In this document: piece by piece, positions 1-64,000 of the stretch
Numbering within the stretch: the stretch's first letter is position 1
How the letters are laid out: the number at the start of each line of letters is the position of its first letter
Position numbers and translations under genes: made by a program
Notes under the pieces: generated by a model
The model's database searches: none
What the model saw: only the letters and a program-made list of their open reading frames with translations
Told to the model about the DNA's origin: nothing
Assembly: GCF_002797495.1 (NCBI RefSeq)
Contig: NZ_PGEZ01000001.1
Location: forward strand, 1,240,001-1,304,000
From: Mumia flava
GTDB lineage: Bacteria > Actinomycetota > Actinomycetes > Propionibacteriales > Nocardioidaceae
Length of the DNA: 64,000 nucleotides
Direction of reading: 5' to 3'

Positions 1-201
1 CCCGACGAGATCCGCACGTACCTGCGCGGTGCGCTCGCGGCGTTCAAGATCCCGAAGTACGTGCACGTCCACGACGCGCTCCCACGGACGGCCCTGGGCA
101 AGGTCGTACGCCCGCGGTTGCGCGACCTGGCCCACGGCAGTGCAGCCGACGCACGACCCGCCGACCCACGAGCAGAGGACGACGCCGATGAGCGCAGCTG
201 A
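1..201 (+). CDS. Acyl-CoA synthetase (AMP-forming), C-terminal end only
   Basis: The window opens inside this gene; 66 codons of its C-terminus are visible. They show the small C-terminal lobe of the ANL (acyl/aryl-CoA synthetase) superfamily: a region reading FKIPKYVHVHDALPRTALGK, with the conserved catalytic lysine of the A10 motif (PxTxxGK) at visible residue 34, followed by VVRPRLR. Members activate a carboxylic acid with ATP and transfer it to CoA; the substrate cannot be told from this fragment. The stop codon lies inside the start of the next gene (TetR start at 188), so the two are translationally coupled and probably cotranscribed with the SDR and hydrolase that follow. Confidence 0.85.
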   Translation, partial: PDEIRTYLRGALAAFKIPKYVHVHDALPRTALGKVVRPRLRDLAHGSAADARPADPRAEDDADERS

Positions 202-856
202 AGACTTCGGCCTGGAGGACGTCGAGCCGGCGTCGTCGGCGGCCGGCAAGCCGCTGACCAAGCGTGGTGCCGCCACGCGGACCAAGCTGCTGGAGGCAGC
301 CGAGCACGTCTTCGCCGACCTCGGCTACCACGAGGCGTCGATCGTGAAGATCACGGAGCGCGCCGGGATCGGGCTCGGCACCTTCTATCTGTACTTCGAC
401 AGCAAGCAGGCGATCTTCGAGGCGCTGGTCGTCGACCTGAACCGCCGCGTACGGCACTCCATGGCGGAGGCGATGGAGGGCGCCCCGAACCGGATCGAGG
501 CGGAGCGGGCCGGGTTCGCCGGGTTCTTCCGTTTCACCGCGCAGCACCCCGCGCTGTACCGGGTGGTGCGCGAGGCGGAGTTCGTCTCGCCCGAGATGCT
601 GCGGCTTCACTACACCCGGATCGTCGAGGGCTACCGCGCCGGCCTGGAGAAGGCGCGCGCGGCCGGCGAGGTCCGCGACGTCGACCCGGAGGTCACCGCC
701 TGGGCGCTGATGGGGCTCGGCGAGCTGCTCGGGATGCGCTACATCCTGTGGGAGCGCGACGCCGACGGCAACCGGCCCGAGGCCATGCCCGCCGCGGTCT
801 TCGAGCAGATGATCCAGTTCATCAACCACGGCCTCGCGCCGCGGGAGGAGCAGTGA
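188..856 (+). CDS. TetR/AcrR family transcriptional regulator
   Basis: A 222-residue TetR-type repressor. Residues about 28-80 form the helix-turn-helix domain, with the typical end of the recognition helix GLGTFYLYFDSKQAIFEAL; the remainder is an all-helical ligand-binding and dimerisation domain. The ATG at 188 was chosen because the protein then starts just before the DNA-binding domain and overlaps the synthetase stop by 14 nt. It sits inside an operon with an acyl-CoA synthetase, a 3-hydroxybutyrate-dehydrogenase-like SDR and an alpha/beta hydrolase, so by inference it controls fatty-acid or ketone-body type catabolism and responds to an acyl-CoA or related compound. The ligand is unknown. 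Confidence 0.88.
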   Translation: MSAAEDFGLEDVEPASSAAGKPLTKRGAATRTKLLEAAEHVFADLGYHEASIVKITERAGIGLGTFYLYFDSKQAIFEALVVDLNRRVRHSMAEAMEGAPNRIEAERAGFAGFFRFTAQHPALYRVVREAEFVSPEMLRLHYTRIVEGYRAGLEKARAAGEVRDVDPEVTAWALMGLGELLGMRYILWERDADGNRPEAMPAAVFEQMIQFINHGLAPREEQ

Positions 857-1629
857 TGAGCCAGCACACCGACGCCCCCGGCGGCGACGCCCTGCGCGGC
901 CGGCGCGCGCTGGTCACCGGCGGGGCGAGCGGCATCGGGCTCGCCTGCGTCCACGCGCTCGCCGAGCGGGGTGCGCACGTGGTCGTCGCCGACGTCGACG
1001 GCGACGCGGCGAAGCGTACGGCCGAGTCCGTCGGCGGCGAGGACTGGGTCGTGGACCTGTCGGACACCACCGCGCTCGACGACCTCACCCTCGACGTGGA
1101 CGTCCTGGTGAACAACGCCGGCCTCCAGCGGGTCAGCCCGATCACCGAGCTCGCGCCCGACGACTTCCGGCTGATCCAGCGGGTGATGGTGGAGGCGCCG
1201 TTCCTGCTGGCCCGCGCGGCGCTGCCCGGGATGTACGAGCGCGGCTGGGGCCGGGTGATCAACGTCTCGAGCGTCCACGGCCTGCGCGCCAGCGCGTACA
1301 AGTCCGCCTACGTCACCGCGAAGCACGCCCTCGAGGGGCTCTCGAAGGTCGTCGCCCTGGAGGGCGGCGAGCACGGCGTGACGAGCAACTGCGTCAACCC
1401 CGCGTACGTCCGCACGCCGCTGGTGGAGAAGCAGATCGCGGACCAGGCGCGTGTGCACGGGATCGACGAGGACGAGGTGGTCGCGAAGATCATGCTGACC
1501 GAGACCGCGGTGAAGCGCCTCGTGGAGCCGGAGGAGGTCGCGGCGCTGGTGTGCTGGCTCGCGTCCGACGAGGCCGGGATGGTCACCGGCGCCGCGTACA
1601 CCATGGACGGCGGGTGGACCGCGCGATGA
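856..1629 (+). CDS. SDR oxidoreductase, probable 3-hydroxybutyrate dehydrogenase
   Basis: A 257-residue classical short-chain dehydrogenase. The cofactor motif TGGASGIG is at residues 21-28, NNAG at 86-89, and the catalytic Ser-Tyr-Lys are near S139, Y152 and K156 (YVTAK). The stretches HGLRASAYKSAYVTAKHALE and VNPAYVRTPLVEKQIADQ resemble bacterial D-3-hydroxybutyrate dehydrogenases, which interconvert 3-hydroxybutyrate and acetoacetate with NAD. The ATG overlaps the TetR stop (ATGA), and its own stop overlaps the next start in the same way, so this is a tightly coupled operon. The substrate is inferred from family likeness only; another 3-hydroxyacyl or alcohol substrate is possible. Confidence 0.75.
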   Translation: MSQHTDAPGGDALRGRRALVTGGASGIGLACVHALAERGAHVVVADVDGDAAKRTAESVGGEDWVVDLSDTTALDDLTLDVDVLVNNAGLQRVSPITELAPDDFRLIQRVMVEAPFLLARAALPGMYERGWGRVINVSSVHGLRASAYKSAYVTAKHALEGLSKVVALEGGEHGVTSNCVNPAYVRTPLVEKQIADQARVHGIDEDEVVAKIMLTETAVKRLVEPEEVAALVCWLASDEAGMVTGAAYTMDGGWTAR

Positions 1630-2525
1630 CCGGCACCTACCGTACGCACCTGGTCGGTGTCGACGGCGGCGCGCTGCACGTCGGCGAGTGGGGCGCCGAG
1701 CTGCCGGTGGACGCGCCGACCGCGCTGCTCGTGCACGGCGTCACGGCCTCGCACCGCTCCTGGACGTGGCTCGCCGGGCAGCTGCCCGGCGTCCGGCTGA
1801 TCGCCCCCGACCTCCGCGGGCGCGGTCGCAGCAACAGCGTCCGCGGACCCGCCGGGATGGCGGCCCACGCCGACGACCTCGCGCGGGTCCTCGAGGCGTT
1901 CGGAGTCGATCGTACGGTCGTGGTCGGGCACTCGATGGGCGCCTTCGTGACCGCTGTGCTGGGCCACCGGCATCCCGACCGGGTCGCGCGCCAGGTCTTC
2001 CTCGACGGCGGGTTCCCACTCGACGTGCCGGAGGGGCTCGACGCCGACCAGGTGATCGCGACGGTGCTCGGGCCGACGGCGGAGCGGCTCGCGATGACCT
2101 TCGCGAGCACCGAGGACTACCTCGCGTTCTGGCGGCGCCACCCGGCTTTCGCCTCGGACTGGGACGCGGCGCTGGAGGACTACTTCCGCTACGACCTGGT
2201 CGGCGAGGCGGGCGCGCTGCGTCCGTCGACGACCTATGCGACCACGGCGGAGGACACGATCGACCTGCACCGCGGGAACGCCCTGGTCGACGCGCTCGCG
2301 GCCCTGCGGCTGCCGACGCTGCTCGTCACGGCCGGGCGCGGGCTGCTGGACGAGGCGCCCGGGCTGTACGCGCCGGAGCGGACCGCCGCCCTGCTCGCGG
2401 GGCGCGACGGCGTCCGCCACGAGCACCTCGCGGAGCTCAACCACTACACGCTGGTGATGTCGGTTCCGGGCGCGGTCGCGATCGCGGGGCGGATCGAACG
2501 CGAGCTCGCCGCCGTCCCCGCCTGA
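1626..2525 (+). CDS. Alpha/beta hydrolase
   Basis: A 299-residue alpha/beta-hydrolase-fold enzyme. The oxyanion-hole HGV lies near residue 37, the nucleophile elbow GHSMGA places the catalytic serine at S103, and a late histidine in LNHYTLV (about H273) completes the triad. The start overlaps the SDR stop by ATGA. Such enzymes cleave esters, lactones or C-C bonds; here the neighbours (acyl-CoA synthetase, hydroxybutyrate-like dehydrogenase) suggest hydrolysis of an ester, oligomer or thioester whose product feeds the same pathway. That role is inference. It is the last gene of the operon and is followed by a long inverted repeat. Confidence 0.85.
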   Translation: MTGTYRTHLVGVDGGALHVGEWGAELPVDAPTALLVHGVTASHRSWTWLAGQLPGVRLIAPDLRGRGRSNSVRGPAGMAAHADDLARVLEAFGVDRTVVVGHSMGAFVTAVLGHRHPDRVARQVFLDGGFPLDVPEGLDADQVIATVLGPTAERLAMTFASTEDYLAFWRRHPAFASDWDAALEDYFRYDLVGEAGALRPSTTYATTAEDTIDLHRGNALVDALAALRLPTLLVTAGRGLLDEAPGLYAPERTAALLAGRDGVRHEHLAELNHYTLVMSVPGAVAIAGRIERELAAVPA

Positions 2526-2540
2526 GCGGTGCCGCACACT

Positions 2541-2640
2541 CCGCTGGTCGAGGCGCCGACGAGGAACGAGGAGGCGATCGGGACCCTGCAGGCCCCGACC
2601 GGGTCTCGATCGCTCGCTCCGCTCGCGCCTCGACCAGCGG
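2541..2640. repeat. Inverted repeat between convergent genes, copy of a dispersed element
   Basis: The arm ccgctggtcgaggcg (2541-2555) is the exact reverse complement of cgcctcgaccagcgg (2626-2640). Positions 2601-2640 are a copy of a 40-bp element seen again near 13.86, 22.86, 28.03 and 49.34 kb. It lies between two convergent genes, so it could act as a bidirectional transcription terminator, but there is no T-tract. Confidence 0.7.
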
Positions 2641-2658
2641 ATCAGGATGTGCCGGACC

Positions 2659-4110
2659 TCAGCTGAGCCAGTCGGTGATCGGGTCGATCGCGAAGTACAC
2701 CGCGAACAGCGCCGCCACGACCCACATCAACGGGTGGACCTGCGCGGACTTGCCCCGCACGACCTTGATCACCACGTACGCGAGGAACCCGGCGCCGATG
2801 CCGACGCTGATCGAGTAGGTGAACGGCATCAGCGCGATCGTGAGGAACGCCGGGATCGCGAGCTCGATGTCGTTCCACGGGATGTCGGTCACCTGCTGCA
2901 TCATCAGGAATCCGACGAGCACGAGCGCGGGCACGGCCGCCTCGTTCGGGATGTGACCGACGACCGGCGAGAAGATCGTCGCCAGCAGGAAGAGCAGTCC
3001 GGTCACGACGCTCGCGAGCCCGGTACGGGCGCCGTCGCCGACCCCCGAGGCGGACTCGACGTACGCCGTGTTGCTGGAGACGCTCGCGGCGCCGCCGGCG
3101 ATCGCGCCGATCGAGTCGACGACGAGGATCCGCTGTGCGCCCTCGGGCGTCCCGTCGTCGTCGTTGAGCCCGGCCTCCGAACCGATCGCCGTCATCGTGC
3201 CCATCGTGTCGAAGAAGTCGGCGAGCAGCAGCGTGAAGATCAGCAGCACCGCGGTGACGAACCCGACCTCGCTGAACGAGCCGAGCAGGTTGAAGTCGCC
3301 CAGCAGCGAGAAGTCCGGCCAGTCGACCCAGGAGGTCGGCCACGAGGGGACGTTGAGGTTCCAGCCGGTCGAGGCCGGGTCGCCGTTCGACGGACCCGCG
3401 TCCGCGAACGTCTCCACCAGGACCGCGATCGCCGTGGTCGCGAGGATCCCGATCAGGATCGCGCCGCGCACGCCCCGGGCGTACAGCGCGACCATGATCA
3501 GCAGCCCGACGCAGAACACCAGCACCGGCCAGCCCGAGAGCGTGCCGCCGATGCCGAGCCCGACCGGCGGGGACGCGTTGCCGGTCGTCCTGACCACGCC
3601 CGCGTTGACGAGACCGACGAACGCGATGAACAGGCCGATGCCGACCGAGATCGCGGTCTTCATCGGCAGCGGGACGGCGTCGAAGACGGCCTTGCGGAAC
3701 CCGGTGAGGACGAGGATCAGGATGATCACGCCTTCGATCACCACCAGGCCCATCGCATCCGCCCAGGTCATCTGGCTCGCGATCGAGTAGGCGACGAAGG
3801 CGTTCAGACCGAGTCCGGTCGCGATCGCGAGCGGGAAGTTCGCGTACAGGCCCATGAGGATGCTCATCACCCCGGCCACCAGAGCCGTCGCTGCCGCCAC
3901 CAGCGCGAAGGCCTCGCCCTGAGTCCCGCCGCCGAGGTAGTTGCCGTCGACGTCCGGAACCCCGGCGATGATGATCGGGTTGAGCACGATGATGTACGCC
4001 ATCGTGAAGAAGGTGACGACACCGCCTCGCACCTCGCGCGCGGGAGTCGATCCGCGCTGGCTGATCTTGAAGAAGCGGTCCAGCGTGCTGGTCGCCGTCT
4101 GGGTGGCCAT
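2659..4110 (-). CDS. NCS2-family purine (adenine/guanine/hypoxanthine) permease, AzgA-like
   Basis: A 483-residue polytopic membrane protein. The opening RFFKISQRGSTPAREVRGG followed by FFTMAYIIVLNP, and later GLGLNAFVAYS, DFFDTMGTMTAIG and SSNTAYVESASGVGDGARTG, are hallmark stretches of the AzgA branch of NCS2 nucleobase:H+ symporters. Expected topology is 12-14 membrane segments with the two half-repeats typical of the fold. The ATG at 4110 has a good AGGAG Shine-Dalgarno 6 nt upstream, which decides the start over longer in-frame extensions. It is divergently transcribed from the DUF2530 gene with only 57 bp between them. It probably takes up adenine, guanine or hypoxanthine; no purine riboswitch is visible in the short leader. 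Confidence 0.88.
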   Translation of the reverse strand: MATQTATSTLDRFFKISQRGSTPAREVRGGVVTFFTMAYIIVLNPIIIAGVPDVDGNYLGGGTQGEAFALVAAATALVAGVMSILMGLYANFPLAIATGLGLNAFVAYSIASQMTWADAMGLVVIEGVIILILVLTGFRKAVFDAVPLPMKTAISVGIGLFIAFVGLVNAGVVRTTGNASPPVGLGIGGTLSGWPVLVFCVGLLIMVALYARGVRGAILIGILATTAIAVLVETFADAGPSNGDPASTGWNLNVPSWPTSWVDWPDFSLLGDFNLLGSFSEVGFVTAVLLIFTLLLADFFDTMGTMTAIGSEAGLNDDDGTPEGAQRILVVDSIGAIAGGAASVSSNTAYVESASGVGDGARTGLASVVTGLLFLLATIFSPVVGHIPNEAAVPALVLVGFLMMQQVTDIPWNDIELAIPAFLTIALMPFTYSISVGIGAGFLAYVVIKVVRGKSAQVHPLMWVVAALFAVYFAIDPITDWLS

Positions 4111-4167
4111 GTGGCTCCTGTCGAAGCGGTGAAACGGGACGATTCCCCCGCCCGGTACTGTAAAGGC

Positions 4168-4929
4168 GTGGCTGCAGGGAAGCGAAAACTGACCTCGGAC
4201 GCGTCGGGCCGATCCCGCGGCCGTCGTTCCGAGCGTCGCGCCCGACCCAGCGAGCCCACCCGCGCAGCAGGCCGTACGAGCGAGCCCGCGCCACCGGAGC
4301 AACCGCCCGCGCCGCACCCGGCCGAGCCGGCCGCACCACCGGCGTCGCCGTCGGAGACCGGGCCCGACGTCGCCCCTCCGTACGTCGGCCGCCGCCGCGC
4401 CCAGCCCGCGGTCGAGCCGGCACGCGAGGCTGCGCCCGAGCCGCCCCCCGAACCCCCCGGCCGACCCGGCCGGGCGCCCTGGTCCGCGGACGAGACACCG
4501 TCGGCGCCCGAGGCGGCCGCGCCACCGTCCGAGCCGGACGTGACGGGAGAGGCACCGGCAGCAGGGCACCGGCCCTCCCGCGACGAGCCGCCGACGGCCC
4601 GTCCCCGACGCGGCCACGGGCTCGACAAGCCCGAGGTCACCGAGCTGGAGATCGGGCACAGGATCCACAAGGTGGCCCCCGACGTCCAGCCGCTCGACGT
4701 CGACGGCGTCCGTACGATGGCCGTGGGGTCGGCGATCTGGCTCGCCCTCGGGCTGGGGATGCTCCCGTTCATGAGCACGCTCCAGGCGAACGGCACGATC
4801 TGGTGGCTCTGGACCTGCGTCGCCGGGTTCGGGCTCGGGCTGATGGGGGTCGAGTACTGCCGTCGCCGCCGTGCCGCCCTCGCCGACGCCGACTCCGAGG
4901 CCGACCCCGGACACGACGACGCCCGCTGA
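4168..4929 (+). CDS. DUF2530 membrane protein with long Pro/Ala/Glu-rich N-terminus
   Basis: A 253-residue protein. The last 90 residues match the actinobacterial DUF2530 family: a segment VQPLDVDGVRTMAVGSAIWL, two predicted membrane helices and the tail CRRRRAAL. Function is unknown. The first 150 residues are a basic then Pro/Ala/Glu-rich, presumably disordered region, which is long for a family of mostly short proteins. The GTG at 4168 lies 6 nt after TACTGT (4156-4161), so the transcript is probably leaderless. Its last codons form the left arm of the terminator that follows. Confidence 0.8.
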   Translation: MAAGKRKLTSDASGRSRGRRSERRARPSEPTRAAGRTSEPAPPEQPPAPHPAEPAAPPASPSETGPDVAPPYVGRRRAQPAVEPAREAAPEPPPEPPGRPGRAPWSADETPSAPEAAAPPSEPDVTGEAPAAGHRPSRDEPPTARPRRGHGLDKPEVTELEIGHRIHKVAPDVQPLDVDGVRTMAVGSAIWLALGLGMLPFMSTLQANGTIWWLWTCVAGFGLGLMGVEYCRRRRAALADADSEADPGHDDAR

Positions 4930-4950
4930 GCCACCGGCTCGGCGGGCGTC
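4918..4950. terminator. Bidirectional hairpin terminator
   Basis: gacgcccgctgagcc and ggctcggcgggcgtc pair over 15 bp with one mismatch and a 3-nt loop. It overlaps the DUF2530 stop codon and lies between two convergent genes (the DHA2 permease ends at 4970). There is no U-tract, as is usual in high-GC actinobacteria. Confidence 0.75.
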
Positions 4951-4969
4951 GCAGGCGTCCTCGGTCTCG

Positions 4970-6556
4970 TCAGACCGTGGACGGCTCCGGCTGGCCCTCC
5001 TCGGCGAGCTCGGCCGGCTCCTGCTTGCGGATCGTGGTCCGCAGGGGGACCTCCTTGATCAGCAGCACCGCGATCAGCGCGACCACCGCGACGCCGGCCG
5101 CGATCGCGAAGATCTCCGCCGTCGCGTCTCCGTAGGACGTGCGGACGAGCGTGGCGATCGGCGCGGGCATCGCATCGAAGTCGAGCGTGCCGCCGGCCGA
5201 GGCCGCCGCGCCCGGGTCGACTCCCAGCTTCGCGAGGCCGGACGCGATCCTGTCCTGCACGCCGGTCGCCAGGATCGCACCGAGCACGGAGACGCCGATC
5301 GTGCCGCCGAGGGATCGGAAGAACGCGACCGCGCCGGAGGTCACGCCGATCTCGGTGACGTCGACCGTGTTCTGGACGGCGAGCACGAGGTTCTGGAGCA
5401 TCATGCCCATCCCCAGACCGACTGCGGCCATCCCGGTGTCGATCACGATCTGCGACGTGTCGTGATCGATCGTGCCGAGCACGAGCAGCCCGCTGATCAG
5501 CAGGACCGAGCCCGCGACCAGGAACCGCTTCCAGCGGCCGTACCGGGTGATCAGCTGACCCGACACCAGGGTGCCGACCAGCGACCCGCCCATCAGCGGG
5601 ATCATCAGCAGCCCCGCCTCGGTCGGGGTGTGACCCTGGGCGACCTGGAGGTACTGGCCCAGGAACACCGAGCTCCCGAACATCGCGATCCCGACCGCCA
5701 TGCTCGCCACGATCGCGAGGGTGGTCGTGCGGTCGCGGAAGACCTTCAGCGGGACGAGCGGCTCGTCGACGCGCGTCTCGACCCGGATCAGCGCGGCGAC
5801 CGCGATCGCCGTACCGGCCCAGAACGCGGCGGTCTGCCACGAAAGCCAGGCGTAGGTGTCCCCGGCGAACGTGACCCACAGCAGCGGCAGGCTGGCGGCG
5901 ATGGCGACCAGGATCGCGCCGGCGTAGTCGACCTTCACGTCACGCTTGAGCGTCTCGATCCTCAGGTAGCGCTGGAGCAGGACGAGGCTCACGACCGCGA
6001 ACGGCACGCAGACGAAGAACGTCCAGCGCCAGCCGAGCCAGTCGGTGTCGACGATGATCCCGCCCACGAGCGGCCCGGACACCGTGGCCACGGCCATCGT
6101 GCCGCCGAGGTAGCCGCTGTAGCGGCCACGCTCGCGAGGGGTGACGATCGACCCGATGATCGCCTGCGTCAGCGCCGTCAGTCCGCCCATCGCCAGACCC
6201 TGGATCGCGCGGGCCGCGAGAAGCGTCTCGACGTTCTGCGCGAAGCCGGCGATCGTCGACCCGACCACGAACGTCACGATCGCGATCTGGACGAGCACCT
6301 TCTTGTTGAGCAGGTCGGCGAGCTTGGACCACACCGGGGTCGAGACGGTCATGGCGAGCAGGGCAGCGGTGACCACCCAGGTGTACTGCGACTGCGTCCC
6401 GTTCAGCTCGCCGATGATGGTCGGCAGCGCGTTCGACACGATCGTCGACGCCAGGATCGCCGTGAAGAGCGCGGCGAGCAGGCCGACCATCACCTCGAGG
6501 ATGGCGCGGTGCGAGAGCTGCTGCTCGCCGCTCGGCGGAGCGGTCGTTGCGGACAA
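4970..6556 (-). CDS. MFS multidrug efflux permease, DHA2 (EmrB/QacA-type, 14 TM)
   Basis: A 528-residue major facilitator with the hydrophobic pattern of 14 helices. Visible DHA2 features are LAALFTAILASTIVSNALPT in helix 1, the motif-A-like loop after helix 2 (SKLADLLNKK), GLAMGGLTALTQAI in helix 4 and WRWTFFVCVP near helix 6. These proton antiporters export cationic or lipophilic drugs. Start choice: a TTG at 6556 is preceded by AAGGA 8 nt upstream; an in-frame GTG at 6598 lacks a ribosome site and would translate through a palindrome. A MarR gene sits immediately upstream on the same strand, the usual arrangement for a MarR-controlled pump. Confidence 0.87.
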   Translation of the reverse strand: MSATTAPPSGEQQLSHRAILEVMVGLLAALFTAILASTIVSNALPTIIGELNGTQSQYTWVVTAALLAMTVSTPVWSKLADLLNKKVLVQIAIVTFVVGSTIAGFAQNVETLLAARAIQGLAMGGLTALTQAIIGSIVTPRERGRYSGYLGGTMAVATVSGPLVGGIIVDTDWLGWRWTFFVCVPFAVVSLVLLQRYLRIETLKRDVKVDYAGAILVAIAASLPLLWVTFAGDTYAWLSWQTAAFWAGTAIAVAALIRVETRVDEPLVPLKVFRDRTTTLAIVASMAVGIAMFGSSVFLGQYLQVAQGHTPTEAGLLMIPLMGGSLVGTLVSGQLITRYGRWKRFLVAGSVLLISGLLVLGTIDHDTSQIVIDTGMAAVGLGMGMMLQNLVLAVQNTVDVTEIGVTSGAVAFFRSLGGTIGVSVLGAILATGVQDRIASGLAKLGVDPGAAASAGGTLDFDAMPAPIATLVRTSYGDATAEIFAIAAGVAVVALIAVLLIKEVPLRTTIRKQEPAELAEEGQPEPSTV

Positions 6557-6580
6557 GAGCGGGTCCTTCCAGGTCAGGCA

Positions 6581-6597
6581 TGCACGCCGGGCGTGCA
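6581..6597. promoter_or_regulatory. 17-bp palindrome before the efflux gene
   Basis: tgcacgcc-g-ggcgtgca is a perfect palindrome 25 nt upstream of the TTG start of the efflux gene and 40 nt after the MarR stop. Candidate operator for the MarR protein or an internal regulatory hairpin. Just beyond it, 6608-6633 holds three degenerate copies of a 9-bp ggtggttcg repeat. Confidence 0.4.
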
Positions 6598-6636
6598 CGG
6601 GTCAGGCGGGTGGTTCGGGTGGTTCGGGTGGAGCGG

Positions 6637-7095
6637 TCAGGCGTCCACCGGGTCGAGCTCGTCGCGCAGCATCGAGGCGGCGAGCTCGACCGAGAGGTCG
6701 GCGAAGCGGTCGGTGGTCTCGTCGTCCCAGTCGGGGACCTGCTGGCAGAGCCGCTCGGCGTACGCGCGCCAGATCCGGCTCAGCTCGTCGCGGCCGGCGT
6801 CGGTCAGGGAGATGAGGCCGGCTCGGGCGTCGGCCGGGTCGGGGCGCCGCTCGACCAGTCCCGCGGCCTCGAGCGCCGTCACCTGGCGGCTCACGACCGA
6901 CGGGTTCAGCCCGAAGGAGTCGGCGATCGCCGTGACCCGTTGCTCGCCCGCGGTCGCGAGGCGCTTGAGGACGGCGACGTCCGCCCGGCGCAGCCGCGTG
7001 TCGGCCGGCTCCCAGCGGTGGGCGTTCGACCGCAGCGCACGGCCGAGGTGGGTGAGCGCGACGGCGAGACGCTCGGCTCCGGCAACGCTGGGCAT
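6637..7095 (-). CDS. MarR family transcriptional regulator
   Basis: A 152-residue winged-helix regulator. Residues about 45-105 contain RRADVAVLKRLATAGEQRVT, NPSVVSRQVTALEAAGLVER and the wing RRPDPADARAGLISLTDAG, all characteristic of MarR. The ATG at 7095 follows GGAGGAGG, which overrides a longer in-frame start at 7200. It precedes the DHA2 efflux gene on the same strand, so it most likely represses the pump and itself until a toxic ligand binds. A 19-bp inverted repeat at 7138-7156 in an AT-rich patch is a plausible operator. Confidence 0.88.
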   Translation of the reverse strand: MPSVAGAERLAVALTHLGRALRSNAHRWEPADTRLRRADVAVLKRLATAGEQRVTAIADSFGLNPSVVSRQVTALEAAGLVERRPDPADARAGLISLTDAGRDELSRIWRAYAERLCQQVPDWDDETTDRFADLSVELAASMLRDELDPVDA

Positions 7096-7137
7096 GGCGA
7101 CCTCCTCCGTCCCGACGATCCACTTTCGTTTCGCTAT

Positions 7138-7156
7138 GCAACCATATACCGGTTGC
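7138..7156. promoter_or_regulatory. Candidate MarR operator/promoter
   Basis: gcaac-catataccg-gttgc is an inverted repeat 43 nt upstream of the MarR start, in one of the few AT-rich pockets of the region (tatgca/catata could supply a -10 box). MarR proteins usually bind 16-20 bp palindromes over their own promoter. Confidence 0.45.
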
Positions 7157-7191
7157 TTGCGGTAGGCAAACGAATTCGGCGCCGCCGTCGC

Positions 7192-7440
7192 CACGCACAT
7201 GCCTGCGTACGAACCACACCCCGACGCCGGTCACGCACATGCCTGCGTACGAGCCCGTACGGGGTGGCGAACGCAGGCATCACCGTCCGGCCGCGCGCGC
7301 ACCCCCCGACATGCCTGCACACGAACCCCGAGCGGGTACCGAACGCAGGCACGTCAGTCCGTCGGGCACCGGCGTGGGCGCAACGCAGGCACGTCGGTCC
7401 GTACGGGACCGGAGCGGGTGGGGAACGCGACGACAACCGC
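7192..7440. repeat. Cluster of interspersed palindromic repeats in a 360-bp gene-free gap
   Basis: The gap 7096-7455 has no gene. It holds two direct copies of cacgcacatgcctgcgtacg (7192 and 7232), a degenerate third near 7310, and the inverted partner gaacgcaggca at 7269, 7341 and (caacgcaggca) 7380. The pairs fold into hairpins, e.g. atgcctgcgt (7240-7249) with acgcaggcat (7271-7280). A second sub-repeat, aacgcaggcacgtcRgtccg, occurs at 7342 and 7382. The arrangement recalls REP/BIME clusters; the function is unknown. Confidence 0.75.
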
Positions 7441-7455
7441 CCGCGCGGGGCGGTG

Positions 7456-8238
7456 TCAGACCAGCGGGTCGATGTCGTCGACGGTCACGGTGTCGTGGAC
7501 CGGCGGCGGGGCGGCCGACGCGGCGGGACGCTTCACCTTCGTCTGCGAGTGCGCCCCGCAACCGTGGTCGAACGCGACCACACGGCCGTCGTCGTTGGCC
7601 ATGCCGTTCGCGCAGACGCCGAAGCGGTTGCCCAGCGGCGGCGTCAGCCAGACCATGAACCCGCAGGTCCGGCAGCTCCCGGGCGCCTGACGGGTGAGGG
7701 CGTTGTCCGGGCCCTGCGACCCGTCGTGCCAGCGCTGCGCGGCCAGGTCGCGGCCCTCGAGCGAGAGCACCTCGATCCGACCGAGCCCCACCTCGTCGGC
7801 GATCGGCCGGACCGACGTCGGATCGATCTCGTCGTCCACGGCGGCGTCCCCGGTGAACCACGCCGGCGCGAGCCGTACGTCCGCCTCCTCGGGCGGGAGC
7901 AGGTCGCCGGGCGACAGGTCGCCGGGCTGGACCCGGTCGGCGTACGGCGTCCACGCCGGAGCGACGATCGCCTGGTCGCCGGGGAGCAGCACGATCTCGT
8001 CGATCGTCACGCGCTTCTGACGGGCAGCGCGCACGACCGTGACCGACCAGTGCCACCCGCGGTAGCCGCCCTGCTGAGCGGCGAAGGTGTGGGTGACGAC
8101 GCGGTCACCCTCCGCCCGGGCACCCAGGTAGTCCCCGACCCGCTCGGTGCCGACCTCGTCGATCAGGGCAGCGCGCGCCTGCTCGACCGCATCGGCGGCG
8201 ACCGAGTCCAGCTTGACGGCGCGGGTGGAGGGGGGCAT
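7456..8238 (-). CDS. DUF3027 family protein with C-terminal zinc-ribbon-like cysteines
   Basis: A 260-residue protein of the actinobacterial DUF3027 family; no enzymatic function is known. The N-terminal two thirds contain the conserved GYLGARAEGDRVVTHTF-type and YRGWHWSVTV segments. The C-terminal third carries SCRTCGFMVWL, GVCANGMANDDGRVVAFDHG and CGAHS, giving four cysteines and two histidines arranged like a metal-binding treble clef. It lies downstream of the cold-shock-domain gene on the same strand (gap 44 nt), a pairing common in actinobacteria, and may be cotranscribed with it. Involvement in RNA or envelope stress is only a guess. Confidence 0.8.
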   Translation of the reverse strand: MPPSTRAVKLDSVAADAVEQARAALIDEVGTERVGDYLGARAEGDRVVTHTFAAQQGGYRGWHWSVTVVRAARQKRVTIDEIVLLPGDQAIVAPAWTPYADRVQPGDLSPGDLLPPEEADVRLAPAWFTGDAAVDDEIDPTSVRPIADEVGLGRIEVLSLEGRDLAAQRWHDGSQGPDNALTRQAPGSCRTCGFMVWLTPPLGNRFGVCANGMANDDGRVVAFDHGCGAHSQTKVKRPAASAAPPPVHDTVTVDDIDPLV

Positions 8239-8282
8239 GGTTCCATTCTCACGTACGGCGGGGGGTGCCGCTGCGGGTGGGG

Positions 8283-8678
8283 TCAGGCGGACAGCTGGTC
8301 GGCGAGCGCACGCAGCAGCGCGGCCGTCTGCTTGGCCGTCTTGCCCTCGGGGTGGCGCCCGGCGCGGTAGGTGCCCTCGACCTGGTCGAGCAGACCGATC
8401 AGGTCCTCCACGATCACGACCATGTCCTCCGGTCGCTTGCGGCGGGCACGCGCCTGCTGCTGGGCGACCGACGGCTGCTTCTCGAGCACCCGGACCTGCA
8501 GCGCCTGGTCACCGCGGCGACCGGCGACGATCCCGAACTCGACCCGCGTGCCGGGCTTGAGGTTCGTCAGACCGCTCGGCAGCGCGTCGGCGCGGACGTA
8601 GACGTCCTCGCCGTCGTCGCGGCTCAGGAATCCGAACCCCTTGTCGGAGTCGTACCACTTGACCTTGCCTACGGGCAC
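8283..8678 (-). CDS. Cold-shock-domain protein with C-terminal extension (CspB-like)
   Basis: A 131-residue protein. Residues 1-68 form an OB-fold cold-shock domain with both nucleic-acid motifs, KGFGFLS (RNP1) and DVYVRADAL (RNP2). The remaining about 60 residues are a basic QQARARRKRPEDMV linker and an amphipathic helix region, so it is twice the size of a classical Csp. Family members bind single-stranded RNA or DNA and act as RNA chaperones; this longer type is conserved in actinobacteria beside the DUF3027 gene. The start codon is followed directly by the cold-shock domain. Upstream is a short 16-bp tandem repeat. Confidence 0.87.
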   Translation of the reverse strand: MPVGKVKWYDSDKGFGFLSRDDGEDVYVRADALPSGLTNLKPGTRVEFGIVAGRRGDQALQVRVLEKQPSVAQQQARARRKRPEDMVVIVEDLIGLLDQVEGTYRAGRHPEGKTAKQTAALLRALADQLSA

Positions 8679-8705
8679 GGCGCAGTCCTCACATCTCGGT
8701 CGTCG

Positions 8706-8753
8706 TTCAGCGGGTGCAGTGTTCAGCAGGTGCAGTGTTCAGCGGGTGCGGTG
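8706..8753. repeat. Three tandem copies of a 16-bp repeat
   Basis: ttcagcgggtgcagtg, ttcagcaggtgcagtg and ttcagcgggtgcggtg follow each other without spacer at 8706, 8722 and 8738, between the start of the cold-shock gene and the end of the HAD gene. It lies in the expected 5' leader of the cold-shock mRNA. Confidence 0.8.
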
Positions 8754-8820
8754 TTGCGGTGGAGCGTTCGGGTGGTGCAGGCAGAGCACCGAGGTCGATG
8801 CCCCGGTGCATCCCTACAGC

Positions 8821-9447
8821 CTAGGACACCGCCGGACGCGACCACAGCGCATCCAGCCGAGCCGGCAGGTCCTCGAGCGAGGCCAGCACGGCCTGCGCTC
8901 CGGCTGCCCGCAGACTCTCGGCGTCGCACGGCCCGGTCGTGACCCCGATCCCGGCGACCTCGGCGGTCACGGCCGCCTCCATGTCGTGCTCGTGGTCACC
9001 GACGTACGCGAGCGCCCCGACCTCGCGGAGGACGTCCGCCTTGCCACCGCGCCACGCCCGACCGCGGACCTCGTCGGCGACCAGGCCGAGCCGGTCGAGG
9101 TGCAGGCGCGCGTGGGGCTCGTTCTTCGCGGTGATCACGACCACGCGCGCCCCGCGTGCCCGCACGTCGTCGAACGCGGCGTGGGCCCCGGGCAACGCCT
9201 CGACCTCGTCGACGGCGATGGCGGGGTAGAGCGCGCGGTACTCGTCGGCGCGCTGCTCCACCTCGTCCTCGGCGAACCAGTGCGCCATCTCCAGCTCGAC
9301 CGGCGGCCCCAGGCGCGACACGACCAGGTCGGCGTCGATGGGGACGCCGGTGCGCCGCGCGATCTCGACGTACACGGCCTTGATCCCGGGACGCGAGTCG
9401 ATCAGCGTCATGTCGAGGTCGAAGCCGACGGCGGGGACGGTACTCAC
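8821..9447 (-). CDS. HAD-superfamily phosphatase (phosphoglycolate-phosphatase type)
   Basis: A 208-residue HAD hydrolase. The nucleophile motif reads DLDMTLID with D10 and D12, so methionine replaces the usual glycine of DxDGT. Motif II is VVVITAKNEP, motif III includes the lysine in GGKADVLRE, and motif IV is YVGDHEHDM. A cap domain lies between motifs I and II. It likely dephosphorylates a small phosphorylated metabolite; the exact substrate cannot be read. The GTG start at 9447 sits 7 nt after TACGCT (9460-9455 on the minus strand), a leaderless layout. Confidence 0.85.
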   Translation of the reverse strand: MSTVPAVGFDLDMTLIDSRPGIKAVYVEIARRTGVPIDADLVVSRLGPPVELEMAHWFAEDEVEQRADEYRALYPAIAVDEVEALPGAHAAFDDVRARGARVVVITAKNEPHARLHLDRLGLVADEVRGRAWRGGKADVLREVGALAYVGDHEHDMEAAVTAEVAGIGVTTGPCDAESLRAAGAQAVLASLEDLPARLDALWSRPAVS

Positions 9448-9502
9448 GCCCAGAAGCGTACGGGTGCGCCCGACCGGCCCCAGCCGGGCTGCCGCCCGAG
9501 GC

Positions 9503-9631
9503 TCAGACCGAAGGCTTGACCTCCCGCGCCGTCCGTACGCTGCCCGCTGCCGCCCGACGCTGGGCGACCAGCTGGGCGATCCGTATGCGTGCAGCGCGAC
9601 GCTGCCTCTCCGCGAGATCGATGTGCGACAT
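9503..9631 (-). CDS. Small basic hypothetical protein, 42 aa
   Basis: An ATG reading frame of 42 residues, MSHIDLAERQRRAARIRIAQ followed by a Gln/Arg/Ala-rich helix and ending EVKPSV. A purine-rich AGGGGG lies 8 nt upstream, and the sequence further upstream (9690-9725) is an AT-rich pocket unusual for this window, consistent with a promoter. No family is recognised. Its Arg-rich helical nature resembles short actinobacterial peptides of unknown role. It fills an otherwise empty gap between the HAD gene and the permease, and could be spurious. Confidence 0.4.
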   Translation of the reverse strand: MSHIDLAERQRRAARIRIAQLVAQRRAAAGSVRTAREVKPSV

Positions 9632-9749
9632 CAGTGCCCCCTACACCTTGTGTCGTACCGTGCGTTCATGGTAGACGCCCGAGGTACTCAGAATGTTTCC
9701 GTTTATTGGTAACGGTTGCGTAACAGTGCGTGTCGAGCGTGTGCGGCCT

Positions 9750-9785
9750 GTTCCGGGCCTCGTTGCGGTTCCGGGCCTCATTGCG
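9750..9785. repeat. 18-bp tandem duplication across the permease stop codon
   Basis: gttccgggcctcgttgcg (9750-9767) is followed directly by gttccgggcctcattgcg (9768-9785). The single g/a difference makes the permease stop codon (tca on this strand) in the second copy, whereas the first copy would read Arg. This suggests a recent slippage event that reset or extended the C-terminus. Confidence 0.7.
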
Positions 9786-12372
9786 CGAGCCTCCGTACCA
9801 GCGGCAGCCGCCCGCGGACGAACAGCCCGCTGAGCGCAGCCGCGAGCAGCGGCACCCCGAGCGCGATCACGGCGATCAGTCCGTACGGGACGTCGACCGT
9901 GTGCCCGACCGGCCCGGACGCCGTCAGCGGCACCGTCGCCGCCAACCCCGGGACGAGTCCCACAGCCACCCCCAGCACACCGCCGACGACCGCGATCACC
10001 CCCGCCTGCGCCGCGGCGACCCTCCTCCGCGTGGCGGGCGACGCGCCCACCGCGGCGAGCGTGGCCAGGTCGGGCCGCGCGTCTCGCAGGGCCAGACCGG
10101 TCGCCGACAGGGCACCGAACAGGACACCGAGCCCGCCGAGCAGGGCGAGAGCGACGAAGTACGGCGTGTACGTCTCGTCGGGGCCGTCCTCGACCATCAC
10201 GCCCTGATCCCCCGGCAGCGCGCGCATCGCCGACCGGAACTCGGCGAGCTGGTCGTCGGAGAACGTTCCGGGAGGGGCGTACAGGGTCACGGTCGACGTC
10301 GGCAGTCCCTCGCGCTCGGCCAGCGCGGGTGAGATCACCGTGGCTGCGGGGTACGTCGGCGCCTCAGGATCGGCGGCCGGCTGCAGCCCGAGATCCGCCG
10401 GCACGGCCGGCACCTCGAGCACCCGGCTGCTGATGCTCTCGCCGCTCACCCAGTCCCAGGTGTCGACCTCGAGCCGCGCCTGCCCGTCGCGCAACCAGGC
10501 GGCGTCCGCGACCACGGCTCCCCCGTCGTCCAGGCGCGCCCGCGCCGCGGGATCGAGCTGGATCCCCCAACCGGCCAGGTCGTCGGCCGAGGCGACCAGG
10601 ACGTCCGGTCCCCATGCCGTCCAAGGGTCACCGCGCTTGGCGGTCCACACCTCGACGTCCTCGCCGTCGGTCGACCCGCCGATGCTCCGCGCCGCGCCGA
10701 GCTCGGCACCGGCGATCCGTGAGGCCGCCGCCTGCACCTCCGCGACCGACGCCTCGTCGGTGGAGACGGCCATCGCGCCCATGGGGTACGCCGGGACGTA
10801 GTTCGCACGCGCTTCGGCGACGTCGCTCGCCGTGGCGATCGCGAAGGCGGTCGCGGCGCCCACCACCGCCATCACGGCCGCGACCGCCGGCGCGCTGCGC
10901 GCGGTCTGCCGAGCGTTGTCGCGGACCGCGAGGCGGAGCGAGACCGGGAGGATCCCGGCCAGCCGGCCCGTCGCCCGCAGGAGGGTCGGAAGCACGAAGA
11001 CCGCGCCGACGACCATGAGCATCGCCCCGACCGCGATCGCGTACTCGCCACCACCGCCGGTCCCGACACCGAAGGTGGCGCAGAGCGCGACCCCGACGCC
11101 GCCGAGCGCGAGGCCCGCCCAGGGCCAGCCCCCACGCGACCGTACGGGTGGGCGCCGGTCGGCCAGCACGGCCGCCACGTCCATCGCGGCGACCCGGCGC
11201 GCCGGGGCCAGCGCGGCGATGGTCGCGGCGACGACCCCCAGCACGACCACGCCGGCCGTCGCCGCCCACACCACCTGGAACGGACCGGCGCCCTGGCCGA
11301 ACCCGTCGACCAGGACCCGGACGACCAGCGCGGCAGCCGGGACCGACAGCGCGGCGCCGACCAGCGCGGCTCCGAGGCCGAGCACCGCAGCCTGGGCCAG
11401 GACGATCCGACGCAGGTGTGCCGCGGACCCCCCGGCCGCGGCCACGAGTGCGAGATCGCGCTCGGAGCGCCGCGCACCGACGGCGAAGGCCGGGCCTGCG
11501 AGCAGGACGACCTGGATCACCACGCCGACCGCGATCAGCAGCAGCACCGTCGTCTCGTCGGAGCTGAGCCCCTGGTCGCCCCAGCGTCCCGGAGCTGCGG
11601 ACTCCGCGGGCGGGTCCGCGAGCACCGCCCGCGAGACGACGCTGAAGCCCTGGCGGTTGAGGTCCCGCACCTCCGGCCAGGTCACCGGGTCGGCGCGGTC
11701 GAGGACGAAGGTCTGCGCGTACCCGTCGTCGGTCGCGCCGGTCTCACCGGGAGTGACGAACGCACGCGCGCCCGGCCCCGTCGACAGGGAGCCGAACACC
11801 CCGGTGCCGGTGACCGTGAACGAGCGGTCTCCGACGATCAGGCGGTCGCCGATCCCGAGTCCGGCCTCGTCGGCGAGCCCCGGACTGATCATCGCCTCGT
11901 CCGCCGAGGCCGGCAGCCGCCCCGTGCTCAGTCGCGTCATCGGCGCGACCAGCGGGTCATCGGCGGGCACCTGGATCGCGTCCACGGCGACAGGGTCGCC
12001 CCCCTCGCCCGGCGCGACCGCGTCGGCGTAGCCGCGGACGATCGGGACCACCCGGGCGTCGGTCACGGTCTCGAGCAGCCGCCGCTGCTCGGCCCGGTCA
12101 GGCGGGCTGGCGTCTCCCGCGTAGTCGAACGCCGACCCGTCCGGGCTCTGCCACACGCGCCCGCCCTGCCAGGTCGCCGCAGCCACGCCGTCGCCCATCA
12201 GGCCGGTCACGTCCTCGGCCGGCGTCACGTCCGAGGTGGCGGCGACCGTCGTCGCGGTGACGGCCAGGAGCACCGGCACGCCGACGGTCACGGCGACGAG
12301 CGCACTGCGCCCCTTCGCCCGGAGGATCTCGCGTCGCGCCATCCGGAACGCGGCCCGCCAACCGCCGCTCAC
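9778..12372 (-). CDS. ABC transporter permease, FtsX/MacB-like, two permease domains
   Basis: An 864-residue protein with an N-terminal membrane helix (ILRAKGRSALVAVTVGVPVL), a large extracytoplasmic domain (about residues 45-270), a three-helix FtsX core, then a second helix/extracytoplasmic/three-helix unit. This duplicated architecture is typical of actinobacterial type VII ABC permeases, which extrude antimicrobials or lipids or transmit mechanical signals to the envelope rather than import solutes. The GTG start overlaps the stop of the ATPase gene (GTGA), so production is coupled. It is part of the PadR-ATPase-permease operon, presumably induced by an envelope-active compound. The C-terminus lies in a short tandem duplication. 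Confidence 0.88.
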   Translation of the reverse strand: MSGGWRAAFRMARREILRAKGRSALVAVTVGVPVLLAVTATTVAATSDVTPAEDVTGLMGDGVAAATWQGGRVWQSPDGSAFDYAGDASPPDRAEQRRLLETVTDARVVPIVRGYADAVAPGEGGDPVAVDAIQVPADDPLVAPMTRLSTGRLPASADEAMISPGLADEAGLGIGDRLIVGDRSFTVTGTGVFGSLSTGPGARAFVTPGETGATDDGYAQTFVLDRADPVTWPEVRDLNRQGFSVVSRAVLADPPAESAAPGRWGDQGLSSDETTVLLLIAVGVVIQVVLLAGPAFAVGARRSERDLALVAAAGGSAAHLRRIVLAQAAVLGLGAALVGAALSVPAAALVVRVLVDGFGQGAGPFQVVWAATAGVVVLGVVAATIAALAPARRVAAMDVAAVLADRRPPVRSRGGWPWAGLALGGVGVALCATFGVGTGGGGEYAIAVGAMLMVVGAVFVLPTLLRATGRLAGILPVSLRLAVRDNARQTARSAPAVAAVMAVVGAATAFAIATASDVAEARANYVPAYPMGAMAVSTDEASVAEVQAAASRIAGAELGAARSIGGSTDGEDVEVWTAKRGDPWTAWGPDVLVASADDLAGWGIQLDPAARARLDDGGAVVADAAWLRDGQARLEVDTWDWVSGESISSRVLEVPAVPADLGLQPAADPEAPTYPAATVISPALAEREGLPTSTVTLYAPPGTFSDDQLAEFRSAMRALPGDQGVMVEDGPDETYTPYFVALALLGGLGVLFGALSATGLALRDARPDLATLAAVGASPATRRRVAAAQAGVIAVVGGVLGVAVGLVPGLAATVPLTASGPVGHTVDVPYGLIAVIALGVPLLAAALSGLFVRGRLPLVRRLAQ

Positions 12373-13124
12373 CGGGAGTCGCCCCCGGCCAGGTCGAGCA
12401 GCGCGCCGAGTCCCGGGCCCGGCCCGGTCGCGTCGACGACGATCCCGTCCCGGAGGAACACGACGCGGTCCGCCCAGGCCGCGTGCCGTGCCTCGTGAGT
12501 CACGACGAGCCCGGCGGCGCCGTCGTCGACGCGCCGGCGGAGCAGGTGCATGACGGACTCGCCCGTCTCGGAGTCGAGGGCGCCGGTCGGTTCGTCGGCG
12601 AGCAGGACCGTGCGCGGTCCGACCAGCGCGCGGGCGATCGCGACGCGCTGCTGCTGACCGCCGGACAGCTCGTCCGGGAACCGCGACGCGAGATGCTCGG
12701 TCCCGGTCTCCTCCAGCGCGGCGACTGCTGCCGAACGCGCCACCGAGACCCGGGCGCCGTCGAGCTCGAGCGGGAGCGCGACGTTCTCGACGGCGGTCAG
12801 CGACGGCACCAGGTTGAGGTCCTGGAAGACGTAGCCGAGGGCCCGGCGGCGCAGCGCAGCCACCGCCGTACGACTCAGCCCGTCGAAGGACGTCCCGCCG
12901 ACCAGCACCTCCCCGGCGGTGGGGGTGTCCAGGCCGCCGGCGAGATTCAGCAGCGTCGACTTCCCCGAGCCCGACGGGCCCATCACGGCGACCAGCTCGC
13001 CGGACCCGACCTTCAGGTCCACCCCGCGCAGCGCATGGACCGCGGTCGCGCCGTCGCCGTGCGTGCGGGTCACGGAACGGAGCTCCAGCAGCGGCGTGGC
13101 GCCGTCGTTCGCGCTCTCGTTCAT
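12369..13124 (-). CDS. ABC transporter ATP-binding protein (LolD/MacB type)
   Basis: A 251-residue ATPase. Walker A GPSGSGKST is at residues 49-57; the Q-loop is in YVFQDLNLVPSLTAVENV, the signature is LSGGQQQR, Walker B is VLLADEPTGALDSET, and the switch histidine is in VVTHEARHAAWADR. The TGALDSET and YVFQxxNLxPxLTA patterns place it in the LolD/MacB subgroup that energises FtsX-type permeases. The ATG at 13124 overlaps the PadR stop (ATGA), and its own stop overlaps the permease start. It will form a homodimer under the large permease. Confidence 0.93.
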   Translation of the reverse strand: MNESANDGATPLLELRSVTRTHGDGATAVHALRGVDLKVGSGELVAVMGPSGSGKSTLLNLAGGLDTPTAGEVLVGGTSFDGLSRTAVAALRRRALGYVFQDLNLVPSLTAVENVALPLELDGARVSVARSAAVAALEETGTEHLASRFPDELSGGQQQRVAIARALVGPRTVLLADEPTGALDSETGESVMHLLRRRVDDGAAGLVVTHEARHAAWADRVVFLRDGIVVDATGPGPGLGALLDLAGGDSR

Positions 13125-13726
13125 CGGGCGCTCCGCTCGGTCGTCGCCAACGCATCCAGGTCGGAACGTTCGGCGGTGCCCGCACCGGAAGTACCGGCTC
13201 GCCGGGCCGCGGCGGCCTGGCGGACCCGGGTCTCCATGTGGTCCAGCCAGCGGACCTGCGCCTCGGTGCCGAAGATCGAGCGCTCCAGCACGAGCTCCCA
13301 CGCGAGGTCCTCGGTGTCGAGGGCCTCCCGCTTGAGCCGCGTCAGGTCCTGCAGGTGGCGCAACGAGTCCGCGCGCTGCGTCTGGATCACCGCGGGGACG
13401 TCGACGCCGGGGAGCGTGACCCCGAGCGCGAGCTTGATGGTCAGCTCGTCACGCGGGTCCGTCGCACGCGTCACCGCGCTCGCGAACCACGCGTCGACGC
13501 TCGCACGACCCTCGTCGGTCAGCCGGTACGTGACCCGACCCTCGCCGTCCGGCTCGGGATCGGCCACGACGAGGCCGTCACGCTCGAGACGTCCGAGCGT
13601 CGTGTAGACCTGACCGACGTTCAGCGGCCAGGTCCCGCCGGTGCGGCGCTCGAACTCCGAGCGCAGCCGCGCCCCGTACGCAGGCTGCTCCGAGAGCAGC
13701 GCCAGCAGTCCGTTCCGGATCGACAT
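13121..13726 (-). CDS. PadR family transcriptional regulator
   Basis: A 201-residue regulator opening with the characteristic RNGLLALLSEQPAYGARLRS winged helix and NVGQVYTTLGRLERDGLV. The wing (VTYRLTDEGRASVDAWF) is followed by a C-terminal Vir-like dimerisation domain, so this is a PadR subfamily-1 protein. It is the first gene of an operon with an ABC ATPase and an FtsX-type permease, the classic set in which PadR represses a drug or peptide exporter. The perfect 19-bp inverted repeat 10-59 bp upstream is the obvious operator, implying autoregulation. Confidence 0.92.
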   Translation of the reverse strand: MSIRNGLLALLSEQPAYGARLRSEFERRTGGTWPLNVGQVYTTLGRLERDGLVVADPEPDGEGRVTYRLTDEGRASVDAWFASAVTRATDPRDELTIKLALGVTLPGVDVPAVIQTQRADSLRHLQDLTRLKREALDTEDLAWELVLERSIFGTEAQVRWLDHMETRVRQAAAARRAGTSGAGTAERSDLDALATTERSAR

Positions 13727-13735
13727 CCGGACCCC

Positions 13736-13785
13736 CTACATACTCGGTATACATCCAGGTAGAGAGATGTATACCGAGTATGTAG
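13736..13785. promoter_or_regulatory. Perfect 19-bp inverted repeat, predicted PadR operator
   Basis: Left arm ctacatactcggtatacat (13736-13754) and its exact reverse complement (13767-13785) are separated by 12 nt. Each arm contains the smaller palindrome atac-tcg-gtat, so two PadR dimers could bind. It is AT-richer than its surroundings and overlaps any promoter reading into padR. PadR operators are typically short inverted repeats of this kind. Confidence 0.85.
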
Positions 13786-13814
13786 CGGAAGCGCAAGCGT
13801 CTCGGGCGGATCTC

Positions 13815-13936
13815 CCGTTGGTCGAGGCCGAGCGAAGCGAGGCTCGAGACCCGTTCGGGGTCTCGATCACTCACTCGTCCCTCGCTCGCGCCTCGACCAA
13901 CGGAAGCACCGGCCTCGCTCGCGCCTCGACCAGCGG
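13815..13936. repeat. Dispersed intergenic element with hairpin, downstream of lon
   Basis: ccgttggtcgaggc (13815-13828) pairs with gcctcgaccaacgg (13890-13903). Internal parts ggtctcgatcactcact... and a second gcgcctcgaccagcgg (13921-13936) match the element at 2601-2640 and 22.86 kb. It lies just after the lon stop and may end lon transcription. Confidence 0.65.
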
Positions 13937-13949
13937 AGGATCCGGACGG

Positions 13950-16286
<2,337 letters not shown>

Positions 16287-16304
16287 GTGCACACCTTTCC
16301 CAAA

Positions 16305-16325
16305 GTTGAGTGTGCAAGATTCAAC
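16305..16325. promoter_or_regulatory. HAIR element (HspR binding site) upstream of lon
   Basis: gttgagt-gtgcaag-attcaac: 7-nt arms around a 7-nt spacer, close to the HAIR consensus CTTGAGT-N7-ACTCAAG recognised by HspR. It starts 19 nt before the lon start and overlaps the stop codon of the upstream membrane-protein gene. HspR with DnaK represses dnaK, clpB and lon in actinomycetes, so lon here should be heat-inducible. Confidence 0.85.
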
Positions 16326-17442
16326 TTCCCTGAGGCTCGGGTTGTTCCCTTCCGTCTGTCCGCCCAGGGCGAACGACCGGTGCGCCGTTCGCGGCGTCGC
16401 CACGGCCCCCGGCGGGGCCCTCCCCGAGCCCCGCCACGGCCGGCGACGCGGGCGCCTGCGCGCCCTCGTCGTCCTTGACGAACTCGACCCGGATCGCCTC
16501 GAACCCCTTGTGCCGCTGCGCCTTCGCGTAGTCGGAGTACGCGCGCCGGTCGGCGCGGGTCAGCTGGACGTTGTCGGTGAACGGCGTGAGCAGGGCCCGC
16601 GGGTACAGCCGCTTGGTCAGCACGACGTTGATCTGGACACCGAACAGCCCCATCACGGCACCGATGTAGATCAGCCCCAGCATGCCGAGGACGACGGCGA
16701 AGATCTGGTTCAGGTTGCTGGCCGCGCCGATCACGTGCTGGACGTAGGCGGCGCCGCCGATCTGGAGGAGCTGCCACATCAGGGCGAGCGCGAAGGCGCC
16801 CGGCGCCGCGGCCTGGAAGCTGTGCGCGCGAGCCGACGCGAAGCGGAACAGCACAGTGAACGCGAGCCCGGAGACGATCACGACCCCCGCACGGATCAGC
16901 AGGTCGACCCAGGTGAAGCTCTCGTCGAAGAGGAGCTCGCTGCTCCCCGACAGGAACGCCGTCACGCCGGCGATCGCCACGAGGACGAGGCCGGCCATGC
17001 TGAACATCACGAGGCTGCGGCCCCGACCGAGGAACGGGTTCGGGCGGGAGTTGCGGGGCACGGCCCATGCGACGTTGATCGCGTTCTGCGCCGACTGGCC
17101 CAGCCCCAGGATCCCGTACAGGGCGGTCAGCGCACCCGCGACCACGGCCCAGGTCGACCCCTCGAGGCCCTCGGTGCTGGCGATCTGGGTGTTGATGATC
17201 GGGAAGCTCGCGACGGCGGTGTCGAGGATCTGGTCGCGCAGCTCGGGGTCGTTCTGCAGGAAGAACCCGAGGACGCTCGAGCCGATCAGCAGGATTGGGA
17301 AGATGGCCACGAACGCGTAGTAGGTGACGGTCGCGGCCAGGTAGTTGGACTGGTCGTCGAAGAACTTGTAGACGACCGCCAGCGGAAACCCGATGACCGG
17401 GTGCTCACGCTGGTACCGGTCGAACTTCCCGACGACTGACAC
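16321..17442 (-). CDS. YihY/virulence factor BrkB family membrane protein
   Basis: A 373-residue protein with six predicted membrane helices and the family stretches SNYLAATVTYYAFVAIFPIL, GILGLGQSAQNAINVAWAVP and ALMWQLLQIGGAAYVQHVIG. The last about 90 residues are a cytoplasmic, charged and Ala/Gly-rich tail. The molecular function of this family is not established despite the old ribonuclease BN and virulence labels. The GTG start lies 6 nt after TAGCGT (17454-17449), a leaderless layout. It is upstream of lon on the same strand, but the HAIR operator between them implies separate control of lon. Confidence 0.87.
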   Translation of the reverse strand: MSVVGKFDRYQREHPVIGFPLAVVYKFFDDQSNYLAATVTYYAFVAIFPILLIGSSVLGFFLQNDPELRDQILDTAVASFPIINTQIASTEGLEGSTWAVVAGALTALYGILGLGQSAQNAINVAWAVPRNSRPNPFLGRGRSLVMFSMAGLVLVAIAGVTAFLSGSSELLFDESFTWVDLLIRAGVVIVSGLAFTVLFRFASARAHSFQAAAPGAFALALMWQLLQIGGAAYVQHVIGAASNLNQIFAVVLGMLGLIYIGAVMGLFGVQINVVLTKRLYPRALLTPFTDNVQLTRADRRAYSDYAKAQRHKGFEAIRVEFVKDDEGAQAPASPAVAGLGEGPAGGRGDAANGAPVVRPGRTDGREQPEPQGS

Positions 17443-17502
17443 TGCGCAACGCTACCTGCCCGGGGCCGCGTTCGCGGTCAGGCCCTGCGCGTCGGCCCGG
17501 CC

Positions 17503-17892
17503 TCAGTCGCAGGTGCAGAGGCAGAAGGGGTGGCCGGCCGGATCCGCGTAGACCCGGAATCCACGCTCCTCGTCGTCGCTGTGGCCCGGGGGCTCGACCG
17601 GGTCGAGCGGCTGCGCGCCGAGCGCGAGGGCGCGGCGGTGCGGCTCGTCGTACGACGCGACGGCCAGGTCCAGGTGCGCCTGCTGCGGCAGGCCGTCCGG
17701 CCACTGCGGAGGCTCGAAGTCGTCGACGCGCTGGAACGCCAGCGACGCGCCCTCGAGCTGCGCCCAGTCGTGATCGCTGCCGGCCGCGACCTCGACCTCG
17801 AGCATCCCGGCGTAGAAGTGCGCGAGCGCGAGCGGGTCCGGGCAGTCCAGCACGTAGGCGCCGATCCGTACGGCACCGGTGGACGCGCTCAT
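17503..17892 (-). CDS. VOC/glyoxalase-fold protein
   Basis: A 129-residue vicinal-oxygen-chelate protein made of two beta-alpha-beta-beta-beta modules (residues about 8-60 and 72-125). Visible family patterns are LDCPDPLALAHFYAGML, the HLDLAVASYDEPHRRALALGA segment with a potential metal-ligand histidine, and YADPAGHPFCLC at the end. VOC proteins include lyases, dioxygenases and antibiotic-binding resistance proteins; this two-module form without clear full metal set is more typical of binding proteins. The ATG at 17892 overlaps the stop of the small upstream gene (ATGA), so they form an operon. Confidence 0.85.
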   Translation of the reverse strand: MSASTGAVRIGAYVLDCPDPLALAHFYAGMLEVEVAAGSDHDWAQLEGASLAFQRVDDFEPPQWPDGLPQQAHLDLAVASYDEPHRRALALGAQPLDPVEPPGHSDDEERGFRVYADPAGHPFCLCTCD

Positions 17893-18176
17893 ACCGCGCA
17901 CCCCCGCGCCCGGACCGCGGGGCGCAGCCGCCGACGGGCGGGCACCCGCGCGGGCTCGCGTACGGCGTCGCCCGGCCGAACGGGCTGGGCCTCCCGCGCG
18001 CCTTCGGCCCGGGAGGAGGACGCACCGCCCGCGGGCCCGGCCGGGGAGCCGAGTCGCGGCGTGCGCAGGAGCGCCTCCTCCTCCTGCCGCCGCGCGGCCA
18101 GCTGGGTGTGGCGCGTGTGCGCGTCTCGTCGGTCGAGCATCTGCTCGACGACCAGGAATCCTCCCCAGAACTTCAT
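17889..18176 (-). CDS. Small hypothetical protein, 95 aa, Arg/Ala-rich
   Basis: The frame starts MKFWGGFLVVEQMLDRRDAH, has a Glu/Arg-rich helix (LAARRQEEEALLRTP) and a low-complexity Pro/Ala/Arg tail. A strong GAGGGGGAG ribosome site lies 3 nt before the ATG at 18176, and the stop overlaps the start of the VOC gene, both of which support it as real. No family is recognised. The tail may be poorly constrained. Confidence 0.5.
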   Translation of the reverse strand: MKFWGGFLVVEQMLDRRDAHTRHTQLAARRQEEEALLRTPRLGSPAGPAGGASSSRAEGAREAQPVRPGDAVREPARVPARRRLRPAVRARGCAV

Positions 18177-18261
18177 GACTCCCCCTCGATCCGTAACCTC
18201 CCTACAGACTTTGCCAGTTACGGCGTCCCTGCGCAACCGTCATTCGCGTTATGCTGGTTTG

Positions 18262-18735
18262 GTGAGTGCGTACGCCGATGCCGGACCCGATCCGGCGGAC
18301 CGGGTCGTCGCGTTCCTCAACACCCTCGACGTCGAGGACGCGCACGACGCGCTCGCCACCGTCGACGACCTCGCCGCCTGGACGGGCGAGACGAGCGACC
18401 GGACCGTGCACCACCAGGCCCTCCGGCTGCGTGACGCCCTGCGCCGCCTCGCCTCCGGCGAAGCTCCGGCCGAGGCCGTACGGGTCGGGGTGACCGTCGA
18501 GATCGGACCGGACGTCGGGCTGCGCCCGACGTCGCTGATCGAGGCCGTCGCCGCCGACGTGGCGACACTGACGGCCGAGGACCGCCTGGCCCGCGTCAAG
18601 ATCTGCCCCGCGGACGACTGCCGCTGGGCGTTCTACGACCGCTCGAAGAACCACTCCCGCCAGTGGTGCTCGATGGAGGTCTGCGGCAACCGGGCCAAGG
18701 CACGCAAGCACCGTGCGCGTGCCGGGCGCGGGTAG
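18262..18735 (+). CDS. CGNR zinc-finger domain protein, paralogue 1
   Basis: A 157-residue protein. The N-terminal about 110 residues are a helical ABATE-like stress domain with FLNTLDVEDAHDALATVDDL; the C-terminus is a CGNR zinc finger, CPADDCRWAFYDRSKNHSRQ then WCSMEVCGNRAKARKHRAR, holding four cysteines. Such proteins are thought to be transcription regulators in actinobacteria. The GTG at 18262 follows TATGCT (18250-18255) by 6 nt, so the mRNA is probably leaderless. A related protein is encoded at 22329, on the other side of the helicase-associated and thioesterase genes. Confidence 0.85.
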   Translation: MSAYADAGPDPADRVVAFLNTLDVEDAHDALATVDDLAAWTGETSDRTVHHQALRLRDALRRLASGEAPAEAVRVGVTVEIGPDVGLRPTSLIEAVAADVATLTAEDRLARVKICPADDCRWAFYDRSKNHSRQWCSMEVCGNRAKARKHRARAGRG

Positions 18736-18779
18736 GGGCGTCTCAACCGGCGGGTCCCGGCCCGCTCGACCGGCGAGCC

Positions 18780-19262
18780 TCAGGCCGCGTGCTTGACGAC
18801 GCCGGCGACGACGCGGTCGAAGATCGTCCGTTCGAGCACCGCGCCCTCGCGCCGGACGTCCGCTTCCTCGACCTCGATCAGCCGATCGAGTCGGACCTCG
18901 CTCGGACGCCGCTGCCGGTCCCAGGCACCGGAGCCGATGTCCATCCAGTACCGCCCCCAGCGCGCCTCGTCGGCCGCGTCACGGTCGTGGTCCTTGCTCG
19001 TCATCATGACGGCGACGAGGTTGGTCCCGCGTCGCCCGACGAGAAGGACCGGGCGGTCCTTGCCCTGCGACGGATCGTCCTCGTACGGCACCCATGTCCA
19101 GACGATCTCGCCGGGATCCGGTCGGCCGTCAGGCTTCGGGGCATACGTCATGACCGTTCCGTACGGCCCGGCCACGACGGCACCGGGGCGCCACCCGGCG
19201 GCGCGGCGGACCGCCTTCGCGAAGCGCCGCAGCGGACCGGTCGACGTCGATCGCGTGGCCAT
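18780..19262 (-). CDS. MazF/PemK-like protein (orphan type II toxin family)
   Basis: A 160-residue protein. Residues about 45-150 match the MazF/PemK (CcdB/Kid) fold: PGEIVWTWVPYEDDPSQGKD, RPVLLVGRRGTNLVAVMMTS, and a C-terminal EVRLDRLIEVEEADVRREGA. The Arg-Pro-Val strand and the Thr-Ser of strand 3 occupy the usual active positions of the RNase, but the family also contains inactive forms. No antitoxin frame is adjacent: the upstream gene is divergent and the downstream gene convergent. The ATG at 19262 follows TACTCT (19274-19269) by 6 nt, so the transcript is probably leaderless. Confident on fold, not on toxicity. Confidence 0.75.
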   Translation of the reverse strand: MATRSTSTGPLRRFAKAVRRAAGWRPGAVVAGPYGTVMTYAPKPDGRPDPGEIVWTWVPYEDDPSQGKDRPVLLVGRRGTNLVAVMMTSKDHDRDAADEARWGRYWMDIGSGAWDRQRRPSEVRLDRLIEVEEADVRREGAVLERTIFDRVVAGVVKHAA

Positions 19263-19300
19263 GCAGGGAGAGTAGCGGGTTCGGGCGGGCACCTGGCTAC

Positions 19301-19368
19301 GCAGATCCTCACCGGGCTGGGGAAACCATCGGCGCCAGGTGACGGTCTCCGCAGCCGGCTACGGAGAC
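19301..19368. repeat. Paired palindromic element (REP-like), locus A
   Basis: gtctccgcagccggct + acggagac (19345-19368) is a 24-bp palindrome with one mismatched pair, preceded by ccaggtgac. Facing it, acctggctacgcagatcctc (19301-19320) is an inverted relative. The same two units recur at 45961-46047. It lies between divergent genes, so it is not a terminator. Confidence 0.65.
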
Positions 19369-19393
19369 GGACCCGAGGGCTACCGTAGGGACG

Positions 19394-21256
19394 ATGTCCG
19401 CCTCCGAGTCTCCGCGCAGCCTCGCCGACGACCTGAGGGCCCGCAGCGACGAGGCCCTGGTCGTGCTGCTCCGCGCGCGACCCGACCTGGCGACGCCTCC
19501 ACCTGCGGACGTCGGACAGCTCGCGTCGCGGGCCGCGTCGCGCCCGTCGGTCGGATGGGCGCTCGACCGGCTCGACACGGCGCACCTGTCGACGCTCGCG
19601 GCGATGGCGTACGCCCCCTCGCCCGTCGGGATCGACGACCTGACCTCCCTGGTCGACGCTCCGCCCGACCGCATCCGGGCGATCGTGGCCCGCCTGCACG
19701 CGAGCGCGCTGCTGTGGGGGCGTCCGGATGCGTGGCACGTCGTCCGCGAGGCCCGGGACGCCCTGCGCGCCTGGGGTCCCCGCGGCCCGTACGACGGCCC
19801 GCCCCCGCTGTCGACCCGCGAGGTCCCGGACCGCCGGCTGCGCAACGCCAGCGCCGGCACCGTGATGGAGGTGACCCAGCGGGTCGAGCAGGTGCTCACC
19901 GCGTGGGCGGACGAGCCGGTTCCCGTTCTCCGCTCCGGCGGGCGGGGGGTCCGCGACGTGCGCAACGCGGCCACCGCCCTCGGGATCGGGGCCGAGGAGG
20001 CCGAGTTCCTGCTCGAGGTCGCCGAGTCCGCGCGTCTGCTCGGGCGCGACGCGGACGACGTCGCCGGCGAGGTGTGGGTCCCGACCACGCTGTTCGACGC
20101 CTGGCTCGACGCGTCGGTCGGCAGACGTTGGCTCGACCTCGCCGACGCGTGGCTGCGGCGCGGTGGTGGCCGGGTCCGACGCCAGCTGCTGCGCGTGCTC
20201 GCGACCCTCGGCGGCGAGGCGTACACCGACCCCGACGAGGTCGTCGACGCGGTCGCCTGGCACCTTCCGCGTGCCGGGGAGGACCGCGACGCGCTCGTGC
20301 GCCGCACGCTGCGCGAGGCCACCTGGCTGGGCGTCGTCGCGCTCGACACGCTCACGCCGGCCGGTGCGGCGATGAGCCTTCCCGAGGCGGAGGAGACCCT
20401 GGAGGCGCTGCTCCCGGCCCCCGTCGACCACGTGCTGGTCCAGGCCGACCTGACGGCCGTCGCGCCCGGCCCGCTGACCCGCGACGTCGTCGACCGGCTC
20501 GCCCGGGTCGCCGACGTCGAGTCGCGCGGAGGCGCCACGGTCTTCCGGTTCACCGCCGACTCGATCCGCCGCGCGCTCGACGCCGGGTGGCCGGCCAGCG
20601 AGGTGCACGCGTTCCTCGGCTCGGTGTCGTCCACCCCGATCCCGCAGCCCCTCACGTACCTCGTCGACGACGTCGCTCGGCAGCACGGCCGGCTGCGGAT
20701 CGGAGTGACCAGCACGTACGTGCGCAGCGACGATCCGGCCGAGATCGAGGCCCTCCTCGCCGACCCCGCGGTCGCCTCGGCGCTGCACCGCGTCTCCCCG
20801 ACTGTCGCCGTGAGCCGGGTGGACGCCGAGGTGCTGACCCGCCGTCTCGCCGAGGCAGGCAAGCGCCCGGTGGCCGAGGACGCGGACGGAGGTCTGGTCC
20901 ACCGGGGCAGCCGACGTCGGCGCGCGCGGGTCTCCGACGCCGACGTCACCCACCGCCCTCCGGACCCGGTCGCGGCGGTCCGGGCCGTACGCGCGGGCGA
21001 GGCGGCGGCCGCGTCGCGCCCCGGCGACGGCGGTGCGAGCGACGGCGCCCTCGCGACCATGGCACGGCTGCGCGAGGCCGCGGAGACGCAGGAGCGGATG
21101 TGGCTCGCTTACATGGACCAGGCCGGCACCAGGACCGAGCGGGTCGTCGAGCCGCTCCGGGTCGACGCCGGGTGGCTGACCGCCTTCGACCACCGCAGCG
21201 GAGCGGTCCAGCGCTTCGCCGTCCACCGGATCGTGCAGGTAGCGTCGGCCCCGTGA
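19394..21256 (+). CDS. Helicase-associated protein (Helicase_C_3 type, with WYL-like C-terminus)
   Basis: A 620-residue protein of the actinobacterial family that accompanies XPB (like the Rv0862c/Rv0861c neighbours in mycobacteria). The N-terminal half is a series of winged-helix-like repeats ([20 protein letters not shown]), the middle contains the helicase_C_3-like [20 protein letters not shown] segment, and residues about 560-615 resemble a WYL module ([20 protein letters not shown]). No Walker motifs are present, so it is not itself a helicase. The start lies 7 nt after TACCGT (19381-19386). The XPB helicase follows two genes downstream, and the two probably act together in DNA repair or genome maintenance. 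Confidence 0.82.
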
Positions 21257-22110
21257 CCGCCGTCGACGACCCCACCGCGCCCGAGTCGGCGCACCTGCCC
21301 GACCTGCCCGCGTCGAGCTACTACGTACGGCTCGACCAGGACGAGTTCGCCTCCACCGACGCCACGCAGAGCCCCTGGGACTTCAGTCACCAGCACGGCG
21401 GCCCTCCGGCCGCGCTGCTCGCCCGGTGCATCGCCGAGCGGACCGGCAGCGACCCGCTCGCGATCGGCAAGATCGACGTCGACTTCCTCGGCCCGATCCC
21501 GCAGGGACGCTGCCGGATCGAGGTCGAGGAGCTGCGCGGGGGCCGACGCGTCCGGCAGGTCGCGGCGCGCCTGCTCGCCGAGGGCCGGACGGCCGTCGCC
21601 GCCCGCGCCTGGCTGATCTCGACCGAGGACGGGCGCGCTGCGGAGTCCGGGCGCCCGTTCGCGCCGCCGCCGCTGCCCGAGGCCCACGTCCAGTTCTACT
21701 TCCCCCGGCTCGACCCGTCGTGGGGGTACGGACGGTCGATCGAGTGGCGCTACGTGGACCGGCCCATGGCCGACGACGCGCCGCTGGACACCGGTGACGT
21801 CACCACGCGGCTGTGGGGGCGCGTCCGTGTCCCGCTCGTCCACGACGAGCCGACCGCGGACCTCGAGCGGATGCTGGTGCTCGCCGACTCCACGAACGGG
21901 ATCAGCGGCACGCTGCCGATGGACGCGTGGCTGTTCGTCCCGCCGGGCCTGGGGGTGGTCGCCCAGCGCGCCCCTCGCGGACCGTGGATCTACCTCGAGG
22001 CCCGCTCGCACACCTGGACCCGCGGGACCGGGGTGGCGCACGCGACGATCGCCGACGCCGACGGACTGTGCGGGTACGCCACGCAGGCGCTGCTGGTGGC
22101 GCCGCGCTGA
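21253..22110 (+). CDS. Acyl-CoA thioesterase, double-hotdog (TesB-like)
   Basis: A 285-residue protein with two hotdog domains. The first has the conserved [16 protein letters not shown] helix and [20 protein letters not shown] strand; the second ends with [20 protein letters not shown] and the strand [20 protein letters not shown]. This organisation is typical of TesB/4HBT_3 acyl-CoA thioesterases, which hydrolyse acyl-CoA to free acid and CoA; many actinobacterial members have unknown substrates. The GTG overlaps the stop of the helicase-associated gene, so they are cotranscribed. Confidence 0.83.
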
Positions 22111-22328
22111 TCGCAGCAGTCCAGCCCTGGCGGGGTGGCGGGCGTCGCCGGACAAGGAATCACCCCCGCCGGCCAATGGGGGGACGTCCAGCGGGGGTGA
22201 TGAGGGGTGGTAACGAGCACTGGGCTGGCTACCACTGACAGTCTAGTCAGGCGCGCGGTACGACCCAAGGTGATCCGTGCCTCTTACCCGACGGGTGCTC
22301 GCCGAGCTCCGGTCGCTACCATCCTGCG
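22111..22328. other. Gene-free stretch with three stem-loops
   Basis: atcacccccgc (22159-22169) pairs perfectly with gcgggggtgat (22191-22201), forming a strong 11-bp stem suited to terminate the upstream operon. gtggta (22207-22212) pairs with taccac (22230-22235), and ctgac-agtcta-gtcag follows at 22235-22250. No convincing coding frame was found. A small RNA is possible but unsupported. Confidence 0.55.
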
Positions 22329-22856
22329 GTGGATTTCGTCAGCCATGCCGAGCGCGCCTCCGCGCTGGTCAACGCCCCCCTCGAGACCTCCGCGGCACTT
22401 CGCGAGCACGTCGCGGACCGCGCGTGGCTGCATCCGCGGATCACCGAACGCGACGCTCCGGCTCTGGCGCGCTTCCAACGGCGTCTGAGGCCCGTCTTCG
22501 ACCACGCCGACGCCGGCCTGCCCACCGAGTCGGTGGGGACCCTCAACTCGCTCCTCCACACGCACCGGATCACGCCGATGATCGTCGCTGCCGACGGCGA
22601 CCGGTGGCAGCTGCACGTCGCCGACCGGGCCGCGAGCGTCGCCGACCTGCTGGTCGCGGAGTCGCTGATGGGCCTGTCCGTGCTGGTCTGCGACCACGGG
22701 CCCGACCGCCTCGGCGTCTGCGCGGCCGACGGGTGCGCCAACACCTACATCGACCTCTCCCCGAACCGCTCGCGCCGCTACTGCTCCGAGAGGTGCGCGT
22801 CCCGCGCGAACGTCGCCGCGTACCGCGCGCGCCGGCGTACGCGTGAGCGGGGGTAG
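22329..22856 (+). CDS. CGNR zinc-finger domain protein, paralogue 2
   Basis: A 175-residue protein with the same plan as the one at 18262: a helical N-terminal domain (VNAPLETSAALREHVADRAW) and a C-terminal CGNR-type finger, CAADGCANTYIDLSPNRSRR then YCSERCASRANVAAYRAR, with four cysteines. The CGNR signature is CASR here, so it is a divergent paralogue. It is probably a regulator. The GTG at 22329 follows TACCAT (22317-22322) by exactly 6 nt, again leaderless. Immediately downstream is the tandem repeat array. Confidence 0.83.
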   Translation: MDFVSHAERASALVNAPLETSAALREHVADRAWLHPRITERDAPALARFQRRLRPVFDHADAGLPTESVGTLNSLLHTHRITPMIVAADGDRWQLHVADRAASVADLLVAESLMGLSVLVCDHGPDRLGVCAADGCANTYIDLSPNRSRRYCSERCASRANVAAYRARRRTRERG

Positions 22857-23102
22857 GGTCTCGATCGCTCGCTGCGCTCGCGCCTCGACCAGCGGGAAGG
22901 GAAGCGCTCGCGCCTCGACCAGCGGGAAGGGAAGCGCTCGCGCCTCGACCAGCGGGAAGGAAGCGCTCGCGCCTCGACCAGCGGGAAGGGAAGCGCTCGC
23001 GCCTCGACCAGCGGGAAGGGAAGCGCTCGCGCCTCGACCAGCGGGAAGGGCAGCGCTCGCGCCTCGACCAGCGGGAAGGGCAGCGCTCGCGCCTCGACCA
23101 GC
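22856..23102. repeat. Tandem array: eight copies of a 30-bp repeat seeded by the dispersed element
   Basis: The stretch opens with the dispersed element (gggtctcgatcgctcgct, 22856-22873) and continues as cgctcgcgcctcgaccagcg + ggaagggaag, repeated from 22875, 22905, 22935 (29 bp), 22964, 22994, 23024, 23054 and a truncated copy at 23084. Copies differ by g/c and one deleted base. It accounts for nearly all of the 298-bp gene-free gap between the CGNR gene and the helicase. Such near-identical arrays usually vary in copy number between strains. Confidence 0.92.
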
Positions 23103-23127
23103 CGAGAGGGGCCCGTAGGATGAACGG

Positions 23128-23154
23128 ATGGGTTCCGAGACAAGGGCGTGGTGA
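23128..23154 (+). CDS. Possible 8-residue leader peptide before the helicase
   Basis: An ATG placed 6 nt after TAGGAT (23116-23121), the leaderless layout seen at many genes here, opens the frame MGSETRAW and ends in TGA directly abutting the helicase ATG (tga-atg). Translation ending there could re-initiate on the helicase. It may equally be just the transcription start region. Confidence 0.35.
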   Translation: MGSETRAW

Positions 23155-24789
23155 ATGACTGACGGGCCGCTGATCGTCCAGTCCGACAAGACGCTGCTGC
23201 TCGAGGTCGACCACGACGACGCCGCCGCGTGCCGGCGCGCGATCGCACCGTTCGCCGAGCTGGAGCGTTCGCCCGAGCACATCCACACCTACCGCATCAC
23301 GCCGCTCGGTCTCTGGAACGCCCGCGCGGCCGGCCACGACGCCGAGCAGGTCGTCGATGCACTGATGGACTACTCGCGTTACCCGGTGCCGCACGCCCTG
23401 CTCGTCGACGTGGCCGAGACGATGGCGCGGTACGGGCGGCTGCGGATCGAGGCGCACCCGGTGCACGGCCTCGTCCTCGTCACCACCGACCGTCCGGTGC
23501 TCGAGGAGGTGATCCGCTCCAAGCGGATCAAGGGGATGCTCGGCAACCGGATCGACGACGACACCGTGGTCGTCCACCCGTCCGAGCGGGGCGCCCTGAA
23601 GCAGGCACTCCTCAAGGTCGGCTGGCCGGCGGAGGACCTGGCCGGATACGTCGACGGAGAGGCGCACCCGATCGCGCTGGCCGACGGCGACTGGCACCTG
23701 CGCCCGTACCAGTCCGAGGCCGTCGAGTCGTTCTGGCACGGCGGCTCGGGCGTCGTCGTGCTGCCCTGCGGCGCCGGCAAGACGCTCGTCGGGGCCGGCG
23801 CCATGGCGCAGGCGCAGTCGACCACCCTCATCCTCGTCACCAACACCGTCTCCGCGCGGCAGTGGAAGGAGGAGCTCGTCCGGCGCACGACGCTGACCGA
23901 GGACGAGATCGGCGAGTACTCCGGCGCGCGCAAGGAGATCCGCCCGGTCACGATCGCGACCTACCAGGTGATGACGACCCGCCGGAAGGGCGTCTACCCG
24001 CACCTCGAGCTGTTCGACGCGCGGGACTGGGGCCTGATCGTGTACGACGAGGTGCACCTGCTGCCCGCCCCGATCTTCCGGATGACGGCCGACCTCCAGG
24101 CGCGGCGCCGGATCGGCCTGACCGCGACCCTGGTCCGCGAGGACGGACACGAGGGCGACGTGTTCAGCCTGATCGGCCCGAAGCGCTACGACGCCCCGTG
24201 GAAGGACATCGAGGCGCAGGGCTACATCGCGCCGGCCGACTGCGTCGAGGTCCGCGTGACGCTGAGCGACTCCGAGCGGATCGTGTACGCGACGGCGGAG
24301 GCCGACGTCCGCTACCGTCTGGCCGCTTCCACCGACGCCAAGTCCGAGGTGGTCGAGCGGATCGTGCGCGACCACGCCGGCGAGCCGACCCTGGTGATCG
24401 GCCAGTACATCGACCAGCTCGACGAGCTCGCCGAGAAGCTCGGAGCACCGGTGATCAAGGGCGAGACGACCGTGCGCGAACGCGAGGCCCTGTTCGCGGC
24501 GTTCCGCGCCGGGGAGATCGACCTCCTGGTGGTCTCGAAGGTCGCGAACTTCTCCGTCGACCTGCCCGAGGCGACGGTCGCGATCCAGGTGTCGGGCTCG
24601 TTCGGCTCGCGGCAGGAGGAGGCCCAGCGGCTCGGCCGGCTGCTCCGACCCAAGGGCGACGGTCGTACGGCACGGTTCTACGCCGTCGTCGCGCGCGACA
24701 CCGTCGACGCCGAGTTCGCGCAGCACCGGCAGCGGTTCCTCGCCGAGCAGGGGTACGCGTACCGCATCGTCGACGCCGCCGACGTCTAG
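23155..24789 (+). CDS. XPB/Ssl2-like DNA repair helicase
   Basis: A 544-residue superfamily 2 helicase. Residues 1-90 include the XPB damage-recognition-like domain; Walker A PCGAGKT is at 204-210, the DEVH box at 298-301, motif III LTATLVREDG, then an RED-type loop, and motif VI QRLGRLLRPK with arginine fingers. Bacterial XPB proteins unwind DNA 3'-5' and are linked to repair; their true role in actinobacteria is unsettled. The ATG used abuts a possible leader peptide. The helicase-associated protein two genes upstream is its usual partner. Acylphosphatase follows 25 nt downstream. Confidence 0.93.
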   Translation: MTDGPLIVQSDKTLLLEVDHDDAAACRRAIAPFAELERSPEHIHTYRITPLGLWNARAAGHDAEQVVDALMDYSRYPVPHALLVDVAETMARYGRLRIEAHPVHGLVLVTTDRPVLEEVIRSKRIKGMLGNRIDDDTVVVHPSERGALKQALLKVGWPAEDLAGYVDGEAHPIALADGDWHLRPYQSEAVESFWHGGSGVVVLPCGAGKTLVGAGAMAQAQSTTLILVTNTVSARQWKEELVRRTTLTEDEIGEYSGARKEIRPVTIATYQVMTTRRKGVYPHLELFDARDWGLIVYDEVHLLPAPIFRMTADLQARRRIGLTATLVREDGHEGDVFSLIGPKRYDAPWKDIEAQGYIAPADCVEVRVTLSDSERIVYATAEADVRYRLAASTDAKSEVVERIVRDHAGEPTLVIGQYIDQLDELAEKLGAPVIKGETTVREREALFAAFRAGEIDLLVVSKVANFSVDLPEATVAIQVSGSFGSRQEEAQRLGRLLRPKGDGRTARFYAVVARDTVDAEFAQHRQRFLAEQGYAYRIVDAADV

Positions 24790-24814
24790 GGCGGGCGCGG
24801 AGAGGAGACCCACG

Positions 24815-25090
24815 ATGGCCGACCGGGCCGTACGGGTGGTGGTGTCGGGGCACGTCCAGGGCGTGTTCTTCCGCGACTCGTGCCGCCGCGCCGCGCTCGA
24901 AGCCGGGGTTCGCGGGTGGGTCCGCAACCGCGACGACGGCGCCGTGGAGGCGGTCTTCGCCGGACCACCGGACGCCGTCGACGCACTCGTCGCGTGGGCA
25001 CGCGTCGGTCCACCCCGAGCGCGGGTCGACGACGTGGCCGTGGCACGGGCCGACGACCCCGGGGGCACCGGCTTCGACGTCGTGGGCTGA
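24815..25090 (+). CDS. acyP: Acylphosphatase
   Basis: A 91-residue acylphosphatase of standard length. The signature GHVQGVFFR supplies the catalytic R20, and GWVRNRDDGAVEAVF supplies N38. It hydrolyses carboxyl-phosphate bonds such as acetyl phosphate or 1,3-bisphosphoglycerate in the cytoplasm. A GAGAGGAG ribosome site precedes the ATG. It follows the XPB helicase closely and may ride on its transcript without a functional link. Confidence 0.93.
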   Translation: MADRAVRVVVSGHVQGVFFRDSCRRAALEAGVRGWVRNRDDGAVEAVFAGPPDAVDALVAWARVGPPRARVDDVAVARADDPGGTGFDVVG

Positions 25091-25135
25091 CGCCTCGCGC
25101 CTCCACCGCACACGCACCACGGGCCCCGTCTCGGA

Positions 25136-25173
25136 ATTCCTGGTACACCGTGCGCGTACGGTGTGCCAGGAAT
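25136..25173. repeat. 38-nt imperfect palindrome
   Basis: attcctggtacaccgt (25136-25151) and acggtgtgccaggaat (25158-25173) pair over 16 bp with one t/c difference. The core acaccgtgcgcgtacggtgt is 19/20 identical to the centre of the palindrome at 40300-40345. It lies after acyP and may terminate its transcript. Confidence 0.75.
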
Positions 25174-25252
25174 CTCGAGCTCCACCGATGACTTCGAGGG
25201 TCCTGTCACGTCCACCTCGCGCCGAGGATGCGACCGCCGACACACCGAGACC

Positions 25253-25291
25253 GTGGAGCTGGGGAACGTGGAGCTGGGAAACGTGGAGCTG
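25253..25291 (+). repeat. 15-bp tandem repeat carrying alternative starts and ribosome sites
   Basis: gtggagctggggaac, gtggagctgggaaac and gtggagctg follow each other at 25253, 25268 and 25283. Each unit contains an in-frame GTG, and its ggag lies 9 nt before the next GTG, so every duplication creates a further start with its own ribosome site. Confidence 0.75.
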
Positions 25292-26425
25292 GAGCGCAGG
25301 ATCCGGGCGGCGATCACGCCGATGACCGACGCCGGGGAACCGCCCGGCGTGGCCTGGAGCGTGTCGCGCGGAGACGAGACCGCGGTGGGCGCCGTCGGTG
25401 TGACCGGCCCGCGGGACGAACGACCGGTGACGCCCGAGACCGTCTTCCGGATCTCGTCGACGACCAAGCCCGTGGTCGCCACGGCTGCGCTCGCCCTGCT
25501 CGACGACGGGACCCTCGGCCTCGACGACCCGGTCGAACGCTGGCTGCCGGAGCTCGCCGACCGGACCGTGCTGCGTGATCCTGCCGGCCCGCTCGACGAG
25601 GTCGTGCCGGCGCACCGCCCGGTGACGGTCCGCGACGTGCTGGACTTCCGGCTGGGGATCGGGCTCGACTTCGCCGGACCGTGGCCCGGCCCGGTGCTCC
25701 AGGCTCTCGCCGACGCCGGGCTGGGCGCCGGGCCACCGGCGCCGCAGAGCAACCCGGACCCCGACACCTGGATCCGTACGGTCGCCTCCGTCCCGTGGTC
25801 GCACCAGCCGGGCGCACGCTGGCTCTACCACGTCGGTGCCGAGGTGCTCGGCGTCCTGATCGCGCGGGCGGCGGGTGCTCCGCTGCCGGAGGTCCTCGCC
25901 GACAGGGTCGTCGCGCCGCTCGGCATGGCCGGCACCGGGTTCGGGATCCGGCCGGACCAGGCCGGCCGGCTGGGCCCGCTGTGGTTGCCGGGCACCGGCG
26001 AGCTCGGAGCGTACGACCCGGCGGACGGGCAGTGGTCGCGGCCGCCGCGCTTCCCGAACGGCGGCGACGGCCTGGTGTCGACGGTCGAGGACCTGCACGC
26101 GTTCGGCGCGATGCTGCTCCGCGGCGGCACGGCGACGGACGGGACGCGGGTGATCGCGAAGGAGACGATCGCCGCTGCCACGCAGGCCCGGGTGAGCACC
26201 GGCGACGGCTCCGCCTGGGGGCTGGGACTCGGCGTCCTCACCGCCGATGCCGCCGACGGACGTCGCGCCGGGACGTACGGCTGGGACGGCGGGCTCGGAT
26301 CGTCGCTGTGGATCGACCCCGCGTCCGACGTGGTCGCGGTGCTGCTCACCAACCAGATGTGGCCGTCGCCCCAGCCGCCCGCGGTGTTCGAGGCGTTCTG
26401 GCGTGCCGTCTGGGCGGCAGACTGA
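25283..26425 (+). CDS. Serine beta-lactamase-fold hydrolase (class C / penicillin-binding protein-like)
   Basis: A protein of about 380 residues in the beta-lactamase/transpeptidase-like family. The SxxK motif is SSTTK (serine near residue 59 of this start), the second motif is the Tyr of LYHVGAEVLG, and WDGG near the C-terminus replaces the KTG triad. VGVTGPRDERPVTPETVFRI and DGTLGLDDPVERWLPEL are typical of family VIII esterases and D-aminopeptidase-like members, so esterase or peptidase action is more likely than true beta-lactam resistance. No signal peptide is seen. Start uncertain: three in-frame GTG codons lie in a 15-bp repeat (25253, 25268, 25283). Confidence 0.8.
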   Translation: MELERRIRAAITPMTDAGEPPGVAWSVSRGDETAVGAVGVTGPRDERPVTPETVFRISSTTKPVVATAALALLDDGTLGLDDPVERWLPELADRTVLRDPAGPLDEVVPAHRPVTVRDVLDFRLGIGLDFAGPWPGPVLQALADAGLGAGPPAPQSNPDPDTWIRTVASVPWSHQPGARWLYHVGAEVLGVLIARAAGAPLPEVLADRVVAPLGMAGTGFGIRPDQAGRLGPLWLPGTGELGAYDPADGQWSRPPRFPNGGDGLVSTVEDLHAFGAMLLRGGTATDGTRVIAKETIAAATQARVSTGDGSAWGLGLGVLTADAADGRRAGTYGWDGGLGSSLWIDPASDVVAVLLTNQMWPSPQPPAVFEAFWRAVWAAD

Positions 26426-26438
26426 CTGGCGCGCAGGG

Positions 26439-27359
26439 TCAGCCGCGGTGCAGCCAGGCGTCGATCTCGGGCGGCAGCAGGGCCGCGACCCGCACGGAGT
26501 AGGCGGCCAGCTCGTCGGGAGACAGCGCCTCCGCGCCGGCGCCCGACGAACCCCGCCGGAAGAAGGCCGCGTGGTCCCTGAGGACGCCGAGGCGATCCGG
26601 CACGACCGTCGAGGCCTGCTTGCGCATCGCGGCCAGCGACGCGGCCGCGACCAGGTCCGGCCACCGGTGCTCGTGCACCTCGACGGCGAGGCGACGGGCG
26701 ATCCGCCGCATCTGCTGCTCGAGGTCGGCGCGCAGATCGGCGTAGTGCACGAGCAGCACGTCTCCCTCCTCACCTGGACCGGCGGCTCCGCCCTCCGAGC
26801 GGCCCCACGCGTCCTCGACGTGGTGCAGCACGCCGCGCAGCCCGTCCATCGACTCGGTCGGTGACGCGTCGGAAGCGATCCAGCGCAGCAGCCACGCGTG
26901 CAGGTCCGGCCGAGGCCGCGGTGCGTCTCCGTCCGGCACGGGGCCAGGCTCGCCGGCCAGGGCGCGCAACCGCACCCGATCGATGTTCGCCCCCTGGTGG
27001 AACAGCGAGACCGCCATGTCGAGCGGGTGTCGCGCCACCACCACGTACGTCACGCCGTCGACGATCGGCACGCCGTCCAGCGGGGTGTGGGTCTTGACGA
27101 AGCGGCGGTGGGGCTGCGCGTCGAGGCGAGCGACCACGTCCTCGATCGGCTCCACGTTCCAGTCGATCCAGGGAGAGATCTCCGACAGCGGGGCGTACGG
27201 CTCCACCTCGTCGAGCAGCAGCAGCGAGACGATCCGCTGCATCCACGTGGTCCCGGACTTCGACCGTGTGCTGATGACGACGTCGCCGGGGCGCAGCGTG
27301 AACGCGTCCCAGCGTGCGCTGTCCTCGTCCGGCGAGCGGTAGCGGATCGGGTCGGGCAC
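26439..27359 (-). CDS. PAPS-dependent sulfotransferase domain protein
   Basis: A 306-residue cytosolic-type sulfotransferase (Sulfotransfer_1). The 5'-phosphosulfate-binding loop is SKSGTTWMQ at residues 33-41; the 3'-phosphate-binding strand-helix is VVVARHPLDMAVSLFHQGAN; and FVKTHTPLDGVPIVDGVTYV carries the conserved KTH. It transfers sulfate from PAPS to a hydroxyl or amine; the acceptor is unknown. The GTG start lies 6 nt after TAGCAT (27371-27366), so the transcript is probably leaderless. It is convergent with the serine hydrolase, leaving only 13 bp between their stops. Confidence 0.87.
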   Translation of the reverse strand: MPDPIRYRSPDEDSARWDAFTLRPGDVVISTRSKSGTTWMQRIVSLLLLDEVEPYAPLSEISPWIDWNVEPIEDVVARLDAQPHRRFVKTHTPLDGVPIVDGVTYVVVARHPLDMAVSLFHQGANIDRVRLRALAGEPGPVPDGDAPRPRPDLHAWLLRWIASDASPTESMDGLRGVLHHVEDAWGRSEGGAAGPGEEGDVLLVHYADLRADLEQQMRRIARRLAVEVHEHRWPDLVAAASLAAMRKQASTVVPDRLGVLRDHAAFFRRGSSGAGAEALSPDELAAYSVRVAALLPPEIDAWLHRG

Positions 27360-27438
27360 GCTGTGATGCTAGTCGGCCGGTCGACCGATGAGTTCACCCT
27401 CACCGGTCGGTCGTCACCTACCACCGGCAGGAGGACCC

Positions 27439-28026
27439 GTGACCGACCCCATCGACCTTGCTCCGGCCACCACCGACGTGGCCGCGCTCGTACGCGGCGT
27501 GAGCGATGCCGACCTCGACCGGCGCACACCGTGCGGCTGGGACGTCGCCACGCTGCTCGCGCACCTGGACGGTCTGAGTCGGGCGTTCACCCTGGCGGCA
27601 GCGAAGTCCGACGACCCCGCGCTCTCGCGGCCGCCGGACCCGACGCGCGACCAGCTCGACCCCGAGTGGCGGACCCGTCTCCCGGACCACCTGGGAGCGC
27701 TCGCCGACGCCTGGCGCGACGACGCCGCCTGGAGCGGCGCCACCCGCGTCGGCGGGGTGGACCTGCCGGGTGACGTCGCCGGTCTCGTCGCGCTGCAGGA
27801 GCTGGTGATCCACGGCTGGGACCTCGCCCGCTCCACGGACCAGGCCTACGAGCCGGCGCCCGAGAGCCTCGGCGTCGTGCACGCCCTGGTGCTCGACGCC
27901 GCCGAGCCCGGCAAGGAGGCGGAGCGCGCTGGACTGTTCGGACCGCCGGTCCCGGTGCCCCCCGACGCGCCGGTGCTCGACCGGGTCGTCGGGCTCGCGG
28001 GGCGGTCCCCCTCCTGGCCCGGGTGA
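27439..28026 (+). CDS. TIGR03086/mycothiol-maleylpyruvate-isomerase-like metal-binding protein (DinB fold)
   Basis: A 195-residue four-helix DinB-like protein. LVRGVSDADLDRRTPCGWDV followed by ATLLAHLDGL, and later QELVIHGWDLARSTDQ, give the three conserved histidine-type metal ligands of the MDMPI N-terminal family and the characteristic HGWDLA motif. Family members use mycothiol in isomerisation or detoxification, in keeping with an actinobacterial host. GAGGACC precedes the GTG at 27439. It is divergent from the sulfotransferase gene. Confidence 0.82.
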   Translation: MTDPIDLAPATTDVAALVRGVSDADLDRRTPCGWDVATLLAHLDGLSRAFTLAAAKSDDPALSRPPDPTRDQLDPEWRTRLPDHLGALADAWRDDAAWSGATRVGGVDLPGDVAGLVALQELVIHGWDLARSTDQAYEPAPESLGVVHALVLDAAEPGKEAERAGLFGPPVPVPPDAPVLDRVVGLAGRSPSWPG

Positions 28027-28033
28027 CGCGTCT

Positions 28034-28091
28034 GGGTCGCTCGCTCCGCTCGCGCCTCGCCCCTGCCGAAGCGATGTTCCGGCGACGGAAC
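28034..28091. repeat. Degenerate dispersed element plus short palindrome
   Basis: gggtcgctcgctccgctcgc (from 28034) is a shortened copy of the dispersed element. It is followed by gttccg-gcga-cggaac (28076-28091), a 6-bp perfect hairpin 39 nt before the HD-domain gene; this could be an operator or terminator. Confidence 0.5.
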
Positions 28092-28129
28092 GTTCTGCGG
28101 CGTTCACCGACTCGCAATAATGTGGCACG

Positions 28130-28696
28130 ATGCACCCCCTGCTCCGGTTCGAGCTCGGGAAGCGCTGGGCCGAACCACACCGTGCGCACCACGGCATGGA
28201 CCACCTCATCGAGGTGCTCCGTGCCGTCGACGTGCTCGCCGGCGACGGGGTGCAGTTCGACCACGAGCTGGTCGAGGACGCGGCCTGGTTCCACGACGCG
28301 ATCTACGACGTGCACCGCGCCGACAGCGTCGAGCGGTCCGCAGACCTCGCTCAGCGGATGCTCGATGCGCCGCAGGGCGACGAGGTCGCCCGGCTCGTGC
28401 TCGCCACCCGGGACCACCTCCCGGCCCGGCTCGACGAGGCAGTCCTGTGCGACGCGGACCTGTGGGTCCTCGGGGCGGACCACGACCGCTACGACGCGTA
28501 CGCACGCGACATCCGCGCCGAGAACTCCCACCTCCCGGAAGCCTCGTACAAGCGGATCCGTGCGCGGGTGCTGACCCGCTACCTCACCCGTGGCGGGATC
28601 TTCAGCACCGAGCCGGCGCGGCTGCGCTGGGAGCAGGCGGCCTGCGACAACCTGGTTCGGGAGCTGTCCGTCCTGGGCGTGCCCGTCCCGGTGTGA
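28130..28696 (+). CDS. Predicted HD-domain metal-dependent phosphohydrolase
   Basis: A 188-residue protein of the COG4339 type. The metal-binding pattern begins with HHGMDHLIEVL, continues with AAWFHDAIYD (the HD pair) and a later LCDADLWVLG aspartate, followed by RAENSHLPEASYKRIRARVL. Related proteins are annotated as N-methyl-D-aspartate-receptor-subunit-like or simply HD hydrolases; no substrate is established. The ATG at 28130 lies 6 nt after TAATGT (28118-28123), a leaderless arrangement that also fixes the start. Confidence 0.85.
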   Translation: MHPLLRFELGKRWAEPHRAHHGMDHLIEVLRAVDVLAGDGVQFDHELVEDAAWFHDAIYDVHRADSVERSADLAQRMLDAPQGDEVARLVLATRDHLPARLDEAVLCDADLWVLGADHDRYDAYARDIRAENSHLPEASYKRIRARVLTRYLTRGGIFSTEPARLRWEQAACDNLVRELSVLGVPVPV

Positions 28697-28744
28697 TCGA
28701 CGATCTGGCGACCGCGGTTGCCCGGCGCACCTAGGCTGGACGCC

Positions 28745-29104
28745 GTGACCGAGTACCTCCTGGAGGCGCGGGCGCGAGTGCTGCACGACCTCGAGGCCCG
28801 CCGCATGGCCGACGCCTCTGCCGTCTCGGCACTCGAGGACTCGCTCAGCCAACGCGGCTGGTGGGTGTCGCAGTGGCCGGACGGCGCGCCGTTCGTCGTC
28901 GGCCTGGTCGCCCAGGACGTCCAGGACGCCCTGCTCGACGCCGGCGGCCGCTGGCCGACGTGCGACTCCTGCCCGCAGTCGGCCGAGCACACCCTCGGGA
29001 TCGAGCCGGAGCTGGGCGAGGACCCCCACTGGGTGTGCTCGGAGTCGGGGATGACCGTCGGCCCGCTGGGGGCACTGAGCCCGGACGGGACCCGCCACGG
29101 CTGA
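28745..29104 (+). CDS. Hypothetical protein, 119 aa, with CxxC motif
   Basis: Not assigned to a family. It starts VTEYLLEARARVLHDLEARR with a charged helix. The centre reads WWVSQWPDGAPFVVGLVAQD, and the C-terminal part holds CDSC and a third cysteine in HWVCSESG, resembling a degenerate zinc ribbon. The GTG at 28745 follows TAGGCT (28732-28737) by 7 nt, which supports it as an expressed leaderless gene. A small hairpin gcggg-cgct-cccgc follows directly after the stop. Confidence 0.6.
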   Translation: MTEYLLEARARVLHDLEARRMADASAVSALEDSLSQRGWWVSQWPDGAPFVVGLVAQDVQDALLDAGGRWPTCDSCPQSAEHTLGIEPELGEDPHWVCSESGMTVGPLGALSPDGTRHG

Positions 29105-29118
29105 GCGGGCGCTCCCGC
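29105..29118. terminator. Short hairpin between convergent genes
   Basis: gcggg-cgct-cccgc directly follows the stop of the 119-residue protein, and coxG ends at 29190 from the other side. The 5-bp stem is weak on its own. Confidence 0.4.
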
Positions 29119-29189
29119 CCCCGATTCGTCGAGTTCCGGTCAGAGCCCTGGGCCAGGAAACCTCCGCAGCTCGACAGATCGCGGACGGG

Positions 29190-30029
29190 TCACCGCCGCG
29201 CGCGCCGGACCGCCCTCCAGACGATCACGAAGGCGACCAGGCCCGCGACGATCCGCGGACCGTACCGCCGCAGCACGACGGGGAGGACGGTCCCGGCGAG
29301 GTCGACCTCGGCGGGTGCCGCCACCCGACCGGGCGACGCCGTCGCGCCCGACGACGCCGCACCGGCGGACGCCGGACCACCGTACGGCGGCGACGGCGCC
29401 CCCACCGTCCCCGCCGTACGGGTGCTCTCGTCAGCCGCGGCCGGTGCGTCCGGCCCCTCGGCAGGCTCTGCCGCGTGGCGTCCGGGCATCGCCGTGGCCG
29501 CGACCTCGGGCTCGTCCTGCGTCCCTGGTGCGTCCGCGCCCTCGGCCGCATCGCCGGCGCGCTCGTCGGCACTCTGGTCGGCGCCGGTCGCCGTCAGCCG
29601 GTCGCTGATGCAGTCGACGAACTGGCCCAGCAGCTTGTCGCTGACGTCCTGCATCACCCCGCGCCCGAACTGCGCAGGCTTCCCGGTGATCGCGAGGTCG
29701 GTCGACACCTCGACCCGGGTCCCGTCGCCGTCGGGCTCCATCACGGCCCTGACCGTCGCGCCGGCGGTCCCCTGGCCGCGCTTGTCCTTGCCCTTCGCCT
29801 CGATCACCACACGGCGCGCGGACTCGTTCCGCTCGACGTACTCGCCGCTGCCGTTGTAGACCAGCGAGATCGGGCCCAGCTTCACCTTGATGCTGCCGGT
29901 GAAGGTGGACTCGTCGGTGACCTCGACGGTTGCTCCGGGCATGCACGGCGCGATCGACTCGAGATCGTTGAACGCCGCCCACGTGGTCTCGATCGGGGCC
30001 GGGACGGTGAACGAGTGCGAGAGCTCCAT
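29190..30029 (-). CDS. coxG: CoxG-like carbon monoxide dehydrogenase subunit G (SRPBCC fold, membrane tail)
   Basis: A 279-residue protein. Residues 1-148 form the SRPBCC/CoxG domain (MELSHSFTVPAPIETTWAAF, IAPCMPGATV, FGRGVMQDVSDKLLGQFV). Next comes about 90 residues of Ala/Pro/Glu-rich, probably disordered linker, then a C-terminal hydrophobic helix (YGPRIVAGLVAFVIVWRAV) capped by RRARR. In Oligotropha, CoxG helps recruit CO dehydrogenase to the membrane, and this tail-anchored layout fits such a role. The start overlaps the coxM stop (TGATG). It is the last gene of the hydroxylase operon. Confidence 0.87.
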   Translation of the reverse strand: MELSHSFTVPAPIETTWAAFNDLESIAPCMPGATVEVTDESTFTGSIKVKLGPISLVYNGSGEYVERNESARRVVIEAKGKDKRGQGTAGATVRAVMEPDGDGTRVEVSTDLAITGKPAQFGRGVMQDVSDKLLGQFVDCISDRLTATGADQSADERAGDAAEGADAPGTQDEPEVAATAMPGRHAAEPAEGPDAPAAADESTRTAGTVGAPSPPYGGPASAGAASSGATASPGRVAAPAEVDLAGTVLPVVLRRYGPRIVAGLVAFVIVWRAVRRARR

Positions 30030-30883
30030 CAGGCGCCCGCCGCCTTCAGCACCGCCCGTCGGGTGAGGACCCCGGCGAGGTGGCGCCGGTAGTCGGCCGA
30101 GCCGTTCAGGTCGTCGGGAGGCGACGTGCCCTCGGCGACCCCGGCGACCGCCGCCGCGACCGCGGCCTCGTCGAGCGCGACGCCCCGCAGCGCGTCCTCG
30201 GTCGCGCGGGCCCGGACGGCGGTCGAGCCCATGTTCGTCAGCCCGATCCGGGCGTCGGCGATCGTGCCGCCCTCCACCTGGACCGTCGCTGCGACCGCGA
30301 CGATCGACCACTGCTGCGCGACCCGGACGAACTTCTCGTACGCCGCGCCCCATCCCGTGTGCTTCGGCACCCGCACGGAGGTGAGCACCTCGTCCTCGCC
30401 GATCGCGGTCGTGAAGTAGTCGAGGAAGAAGTCGTCGGCCGCGACCGTCCGGGCGCCGTTCGGCCCGACGATCTCGAACGACGCGTCGAGCGCCCACGCC
30501 GGGGCCGGCAGGTCGCCGGCAGGATCGGCGTGCGCGAGCGCACCGCCGAACGTGCCCCGGTGGCGCACCTGCGGGTCTGCGACCGTCGCCGTGGCCTCCG
30601 CCAGCAGCGCCGCGTGCTCGCGTACGAGGGCGTTCGAGGCGACCTCGTGGTGCGGCGTCATCGCACCGATCACCAGCGCGTCCCCGTCCTCGCGGACACC
30701 ACGCAGGTCGGGGATCCGCCCCAGGTCGACCAGCAGCTCGGGTCCGGCGAGCCGGAGCTTGAGGACCGGGATCAGGCTCTGGCCCCCCGCCACGATCTTC
30801 ACGTCGTCCGCGCCGCTGGACAGCAGCCGGACGGCCTCCTCGACGGTGTCGGGTGCCTCGTAGTCGAAAGCTGTCGGAATCAC
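30029..30883 (-). CDS. coxM: Molybdenum hydroxylase FAD-binding medium subunit (CoxM-like)
   Basis: A 284-residue FAD-binding PCMH-type subunit. IVAGGQSLIPVLKLRLAGPE holds the first flavin loop (AGGQS) and VRHRGTFGGALAHADPAGDL the second (TFGGxxxxxDP); the C-terminal CO_deh_flav_C domain spans residues about 175-280. It passes electrons from the 2Fe-2S small subunit through FAD to the respiratory chain or another acceptor. The GTG overlaps the coxL stop (GTGA) with AGGGGGACGAG upstream, and its stop overlaps coxG. Confidence 0.93.
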   Translation of the reverse strand: MIPTAFDYEAPDTVEEAVRLLSSGADDVKIVAGGQSLIPVLKLRLAGPELLVDLGRIPDLRGVREDGDALVIGAMTPHHEVASNALVREHAALLAEATATVADPQVRHRGTFGGALAHADPAGDLPAPAWALDASFEIVGPNGARTVAADDFFLDYFTTAIGEDEVLTSVRVPKHTGWGAAYEKFVRVAQQWSIVAVAATVQVEGGTIADARIGLTNMGSTAVRARATEDALRGVALDEAAVAAAVAGVAEGTSPPDDLNGSADYRRHLAGVLTRRAVLKAAGA

Positions 30884-33345
30884 TGCTCGTCCCCCTCGTC
30901 CGAACCCGTCTGGACCGCGCCGGTCGACGCGACGTCGCGCTGCGCGACCTCGGGACTGTTGACCGTCGGCGCTGCCGCCTCGGCCCCCCGGCCCTTGTCC
31001 GCCCCCTGCAGCGCCGCCCACACCTTCGCGGGCGAGCATGGCATCACGATGTCATCGACTCCGAGATGCCGCACGGCGTCGATCACGCCGTTCACGATCG
31101 CGGGGGTCGACGCGATCGTGCCGGCCTCGCCCACGCCCTTCACCCCGAGGGCGTTCGTCGAGGACGGCGTCTCCGTCCGGTCCGTCACGAACGACGGCAC
31201 GTCTGCCGCGCTCGGGACCAGGTAGTCGACGAACGACCCGGTGACCAGCGTCCCCGACTCGTCGTGCACCGCCTCCTCGAACAGCGCCTGCGCGATGCCC
31301 TGGACGAGACCTCCGTGCACCTGCCCCTCGACGATCAGCGGATTGATCACGTGGCCGATGTCGTCGACGCAGACGTACTTCCGTAGCGTCACCTGTCCGG
31401 TCTCGGTGTCCACCTCCATCGCAGCGAGGTGCGTGCCGTGCGGGAACGAGAAGTTCTCCGGGTCGTAGGTCGCGTCCGAGTCGAGGCTGGCCTCCACGCC
31501 GTCGGGGAGGTTGTGCGCCGCGAAGACGGCGAGCGCGACCTCTCCGAGCGCCATCGAGGTGTCCGTGCCCCGGACCTTGAAGGTCCCCTCGGTGAACTCG
31601 AGGTCGTCCTCGCTCGCCTCCATCAGGTGGGCCGCGATCACCCGGGCCTTCTCGATCACCTTGTCGGCGGCGGCGACGACGGCCATGCCGCCGACGGCCA
31701 GCGAGCGCGAGCCGTACGTGTCGAGGCCGCGCTGCGCGATCGCGGTGTCGCCGTGCAGCACCTCGACGTTCTCGAACGGGACGCCCAGCCGGTCGGCGAC
31801 GATCTGACTCCACGCCGTCTCGTGGCCCTGCCCGTGCGGGCTCGCTCCGGTGACGACCTCGACGTTGCCGGTCGGCAGCATCCGCACCTGCGCGTACTCC
31901 CAGCCGCCCGCGCCGTAGTCGAGCGACCCGAGCACCCGCGAGGGTGCCAGACCGCACATCTCGGTGAACGTCGAGACGCCGATCCCGAGCTGGACGCGGT
32001 CGCCGGACTCGCGGCGGCGGCGCTGCTCCTCGCGGAGCTCGTCGTACCCGAACAGCTCCATCGCCTTCGCGGTCGCGGCCTCGTAGTTGCCCGAGTCGTA
32101 CTCCAATCCGCACACCGTGGTGAACGGGAACTCCTCGTGGCCGATCCAGTTCTTGCGCCGCAGCTCGAGCGGATCCATGTCGAGCTCGGCGGCGAGGTCG
32201 TCCATCAGCCGCTCGATCGCGAACGTCGCCTCCGGGCGGCCGGCCCCGCGGTACGCGTCGGTCCACGCCTTGTTCGTGAAGAGGTTCTGGCACTCGAACC
32301 GGTAGGCGGGGAACTTGTAGATCGCCGGGAACATGAACGCCCCGAGGATCGGGACTCCCGAGGTGACGAGCCCGAGGTAGGCGCCCATGTCGGCGAGCAG
32401 CGAGACCTTGAGGCCGGTGACGACCCCGTCCTTCGTCGCCGACAGGCTGAGCCTCTGCACCTGGCCGCGGCCGTGGTGCGCGGCCATCAGCGACTCCGAG
32501 CGGGTCTCGGTGTACTTGCAGGGCTTGCCGAGCTTGCGGGCCGCGATCATGGTGACGACCTCCTCGGGCGTCACCTGCAGCTTGCCGCCGAACCCGCCGC
32601 CGACGTCCGGCGCGATCACCCGCACCTTCGACTCGGGGATGCTGAGCGTCAGCGACAGCATGAGACGCAGGATGTGCGGCACCTGCGTCGCCGACCACAT
32701 CACCACCTGCTCACCGGTCGGGTCCACGACGGTGGACCGCGGCTCCATGAAGGCCGGCATCAGCCGCGGCTGGTAGTACGTGCGGTCGATCCGGACCTCG
32801 GCGTCGGCGAGCGCCTGCTCGACGTCCCCGCCCGTCTCGGCCTCGCCGGAGTCGAACACCCAGAACGCCGACTTGTTCGTGCCCAGGTCCGGGTGGGCGA
32901 GCACCTCGTCCGTCGCGGCCTCCTCGAGGTCCGTCACGACCGGCAGGTCCTCGTACTCGACGTCGACGAGCGCCGCCGCATCCTGCGCATCGGCTGCCGA
33001 GCGGGCCACCACGCACGCGACGATCTCGCCGGCGAACGCCACGTGGTCGGTGGCGATCGACGGGTGGTGGGGCGACTTCTGGTCGGGCGTGATCGGCCAG
33101 GCGTTCGGGAGGGTGCCGCAGTTCTCGGCGGCGTCTGCCCCGGTGATCACCGTGACGACGCCGGAGGACTGCTTGGCCGCGTCCACGTCCAGGGACGTGA
33201 TCCGCGCGTGCGCGAACGGGCTGCGGACCATCGCCAGGTAGAGCATCCCGGGCAGCGTCATGTTGTCGGTGTAGCGGGTCCGCCCGGTGATGAGGCGCTG
33301 GTCTTCCTTGCGCTTGCGGGGCGATCCGATCTCCGTGACGGTCAT
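30880..33345 (-). CDS. coxL: Molybdenum hydroxylase large subunit, form II CoxL-like
   Basis: An 821-residue xanthine-oxidase-family catalytic subunit. GGGFGGK (residues 249-255) and [10 protein letters not shown] (364-373) bind the molybdenum cofactor; [10 protein letters not shown] and GVKGVGEAG near the C-terminus supply the Moco loops and the catalytic glutamate. The AYRGAGR loop marks form II (BMS-type) CoxL. Form I enzymes with proven high CO affinity carry AYXCSFR and a copper-ligand cysteine, absent here. It may oxidise CO poorly or another small molecule such as an aldehyde or N-heterocycle. The ATG overlaps the coxS stop. The last 45 residues are a low-complexity acidic tail. Confidence 0.92.
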
Positions 33346-33866
33346 GCCACACCTGCCTCGCTCGAGGCGCCCGACCTCGTGCCGTCGGCGGACATCTCCT
33401 TGGCGGCGGCCTGCACGGCCTTGACGATGTTCTGGTAGCCGGTGCACCGGCAGAGGTTGCCTTCGAGGTTCTCTCGGACCGTCTGCTCGTCCGCCTCACC
33501 GAACTCGTTGACGACGTCGATCGACTGCATGATCATCCCCGGCGTGCAGAAGCCGCACTGCAGCGCGTGGGCCTCGTGGAAGGCCTTCTGCATCGGGTGC
33601 AGGTCGTCGCCGTCGGCGAGGCCCTCGACCGTACGGACCTCGTGGCCGTCGGCCTGGACGGCGAACATCGTGCAGGACTTCACGCTGCGACCGTCGAGAT
33701 GGACGGTGCAGGCTCCGCAGTTGGTGGTGTCGCACCCGATCACCGTGCCGGTCTTGCCGAGCCGCTCGCGCAGGTACTGCACGAGGAGCATCCGAGGCTC
33801 GACCTGGTCGGTGTAGGCGACGTCATCGACGGTGACGGTGACGGACTTCATGGACGGTGCTGGCAT
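33342..33866 (-). CDS. coxS: Molybdenum hydroxylase 2Fe-2S small subunit (CoxS-like)
   Basis: A 174-residue protein. The plant-ferredoxin-type cluster is bound by C45, C50, C53 and C65 ([20 protein letters not shown]), and the second 2Fe-2S cluster by C104, C107, C139 and C141 ([14 protein letters not shown]). It relays electrons from Moco to the flavin subunit. The ATG at 33866 follows GGGAG by 8 nt, giving the usual length; longer in-frame starts lack ribosome sites. It is first of the structural genes S-L-M-G, the order typical of form II clusters. A CRP-like site lies 50-65 bp upstream. Confidence 0.94.
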
Positions 33867-33915
33867 GGTGACGCTCCCACTCGTCTCGAGGGTTTGTCCC
33901 ATCGTTCTACACCTG

Positions 33916-33931
33916 TGTGATGTGCGCCACA
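33916..33931. promoter_or_regulatory. CRP/GlxR-like binding site upstream of coxS
   Basis: tgtga-tgtgcg-ccaca matches the CRP-family consensus TGTGA-N6-TCACA at 9 of 10 fixed positions. It is centred about 58 bp upstream of the coxS start. A wider inverted repeat, cctgtg (33912) / cacagg (33928), overlaps it. GlxR/CRP proteins link carbon status to transcription in actinobacteria. Confidence 0.5.
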
Positions 33932-33983
33932 GGCCGAATGCAGAATGCCCGTTCACCTGCCGACCGGTCGAACGGCCAGCGCC

Positions 33984-35114
33984 TCAGGCGTGCTCCTCAT
34001 GATGGATGCGGCCGTCGAGCTCGCTCAGCCGCTCACCCTGGCCGCCCCACCGCAGCGCGATGATCTCCGCGGCGATCGACACCGCGGTCTCCTCGGGCGT
34101 ACGGGCGCCCAGGTCGAGCCCGATCGGGCTCGACAGCCGCCCGATCTCCTCGTCGGTCATGCCCGCCTCGCGCAACCGCGCCAGGCGGTCGTCGTGCGTG
34201 CGTCGCGAGCCCATCGCGCCGACGAACGCCGGCGCGGGGTCGAGTCGCAGAGCCCGCTCGAGCACGGGCACGTCGAACTTCGGGTCGTGGGTGAGCACGC
34301 AGATCACGGTCCGGTCGTCGAGCGCGCCCGCCTCGGCCTGCTTGTCGAGGTACTTGTGCGGCCAGGAGACCACGACCTCGTCGGCGTCCGGGAACCGCGC
34401 GGGCGTCGCGAAGACCGGCCGCGCGTCGCACACCGTCACGCGGTAGCCGAGGAAGGTGCCCTGCCGCGCCACGGCCGAGGCGAAGTCGATCGCTCCGAAC
34501 ACGAGCATCCGCGGCTTCGGAGCGAACGACGACACGAAGACCCGCATCCCCTCGCCGCGGCGCTCGCCCTGCGGCCCGTACGTGAGCGTGGCCGTCCGAC
34601 CGCTCGCGAGGAGACCCTGCACGTCGTCCGCGACGGCGTCGTCGGCCCGCGCCAGGCCGAGCGAGCCGGTGTGTCCGTCCGGCCGCACCACGAGCCGCTT
34701 CCCGACCCAGGCGGCGTCCGGGTGCTCGATCACGGTCGCGACCGCGACCGGGCGCTCGGCCTCGATGTCGCCGACGACCTCGGCCAGCTCGGGGAAGGTC
34801 TCCTGCGAGACCGGCTCCACGAACACGTCGAGGATGCCGCCGCAGGTCAGCCCGACAGCGAAGGCGTCGTCGTCGCTGACGCCGTAGCGCTGCAGCGTCG
34901 CACCGCCGGACCCGACCACCTCCTGGGCCAGCTCGTACACCGCGCCCTCGACGCACCCACCGGACACCGACCCGTACGCGCTCCCGTCCGGTGCGACGAC
35001 CATCGACGCGCCCGCGGGACGCGGGGCGGACCGGAACGTCTGGACCACGGTGCCGAGGCCGGCGGTCTCGCCGGCCTTCCAGGTCTCCAGCAGCTCGTCG
35101 AGCACCTCGCGCAT
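33984..35114 (-). CDS. XdhC/CoxI family molybdenum-enzyme maturation factor
   Basis: A 376-residue protein. The N-terminal XdhC_CoxI domain (residues about 10-80) has FRSAPRPAGASMVVAPDGSA and SVSGGCVEGAVYE; the C-terminal Rossmann XdhC_C domain has PRMLVFGAIDFASAVARQGT and FVGAMGSRRTHDDRL. XdhC proteins bind Moco, promote its sulfuration or CO-dehydrogenase-type maturation and insert it into the large subunit. The ATG at 35114 lies 7 nt after TAGGCT (35127-35122), so this gene can be transcribed leaderlessly on its own within the cluster. Confidence 0.92.
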   Translation of the reverse strand: MREVLDELLETWKAGETAGLGTVVQTFRSAPRPAGASMVVAPDGSAYGSVSGGCVEGAVYELAQEVVGSGGATLQRYGVSDDDAFAVGLTCGGILDVFVEPVSQETFPELAEVVGDIEAERPVAVATVIEHPDAAWVGKRLVVRPDGHTGSLGLARADDAVADDVQGLLASGRTATLTYGPQGERRGEGMRVFVSSFAPKPRMLVFGAIDFASAVARQGTFLGYRVTVCDARPVFATPARFPDADEVVVSWPHKYLDKQAEAGALDDRTVICVLTHDPKFDVPVLERALRLDPAPAFVGAMGSRRTHDDRLARLREAGMTDEEIGRLSSPIGLDLGARTPEETAVSIAAEIIALRWGGQGERLSELDGRIHHEEHA

Positions 35115-35218
35115 GTGACCCAGCCTACGTCGCGCACGACGACGCCGATCGACGATGCATCCGCCCACGGGCCGGTCCGTCTGCATCGACGTTCGTCCAG
35201 GTGGGGGCGATGGGACGG

Positions 35219-36319
35219 TCAGGCCTCGGCGACGCGGTCGAGGACCTCCTGGAACGCCGCGAGCGAGTGGCCGGCGACGAGCGCGTCGAGGTGCGGGTAC
35301 GCGGCGGCGATCCCGCCCTGCACGGGCGCGTACCCCGGCCGGCCGCTGTGCGGGTTCGCCCAGACCACACGGTGCGCGAGCCGCTGCAGCCGCGCGACCT
35401 GCTCCCCGAGCAGCGCCGGGTCGCCGCGCTCCCAGCCGTCGGAGGCGATCACGACGACCGCACCCCTCGCCGTACCGCGCTGGCCCCACCGGTCGTTGAA
35501 CGCCTGGAGCACCTCGCCCAGCCGCGTCCCGCCGGACCAGTCCGGCACGGTCTGGCCGGCGACGTCGAGCGCCTGGTCCGGATCCCGCAACCGCAGCGCC
35601 GGCGTCACCCGGGTCAGCCGGGTGCCGAGGGTGAAGACCTCCACGCGCCGCGGCGACGCCCGCACCACCCGGTGCGCGAGACGCAGCAGGCTGTCGGCGT
35701 ACGCACTCATCGAGCCCGAGACGTCGATCAGCAGCACGATCCGCCGCTCACGCGTCCCGCGTCGGCGGTAGCGCATCGGCCCGGGCTCGCCCGCTCGACG
35801 CAGCTGGTCGCGGAGCGTACGGCCGGGGTCGAGGTCGCCGCGGCGGTGCGGGGTCCGGCGCGGGCTGCGTCGCCGCGGAACCCCGACCCGAAGTCCGGCG
35901 AACATCCGCGCGAGCGCGACGCGTTCGGCGCTCGACATCGTCGCGACGTCGCGGTGCCGCAGCGTCTCCGTCCCGCTCGCGATCATGGCGACCTGCTGAT
36001 CGTCGGTGTCCCCCGCCGCACCGCCGGACTCGCCGTCGTCGAGCGCGGCCTGCACCACGGTCCGCGGCGGCTCGTCACGTCGGCGGCGCAGCACCGGCTC
36101 CTCGGGCGTGAACCACGACGCGAACGTGTGGTCGTACGCCGCAAGGTCGTCCGGGCCCGAGCACAGCGTCGCGCGGCCGGCCCAGTACGTCGCCTGCCGA
36201 TCGGCGACCCCGACCCGGGTGACCGCGTCGACGAACGTCTGGGTGCGGTCCGCGGTGACGTCGAGGCCGGCCGCACGCAGCGCGTGGGCGAACCCGACGA
36301 AGACTTCGACGTCCGCCAT
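35219..36319 (-). CDS. VWA-domain protein (CoxE-like)
   Basis: A 366-residue protein with a C-terminal von Willebrand A domain. The MIDAS motif DVSGSMS is at residues 199-205 and WSGGTRLGEVLQAFNDRW supplies the MIDAS threonine. The N-terminal part is helical and charged, with a very basic linker (RRRSPRRTPHRRGD). CoxE partners the MoxR ATPase CoxD in activating CO-dehydrogenase-type active sites. AAGGAGGG precedes the ATG. It is 33 nt downstream of the moxR gene, so the two form an operon. Confidence 0.9.
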   Translation of the reverse strand: MADVEVFVGFAHALRAAGLDVTADRTQTFVDAVTRVGVADRQATYWAGRATLCSGPDDLAAYDHTFASWFTPEEPVLRRRRDEPPRTVVQAALDDGESGGAAGDTDDQQVAMIASGTETLRHRDVATMSSAERVALARMFAGLRVGVPRRRSPRRTPHRRGDLDPGRTLRDQLRRAGEPGPMRYRRRGTRERRIVLLIDVSGSMSAYADSLLRLAHRVVRASPRRVEVFTLGTRLTRVTPALRLRDPDQALDVAGQTVPDWSGGTRLGEVLQAFNDRWGQRGTARGAVVVIASDGWERGDPALLGEQVARLQRLAHRVVWANPHSGRPGYAPVQGGIAAAYPHLDALVAGHSLAAFQEVLDRVAEA

Positions 36320-36352
36320 CGCCCTCCTTCGCCGTTCGGCCCGTCCGACCGG

Positions 36353-37246
36353 CTACGACGCGAGCAGCGAGTCGAGAGCCAGCCGGACGCGCTCGGTGTC
36401 CTCGCGGTACTTGCACACCGCCCCCACGGTCGCGGCAGCCGTCGCGAGGTCCAGCTCGTCACGCCCGAGGCGCTCCAGCGCCCGGGTCCAGTCGAGCGTC
36501 TCGGCGACCCCCGGCGGCTTCAGCAGATCGCCGCGGTCGCGCAGCTGCTGCACCACCGTGACCACCTGCTCCGCCATCCGGTCGGAGACCTCCGGCATCC
36601 GCGACCGCACGATCTCGACCTCACGGGTCAGGTCGGGATGGTCGATCCAGTGGTAGAGGCAGCGACGCTTCAGCGCGTCGTGCAGCTCGCGGGTGCGGTT
36701 CGAGGTGAGGATGACCACCGGCGGCTGCGCCGCGCGGATCGTCCCGAGCTCGGGGATCGTCACCTGGTTGGTCGAGAGCACCTCGAGCAGGAACGCCTCG
36801 AACTCGTCGTCGGCCCGGTCGATCTCGTCCACCAGCAGCACCACCGGTGCCTCCCGCAGTGCCCGCAGGATCGGCCGCGCCAGCAGGAACCGCTCGTCGA
36901 ACAGCGTCTGCTCGACCTCCTCGACCGCAAGATCGCTCGCACCGTCGACCCGCGCAGTCGCCTCGACCGCGCGCAGGTGCAGGATCTGCCGGGAGAAGTC
37001 CCAGTCGTACAGCGCCTGCGACGCGTCGATCCCCTCGTAGCACTGGAGCCGGATCAGCGGCAGCCCGTACGCGGCAGCGAGCGCCTCGGCGAGCGCGGTC
37101 TTGCCGGTGCCCGGCTCGCCCTCGAGCAGCAGCGGCCGCTGCATCACCAGGGACAGGTACGCGATCGTCGCGAGGCCGTCGTCGGCGAGGTAGCCGGTGC
37201 CCGCGAGGGCGCGGGCGAGGTCGTCGCTGCTGGCTGGCTGGTCCAC
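36353..37246 (-). CDS. MoxR-family AAA+ ATPase (CoxD-like)
   Basis: A 297-residue AAA+ ATPase. Walker A is LEGEPGTGKTALAEALAAAY, Walker B VVLLVDEIDRADDEFEAFLL, sensor 1 ILTSNRTRELHDALKRR, with RLQCYEGIDASQALYDWDF between them as in CoxD. In Oligotropha CoxD is a chaperone that helps build the metal centre of CO dehydrogenase together with the VWA protein. The GTG at 37246 lies 7 nt after TAGGGT (37259-37254), implying a leaderless promoter for the maturation genes. Confidence 0.93.
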   Translation of the reverse strand: MDQPASSDDLARALAGTGYLADDGLATIAYLSLVMQRPLLLEGEPGTGKTALAEALAAAYGLPLIRLQCYEGIDASQALYDWDFSRQILHLRAVEATARVDGASDLAVEEVEQTLFDERFLLARPILRALREAPVVLLVDEIDRADDEFEAFLLEVLSTNQVTIPELGTIRAAQPPVVILTSNRTRELHDALKRRCLYHWIDHPDLTREVEIVRSRMPEVSDRMAEQVVTVVQQLRDRGDLLKPPGVAETLDWTRALERLGRDELDLATAAATVGAVCKYREDTERVRLALDSLLAS

Positions 37247-37294
37247 GCGGCCCACCCTAGTCCGCACGCCCCGCGTGGGCGTGCGGCGTCGCGC

Positions 37295-37888
37295 TCAGGT
37301 GCCGACGTCGTCGAGGCGGTCCACGTCCTGCCCGGTCGCGAGGTCGCCGCACTCCACGGCCGCGGCGCCGTGGTCGGCGAGATAGCGTCGCGCGCCTTCG
37401 TCGCCCGACAGCGACGCCGCCATCGCCGGCCAGTGCGACCGCCCGACCAGCACCGGGTGCCCCGGGCGGCCGGCGTACGTCGCCCGGGCGAGCGCATCGG
37501 GAGCAGCGGTCGTGAGGAGCCGGGCGACGACGTCCGGGCCGACGTCCGGGAGGTCGACCAGCGAGACGAGGCAGGCGTCGGCACCGGTCGTGCCGTCGTC
37601 GAGCGCCCGCAGGCCCGTGCGCAGCGACGCCCCCATGCCGACGGACCAGTCGGCCGCCTCGACGATCCGTACGTCCGCGTCCGCCAGCAGCGGGCGTACG
37701 GCGTCGGCTGACGCCCCGAGCACGACCACGACCTCCTCGCAGCCGCCGCCGCGCAGCACGTCGACGCCGCGGCGGACCCACGGCGTCCCGTCCGCGGCTC
37801 GGACGAGCGCCTTCGGTCGGCCCATCCGCCGACCCGCGCCGGCGGCGAGCAGCACGCCGACCGCACGCACCTGTCGGGTCATGCCCAT
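37295..37888 (-). CDS. MobA/MocA-like nucleotidyltransferase (molybdenum cofactor cytidylyl/guanylyltransferase)
   Basis: A 197-residue NTP transferase. The nucleotide motif LLAAGAGRRMGRPKALV is at residues about 13-29, VVVVLGASADAVRPLL follows, and the metal-binding aspartate is in CLVSLVDLPDVGPDVV; RPGHPVLVGRSHWP completes the family pattern. MocA attaches CMP to molybdopterin, the cofactor form used by xanthine-oxidase-family enzymes such as the CoxSLM downstream, so the gene fits the cluster. Two in-frame ATGs (37888 and 37882) are possible. Confidence 0.85.
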   Translation of the reverse strand: MGMTRQVRAVGVLLAAGAGRRMGRPKALVRAADGTPWVRRGVDVLRGGGCEEVVVVLGASADAVRPLLADADVRIVEAADWSVGMGASLRTGLRALDDGTTGADACLVSLVDLPDVGPDVVARLLTTAAPDALARATYAGRPGHPVLVGRSHWPAMAASLSGDEGARRYLADHGAAAVECGDLATGQDVDRLDDVGT

Positions 37889-37946
37889 GATCGTGCCACG
37901 GCCCACCGGTGGTGCCTGCGCGGCGCAGGTGTCGCACACTGATCGG

Positions 37947-39209
37947 GTGACCGAACGACCCGACCCCGCCGAGGTGCTCGCCCACCTCGACCCCGACCTG
38001 GTCGCCGCCGACCTCGCGGCGCTGGTCGCGCTCGCGCCCGTCGACGGGACCCCCGGCGAGGTGGCCGCGAGCCACTGGTGCGCCGACCGTCTCACAGAGC
38101 TGGGCGCAGCCGTCGACCACTGGGAGGTGGACCTGCCCGAGGTGCGCCAGGAGCCCGACTTCCCCGGCATGGAGGTCGAACGTGCCGAGGCGTGGGGCAC
38201 CGTCGGTGTGCTGGGCCCGACCGAGACCATCCCCGCGCTGGCGCTCAACGGGCACGTCGACGTCGTGCCGCCCGGTGACCATGCCCTGTGGGCCGACCAC
38301 GACCCGTTCACGCTCCGCGAGCACGACGGGCGGTGGTACGGACGCGGGACCTGCGACATGCTCGGCGGCGTCGCCGCGATCCTCGGCGCGGCGCACGCGA
38401 TCCGTGCGTCCGGGATCGACCTCCAGCGGGGGCTCGCCCTGCACACCGTCACCGGCGAGGAGGACGGTGGCCTCGGGACGTACGCGACCCTCCGTCGCGG
38501 CCACACCGCCGACGCGTGCGTGATCGCGGAGCCGACAGCGGACAAGGTCGTCACCGACAACGCCGGCTCGCTGACGTTCCGTCTCGTCGTGCGGGGGCGC
38601 GCCACGCACGGCTCGATGCGCACGAGCGGGATCAGCGCGCTGGACGCTCTCGACGTCGTGCGGGACGCTCTGCGCGACCTGGAGACGAAGCGCAACGCCG
38701 AGATCCCCGACCGGTTCGCGCACCTGATGCTGCCGTGGCCGCTCTCGATCGGAACGATCTACGCCGGCGACTGGGCGAGCACCGTGCCCGACCTCTGCAT
38801 CGTGGAGGGGCGGTACGGCGTGCGGCCGGGCGAGTCGGTCGCGTCCGCGCGAGCCGAGCTGGTCGCGGCCGTGAACGCCGCGTGCTTCGAGGACCTCTGG
38901 TTGCGCGACCACCCGGTCGAGGTCACCTGGCCCGGCGGCGTGTTCGCGCCCGGCCGGCTGCCCGACGACCACGCGCTGCTCGAGGTCGTGCAGGACGCTG
39001 CCGTCGCCGCCGGCGCACCCCACCCACCGGCGGTCGGGGCGCCGTACGGGTCTGACCTGCGGCTCTACAGCGCCACGGGCGTCCCGACCGTCCAGTACGG
39101 GCCGGGCGACATCCTGCACGCGCACGCGGTCAACGAGTCGGTCGCGATCGACGAGGTGATGCGCTGCGCCGGCGCGTACGTGCTGACCGCGCTCGCCCAC
39201 TGCACGTAG
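37947..39209 (+). CDS. M20-family metallopeptidase (ArgE/DapE type)
   Basis: A 420-residue M20 amidohydrolase. Metal ligands are visible in order: ALNGHVDVVP (His, Asp), GRGTCDMLGG (bridging Asp), TGEEDGG (catalytic Glu plus ligand), CVIAEPTADK (Glu) and HAHAVNESV (His). The central lid domain contains RGRATHGSMRTSGISALDA. Family members remove N-acyl groups or cleave dipeptides such as N-acetylornithine or succinyl-diaminopimelate; the exact substrate is open. It is divergent from the MobA-like gene and may belong functionally to the same catabolic locus. Confidence 0.87.
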   Translation: MTERPDPAEVLAHLDPDLVAADLAALVALAPVDGTPGEVAASHWCADRLTELGAAVDHWEVDLPEVRQEPDFPGMEVERAEAWGTVGVLGPTETIPALALNGHVDVVPPGDHALWADHDPFTLREHDGRWYGRGTCDMLGGVAAILGAAHAIRASGIDLQRGLALHTVTGEEDGGLGTYATLRRGHTADACVIAEPTADKVVTDNAGSLTFRLVVRGRATHGSMRTSGISALDALDVVRDALRDLETKRNAEIPDRFAHLMLPWPLSIGTIYAGDWASTVPDLCIVEGRYGVRPGESVASARAELVAAVNAACFEDLWLRDHPVEVTWPGGVFAPGRLPDDHALLEVVQDAAVAAGAPHPPAVGAPYGSDLRLYSATGVPTVQYGPGDILHAHAVNESVAIDEVMRCAGAYVLTALAHCT

Positions 39210-39222
39210 CGTCGGCCGGTCT

Positions 39223-39246
39223 GCGCAGGGCTGGGCGCCCTGACGC
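39223..39246. terminator. Hairpin terminator between convergent genes
   Basis: cagggc (39226-39231) pairs with gccctg (39237-39242) around a 5-nt loop, with further g-c pairs outside. It lies just after the M20 peptidase stop and before the stop of the small membrane protein. Confidence 0.5.
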
Positions 39247-39269
39247 TGTGCCGGGTCAGGAGGCGCCGC

Positions 39270-39404
39270 TCAGCGCTCGCCCTTGCGGCGGCCGAGCATC
39301 CGGCGGACCCGGGCCTCGTCCTGCCCGAGCACCTTGGCCATGATCTGGACACGGAAGAACCAGATCACGGCGAGCACGACGACGATCAGGAGCAGGTACT
39401 TCAT
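39270..39404 (-). CDS. Small single-span membrane protein, 44 aa
   Basis: A 44-codon frame: an N-terminal hydrophobic helix (MKYLLLIVVVLAVIWFFRVQ) followed by a basic tail, IMAKVLGQDEARVRRMLGRR, ending KGER. The ATG at 39404 lies 6 nt after TAGGGT (39416-39411), the leaderless layout shared by many genes here, which supports expression. Small proteins with this plan are widespread in actinobacteria without assigned function. It is divergent from the cell-wall amidase gene with 35 bp between them. Confidence 0.65.
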   Translation of the reverse strand: MKYLLLIVVVLAVIWFFRVQIMAKVLGQDEARVRRMLGRRKGER

Positions 39405-39439
39405 GGCTCCACCCTACGGGGCGAGGTTAGCCTCGTGGG

Positions 39440-40225
39440 GTGGACCGTCGACGGATCGCGCTGCTCGCGGCCGCGAGCCTGCTCGTGGCCGTGCCGACGA
39501 GCGCGGAGGCACGCCCGGTCGCGGGCGGCGGCGTGGACCCCGACGCGCGCGCCGGACCGCTCGCCGGACGGGTGATCGTGATCGACCCCGGCCACCAGCT
39601 CGGCAACGCGCGCCACCCGGCCCAGATCAACCAGCTCGTCCCCGCCGGAGGGTTTCGCAAGGCCTGCAACACCACCGGGACAGCCACGAACGCAGGTTGG
39701 CCCGAGGCGACGTTCGTGTTCCGGGTCGCGAAGCGGCTGCGCGCTCGGCTGCGCGACCTGGGCGCACGCGTCGTGATGACCCGAACCCGCAACAGCCTGA
39801 AGCTGTGGGGTCCGTGCGTCGACGTCCGGGGCAAGCTCGGCAACCGCGGCTTCCGCGGCCGTGCACGCCCGGCCGACGCCAAGGTCAGCATCCACGCCGA
39901 CGGGTCGACGAGCGGCGGACGCGGGTTCCACGTGATCGTCTCGACCAAGCGGCACCGTGCCTCCGGCACCGTCGGGTTCGGACGTGACGTCCGGCGGGCG
40001 CTGGCGCAGCGCGGGTTCCGGAAGGCGAACTACATCGCGGGCGGGGACGGCTTCGACATCAGGGGCGACCTCGCGACCCTCAACCTCAGCCGGATCCCGA
40101 CCGTCATGGTCGAGCTCGGCAACATGCGCAACCGCCGCGAGGCGAAGGTGATGCACAGCAAGCGTGGCCAGAAGCGGTACGCCCGTGCCCTCGCCGCCGG
40201 CGTCCGACGGTCGCTGCTGGGCTGA
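39440..40225 (+). CDS. N-acetylmuramoyl-L-alanine amidase (Amidase_3), secreted
   Basis: A 261-residue protein with a signal peptide (VDRRRIALLAAASLLVAVPT, cleavage after about residue 25). The Amidase_3 zinc ligands are H52 (VIDPGHQ), E89 (GWPEATF) and H152 (SIHADG), with catalytic E225 (VMVELGN). It cleaves the lactyl amide bond of peptidoglycan outside the cell, for division or remodelling. The GTG at 39440 follows TAGCCT (39428-39433) by 6 nt, so the mRNA is probably leaderless. No cell-wall-binding domain is present. Confidence 0.92.
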   Translation: MDRRRIALLAAASLLVAVPTSAEARPVAGGGVDPDARAGPLAGRVIVIDPGHQLGNARHPAQINQLVPAGGFRKACNTTGTATNAGWPEATFVFRVAKRLRARLRDLGARVVMTRTRNSLKLWGPCVDVRGKLGNRGFRGRARPADAKVSIHADGSTSGGRGFHVIVSTKRHRASGTVGFGRDVRRALAQRGFRKANYIAGGDGFDIRGDLATLNLSRIPTVMVELGNMRNRREAKVMHSKRGQKRYARALAAGVRRSLLG

Positions 40226-40299
40226 GGCGGCTTCGGGCTGTCGGCCGTACGGCGAGGCTCGCGCGGCGCCCGCGCAGCGCGACGACGTGGAGGGTCGTT

Positions 40300-40345
40300 C
40301 TCATTCTCGCGCACACCGTGCGCGCACGGTGTGCGCGAGAATGAG
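40300..40345. repeat. Perfect 46-bp palindrome
   Basis: The left half ctcattctcgcgcacaccgt (40299-40318) runs into gcgc-type centre and is mirrored exactly to gagaatgag; the perfect part is 40300-40345. Its core acaccgtgcgcgcacggtgt is 19/20 identical to the palindrome at 25136-25173. It lies between the amidase gene and the acetyltransferase gene, both plus strand, and could terminate the first or form a cruciform. Confidence 0.85.
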
Positions 40346-40467
40346 CCGACGGCGGCCACAACCGTGTGGGACTACCTCCGGCCACGACCGTCGGCGGGAC
40401 GACGAGGCGACGGTCGCAGGCGGCCTCGTGACCCGCGCGCGCCGAGCGACGCACCTACGCTCGGTCT

Positions 40468-41001
40468 GTGCAGCTCCAGACTCGGGCGACCAAGGACCTC
40501 GGTGGCTCCGCGCTGCGCCAGATCCGCGCATTCCTCGTCCGCAGCTTCGACGGCGATCTCGGCGCCGAGGACTGGGAGCACACCCTCGGTGGCACCCACG
40601 TGCTCGCGTACCGCTCGGGCGTGCTCCTCGGGCACGCGTCCGTCGTCACCCGGACGCTCTGGATCGGCACCCGCTCGTACGCCACCGGGTACGTCGAGGG
40701 TGTGGCGGTGGCGGCGACGCGGCGCCGGCGCGGCCTCGGGACCGCACTCATGGGCGAGGTCGCCCGCCTGATCGAGGACGGCTACGACCTCGGCGCGCTC
40801 GCGTCGACCGATCTGGCTCTGCCGTTCTACGGCGCCGCCGGGTGGATCCCGTGGCGCGGGCCGACGTCCGTGGTGCGGCCCGACGGCTCGGCGGTGCGGA
40901 CGCCGGAGGACGACGGGTCGGTGTTCGTCCTGCCCTGTGGCCACGTCCTGGACGCGAGCGCGCCCATCAGCTGCGACTGGCGTCGCGGTGACGTGTGGTG
41001 A
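40468..41001 (+). CDS. aac(2')-I: Aminoglycoside 2'-N-acetyltransferase, AAC(2')-I family
   Basis: A 177-residue GNAT enzyme. The stretches EDWEHTLGGTHVLAY, GYVEGVAVAATRRRRGLGTA (acetyl-CoA loop), DLGALASTDLALPFYGAAGW, PWRGPTSVVRPDG, RTPEDDGSVFVLP and the terminus CDWRRGDVW follow the mycobacterial AAC(2')-Ic pattern nearly segment by segment. AAC(2') acetylates the 2'-amino group of gentamicin, tobramycin and similar drugs; chromosomal copies in mycobacteria also modify cell-wall metabolism. The GTG at 40468 lies 6 nt after TACGCT (40456-40461), a leaderless layout. Its 3' end overlaps the convergent PaiB-like gene by 35 bp. Confidence 0.92.
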   Translation: MQLQTRATKDLGGSALRQIRAFLVRSFDGDLGAEDWEHTLGGTHVLAYRSGVLLGHASVVTRTLWIGTRSYATGYVEGVAVAATRRRRGLGTALMGEVARLIEDGYDLGALASTDLALPFYGAAGWIPWRGPTSVVRPDGSAVRTPEDDGSVFVLPCGHVLDASAPISCDWRRGDVW

Positions 41002-41623
41002 GCCCGGCCGCCATCGCGTCGGCGACCTCGGCGGCGGCGGCCGCGCTCTCGCCGCGCAGCCCCTCCACGACGCCGCGACGGTCTGCTTCGGAGCGGTTCT
41101 GACTCAGCTTCGCCTTCGCCTCGACGGCGTCGACCTGGATCTCGACCCCGACGATCGCCCGCAGCTGCTGGTCGACGAACGCGTCCGGCGCGTCGGTCAC
41201 GTCCCACACGGGCGTACGGGTGCTCTCGTGGTGCCGGGTGAGCCGCGTGACGGCGTCGCGGACCCAGTCGGGGTCGTCGTGGACCCTCACGGTGCCGCGC
41301 AGGTGGACGGCCGAGTAGTTCCAGGTCGGGACCACGCGGCCGTGCTCGCGCTTCGTCGCATACCAGGACGGCGACACGTACGCCTGAGGACCGTTCACGA
41401 CCATCAGCGCCGCGGCGTCGTCCACGATCGTGCGCCAGTGCGCGTTGGCCCTCGCCATGTGGGCGACGACCCGGGACTCCTCACGCAGCCACAGCACCGG
41501 CAGCAGCGTCGACTGCGGACGACCGTCCGCGTCGACGGTGACCAGGTCCCCGGCGCCCACGGCCGCGACCAGGGCATCGATCTCGGCCGCATCGTCCAGC
41601 GCGTTCGGGCGGGGCACGTACAT
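40967..41623 (-). CDS. PaiB-like FMN-binding protein
   Basis: A 218-residue flavin-reductase-fold protein of the PaiB/FMN_bind_2 family: MYVPRPNALDDAAEIDALVA at the start, LPVLWLREESRVVAHMARAN, then WKxxxx-like NGPQAYVSPSWYATKREHGR and VVPTWNYSAVHLRGTVRVHD in the centre. PaiB in Bacillus is described as a transcriptional repressor of sporulation and degradative enzymes; most homologues are uncharacterised. The ATG at 41623 lies 6 nt after TACCGT (41635-41630), so the transcript is probably leaderless. It converges on, and overlaps, the aac(2') gene. Confidence 0.87.
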   Translation of the reverse strand: MYVPRPNALDDAAEIDALVAAVGAGDLVTVDADGRPQSTLLPVLWLREESRVVAHMARANAHWRTIVDDAAALMVVNGPQAYVSPSWYATKREHGRVVPTWNYSAVHLRGTVRVHDDPDWVRDAVTRLTRHHESTRTPVWDVTDAPDAFVDQQLRAIVGVEIQVDAVEAKAKLSQNRSEADRRGVVEGLRGESAAAAAEVADAMAAGLTTRHRDASRS

Positions 41624-41682
41624 GCGACCACGGTACGCGGCGGGACGGACGGGGCAGGGCCGGCAGGGGAGGGCCGGACGCG

Positions 41683-41722
41683 ACGGAGCCCCGTCGATCC
41701 GTGAGGACCGGCGGGGCTCCGT
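41683..41722 (-). terminator. groEL terminator hairpin
   Basis: acggagccccg (41683-41693) pairs perfectly over 11 bp with cggggctccgt (41712-41722), 18-nt loop, 35 nt after the groEL stop. Confidence 0.8.
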
Positions 41723-41756
41723 GCTGCGAGCGTGCGCTCGGGTTCCGATCAGGCGA

Positions 41757-45921
<4,165 letters not shown>

Positions 45922-45960
45922 GCGGCGGCCCCGACCACCGCGTGCACTGAGCGGGGTGCA

Positions 45961-46047
45961 GTCTGCGTAGCCGGCTACGCAGACCATCACTCGGCACCGA
46001 AGGTTGTCCCAGCCAGGTGAGGGTCTGCCCAGCCGGCTGGGCAGACC
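45961..46047. repeat. Paired perfect palindromes (REP-like), locus B
   Basis: gtctgcgtagcc + its mirror (45961-45984) is a perfect 24-bp palindrome. ggtctgcccagcc + its mirror (46022-46047) is a perfect 26-bp palindrome preceded by agccaggtgag. Both share a cagccggct/tagccggcta core and match the pair at 19301-19368. Located between convergent genes, they may also terminate transcription. Confidence 0.85.
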
Positions 46048-46056
46048 GTCGGCGGC

Positions 46057-47031
46057 TCAGCTCGGCGCGTCGGCGTCCAGGGCGGTCGGGGCGGGGACCG
46101 AGGCCTCCAGCTCGGCGGCGACCTCGCCGAGGCTGGCCAGCACCCGCGCGACTGCGGCGCGCGCGGCACGATCGGGTCGCGCCAGCGCGTAGACCTCGCG
46201 GCCCGCGCGGACACCCCCGAGCTCGAGCGCGACCAGCCCACGTGCCGTGGCGACGCTGGCCGAGCCTCGCGGCAGCAGTGCGATCCCTTGGCCGGCGGCC
46301 ACGAATGCCGCGACGACGTGGTTGTCGGCGAAGCGCTGGACGACCTCGATCGGCGATCCGCCGTCGGCGAGACCACGCAGCACGGCGTCGAAGGGGAATC
46401 CGTCGGGGACGCCGATCCACTTCTCGTCGGCGAGCTCCGCGGGCTCCACCCGACCGCGGCCGGCGAGCCGGTGGTCGGGCGGCACCACGACGTCGAGCGG
46501 CTCGCGCAGCAGCGGCGTGACCGAGAGCCCGAGGAAGCCGGCGTCCGGGACACGCTCGACCGAGTGGGCGATCACGAGGTCGTGGTCCGCGGTGATCGCG
46601 GCGAACTCGTCCTCCGCCAGGTCGAGGTCACGGAGCCGGAGCGTGATCGCCGGGTCGGTCTTGGCCAGGCGGGTCGCGAGGGCCGGGAGCAGCAGCTCGG
46701 CCGCGCTCGGGAACGCGCACACGCTGACCTCGCCGACCGCCGAGCCACGGAACTCGTCGAACCGTGCCCGGGCCCGTTCCAGGACCTCCGCGATCTCGAC
46801 CGCCCCCTCGGCGAGCACGCGCCCGGCATCGGTCAGACCGACCCCGCGACCTTGCCGGACCACCAGCGGCGCGCCCATCTCCCGCTCGAGCGACTTGATC
46901 TGCTGCGACACCGCGGAGGGCGTCCGGTACGTGGCCGCGGCGACGGCGGTGACGCTGCCCCGCTCGGCGAGCTCACGCAGCAGGGCGACCTTCTCGACGT
47001 CGATCGGATGGGTTCCGGAGGGGGAATTCAT
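46057..47031 (-). CDS. LysR family transcriptional regulator
   Basis: A 324-residue LysR protein. The N-terminal winged helix (VALLRELAERGSVTAVAAAT, SAVSQQIKSLEREMGAPLVV) is followed by the substrate-binding domain from about residue 95 (GEVSVCAFPSAAELLLPALA). It is divergent from the EamA transporter gene 60 bp away, the classic LysR-target layout. The ATG at 47031 lies 6 nt after TAGACT (47043-47038), so regulator mRNA is probably leaderless. The inducer is unknown. Confidence 0.93.
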   Translation of the reverse strand: MNSPSGTHPIDVEKVALLRELAERGSVTAVAAATYRTPSAVSQQIKSLEREMGAPLVVRQGRGVGLTDAGRVLAEGAVEIAEVLERARARFDEFRGSAVGEVSVCAFPSAAELLLPALATRLAKTDPAITLRLRDLDLAEDEFAAITADHDLVIAHSVERVPDAGFLGLSVTPLLREPLDVVVPPDHRLAGRGRVEPAELADEKWIGVPDGFPFDAVLRGLADGGSPIEVVQRFADNHVVAAFVAAGQGIALLPRGSASVATARGLVALELGGVRAGREVYALARPDRAARAAVARVLASLGEVAAELEASVPAPTALDADAPS

Positions 47032-47091
47032 GTAGCCAGTCTACAAGATGGGTTCAGATCTATTCGCTTGTGCTTCACGATGTGGGATCGG

Positions 47092-48105
47092 ATGCTGGAG
47101 CGCGTGACTCCACGCGACCGCCTGCTCGCCGCGCTCGTCGCGACCGCCTGGGGCGTGAACTTCCTGGCGATCGACGCCTCGCTGCAGCACTTCCCTCCGT
47201 TGTTCCTGGTCGCCCTCCGCTTCGCGGTGCTCGCCGTGCCGGTGGTGCTCCTGGTGCCGCGGCCCGACGTCGAGCTGCGCTGGCTCATCGGGTACGGGGC
47301 GGGCTTCGGCATCGCCCAGTTCGTCTTCCTGTACGCGGGGATGGCCGCGGGCATGCCCGCCGGACTCGCCTCGCTGGTCCTGCAGGCCTCGGCGCCGTTC
47401 ACCGTTGTGCTGGCAGCCGCCCTCCTCCGGGAGCGGCTCAGCGGACGCCAGGTCGCGGGGATCCTGCTCGCGGTCGCGGGGCTCGCTCTGGTCGCGTGGC
47501 AGCGGGCGCAGATCGCCGCGCTCCTGCCGGTCGTCCTCACCCTCCTCGGCGCACTCGGCTGGGCCTTCGGCAACCTCGCGAACCGGCAGGCCCGACCCAG
47601 CCGACCGCTGCACCTGGCCTTGTGGATGTCGGTCGTCCCTCCCCTGCCGATGCTGGCGATCGCGCTCGCCGTCGAAGGGCCGGCGCGGATCGGGACGTCC
47701 CTGTCCACCGCGTTCACGATCGACGCGCTGCCTGCGATGGTCGGCCTCGCGTACACCGTGCTGATCGGCACCGTCCTGGGGTCGGGACTGTGGACGGCGC
47801 TGATGGCGCGCTACCCGTCGAGCACCGTGGCGCCGTTCTCCATGCTCGTGCCCGTGGTCGGCATGTCCACAGCCGCCGTCGTGCTCCACGAGCGCCTGCA
47901 CGCCCTCGAGCTGGTCGGCGCGGCCGTGGTGATCAGTGGTGTGCTCCTCGGCTCCAGCAAGAGCCGCACGTCACGCCGCGTCCCCGATCTGCTCCCCGAG
48001 CCCGCCCCGGAACCCGCTCCGGACGCCGGCACCGACCCGCGACCGGACGACGACCCCGGGCCCGCGCACGAGCCGAGCGCCCCGACGACGCGGCTGCGAT
48101 CGTGA
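47092..48105 (+). CDS. EamA/DMT-superfamily metabolite exporter
   Basis: A protein of about 337 residues with ten predicted helices in two EamA repeats (LVATAWGVNFLAIDASLQHF and LTLLGALGWAFGNLANRQAR start them). The tail after residue 285 is a Pro/Glu/Asp-rich cytoplasmic extension not needed for transport. Members export amino acids, purines or drugs (RhtA/YedA type). Start uncertain: in-frame ATGs at 47080 and 47092 and a GTG at 47104 compete. Divergent LysR gene is the probable regulator. Confidence 0.83.
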   Translation: MLERVTPRDRLLAALVATAWGVNFLAIDASLQHFPPLFLVALRFAVLAVPVVLLVPRPDVELRWLIGYGAGFGIAQFVFLYAGMAAGMPAGLASLVLQASAPFTVVLAAALLRERLSGRQVAGILLAVAGLALVAWQRAQIAALLPVVLTLLGALGWAFGNLANRQARPSRPLHLALWMSVVPPLPMLAIALAVEGPARIGTSLSTAFTIDALPAMVGLAYTVLIGTVLGSGLWTALMARYPSSTVAPFSMLVPVVGMSTAAVVLHERLHALELVGAAVVISGVLLGSSKSRTSRRVPDLLPEPAPEPAPDAGTDPRPDDDPGPAHEPSAPTTRLRS

Positions 48106-48109
48106 GGCC

Positions 48110-48940
48110 ATGAACGACGACTATCTCGCGATCAACCGCGCGATGTGGGACGACCGCGCCGCCGCCCACGCCGCGTCGGTCGACTACGACCTCGACCGCT
48201 ACCTCCGTGACCCGGACGCGATCAGTGACGTGGTCCGCTTCGACGTGCCCCGGCTCGGGTCGATCGACGGGCTGCGGACCGTCCATCTCCAGTGCCACAT
48301 CGGGACCGACACCCTCAGCCTCCACCGTCTCGGCGCACAGGTCGTCGGTCTCGACCTCTCCCCTGCGTCGCTGCGCGAGGCCCGTTCGCTGGCCGAGCGC
48401 GCCGGCGCCACGATCGACTACGTCGAGGGCGACGTGTACGACGCGGTGCGGCTGCTCGGCGCCGAGCGCTTCGATCTCGTCTACACCGGGATCGGCGCTC
48501 TGCTCTGGCTCCCCGAGATGGACCGGTGGGCCGCCACGGTCGCCGGGCTGCTGTCGCCGGGCGGACGGCTGTTCGTCCGCGAAGGGCACCCGATGATCGG
48601 GACGTACGAGGTGGTCGACGGCGCGGCCGTCTCCCGGTACCCGTACTTCGCCACCGGCGAGCCGCTGGTGTTCACCGACGACGAGACGTACGTCGAGACC
48701 GACCTCCCGCTGCAGGGGCTGGAGAGCCGCGAGTGGACGCACTCGCTCGGCGAGGTGGTCGCGGCTCTGCTGCGTGCGGGGCTGACGCTCACAGGCCTCG
48801 ACGAGCACGACTCGGTCCCGTGGCCGGCGCTGCCGGGCCTGATGGCGCCGCACCCGGTCCACCCCGGCGAGATGCGGCTCGCCGACCACCCCGAGCGGAT
48901 GGCGGCCAGCTTCACGCTCCGCGCTCGCAAGCCTGCCTGA
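48110..48940 (+). CDS. SAM-dependent class I methyltransferase
   Basis: A 276-residue methyltransferase. The SAM-binding motif I is VHLQCHIGTDTLSLHRLGAQ followed by VVGLDLSPASLREA (motif II Asp) and DYVEGDVYDA; FDLVYTGIGALLWLPEMDRW is motif IV. The start INRAMWDDRAAAHA is typical of a small-molecule methyltransferase branch common in actinobacteria. It begins 4 nt after the EamA stop, so the two are cotranscribed; methylation and export of the same compound is a possible but unproven link. Confidence 0.87.
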   Translation: MNDDYLAINRAMWDDRAAAHAASVDYDLDRYLRDPDAISDVVRFDVPRLGSIDGLRTVHLQCHIGTDTLSLHRLGAQVVGLDLSPASLREARSLAERAGATIDYVEGDVYDAVRLLGAERFDLVYTGIGALLWLPEMDRWAATVAGLLSPGGRLFVREGHPMIGTYEVVDGAAVSRYPYFATGEPLVFTDDETYVETDLPLQGLESREWTHSLGEVVAALLRAGLTLTGLDEHDSVPWPALPGLMAPHPVHPGEMRLADHPERMAASFTLRARKPA

Positions 48941-48972
48941 GGCGTACGAGCCCGGCTCCCCGAACGCACAAC

Positions 48973-49011
48973 GGGCCCGCCGCCACCGGCCCGACCGGTG
49001 ACGACAGGCCC
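48973..49011. terminator. 17-bp hairpin between convergent genes
   Basis: gggcccgccgccaccgg (48973-48989) faces ccggtgacgacaggccc (48995-49011) around a 5-nt loop. The three mismatches are G-U wobbles when read on the minus strand, so it best terminates the thrC/sulfur-carrier transcript. Confidence 0.7.
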
Positions 49012-49033
49012 ACAGGCTCGTCCTGGGGTCAGG

Positions 49034-49315
49034 TCAGACGGCCCCGCCGGCCACGGCCGGGATGATCGAGACCTGCTGGCCCGCCGGGATCGCCGTGTCG
49101 AGCCCGTCGGCGAACCGGATGTCCTCGGTCCCGACGTAGACGTTGACGAACCGCCGCAGAGCGCCCGTCTCGTCGACGACCCGCGCCTTGATGCCCGGGT
49201 AGTCGGACTCGAGGGCGTCGATGACCGAGGCGACCGTGTCGCCCTCGACGCTCACCTCCGAATCACCCTTCGTGTAGGTGCGCAGGATCGTGGGGATGCG
49301 GACGGAGACGCTCAT
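49034..49315 (-). CDS. MoaD/ThiS-family sulfur-carrier protein (CysO/HcyS-like) with C-terminal GGAV
   Basis: A 93-residue ubiquitin-fold protein closely patterned on mycobacterial CysO: VSVRIPTILRTYTKGDSEVS, LESDYPGIKARVVDETGALR, RFVNVYVGTEDIRFADGLDT and SIIPAVAGG. Unlike CysO and ThiS it does not end in Gly-Gly; two residues (Ala-Val) follow G90-G91. Such tails must be clipped by a JAMM peptidase before thiocarboxylation, as known for HcyS and QbsE. It lies 100 bp after threonine synthase on the same strand, under the SAM riboswitch, so it probably donates sulfide to cysteine or homocysteine synthesis. Confidence 0.87.
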   Translation of the reverse strand: MSVSVRIPTILRTYTKGDSEVSVEGDTVASVIDALESDYPGIKARVVDETGALRRFVNVYVGTEDIRFADGLDTAIPAGQQVSIIPAVAGGAV

Positions 49316-49337
49316 GATGTCCTCTCAGCGGGTGGTG

Positions 49338-49407
49338 GGGTCTCGATCGCTCGCTACGCTCGCGCCTCGACCAGCGGGAAGGAAGAGGCTCGCGCCTCGA
49401 CCAGCGG
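49338..49407. repeat. Dispersed element, 1.75 copies, between thrC and the sulfur-carrier gene
   Basis: gggtctcgatcgctcgctac followed by gctcgcgcctcgaccagcgg (49338-49377), then gaaggaagag and a second gctcgcgcctcgaccagcgg (49388-49407). It is the same unit as the 22.86-23.10 kb array, here starting to duplicate. It sits inside an operon, so it is transcribed. Confidence 0.85.
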
Positions 49408-49415
49408 AACGTGGA

Positions 49416-50681
49416 TCAGGCCAGGTCGGCAGCGACGAAGTCGGGGTAGCTCGGGTCGATGGTCGCGGCGGGGCCGACCCGGTCGGCAACCGCGTCGAGC
49501 GTCTTGAGCCCGTCGCCGGTGTTGAACACCACGGTCTCGGCGTCGGGATCGAGCTGTCCGGTCTCGAGCAGCTTCTTGAGGGTCGCGATCGTGACGCCGC
49601 CGGCCGTCTCGGCGAAGATCCCCTCGGTCCGCGCCAGCAGCTGGATCCCGTCGCGCACCTCGTCGTCGGAGACGTCCTCGACGGCACCACCGGTGCGCCG
49701 GCAGGTGTCGAGCACGTACGGGCCGTCCGCGGGGTTGCCGATCGCCAGCGACTTGGCGATCGTGTCCGGCTTGACCGGCCGTACGACGTCGTGGCCGTCC
49801 CGGAACGCCTGCGCGACGGGCGAGCACCCGGTCGCCTGGGCGCCGAAGATCCTGTACGGGGTGGGCTCGACGAGACCGAGCTCGCCGAGCTCGGTGAAGC
49901 CCTTGTCGACCTTCGTCAGCTGCGAGCCCGACGCGACCGGGATCACGACCTGCTCCGGCAGCCTCCAGCCGAGCTGCTCGGCGGTCTCGTAGGCGAGCGT
50001 CTTCGAGCCCTCGGCGTAGTACGGACGGACGTTGACGTTGACGAACGCCCAGTCCTCCTCCTCGCCGGCGATCTCGGACGCGAGCTTGTTGACGTCGTCG
50101 TAGTTGCCCCGGACCGCGACCAGCGTGCCGCCGTACACAGCGGTGGTGATGACCTTCGGCCGCTCGAGGTTCTCGGGGATGAACACGACGCTGCGGATGC
50201 CGGCGCGAGCCGCGGCCGCGGCCACGGCGTTGGCGAGGTTGCCGGTCGACGGGCACGCGAGCACGGTCTTGCCCAGCTCGCGGGCCGCTGACAGCGCCAC
50301 GGCCACCACGCGGTCCTTGAACGAGTGCGTCGGGTTGCCGGAGTCGTCCTTCACCCAGAGCGTCTTGATCCCGAGCTCGCGCGCGAGGTTGTCGGCCTTG
50401 ACGAGCCGGGTGAATCCCGGGTCGGTGTTCGGGATCGCCGCGATGTCGGCCGGCACCGGGAGGAGCGGCTGGTAGCGCCAGATGCTCTTCGGGCCGGCCT
50501 CGATCTGCTCGCGGGTGATCGTCGGGAAGTCGTACCTCACCTCGAGCGGACCGAAACACTCGATGCACGCGTAGAACGGGCCGAGCTCTTGACGCGCACC
50601 GCAGGCGCGACAGGTCAGGCCCACGGCATTGCCGAAGGAACGACGGGTGGTGGTGGGGACGTCCAGGGTGCTCGCGCTCAC
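49416..50681 (-). CDS. thrC: Threonine synthase
   Basis: A 421-residue PLP enzyme of fold type II. The N-terminal zinc-ribbon-like pair C24/C27 and C39/C42 precedes the catalytic domain, the PLP lysine is K122 in NPTHSFKDR, and CPSTGNLANAVAAAAAR plus SGSQLTKVDKGF bind phosphate and substrate. It converts O-phosphohomoserine to threonine. The GTG at 50681 follows GGAGG. A SAM-I riboswitch in the leader lowers expression when S-adenosylmethionine is high, tying the threonine branch to methionine status. Confidence 0.95.
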   Translation of the reverse strand: MSASTLDVPTTTRRSFGNAVGLTCRACGARQELGPFYACIECFGPLEVRYDFPTITREQIEAGPKSIWRYQPLLPVPADIAAIPNTDPGFTRLVKADNLARELGIKTLWVKDDSGNPTHSFKDRVVAVALSAARELGKTVLACPSTGNLANAVAAAAARAGIRSVVFIPENLERPKVITTAVYGGTLVAVRGNYDDVNKLASEIAGEEEDWAFVNVNVRPYYAEGSKTLAYETAEQLGWRLPEQVVIPVASGSQLTKVDKGFTELGELGLVEPTPYRIFGAQATGCSPVAQAFRDGHDVVRPVKPDTIAKSLAIGNPADGPYVLDTCRRTGGAVEDVSDDEVRDGIQLLARTEGIFAETAGGVTIATLKKLLETGQLDPDAETVVFNTGDGLKTLDAVADRVGPAATIDPSYPDFVAADLA

Positions 50682-50694
50682 GAGGCCTCCTCTG

Positions 50695-50830
50695 TCATCT
50701 CTCCCGCGGACGACCTTCGCCGCGAGACGGATTTGGCACCATGCCGCGCGTCGGCCTCGCCTGGTCGCGAGCTACGCACGGTGGTTGCCGGGGCTTCGTC
50801 GGGCCGTTCCCTCCGCCCCTCTCGATGAGC
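50695..50830 (-). ncRNA. SAM-I (S-box) riboswitch upstream of thrC
   Basis: Read on the minus strand from 50830: ctcatcgagag, gcggagggaacggcccgacg, aagccccggcaacc, a variable stem, then atggtgccaaatccgtctcg and gagagatgac closing P1 (catc/gatg). These are the S-box core elements, including the kink-turn side of P2 and the ggtgccaaatcc SAM pocket. It ends 13 nt before the thrC start, overlapping the approach to the ribosome site. Confidence 0.93.
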
Positions 50831-50838
50831 TGTGACCA

Positions 50839-50867
50839 ACTGTAGGCAGGCGTCTCACATACCGTCC
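50839..50867 (-). promoter_or_regulatory. Predicted thrC promoter
   Basis: On the minus strand tacagt (50844-50839) is a good -10 box placed 7-8 nt before the 5' edge of the SAM riboswitch; ttggac lies 19 bp upstream as a weak -35. Confidence 0.45.
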
Positions 50868-50962
50868 AATCGGTCCGGCATCCGAGACCGACCTTCTCGG
50901 GGTGCGGGCACCCGGCTCCGGGACGGAGGAACGGACGAGGTCGCGCCCGCGGGCCGGATCGA

Positions 50963-52387
50963 TCAGCCGGCGCGCTCCTCGTTGCTGCGCTCGCCGGCGC
51001 TGTCCTCGACGACCTCTGCCTCGAACACCAGCTCCGGGCGGTCGACACCCGTCTGCGCGAGCGCGGCGTCCTCGATGCTGCGCCGCGCAGCGACCTCCTC
51101 GGCGGCCGCCTCGAGCCGGGTGAGCCTGCGCGGGGACTTCTCGATCCGGGTGGGCTCCCCGAGGACCTTCGTCTCGTCCAGGTTGTCGAGCTTGCGTGCG
51201 GTCGCGAGCACGCGCCCCTCGAGCGAACCGGCGAACTTGTTGTAGCTCTCGACCGTCGACTCGATCGAGCGCCGCAGCTTGTCGGCGTGGTCGGTGAGTG
51301 TGCCGATCCGCTGGTAGAGCTCCTTGCCGAGATCGAACAGCGTCTTGGCGTCCTCGGTCAGCGCCTCCTGCTGCCAGGTGAACGCGACCGTCTTCAGCAC
51401 GGCCCAGAAGCTCACCGGCGACGCCAGGGCGATGCGCTTGGCGAAGGCGTCCTCCAGCAGGCTGGGATCCTGCTCGAGCGCCGCGGCGAGCAACGGCTCG
51501 TTCGGGATGAAGGCGATCGTGAACTCCGGGCTCACCTCGAGACCGGTCCAGTACTGCTTGGAGGCGAGAGCGTTGACGTGGCTGCGCACCTTCTCCGCGT
51601 GCTGCACCAGCAGGACGCGACGACGGTCCTCCTGCTCCTCGCTCGCCGGGTCGGGGATCGCCATCGCCTCGATGTAGGCGTTGTACGGGACCTTCGCGTC
51701 GACCGCGACCGACTTGCCGCCCGGGAGGCGCAGCACCATGTCGGGACGTCGTGCGCCGGACTCGGCCTGGATCGACGCCTGGAGGTCGAAGTCGACGCGG
51801 TTCAGCAGGCCCGCCGACTCCACGAGGCTGCGCAGCTGTGTCTCGCCCCACTGCCCACGGACCGCGTTGTTCTTCAGGGCGGAAGCCAGGGTCTCGGCCG
51901 CCCGGCGGGACTGGTCCGCGCTCTGCTGGGTGTTGCGGATCTGCTCGGCGAGCCGGCCGTGCTGCTCGCGACGCTGCTGCTCGAGGTCCTCGACCTTTTG
52001 CTGCATCGACGACAGGGCCTTCTGGACCGGCGCCAACTGCTGGAGAACCTTGCTCTCCGCCTCCTGCGCCCGCTCACGCTGACGGCGCTCGCGGTCGTGC
52101 TGCTCGTGCATCGAGCGGTAACGGGCCTCAGCGGCGGACAGCTCCCGCCGGAGGCCTTCGACCGAGGCCGCGGTCGAGGCCAGCTCGCGCTCGACCTCGG
52201 CACGCTGGGCCGCCTCGGCCGCCCGGACCTCCGCGACCGCCCGCTCGTGGCGAGCCGCCAGCACCTCGGGGTCGACCCGCTCGGTCGAGGAGTCCGCGGA
52301 CCGTGACCGCGCAGCCAACCACCCCACCAGGCCACCGAGAACGACTCCGACGAGGAGACCGACCAACAACACCGCCACGAGATCCAT
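50963..52387 (-). CDS. rmuC: RmuC-family DNA recombination protein
   Basis: A 474-residue RmuC protein: an N-terminal membrane helix (VLLVGLLVGVVLGGLVGWLA), a coiled coil of about 150 residues rich in Arg/Glu/Gln, then the nuclease-like RmuC domain with GQWGETQLRSLVESAGLL, RRPDMVLRLPGGKSVAVDAK and AYIEAM. The D-x-K motif resembles restriction-endonuclease folds. RmuC limits inversions at short inverted repeats in E. coli, a notable function in a window this rich in palindromes. Tail of 100 residues is variable. Confidence 0.92.
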   Translation of the reverse strand: MDLVAVLLVGLLVGVVLGGLVGWLAARSRSADSSTERVDPEVLAARHERAVAEVRAAEAAQRAEVERELASTAASVEGLRRELSAAEARYRSMHEQHDRERRQRERAQEAESKVLQQLAPVQKALSSMQQKVEDLEQQRREQHGRLAEQIRNTQQSADQSRRAAETLASALKNNAVRGQWGETQLRSLVESAGLLNRVDFDLQASIQAESGARRPDMVLRLPGGKSVAVDAKVPYNAYIEAMAIPDPASEEQEDRRRVLLVQHAEKVRSHVNALASKQYWTGLEVSPEFTIAFIPNEPLLAAALEQDPSLLEDAFAKRIALASPVSFWAVLKTVAFTWQQEALTEDAKTLFDLGKELYQRIGTLTDHADKLRRSIESTVESYNKFAGSLEGRVLATARKLDNLDETKVLGEPTRIEKSPRRLTRLEAAAEEVAARRSIEDAALAQTGVDRPELVFEAEVVEDSAGERSNEERAG

Positions 52388-52486
52388 GGCCTCAGCCTGT
52401 CAGCACCGACCGACAGTTCCTCCGAAGCGCGACCCGCCGTGTCGCGAGGCGCTCCTCACGACGACGGTGCCGGCGGCGTACGGCTC

Positions 52487-53335
52487 TCAGCAGCCGAGCC
52501 GGTCGGCGAGGCGCTCGAGCCAGTCGGCCAGCTCCTCGGGGCCGTCCACCGCCAGATCCGAGCGCGGCACGAGCGCGGGCTGCTCGGCCGAGGCGACCGC
52601 GACCAGCAGCGCCCGGACCTCGCCGGCGGCGCGCATCGACTGGAGCGCCACGTACGCCGGGAGGTCTCCGAGATCGTCGCCGGCGTAGACGACCGCCGTC
52701 GCGCCGGTCTGGGCGACCAGGTCGCGCAGCGCACGCCCCTTGTCCACGGACGGGTCGCGCACCTCGATCACGTTGCGGCCCTGCTCGGCAGCCAGCCCGT
52801 GGCTGCGCGCCAGGGCGGCGACCGGGCCCGCCAGCCGCCGTTGCGCCTCCGCCGGGTCCGCGAGCCGACGGGTGTGCAGGACGACCGCGCGCCCCTTCTT
52901 CTCCAGCGCCACGTCGCCCAGCCCGAGATCGTCGAGCAGCCGCGGCAGGCGCGACTCGACCTCGGCGATCGCGGCAGGCGGCGGCGGGATGTCGGCCTCG
53001 CCGGTCTGGGCGTCCCACCGCTCCGCGCCGTACTGACCGAGGATCGACAGTCTCGAGAGCCCGGGGCGATCGTCGAAGCCCCCGAGCCGCAGGGCGGTCA
53101 GCACCGGCCGCCCGGTGACGACCGCGACCTTCCCGAGGCAGGGTCCGATCCGGTCCAGCGCCGCGACCGCGCGCGGGTGCACCGCGGCCTGCTCGGGGTC
53201 GTCGACGATCGGCGCCAGCGTGCCGTCGAAGTCCAGCGCCAGCAACGCACGGGCCGGGTCGGCCACGACGGCGTCGAGGGCGGCGCGGCCGGCGTCGGTG
53301 GTCGGCGCGGGCTGCGGCGCCTCGGAGCTGGGCAT
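52487..53335 (-). CDS. otsB: Trehalose-6-phosphate phosphatase
   Basis: A 282-residue HAD phosphatase of the trehalose-PPase family. Motif I LLALDFDGTLAPIVDDPEQA holds D35 and D37; VAVVTGRP is motif II; LGQYGAERW and the cap residues match OtsB; VYAGDDLGDLPAY is motif IV. It removes phosphate from trehalose-6-phosphate. In-frame ATGs at 53347 and 53344 are alternative starts. The partner synthase OtsA is encoded about 3.7 kb away on the opposite strand. Confidence 0.92.
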   Translation of the reverse strand: MPSSEAPQPAPTTDAGRAALDAVVADPARALLALDFDGTLAPIVDDPEQAAVHPRAVAALDRIGPCLGKVAVVTGRPVLTALRLGGFDDRPGLSRLSILGQYGAERWDAQTGEADIPPPPAAIAEVESRLPRLLDDLGLGDVALEKKGRAVVLHTRRLADPAEAQRRLAGPVAALARSHGLAAEQGRNVIEVRDPSVDKGRALRDLVAQTGATAVVYAGDDLGDLPAYVALQSMRAAGEVRALLVAVASAEQPALVPRSDLAVDGPEELADWLERLADRLGC

Positions 53336-53381
53336 GATCGCCATCATCCCAGCCGGTCCCGACCCCGCCGCACCGAGCCCG

Positions 53382-55040
53382 TCAGCGGCCCTCGTCCTCG
53401 GCGATCATCGCGCGCAGCCGCGCCGACCTCTCCGGGGTCCAGCCCGGAGAGCGGAGGACGTCGGCCCAGCCGTCGACGTGCTCGCCGGTGTAGTTGTGGC
53501 CGTACCCGGCCGGCACCTCGGCGCCGATCGCGAGGTCCGCGCTGACCTGCCAGAACGTGACGAGCGGGATCCAGCGCACTGTGTCCAGCACGTCCGGCCC
53601 GCGCGGCTCGGACAGCCAGTCCGGTCGGGAGAAGATCAGGTCGGTGCTCCACCAGACGATCGGGTCGCTCGGGTGCTGGAGGTAGAGCACCCGGGTGCCG
53701 TCCCAGTCCGACCACACCGGCGGCACGGGCTCGGCGGGTCGCCGGGTGAAGCGCACGACCTCCCCCTCGGAGTAGACCGGGTCGATCTCGGTCGTGCCGG
53801 CGTCGCGGTCGTCGACGAACCTCCGGTAGAGCCGGTTGAAGCTCGGCGGACCGACGAGCAGCGTGCCGTCGGTCCGGTTGGCGAGGTCGTGCGCGCCGCT
53901 GAACGCGGCCTCCGCCCCGAACGAGCCGAGGCTCTCACCCGAGACCCACAGCCGTGGCCGGGCGTCGGACGGCATCTCCAGCCAGTGCGCGTAGACCGCG
54001 TCGAAGAGCGCGCGGCCCGCCTCCTGGGCCAGCTCCTGGTCGGCGAGGTAGGAGATCCACGACGGGAAGTACGAGTACTGGATCCCGACGATCGCGGAGT
54101 CGCCACCGCTGAGGTACTCGAACGCCGACGCCGACCCCTCCTCGACCCAGCCCGACCCGGTCGTGGTCACGACCAGCAGGTTCGAGCGAGCGAAGCCCCC
54201 GGCGCGCTGCAGGTCCCGGACCGCGAGCGCCGCACGGTCGTCGATCTCGCCCGCCGACTCCATCCCCGCGAACACCCGCACGGGCTCCAGCGCCGGTCTC
54301 CGGGTGAACTCGGTGATCCGCGCGGCGTCCGGGCCGCCCGCGACGAACACCCGTCCCTCGCGCCCGAGGTCGCTCCAGGCCACGTACGAGTCCGGACCAC
54401 CCGAGCGCCGAGCCGTGACCGGGCGCTCGACCCCGGGCGGGGTGAGGCCGTTGCGCACCGAGAAGATCTCGTTGGCCCCGGCCCGGAGCCGGTCGAAGAG
54501 GACGCCGTCGACCGCCATCACCAGCAGCGCCACCACGATCGCCAGGCCCAGCACCTTCGACGCGCGTTCCCCGAGGCCCCGATCCAGCAGCGTCACCAAC
54601 CACCGGTACGCGGCGCGGATCCCACGCCCGAGCAGCACCCCCAGGACGGCGACCAGCGCCCACACGAGCGGGATCGTGAGCAACCACGGCCACGGCTCGC
54701 GCGCCATGCCCATCATGCCGCGGAGCTCGTCCTGCCACCGCCGGCCGAGCACGACCGACGCGACGACCAGCACCGTCGCGACCGTCCCGTACACGCGCCA
54801 CCACCGCGCCTCGGGCACGCGCGCCTCGCGGTCCACCAGCTCGCGCCAGACGAACGCGACGAGGACGCCCAGGCCGTACCCGATCGCGGTCGACACCCCG
54901 GCGACGAGCCCTTGGAAGAGCGCGGGGCGGGGCAGCAGGGACGGGGTGAACGCGAGACAGCCGAGCACCAGCGCGCCGTACGCGCCCGGGAGAGTGGGAA
55001 GCCAGGCCCGCGTCGACGACGTGCGGGTACGACGGGTCAC
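53382..55040 (-). CDS. Membrane-anchored alpha/beta hydrolase (Abhydrolase_9 family)
   Basis: A 552-residue protein. The N-terminal about 185 residues contain four to five membrane helices (Abhydrolase_9_N); the C-terminal domain has the nucleophile elbow WVSGESLGSFGAEAAF and the late GYGHNYTGEHVDGW. Actinobacterial members are uncharacterised and may act on lipids or cell-envelope esters. The GTG at 55040 lies 6 nt after TAGTCT (55052-55047), so the transcript is probably leaderless. It is followed by otsB 35 nt downstream on the same strand. Confidence 0.87.
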   Translation of the reverse strand: MTRRTRTSSTRAWLPTLPGAYGALVLGCLAFTPSLLPRPALFQGLVAGVSTAIGYGLGVLVAFVWRELVDREARVPEARWWRVYGTVATVLVVASVVLGRRWQDELRGMMGMAREPWPWLLTIPLVWALVAVLGVLLGRGIRAAYRWLVTLLDRGLGERASKVLGLAIVVALLVMAVDGVLFDRLRAGANEIFSVRNGLTPPGVERPVTARRSGGPDSYVAWSDLGREGRVFVAGGPDAARITEFTRRPALEPVRVFAGMESAGEIDDRAALAVRDLQRAGGFARSNLLVVTTTGSGWVEEGSASAFEYLSGGDSAIVGIQYSYFPSWISYLADQELAQEAGRALFDAVYAHWLEMPSDARPRLWVSGESLGSFGAEAAFSGAHDLANRTDGTLLVGPPSFNRLYRRFVDDRDAGTTEIDPVYSEGEVVRFTRRPAEPVPPVWSDWDGTRVLYLQHPSDPIVWWSTDLIFSRPDWLSEPRGPDVLDTVRWIPLVTFWQVSADLAIGAEVPAGYGHNYTGEHVDGWADVLRSPGWTPERSARLRAMIAEDEGR

Positions 55041-55056
55041 GCCGACAGACTAGGGC

Positions 55057-55581
55057 TCAGCCGACGAGGATGACCGTGAGTCGGTCGAGCTTCATCGGGT
55101 CGACGGCCGCTCGGACCCGGTCCACCCCGAGATCCTCGGCGAGCAGCCTCGCCTGGTCCTTCAGCTCGCTCGGGTAGTAGACCGTGGTCTCGGGGATGGA
55201 GCCGTACCAGTTGTCGATCCCGACGACCGTCCAGCCGGAGCGCTCGGCGCGCGAGGCCGTACGGTCGGCCAGGCCGGAGACCTGGGAGTTGTTGTAGACC
55301 TCGACGTAGGCGCGCGGGACCTCGGGCTCCTTCGCCTTCTTCGCCGGGGCCTGTGTCGGCTCGGGAGCCGGCTCGGACGCCGCAGCAGTCGTCGGCGCCG
55401 GCGAGGCCGGCGTGGTCGCGCCGGAGTCGGCGACGGTCGTCTGTCCCGGCTCCGGATCGGAGCTGGCGAACAGCCAGACCGTCGCGATCAGCACAGCGGC
55501 CAGCGCCGCCACGACCGCGATCGACGGCACCGCCCACGAGGACGTACGCGTCCGGGCGTTCACGCGGGGGCGCGCGCTCAC
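55057..55581 (-). CDS. LytR_C domain membrane protein
   Basis: A 174-residue protein: a short basic N-terminus, one membrane helix (AVPSIAVVAALAAVLIATVW), a Pro/Ala/Thr linker and a C-terminal LytR_C domain of about 85 residues (VEVYNNSQVSGLADRTASRA, TVVYYPSELKDQARLLAEDL). LytR_C domains occur at the ends of LCP wall-polymer ligases or alone, as here; the free form may regulate or assist them outside the membrane. The GTG overlaps the DUF3263 stop (GTGA), and both genes are paired in many actinobacteria. Confidence 0.87.
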   Translation of the reverse strand: MSARPRVNARTRTSSWAVPSIAVVAALAAVLIATVWLFASSDPEPGQTTVADSGATTPASPAPTTAAASEPAPEPTQAPAKKAKEPEVPRAYVEVYNNSQVSGLADRTASRAERSGWTVVGIDNWYGSIPETTVYYPSELKDQARLLAEDLGVDRVRAAVDPMKLDRLTVILVG

Positions 55582-55865
55582 GGCTCGCCCGTCCCGGTGC
55601 CGGCGGGCGAGGCCGGCCGACGCCGCCGCGAGGTGCGCGACTGCCGGCGGTCGTCGCGCAGCCGGCGCAGGCGCCGCACGAGCAACGGGTCGTGCTCCAG
55701 CGCGGCCTCGCGGTCGATCAGGGCGTTCAGCCGCTGGTGGTAGCGGGTGGCGGTCAGACCGAACCGCTCCCGTACGGCCTGCTCCTTGATCCCGGCGTGC
55801 TTCCACCAGCCGCGCTCGAAGGCGAGGATGTCGCGCTCGGTCTCGGTGAGGGGGGCCGGTTGCAT
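55578..55865 (-). CDS. DUF3263 protein
   Basis: A 95-residue protein of the actinobacterial DUF3263 family. LTETERDILAFERGWWKHAG and FGLTATRYHQRLNALIDR form a helix-turn-helix-like domain reminiscent of a sigma-70 region; the tail is very basic (RLRRLRDDRRQSRTSRRRRP). A DNA- or RNA-binding role is likely but unproven. The ATG at 55865 lies 6 nt after TAGGAT (55877-55872), a leaderless arrangement. Confidence 0.9.
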   Translation of the reverse strand: MQPAPLTETERDILAFERGWWKHAGIKEQAVRERFGLTATRYHQRLNALIDREAALEHDPLLVRRLRRLRDDRRQSRTSRRRRPASPAGTGTGEP

Positions 55866-55964
55866 GACCCCATCCTAGATGTCCGAATCACACCCTTGGC
55901 ATTCCGCGCTCCGGCGCGCCGCGCCGCGCTTCCGTCTGCGCCGACGGCGCGCCAGGATGGCGCC

Positions 55965-56996
55965 ATGACAAAGCCGACCGAGCCGGTGCGCTGGGGGATC
56001 CTCGCCACCGGAGACATCGCCCACACGTTCGCGACGGACCTCGCCCTCGTCGACGACGCCGTCCTGCACGCCGTCGGATCCCGGTCGCACGCATCCGCGA
56101 GGGCCTTCATCGATCAGCACGACGACCTGCCCCAGGGCACCCAGCCCGGCGGCGCTCGCGCGTACGGGTCGTACGACGACCTGCTCGCCGACGACGAGGT
56201 GGACGCGATCTACGTCGCCACCCCGCACGGACGGCACTACGACGACGTCCGGGCGTGCTTCGCCGCCGGCAAGGCCGTCCTCTGCGAGAAGGCGCTGACC
56301 CTGCACGCCGGCGACGCCCGGGCCCTCGTCGACGAGGCGCGCGAGCGCGGGCTGTTCTTCGCCGAGGCGATGTGGATGCGGACCAACCCGAATGTCCGCA
56401 GGATCCGCGAGATGGTTCGCGAGGGCGCCTGCGGCGAGCCCCGCCAGGTCCGGGCCGACCTCGGGTTCGTCGCCCCGACCGACAAGGCCCGGCTGTGGGA
56501 CCCCGAGCTCGGCGCGAGCGCGCTGCTCGACATCGGGATCTACCCGCTGACCTTCGCGTACCTGATGCTCGGCGCGCCCGACGACGTCGCGGCCGCCGCG
56601 GTGCTCAGCGACCGCGGCGTCGACCTGTCCGGCGGCGCCACCCTCACGTACGCCGGCGGCGCGGTCGCGAGCCTCTCCTGGACCCAGGTCGCGTGGTCGG
56701 ACAGCCGGGCCTCGATCGCCGGGGACGGCGGCCGGATCGAGGTACCGGCGCGGATGCACCACCCGGAGCGGTTCGAGCACGCACGCTACTGGGAGTCCGA
56801 CACGATCGCGCTCGACGTGAGGGGCGCCGGGTACGCCCACGAGATCCTCGAGGTGGACCGGTGCCTGCGCGAAGGCCTGACCGAGTCGCCGCTGCTCCCT
56901 CTGGACGAGACCGTGGAGATCCTCGAGCTGATGGATCGGATCCTCGACGACGTCGGCGCCGCGCGACCGGCGGCATCCAGGCGCGGTGACGGATAG
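55965..56996 (+). CDS. Gfo/Idh/MocA family oxidoreductase
   Basis: A 343-residue NAD(P)-dependent sugar-type dehydrogenase. The N-terminal Rossmann fold has WGILATGDIAHTFATDL and IYVATPHGRHYDDVRACFAA; the catalytic-lysine motif is LCEKALTLHAGDA (usually EKP). The C-terminal domain ends with EILEVDRCLREGLTESPLLP. It probably oxidises or reduces a cyclic polyol or sugar, like trans-dihydrobenzenediol or glucose-fructose oxidoreductases. CAGGAT lies 6 nt before the ATG, a weak form of the leaderless box. It is upstream of otsA on the same strand. Confidence 0.9.
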   Translation: MTKPTEPVRWGILATGDIAHTFATDLALVDDAVLHAVGSRSHASARAFIDQHDDLPQGTQPGGARAYGSYDDLLADDEVDAIYVATPHGRHYDDVRACFAAGKAVLCEKALTLHAGDARALVDEARERGLFFAEAMWMRTNPNVRRIREMVREGACGEPRQVRADLGFVAPTDKARLWDPELGASALLDIGIYPLTFAYLMLGAPDDVAAAAVLSDRGVDLSGGATLTYAGGAVASLSWTQVAWSDSRASIAGDGGRIEVPARMHHPERFEHARYWESDTIALDVRGAGYAHEILEVDRCLREGLTESPLLPLDETVEILELMDRILDDVGAARPAASRRGDG

Positions 56997-57005
56997 GGTC
57001 GGTCC

Positions 57006-58508
57006 ATGAGCGACTCGGTGCGGACACGCGGCTCGTCGAAGCCCACGGGAGTACGGGCGTCGTTCGTCGTCCTGGCGAACCGCCTGCCGGTCGACCGCGT
57101 CTCGATGCCGGACGGCAGCACGGCCTGGCGTACCTCGCCCGGCGGCCTCGTCACCGCCCTCGAGCCGGTGATGCGCAGGCAGGGCGGGGCGTGGATCGGC
57201 TGGTCCGGAGCGCCGGACGAGAAGCTCGACCCGTTCGAGCACGACGGGCTGCAGCTCGTCCCGATCCCGATCAAGGCCGACGAGGTCGAGGAGTACTACG
57301 AGGGCTTCTCGAACTCCACCCTCTGGCCGCTCTACCACGACGTGATCGCACCACCGGAGTTCCACCGCGAGTGGTTCGACGCGTACGTGGTGGTGAACCG
57401 CCGCTTCGCCGAGTTCGCCGCCGAGATCGCCGAACCGAACGCCGTCGTGTGGGTCCAGGACTACCAGCTCCAGCTCGTGCCGCAGATGCTGCGCGAGCTG
57501 CGCCCGGACCTGCGGATCGGCTTCTTCCTGCACGTGCCGTTCCCGCCGGTCGAGCTCTACACGCAGCTGCCGTGGCGGCGACGGATCCTCGAGGGTCTGC
57601 TCGGCGCGGACATCGTCGGGTTCCAGACGACCGGGGCCGCCCAGAACTTCGTCCGGCTCGTCCGGCTGCGGGTCGGGCACAAGACCCACCGCGACACGGT
57701 CTACCTCCCCGACGGCCGGTCGGTCGTCGCGAAGGCGTACCCGATCTCGATCGACACGGGCTACTTCGAGGAGCTCGCCCGCCAGCCCGAGACGGAGGCA
57801 CGGGCCAGCGAGATCCGCGCGAGCCTCGGCAACCCCCGCTTCGTCCTGCTGGGCGTCGACCGGCTCGACTACACCAAGGGCCTGCCGCAGCGGCTGCGGG
57901 CCTTCGGCGAGCTGGCGTCGGAGGGGCTGCTCGACCCGGCCGACGCGGTCTTCGTCCAGGTGGCGCCGCCGTCGCGGGAGCGGGTCGACCAGTACCGCCG
58001 CCTGCGCGACGAGATCGACCGGATCGTCGGCCGGATCAACGGCGACGTCGGGCGGATCGGCCAGCCCCCGATCACGTACCTGCACTCGTCCTACCCGCGC
58101 GCGGAGATGGCGGCGCTGTACCGCGCGGCGGACGTGATGGTGGTGACTCCGCTGCGCGACGGCATGAATCTCGTCGCGAAGGAGTACGTCGCGACCCGCT
58201 ACCTCGACTCCGGGGCGCTGGTGCTCAGCGAGTTCGCCGGTGCCGCGGCCGAGCTGAAGCAGGCGTACCTCGTCAACCCGTACGACATCAACGGGATGAA
58301 GGCGACCATGCTGAAGGCGATCTCCGACCCGCCGAAGGAGAAGTCGAAGCGGATGCGCGCGATGCGGCGCCAGGTCAAGGAGCACGACATCGAGACCTGG
58401 GCGCGAACCTTCCTCGAGGACCTCGCGCAGGTCCGTGAGCCGCACGGCAAGCGCACCCGCCCGGTCGGTGACGAGGCACGGCCCGGGGCGGCCTCGGAGT
58501 CGCGTTAG
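57006..58508 (+). CDS. otsA: Trehalose-6-phosphate synthase
   Basis: A 500-residue GT20 glycosyltransferase. VVLANRLPVDRVSMPDGSTA, TSPGGLVTALEPVM, VWVQDYQLQLVPQMLRELRP, GFFLHVPFPP, GVDRLDYTKGLPQRLRAF and TPLRDGMNLVAKEYVATR are the UDP-glucose and glucose-6-phosphate binding landmarks. It makes trehalose-6-phosphate for OtsB. The ATG at 57006 lies 6 nt after TAGGGT (56994-56999), so the mRNA is probably leaderless. The preceding oxidoreductase ends 9 nt upstream, so internal promoter activity is implied. Confidence 0.96.
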   Translation: MSDSVRTRGSSKPTGVRASFVVLANRLPVDRVSMPDGSTAWRTSPGGLVTALEPVMRRQGGAWIGWSGAPDEKLDPFEHDGLQLVPIPIKADEVEEYYEGFSNSTLWPLYHDVIAPPEFHREWFDAYVVVNRRFAEFAAEIAEPNAVVWVQDYQLQLVPQMLRELRPDLRIGFFLHVPFPPVELYTQLPWRRRILEGLLGADIVGFQTTGAAQNFVRLVRLRVGHKTHRDTVYLPDGRSVVAKAYPISIDTGYFEELARQPETEARASEIRASLGNPRFVLLGVDRLDYTKGLPQRLRAFGELASEGLLDPADAVFVQVAPPSRERVDQYRRLRDEIDRIVGRINGDVGRIGQPPITYLHSSYPRAEMAALYRAADVMVVTPLRDGMNLVAKEYVATRYLDSGALVLSEFAGAAAELKQAYLVNPYDINGMKATMLKAISDPPKEKSKRMRAMRRQVKEHDIETWARTFLEDLAQVREPHGKRTRPVGDEARPGAASESR

Positions 58509-58518
58509 GGTCGAAGGC

Positions 58519-59115
58519 ATGCGCCCGAGCCAGTGGTACGAAGCACAGGACCTGTTCGGTGATCACGTCACCCTCGCGCAGCTGAGGCCGCACCACGCCG
58601 AGGGGGTGCTGGCGGCGTCCGACGACGACGCGGTGTTCCGCTGGCTGTCCTTCGACCGCCCGGCCGACCTCGCCGCGGCCGAGAAGATCGTCACGGGCTA
58701 CCTCGCGATCCCCGACAGCGTCGCGTGGGCGCAGATCGACACGAAGTCCGGCGACCTCGCGGGGCTGACGACGTTCTACGACATCGATCCCGCCCGGCGC
58801 GGCGTGAAGATCGGCTGGACCTGGCTCGGCGAGCGGTTCCAACGGTCCGGGATCAACACGGAGGCGAAGCTCATGCTGCTCTCGCACGCCTTCGACACCC
58901 TCGGCGCCGTCCGGGTCGCGTGGGAGACCGACGTCCTCAACGAGCAGTCGCAGGCCGCGATCGAGCGGCTCGGCGCGACCCGCGAGGGCGTGCTGCGCAA
59001 GCACAGGCCGCGCAAGGACGGGTCCTGGCGCGACACGGTGGTCTACTCCGTGACCGACGAGGAGTGGCCGCAGGTCCGTACGGCCCTGCGCGCCGCGCTC
59101 GACTCGGCCTCCTGA
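58519..59115 (+). CDS. GNAT acetyltransferase, RimJ/RimL type
   Basis: A 198-residue GNAT protein. VTLAQLRPHHAEGVLAASDD begins the fold, KIGWTWLGERFQRSGINTEA is the acetyl-CoA-binding motif A, and WETDVLNEQSQAAIERLGAT REGVLRKHR the motif B typical of RimJ/RimL-like N-acetyltransferases. Substrate unknown; protein N-termini or small amines are usual. The ATG at 58519 lies 7 nt after TAGGGT (58506-58511), which overlaps the end of otsA. Confidence 0.87.
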   Translation: MRPSQWYEAQDLFGDHVTLAQLRPHHAEGVLAASDDDAVFRWLSFDRPADLAAAEKIVTGYLAIPDSVAWAQIDTKSGDLAGLTTFYDIDPARRGVKIGWTWLGERFQRSGINTEAKLMLLSHAFDTLGAVRVAWETDVLNEQSQAAIERLGATREGVLRKHRPRKDGSWRDTVVYSVTDEEWPQVRTALRAALDSAS

Positions 59116-59129
59116 CGCCCCGGCGCGCT

Positions 59130-59193
59130 CCCGATTCGACGCGTTTCCCACCGATCCTCGGGCGCGAATCGGTGGGAAACGCGTCGAATCGGG
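59130..59193. terminator. Perfect 26-bp stem-loop between convergent genes
   Basis: The arm cccgattcgacgcgtttccc + accgat (59130-59155) is mirrored exactly at 59168-59193 around a 12-nt loop. It separates the GNAT gene from the convergent MFS gene (stop at 59202) and should end transcripts from both sides. Confidence 0.85.
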
Positions 59194-59201
59194 GGCGGGG
59201 C

Positions 59202-60410
59202 TCAGCGGTGCGGGGCGGTTCCGAGGGTGCGCTGGGCGCAGACGGCGAGGACGAACGCGGTCCACGCCGCCACGACCGTGACCGCGAGCGCCGGACCGTA
59301 GCCGCCGACGTCGGCGAGCCGACCGGCGACGGTCGACCCGAGCGCGTACCCGATCCCGGTGGCGCCCGCGAGCATCGTCATCGCGGCACCGACGCGGGAC
59401 AACGGCACCATCCGCTCGCCGAGGGTGAAGTTGCTGATCATGTACGGCGCGACCGCGAAGCCCAGTGCCAGCACCACCGCGACCATCCCGGCGACGGAGT
59501 GGACGAAGACGAGCGGTGATGCGAGCAGCGCCAGGGCACCGGCGGCGACGAGGATCCGCCGCTCGAACGGCACGCGCGCCGGCACCCACGCCATCGACAG
59601 GCCGGCGACGACGGACCCGACCCCGAGCGTGGCGTGGATCAGCCCGGCGACTCCCGGCACGCCGTCGGCGGTCGCGAGCGCGGTCGCCCCGGTCTGGATC
59701 GACCCGAAGAGCACGCCGACGAGCAGCTGCGCGCCGACGAGGACCGCGAACGCACCGGTCAACAGCCGGGTCCGGGCCGCGCGCGCGACGTGCGTGCCGC
59801 CGGTGAGCGCCGCGGTCGGGTGGAGCGCGAACCAGCCTCCGAACACCGCGAGCAGTCCGGCGGCGACGAGCAGGGATCCGGCGGGATCGATCAGGACCGC
59901 GACCGCACCCACCAGGGCCGGGCCGAGGACGAACGACGCCTCGTCCGCGGCGCCCTCGTAGGAGAAGGCGGCGTCGACGAGCTGCGGCGACTCGTGCCCT
60001 GCGCGGCCCGCGATCGGGCGCCAGCGCACCCGGGCGAGCGGGCCGACCTGCGGCATCGCCGCGCCGGTGGCTGCGGCCACCGCGACGAGCAGGGCGCCCG
60101 GGGCGCCGGCCTCGGCCAGCACGACGAGCACGGCGAGCCCGGCTGCGCCAGCGAACGACTGCACGAGGACGACCGGGCGCTGTCCGATGCGGTCCGCCAT
60201 CCCGCCGGCGACGGGAGCGACGACAGCGTTCGCGACGGCGAGCGCACCGGCGGCGAGGCCGCCGAGGGTGTACTGGCCGGTCGTGGTCGAGACGAGCAGC
60301 AGCGTGCCCATCTGGCTCATCGCCAGCGGGAGACGCCCGAGGAAGGCCACGACCACGTAGGCAGGTCCGGCCAGGGTGAACAGGCTGCGATACGCAGCGA
60401 CGGGTGACAC
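59202..60410 (-). CDS. MFS transporter, 12 TM
   Basis: A 402-residue major facilitator. VVAFLGRLPLAMSQMGTLLL, the loop GGMADRIGQRPVVLVQSFAG (motif A) and ATGAAMPQVGPLARVRWRPI place it among sugar/drug exporters of actinobacteria. Twelve hydrophobic segments are visible. The GTG at 60410 follows GGAGGG by 7 nt, a strong ribosome site that excludes an in-frame extension. Substrate unknown. It is divergent from another MFS gene 134 bp away. Confidence 0.85.
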   Translation of the reverse strand: MSPVAAYRSLFTLAGPAYVVVAFLGRLPLAMSQMGTLLLVSTTTGQYTLGGLAAGALAVANAVVAPVAGGMADRIGQRPVVLVQSFAGAAGLAVLVVLAEAGAPGALLVAVAAATGAAMPQVGPLARVRWRPIAGRAGHESPQLVDAAFSYEGAADEASFVLGPALVGAVAVLIDPAGSLLVAAGLLAVFGGWFALHPTAALTGGTHVARAARTRLLTGAFAVLVGAQLLVGVLFGSIQTGATALATADGVPGVAGLIHATLGVGSVVAGLSMAWVPARVPFERRILVAAGALALLASPLVFVHSVAGMVAVVLALGFAVAPYMISNFTLGERMVPLSRVGAAMTMLAGATGIGYALGSTVAGRLADVGGYGPALAVTVVAAWTAFVLAVCAQRTLGTAPHR

Positions 60411-60544
60411 AGGTCCCTCCGGGTACGACAGAAGGGCGCGTCTCCCACCGCCAGACAACGCCTCGTACCCTGTGCTCCAGCAAGTGTAACGGGCAGGTAA
60501 ACCCGCGCGCGAGCGCTGCATCGGCGGGCGTCTAGGCTCACCTG

Positions 60545-61741
60545 GTGAGTGCTCTGCAGCGTGCGCGGGTGGCGACGACGGCCTTCTTCGTGCTCAACGG
60601 ATTCACGATCGGGATCTGGGTCGTGAACATCCCGGTCGTCCAGGACCGCGCCGACGTCGACACCGTCCTCCTCGGCTGGCTCCTGCTGGTCCTCGGGGTT
60701 GCGGCGTTCGTCGGGATGCAGGCCGGCGGGTGGCTGTCCGACCGGGTCGGGTCCCACCGGGTCGAGCTGACGGCCGGGGCCCTGATGGGCATCTCGGTCC
60801 TCGGGCCGGCGCTCGCCCGCGACCCCGTCACGCTCGCCCTCGGGCTGGTCGCGCTCGGTCTCGCGAACGGCGTCCTCGACGTGTCCATGAACACCCAGGC
60901 AGTCGAGGTCGAGCGCACCTACGAGCGTCACGTGATGGGGTCCTTCCACGCGTTCTTCTCGCTGGGCGGCATGCTCGCCGCACTCGTCGGAGGCCTGCTG
61001 ATCTCGGCGGACGTGCCGATGCCGGTCACCGCCGCCGGTCTGGCGGTCGTCGGCGTCGCCCTGACCGCGGCCTGCCGTACGAGCGTGTGGCGGGCCGGGC
61101 GCGCGAGCACCGGCGCGACCGAGGAGGCGTCCGAGGGAGCACGCCGGCGGACCTCGGCCGGCTGGACCTGGCGGATCGCGGGCCTGGCCGCGCTGGCCTT
61201 CGCTCTGTTCCTCGCCGAGGGGGTCGCGGGCGACTGGTCCGCGGTGCACCTGCACGAGGTCCTCGGGACCTCGAAGGCGACCGCTGCCTGGGCGTTCGGA
61301 TCGTTCTCGCTGGCGATGACCGTCGGACGGCTGCTCACCGACCGGGTGGTGACCCGGATCGGACGTGCGGCGTTCGTCCGCGCCGGGGCGCTGATCGCCG
61401 CCGTCGGCCTCGGGTCTGCTGCCCTGGCGCCGACGACCTGGCTCGCGGTCGCGGGATGGACCCTGTTCGGGATCGGGCTGTCGGGCTGCGTCCCGCAGTT
61501 CCTGTCGGCGGCCGGTCACGTCGATCCGGCCGCCGCCGGACGGAACGTCGCGAAGGTCGCCGGGTTCGGGTACGTCGGGCTGCTCGCGGGCCCGGCCGTG
61601 ATCGGGCTGCTGACGCACTGGGTGCCGCTGACCAGCGCGTTCTGGCTCCCGGTCGCCGGATGCGTCGCCGCCGGGCTCGTCGCGCCGTACCTCCTGCGGC
61701 CCGACCCCGCCGCGGGTGACTCGCGAGCCCGCCGCGGGTGA
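60545..61741 (+). CDS. MFS transporter, FucP/YbjJ-like, 12 TM
   Basis: A 398-residue major facilitator: FFVLNGFTIGIWVVNIPVVQ, QAGGWLSDRVGSHRVELTAG (motif A), NGVLDVSMNTQAVEVERTYE and GSFHAFFSLGGMLAALVGGL follow the YbjJ/inner-membrane-mosC pattern. The GTG at 60545 lies 6 nt after TAGGCT (60533-60538), so transcription is probably leaderless. The C-terminal codons fall in a 22-bp tandem duplication that supplies the stop in a shifted frame. Substrate unknown. Confidence 0.87.
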   Translation: MSALQRARVATTAFFVLNGFTIGIWVVNIPVVQDRADVDTVLLGWLLLVLGVAAFVGMQAGGWLSDRVGSHRVELTAGALMGISVLGPALARDPVTLALGLVALGLANGVLDVSMNTQAVEVERTYERHVMGSFHAFFSLGGMLAALVGGLLISADVPMPVTAAGLAVVGVALTAACRTSVWRAGRASTGATEEASEGARRRTSAGWTWRIAGLAALAFALFLAEGVAGDWSAVHLHEVLGTSKATAAWAFGSFSLAMTVGRLLTDRVVTRIGRAAFVRAGALIAAVGLGSAALAPTTWLAVAGWTLFGIGLSGCVPQFLSAAGHVDPAAAGRNVAKVAGFGYVGLLAGPAVIGLLTHWVPLTSAFWLPVAGCVAAGLVAPYLLRPDPAAGDSRARRG

Positions 61742-61750
61742 CTCGCGAGC
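61709..61750. repeat. 22-bp-period duplication at the end of the MFS gene
   Basis: gccgcgggtgactcgcgagc occurs at 61709-61728 and 61731-61750. Because 22 is not a multiple of three, the second copy is read in another frame and gives the stop (ggg tga), so the duplication changed the protein tail. The second copy also supplies sequence just before the next gene's -10 box. Confidence 0.8.
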
Positions 61751-61765
61751 GGATAGTGTCGGGGG

Positions 61766-62140
61766 ATGGCGCACCCACGGATGTACGACGAGGACGACCC
61801 GCTGCTCGCGCGGGTCCGCGAGGTGTGCCTCGCGCTGCCGGAGTCGGCCGAGGTCGAGTCCTGGGGACGCCCGACGTTCCGCGCCGGCAAGAAGATCTTC
61901 GCGGTCTACGGAGCCAGCGGGGAGGACAGCCACGCGCTGATCGTCAAGCCCGACCCGGCCGAACGGGACGCGCTCGTCGACGATCCGCGATTCTTCTCGC
62001 CTCCGTACTTCGGACCGTCGGGCTGGCTCGCGCTCGACCTCGACGCAGCGGCGCCGGACTGGGACGAGGTCACCGAGCTCGCCACCGACTCGTACCGCCA
62101 GGTCGCCCTGGTCCGGATGCTCAAGGCGCTCGACGCCTGA
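61766..62140 (+). CDS. MmcQ/YjbR family protein
   Basis: A 124-residue YjbR-like double-wing DNA-binding-fold protein: LARVREVCLALPESAEVESW, GRPTFRAGKKIFAVYG, then LIVKPDPAERDALVDDPRFF and YFGPSGWLALDLDAAAPDWD. The role is unknown; CyaY-like fold and DNA binding have been proposed for the family. The ATG at 61766 lies 6 nt after TAGTGT (61754-61759), a leaderless arrangement. Confidence 0.9.
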   Translation: MAHPRMYDEDDPLLARVREVCLALPESAEVESWGRPTFRAGKKIFAVYGASGEDSHALIVKPDPAERDALVDDPRFFSPPYFGPSGWLALDLDAAAPDWDEVTELATDSYRQVALVRMLKALDA

Positions 62141-62259
62141 GATCGGCGGCGCCGCTCGAGCCATGAGCTCCACGGGGCGAGCACCACCGGCGGTGCGGGC
62201 TGTGGAAACGGCTCCGGGCCGCCACAATGGGCGGGCGACGTGACGAGGGAGGACCACGG

Positions 62260-62586
62260 ATGGCCGCGAAGCCGGACCAGCGATTCGTGCTCGCGAACGA
62301 GCGCACGTACCTCGCCTACATCCGCACCGCCATCGCGCTCGTGGTCGGCGGCGCCGCGACGCTGCACCTGGAGGACCTGCTCGGGTCGGTCGCGGTCACC
62401 CGCGCGGTCGGCGCCGTGATCCTGCTGACCGGGATCGCCACCGTGGTCGTCGGCTACCGCCGCTGGCGCGACAACGACCGCGCGATCGCGGCCGACGAGC
62501 CTCTGCGTCCGACCGTCACGCCGTTCGCCCTGGCAGCGGAAATCATCGTCATCGCCTTCGTGGTGGCCGTGCTCTCGCTGATCTGA
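62260..62586 (+). CDS. DUF202 (YidH-like) membrane protein
   Basis: A 108-residue protein with three predicted helices. [20 protein letters not shown] is the family signature (NERTxLAxxRTxLA), and [20 protein letters not shown] connects helices 2 and 3. Function unknown; membership of this family in transport complexes has been suggested. GGGAGGA precedes the ATG at 62260, so an in-frame ATG at 62227 is not needed. Confidence 0.88.
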
Positions 62587-62608
62587 GGGCGTCGCTACGC
62601 TGACGTCC

Positions 62609-63283
62609 GTGCCGGCTCCGCTCTCCGACCTCGTCGCCCCCGACTGGGCCGAGGCACTCGCGCCCGTCGCCGACCGCGTCGCCGCGATGGGTGACTTCCT
62701 GCGGTCCGAGATCGCCGCCGGGCGGCAGTACCTTCCCGAGGGACCCAACGTGCTGCGCGCGTTCGCCGAGCCGATGGCGTCCGTCAAGGTGCTGGTCGTG
62801 GGCCAGGACCCGTACCCGACGCCCGGGCACGCGGTCGGGCTGTCGTTCTCCGTCGCTGCGGACGTACGACCGGTCCCGCGCAGCCTCGCCAACATCTTCG
62901 CCGAGCTCCAGTCCGACCTCGGACTCCCGGCGCCGACCAGCGGCGACCTCACACCGTGGTCGAAGCAGGGGGTGCTGCTGCTCAACCGTGTGCTGACGGT
63001 CGAGCCCGGCCGGTCGGCCAGTCACCGCGGCAAGGGCTGGGAGGACGTCACCGAGCAGGCGATCCGTGCGCTGGTCGAGCGGGACGCACCGCTCGTCGCC
63101 ATCCTGTGGGGGCGCGACGCGCAGTCGCTGCGCCCGTGGCTCGGTGACACCCCCGTGATCGCCTCCCCGCACCCGAGCCCGCTGTCGGCGTCGCGCGGCT
63201 TCTTCGGGTCACGCCCCTTCAGCCGCGTCGATGCCGCACTGGCCGCGCAGGGCGCGCCGAGGATCGACTGGCGCCTCCCCTGA
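62609..63283 (+). CDS. ung: Uracil-DNA glycosylase
   Basis: A 224-residue family 1 UDG. The water-activating loop [17 protein letters not shown] carries the catalytic D67, [18 protein letters not shown] the uracil-binding Asn, and [11 protein letters not shown] (His near 188) the DNA-intercalation loop. It removes uracil from DNA in base excision repair. The GTG at 62609 lies 7 nt after TACGCT (62596-62601), a leaderless layout. Confidence 0.97.
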
Positions 63284-63308
63284 CCCGGATCGGACTAGAG
63301 TCTGGCGC

Positions 63309-64000
63309 GTGAGCCACCCCCGCCCGCGCGACCGCGCCGCCGTCATCTCCGAGGGCTTCGAGATCCTGTCCAAGTGGGGTCTGCGGATCATCCTGATCGC
63401 CGCCGGCCTGTTCGTGGTGGGCTGGGTGATCGGCCGCTTCTGGATGATCGGGTTCCCGGTCATGGTCGCGCTGCTGCTCGCGACGCTCCTCGCACCCCCG
63501 GCCACCTTCCTGCGCCGCCGGGGGGTCCCGTCGCCGCTCGCGGCGGCCGTGACGGTCGTGGGGTTCGTCCTGGTGATCGCCGGCACGATCGCGGTGATCG
63601 CGCCCGAGGTCGCCGGCCAGGCACCGGAGATCGCCTCGGAGGCGTCGCGCGGTCTCGTCGCCGTCCAGGACTGGCTGCAGACCGGCCCGTTCGGGATCTC
63701 CGAGGACCAGCTCAACAACGCGATCAGCACGATCCAGGACTGGCTGCGCGACAGTGCGGCGGCGATCAGCGCGGGCGCTCTCTCGACGATCGGCGCGGCC
63801 ACCGGCGCTCTGGTGAACACGGTGCTGATCGTCGTGCTGTCGTTCTTCTTCGTGAAGGACGGGCACAAGTTCCTCCCGTGGCTCCACCGGGTCCTCGGCG
63901 AGCGGATCGGCGTCCACGCCCAGCAGCTCGGGCAGCGCGCCTGGGACACGCTCGGCGGGTTCATCCGGACCCAGGCCCTGGTGTCCCTGGTCGACGCGTT
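63309..64000 (+). CDS. AI-2E family (PerM/YdiK-like) transporter, N-terminal part
   Basis: The frame is open to the end of the window; 230 codons are visible. Hydrophobic pairs (LRIILIAAGLFVVGWVIGRF, MIGFPVMVALLLATLLAPPA, AAAVTVVGFVLVIAGTIAVI) come first, then a helical stretch EVAGQAPEIASEASRGLVAV, then NTVLIVVLSFFFVKDGHKFL, the last being a hallmark of the family. Members export small molecules or act as Na+/H+ antiporters; the autoinducer-2 link applies to few. The GTG at 63309 lies 7 nt after TAGAGT (63296-63301). The C-terminal portion is beyond the window edge. Confidence 0.9.
   Translation, partial: MSHPRPRDRAAVISEGFEILSKWGLRIILIAAGLFVVGWVIGRFWMIGFPVMVALLLATLLAPPATFLRRRGVPSPLAAAVTVVGFVLVIAGTIAVIAPEVAGQAPEIASEASRGLVAVQDWLQTGPFGISEDQLNNAISTIQDWLRDSAAAISAGALSTIGAATGALVNTVLIVVLSFFFVKDGHKFLPWLHRVLGERIGVHAQQLGQRAWDTLGGFIRTQALVSLVDA

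Follow-up and report, generated by a model that had tools for sequence, protein, structure and literature searches.

A probable metM-metO operon for homocysteine synthesis, preceded by a SAM-I riboswitch, in Mumia flava

Results and discussion

We analysed a window of 64,000 nucleotides (positions 1,240,001 to 1,304,000 of contig NZ_PGEZ01000001.1) from the Mumia flava genome (4.40 Mb, 7 contigs, 99.75% complete), in which a SAM-I riboswitch, a threonine-synthase-like gene and a gene for a ubiquitin-fold sulfur carrier follow one another on the minus strand. The locus is very probably a metM-metO operon, whose “thrC” would encode a homocysteine synthase fed by the carrier, MetO. This reading is built on the parts of the operon and their order, on a separate canonical threonine synthase (ThrC) in the same genome, on other recognised homocysteine routes not being found there, and on class-wide conservation.

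A first-pass annotation of the window had proposed a protein-thiocarboxylate branch of methionine synthesis; such a branch is likely, and our analysis supports the SAM-riboswitch operon and the CysO-like carrier. MetM would most likely take O-phosphohomoserine made via hom and thrB, which are encoded elsewhere in the genome, and the C-terminal thiocarboxylate of MetO would donate the sulfur that yields homocysteine. Before charging, the Ala-Val tail of MetO would have to be trimmed, for which the genome offers one JAMM peptidase, the Mec encoded alongside CysO; the one strong E1-type (MoeZ-like) protein would then load the carrier. Hasebe and colleagues reportedly described metO downstream of metM in 2024, with MetM converting O-phosphohomoserine to homocysteine and the MetO thiocarboxylate acting as sulfur donor. 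Since the route was described in 2024, the window operon is a well-supported new example and not a new system. The features of the locus, in window coordinates, are as follows.

50692..50831, minus strand: SAM-I riboswitch aptamer (RF00162; 67.1 bits, model positions 1-108 of 108)
50686..50691, minus strand: Shine-Dalgarno sequence AGGAGG, from reading of the sequence, directly after the last aptamer base (P1 helix) and ahead of the GTG at 50681
49416..50681, minus strand: metM-like gene, 421 aa, PLP fold-type II with a four-cysteine N-terminal stretch (PF00291, TIGR00260)
49316..49415, minus strand: spacer between the metM-like and metO-like genes, with two dispersed-repeat copies (at 49359 and 49389)
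49034..49315, minus strand: metO-like gene, ubiquitin-fold sulfur carrier of 93 aa with C-terminus Gly-Gly-Ala-Val (PF02597)

The first-pass annotation had described a SAM-I riboswitch ahead of thrC and, 100 bp further on the same strand, a carrier patterned on CysO with a GG-Ala-Val end; the RF00162 match on the minus strand and the open reading frame at 49315-49034 bear out both observations. The gap between the two genes is exactly 100 bp in the window and 13 bp in the Mumia relatives at loci L129 and L130. Folding of the spacer gave no unusual structure (z 1.55). No promoter-like or terminator-like sites were found in 48900-51000 (0.1 and 0.7 expected in shuffles), and the result for promoters neither favours nor disfavours a separate promoter for the carrier.

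The repeat in the spacer has a 19-bp core in units of about 30 bp that are often in tandem; it lies at 49359-49407, 22877-23104, 2622-2640 and 13885-13936. Thirteen occurrences with up to 2 mismatches lie in the window against 0.05 expected, and the genome holds 104 exact copies against 0 of the reversed pattern. Elsewhere in the window (43625-45921, plus strand), a TPP riboswitch (60.1 bits) overlaps the start of an open reading frame for a DAO-family oxidase (thiO-like), which is followed by thiS and then by an open reading frame at the place of thiG; the names thiO and thiG are taken from gene order.

The riboswitch match at 50831-50692 lies well above the gathering score of 44.4 bits (E 1.9e-13), and it is the sole RF00162 match reported for the genome after scoring of 150 out of 195 first-look candidates. 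All 40 homologous loci scanned, which were drawn from 170 such loci and include that of the window, carry the riboswitch. The last base of the aptamer is 50692 and AGGAGG begins at 50691; GAGGAGGCCTCGTG is common to the relatives at L129, L130 and L131. The outer three P1 pairs of the window aptamer are non-standard, and the minimum-energy fold of the leader differs from the aptamer structure. Abundant SAM would turn the operon off, probably because a SAM-stabilised P1 would hide the adjoining ribosome-binding site. At first pass, SAM control had been taken as a hint that the carrier delivers sulfide to homocysteine/methionine synthesis, with thrC competing for O-phosphohomoserine. The part concerning the carrier probably stands; the “thrC” product is most likely the homocysteine synthase and not a competitor. 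Excerpts of PMC12452182 concern Bacillota, with hom1-thrC-thrB controlled by T-boxes and hom1 by SAM riboswitches.

The ThrC-like open reading frame (50681-49416) scores 280.7 bits against TIGR00260 (cut-off 167.1) and 284.6 bits against PRK08197, under the cut-off of 303. Within the class, its product shares 62-80% identity with other window-type proteins of full length. Among the best 80 of at least 529 relatives, the closest named homologues come from two species of Mumia, M. xiangluensis and Mumia sp. zg.B17, at 90% identity each, with other Nocardioidaceae and Kribbella next after Mumia. A canonical threonine synthase is encoded elsewhere in the genome, in a hom-thrC-thrB operon (L023). 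That protein scores 442.8 bits against the threonine synthase chain 2d1f, compared with 163.9 bits for the window protein, whose best score to any solved chain is 181.6 bits.

We aligned 170 fetched window-type sequences with 30 fetched canonical ThrC sequences. The two groups share TIGR00260 membership, PLP fold-type II and the NPTxSFKDR motif with the PLP lysine (K122, in NPTHSFKDR, in the window protein). They differ at positions that are at least 97% conserved within each group: canonical Ser161, Asn163 and Arg166 correspond to Asn217, Arg219 and Tyr222 of the window type, in an alignment with a one-residue gap near position 216, and canonical Gly-Asn-Ala 193-195 aligns with Ala-Ser-Gly 250-252. 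The four conserved N-terminal cysteines of the window type have no counterpart stretch in canonical ThrC. Ser and Arg at the places of canonical Ser161 and Arg166 would contact the phosphate of the substrate, as in Thermus ThrC; a literature search found no paper naming these phosphate-binding residues. Canonical ThrC is present in all 122 genomes of at least 90% completeness that carry the window-type paralogue, so the paralogue is apparently not needed as a threonine synthase. The earlier view of the gene as an ordinary threonine synthase competing for O-phosphohomoserine does not agree with a canonical thrC in hom-thrC-thrB and a paralogue that departs from it at group-conserved positions.

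Searches of the host genome for the enzymes of other homocysteine routes found neither MetA nor the DUF39 pathway protein. MetX was not found either: among the 9 of 17 first-look candidates that were scored, the best E against TIGR01392 was 7.9e-6. Two strong and six weaker (at most 33 bits) PF01053 enzymes are present, and MetY is the best match of neither strong one. One of these (L026) scores 665.7 bits with the cystathionine gamma-synthase model PRK07811 (cut-off 513), and the other is nearest to cystathionine gamma-lyase, below the cut-off. Together with a cystathionine beta-synthase (CBS; TIGR01137, 634.1 against 510.25), the two could carry sulfur from homocysteine to cysteine; a role of the gamma-synthase-type enzyme in forward transsulfuration is possible. 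Excerpts of PMC5764234 mention “the protein thiocarboxylate pathway” and state that homocysteine pathways beyond those then known remained to be discovered; other homocysteine routes are treated there and in PMC7311316, likewise in excerpt.

The window protein, MetX, JAMM, MetA, DUF39 and canonical ThrC were searched for in 197 genomes of the class. We scored the window type as present from 62% identity upwards, counting six partial genes, and MetX from 300 bits upwards; none of the 197 genomes passed the 500-bit cut-off set in the MetX model, and the Corynebacterium glutamicum MetX used as a control also falls below it. The 176 genomes of at least 90% completeness divide into 57 with the window type and MetX, 65 with the window type and without MetX, 50 with MetX only and 4 with neither. 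One of these four (G081) has MetA, which leaves three with none, so that the window type is found in 65 of 68 genomes without MetX and MetA. Five genomes of at least 90% completeness with MetX scores of 92-164 bits were counted as MetX-less; if they are taken as MetX-positive, the figure is 60/63. Families with a MetX/MetA-less member make up 18 of the 25 that carry the gene and 1 of the 10 that do not (Fisher p 0.0017). When labels were shuffled within families, 3.6 genomes on average had neither the window type nor MetX/MetA, against the 3 seen; 43% of the shuffles came out as low, which is not significant. The complementarity with MetX thus sits between families. In the window's own family, 14 of 15 genomes carry the gene and the remaining one has MetX. 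The three genomes of at least 90% completeness without window-type gene, MetX and MetA are G007, G010 and G084, the first of which encodes a ThrC-like protein 40% identical to that of the window; assembly gaps or another homocysteine route may account for them.

A carrier gene follows on the same strand at 69 of 90 window-type loci (30 best matches and 60 picked across families, with about 0.9-1.5 kb of downstream sequence each), and 23 of the 69 have a -4 junction, in which the reading frames overlap by four bases. Among near-relative loci the proportion is 73/80. The 21 metM-type genes without a carrier in the roughly 0.9-1.5 kb downstream are those at L032, L033, L035, L037, L043, L044, L049, L052, L055, L057, L077-L079, L093-L095, L102, L103 and L115-L117; 13 of these loci belong to genomes that lack MetX. 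The enzymes they encode may depend on CysO or on a carrier encoded elsewhere.

The carrier (49315-49034) scores 52.4 bits against PF02597 (cut-off 22.5) and 62.1 against the NCBIfam model SAMP1 (cut-off 60), and ends in PAVAGGAV. It matches the PDB chain 3dwg_C (E 1.2e-25), presumably Mycobacterium tuberculosis CysO. The CysO of the host, with which it shares 60% identity, is encoded in a mec-cysO-cysM operon on another contig (L024:7200-8937) and ends Gly-Gly-Ala-Arg. Carriers with residues after Gly-Gly require their removal before thiocarboxylation. One JAMM match was found in the host genome, the Mec of the mec-cysO-cysM operon, together with one strong ThiF-type (E1-like) match and two below the cut-off. 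The first-pass annotation had made its reading depend on a JAMM peptidase or E1-like activator in the genome; both are present.

In 141 readable related carriers, 100 end in Gly-Gly, 33 in Gly-Gly-Cys and 8 otherwise (CA, A, AV, AR in two, S, SS and SR after Gly-Gly). The 141 come from two locus sets with an overlap of at least 2 (L034/L189 and L068/L186, identical in carrier and gap); L092 was entered as a Cys tail, and L182, whose C-terminus is unreadable, was left out. The first residue past Gly-Gly is Cys, Ala or Ser in all 41 tailed MetO proteins, and ends vary even within Mumia (GGC, GG and the GGAV of the window). As a control we read CysO in the region around Mec in 80 genomes (10 unreadable, 4 without a match): 39 of the 66 readable CysO ends are tailed, 9 of these 39 with Met, Gly or Arg as first residue. 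Tails are thus more frequent on CysO than on MetO, and whether MetO is tailed bears no relation to whether the CysO of that genome is (Fisher p 0.75, 51 genomes). These 141 MetO and 66 CysO C-termini rule out the Ala-Val tail as an HcyS signature: tails are common and variable, so a tail after Gly-Gly is no mark of an HcyS-type pathway. The suggestion made at first pass that GG-Ala-Val marks a system of the HcyS or QbsE type is therefore not upheld.

All 16 tailed carriers among the 69 class loci with a carrier come from genomes in which JAMM was matched. Since the JAMM-less set (20 of 33 JAMM-less genomes compared) includes none of the 69 genomes at all, comparing tail with JAMM presence is uninformative. 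Read-through of the stop codon was considered as the origin of the Cys tail and rejected: a second in-frame stop comes next in 0 of the 100 genes ending in Gly-Gly, so read-through would not yield a one-residue tail. A possible duplication of CTG, from GGCTGA to GGCTGCTGA, fits better. Mec is known to cleave the CysO-cysteine adduct. We think it unlikely that one Mec licenses both carriers, cutting GG-Ala-Arg of CysO and GG-Ala-Val of MetO and so coupling cysteine and methionine supply; if it did, the one-residue Cys tail of 33 of the 141 MetO proteins would be a genome-encoded mimic of the adduct. Both the Met, Gly or Arg at the start of 9 of 39 CysO tails and the missing link between MetO and CysO tails across genomes weaken this idea.

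The CysO-CysM-Mec system, first known from M. tuberculosis, resembles the window operon in the carrier fold (CysO and MetO being 60% identical), and E1 and JAMM are possibly shared. It differs in its CysM partner and in lying in an operon of its own, away from the only SAM-I riboswitch found in the genome. HcyS-HcyD of Wolinella succinogenes also leads from a protein thiocarboxylate to homocysteine, with a carrier that has a residue past Gly-Gly, a MetY-type partner and its own JAMM. Residues past Gly-Gly are common to that carrier and the one in the window, an unspecific trait; the partner in the window is a ThrC paralogue, and the only JAMM found in the genome sits with cysO.

The closest likeness is to MetM-MetO of Streptomyces albulus, in which, according to excerpts of PMC12172450 (citing Hasebe et al. 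2024, doi 10.1128/aem.01247-24), MetM is a homocysteine synthase that occurs with metO and a SAM riboswitch lies upstream of metM. The two loci share the riboswitch, the threonine-synthase-like gene and the sulfur carrier; they belong to different genera, and the window carrier has an Ala-Val tail and follows a repeat-filled spacer of 100 bp. In the window and its genome we found, as in that system, a ThrC paralogue in addition to canonical ThrC, an adjacent carrier gene and an upstream SAM riboswitch, and in the host no recognised homoserine-activating enzyme, MetY or DUF39 protein was found while a cystathionine gamma-synthase-type gene is present. By its architecture and the excerpted account in PMC12172450, the window metM is a putative orthologue of that of S. 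albulus. The pairing is not new, as the same architecture has been published as metM-metO; among the papers listed by our literature searches, PMC12172450 was the only one that we found to treat this gene pair. In its excerpts, a protein from a cyanobacterium that shares 51.6% identity with MetM and has a metO-like neighbour is described as acting as threonine synthase and threonine deaminase in vitro and as not fully MetM-like in cells, and a dual function is therefore possible.

Three other explanations deserve weighing. Forward transsulfuration, in which the gamma-synthase-type enzyme at L026 would act on O-phosphohomoserine and cysteine in a plant-like manner and the operon would have another role, is highly improbable: the enzyme does clear its PRK07811 cut-off, but CBS is also present and fits reverse transsulfuration, and the sole SAM-I riboswitch found, on the window operon, would be left unexplained. 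To our knowledge, O-phosphohomoserine is used by enzymes of the cystathionine gamma-synthase type only in plants. Scarcely credible is an arrangement like HcyS/HcyD in which the carrier would depend on its own JAMM and feed some sulfhydrylase that is not the neighbouring ThrC paralogue. The residues past Gly-Gly and the JAMM in the genome are what it would predict, yet a MetY-type best match is missing, the only JAMM found belongs to mec-cysO-cysM, and 100 of 141 related carriers end in Gly-Gly and would need no trimming.

Nearer to the picture drawn at first pass, the window gene might encode a true threonine synthase, additional to the canonical one and under SAM repression, while the carrier would work for CysM or a different acceptor. 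This we consider very unlikely. Its TIGR00260 score above the cut-off, the co-occurrence of MetX in 57 of the 122 genomes with the gene and the threonine made in vitro by the cyanobacterial MetM-like protein (excerpts of PMC12172450) are to be set against canonical ThrC in all 122 of those genomes and against the differences at the sites of the conserved canonical residues Ser161 and Arg166. A second threonine synthase would also leave the genome without a recognised homocysteine route and, by reasoning, a SAM-repressed threonine enzyme would save methionine precursor just when methionine is unneeded.

Conclusion

Family models name the window gene threonine synthase, so a routine reconstruction would probably score this genome as incapable of making homocysteine. 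The locus also shows that residues beyond Gly-Gly argue only weakly for an HcyS-type pathway. Assignment of the locus to MetM-MetO would fill the homocysteine gap in the M. flava genome. Of the 68 actinomycete genomes surveyed that have neither MetX nor MetA, 65 carry the gene, and in most of the 68 MetM-MetO probably fills the gap too.
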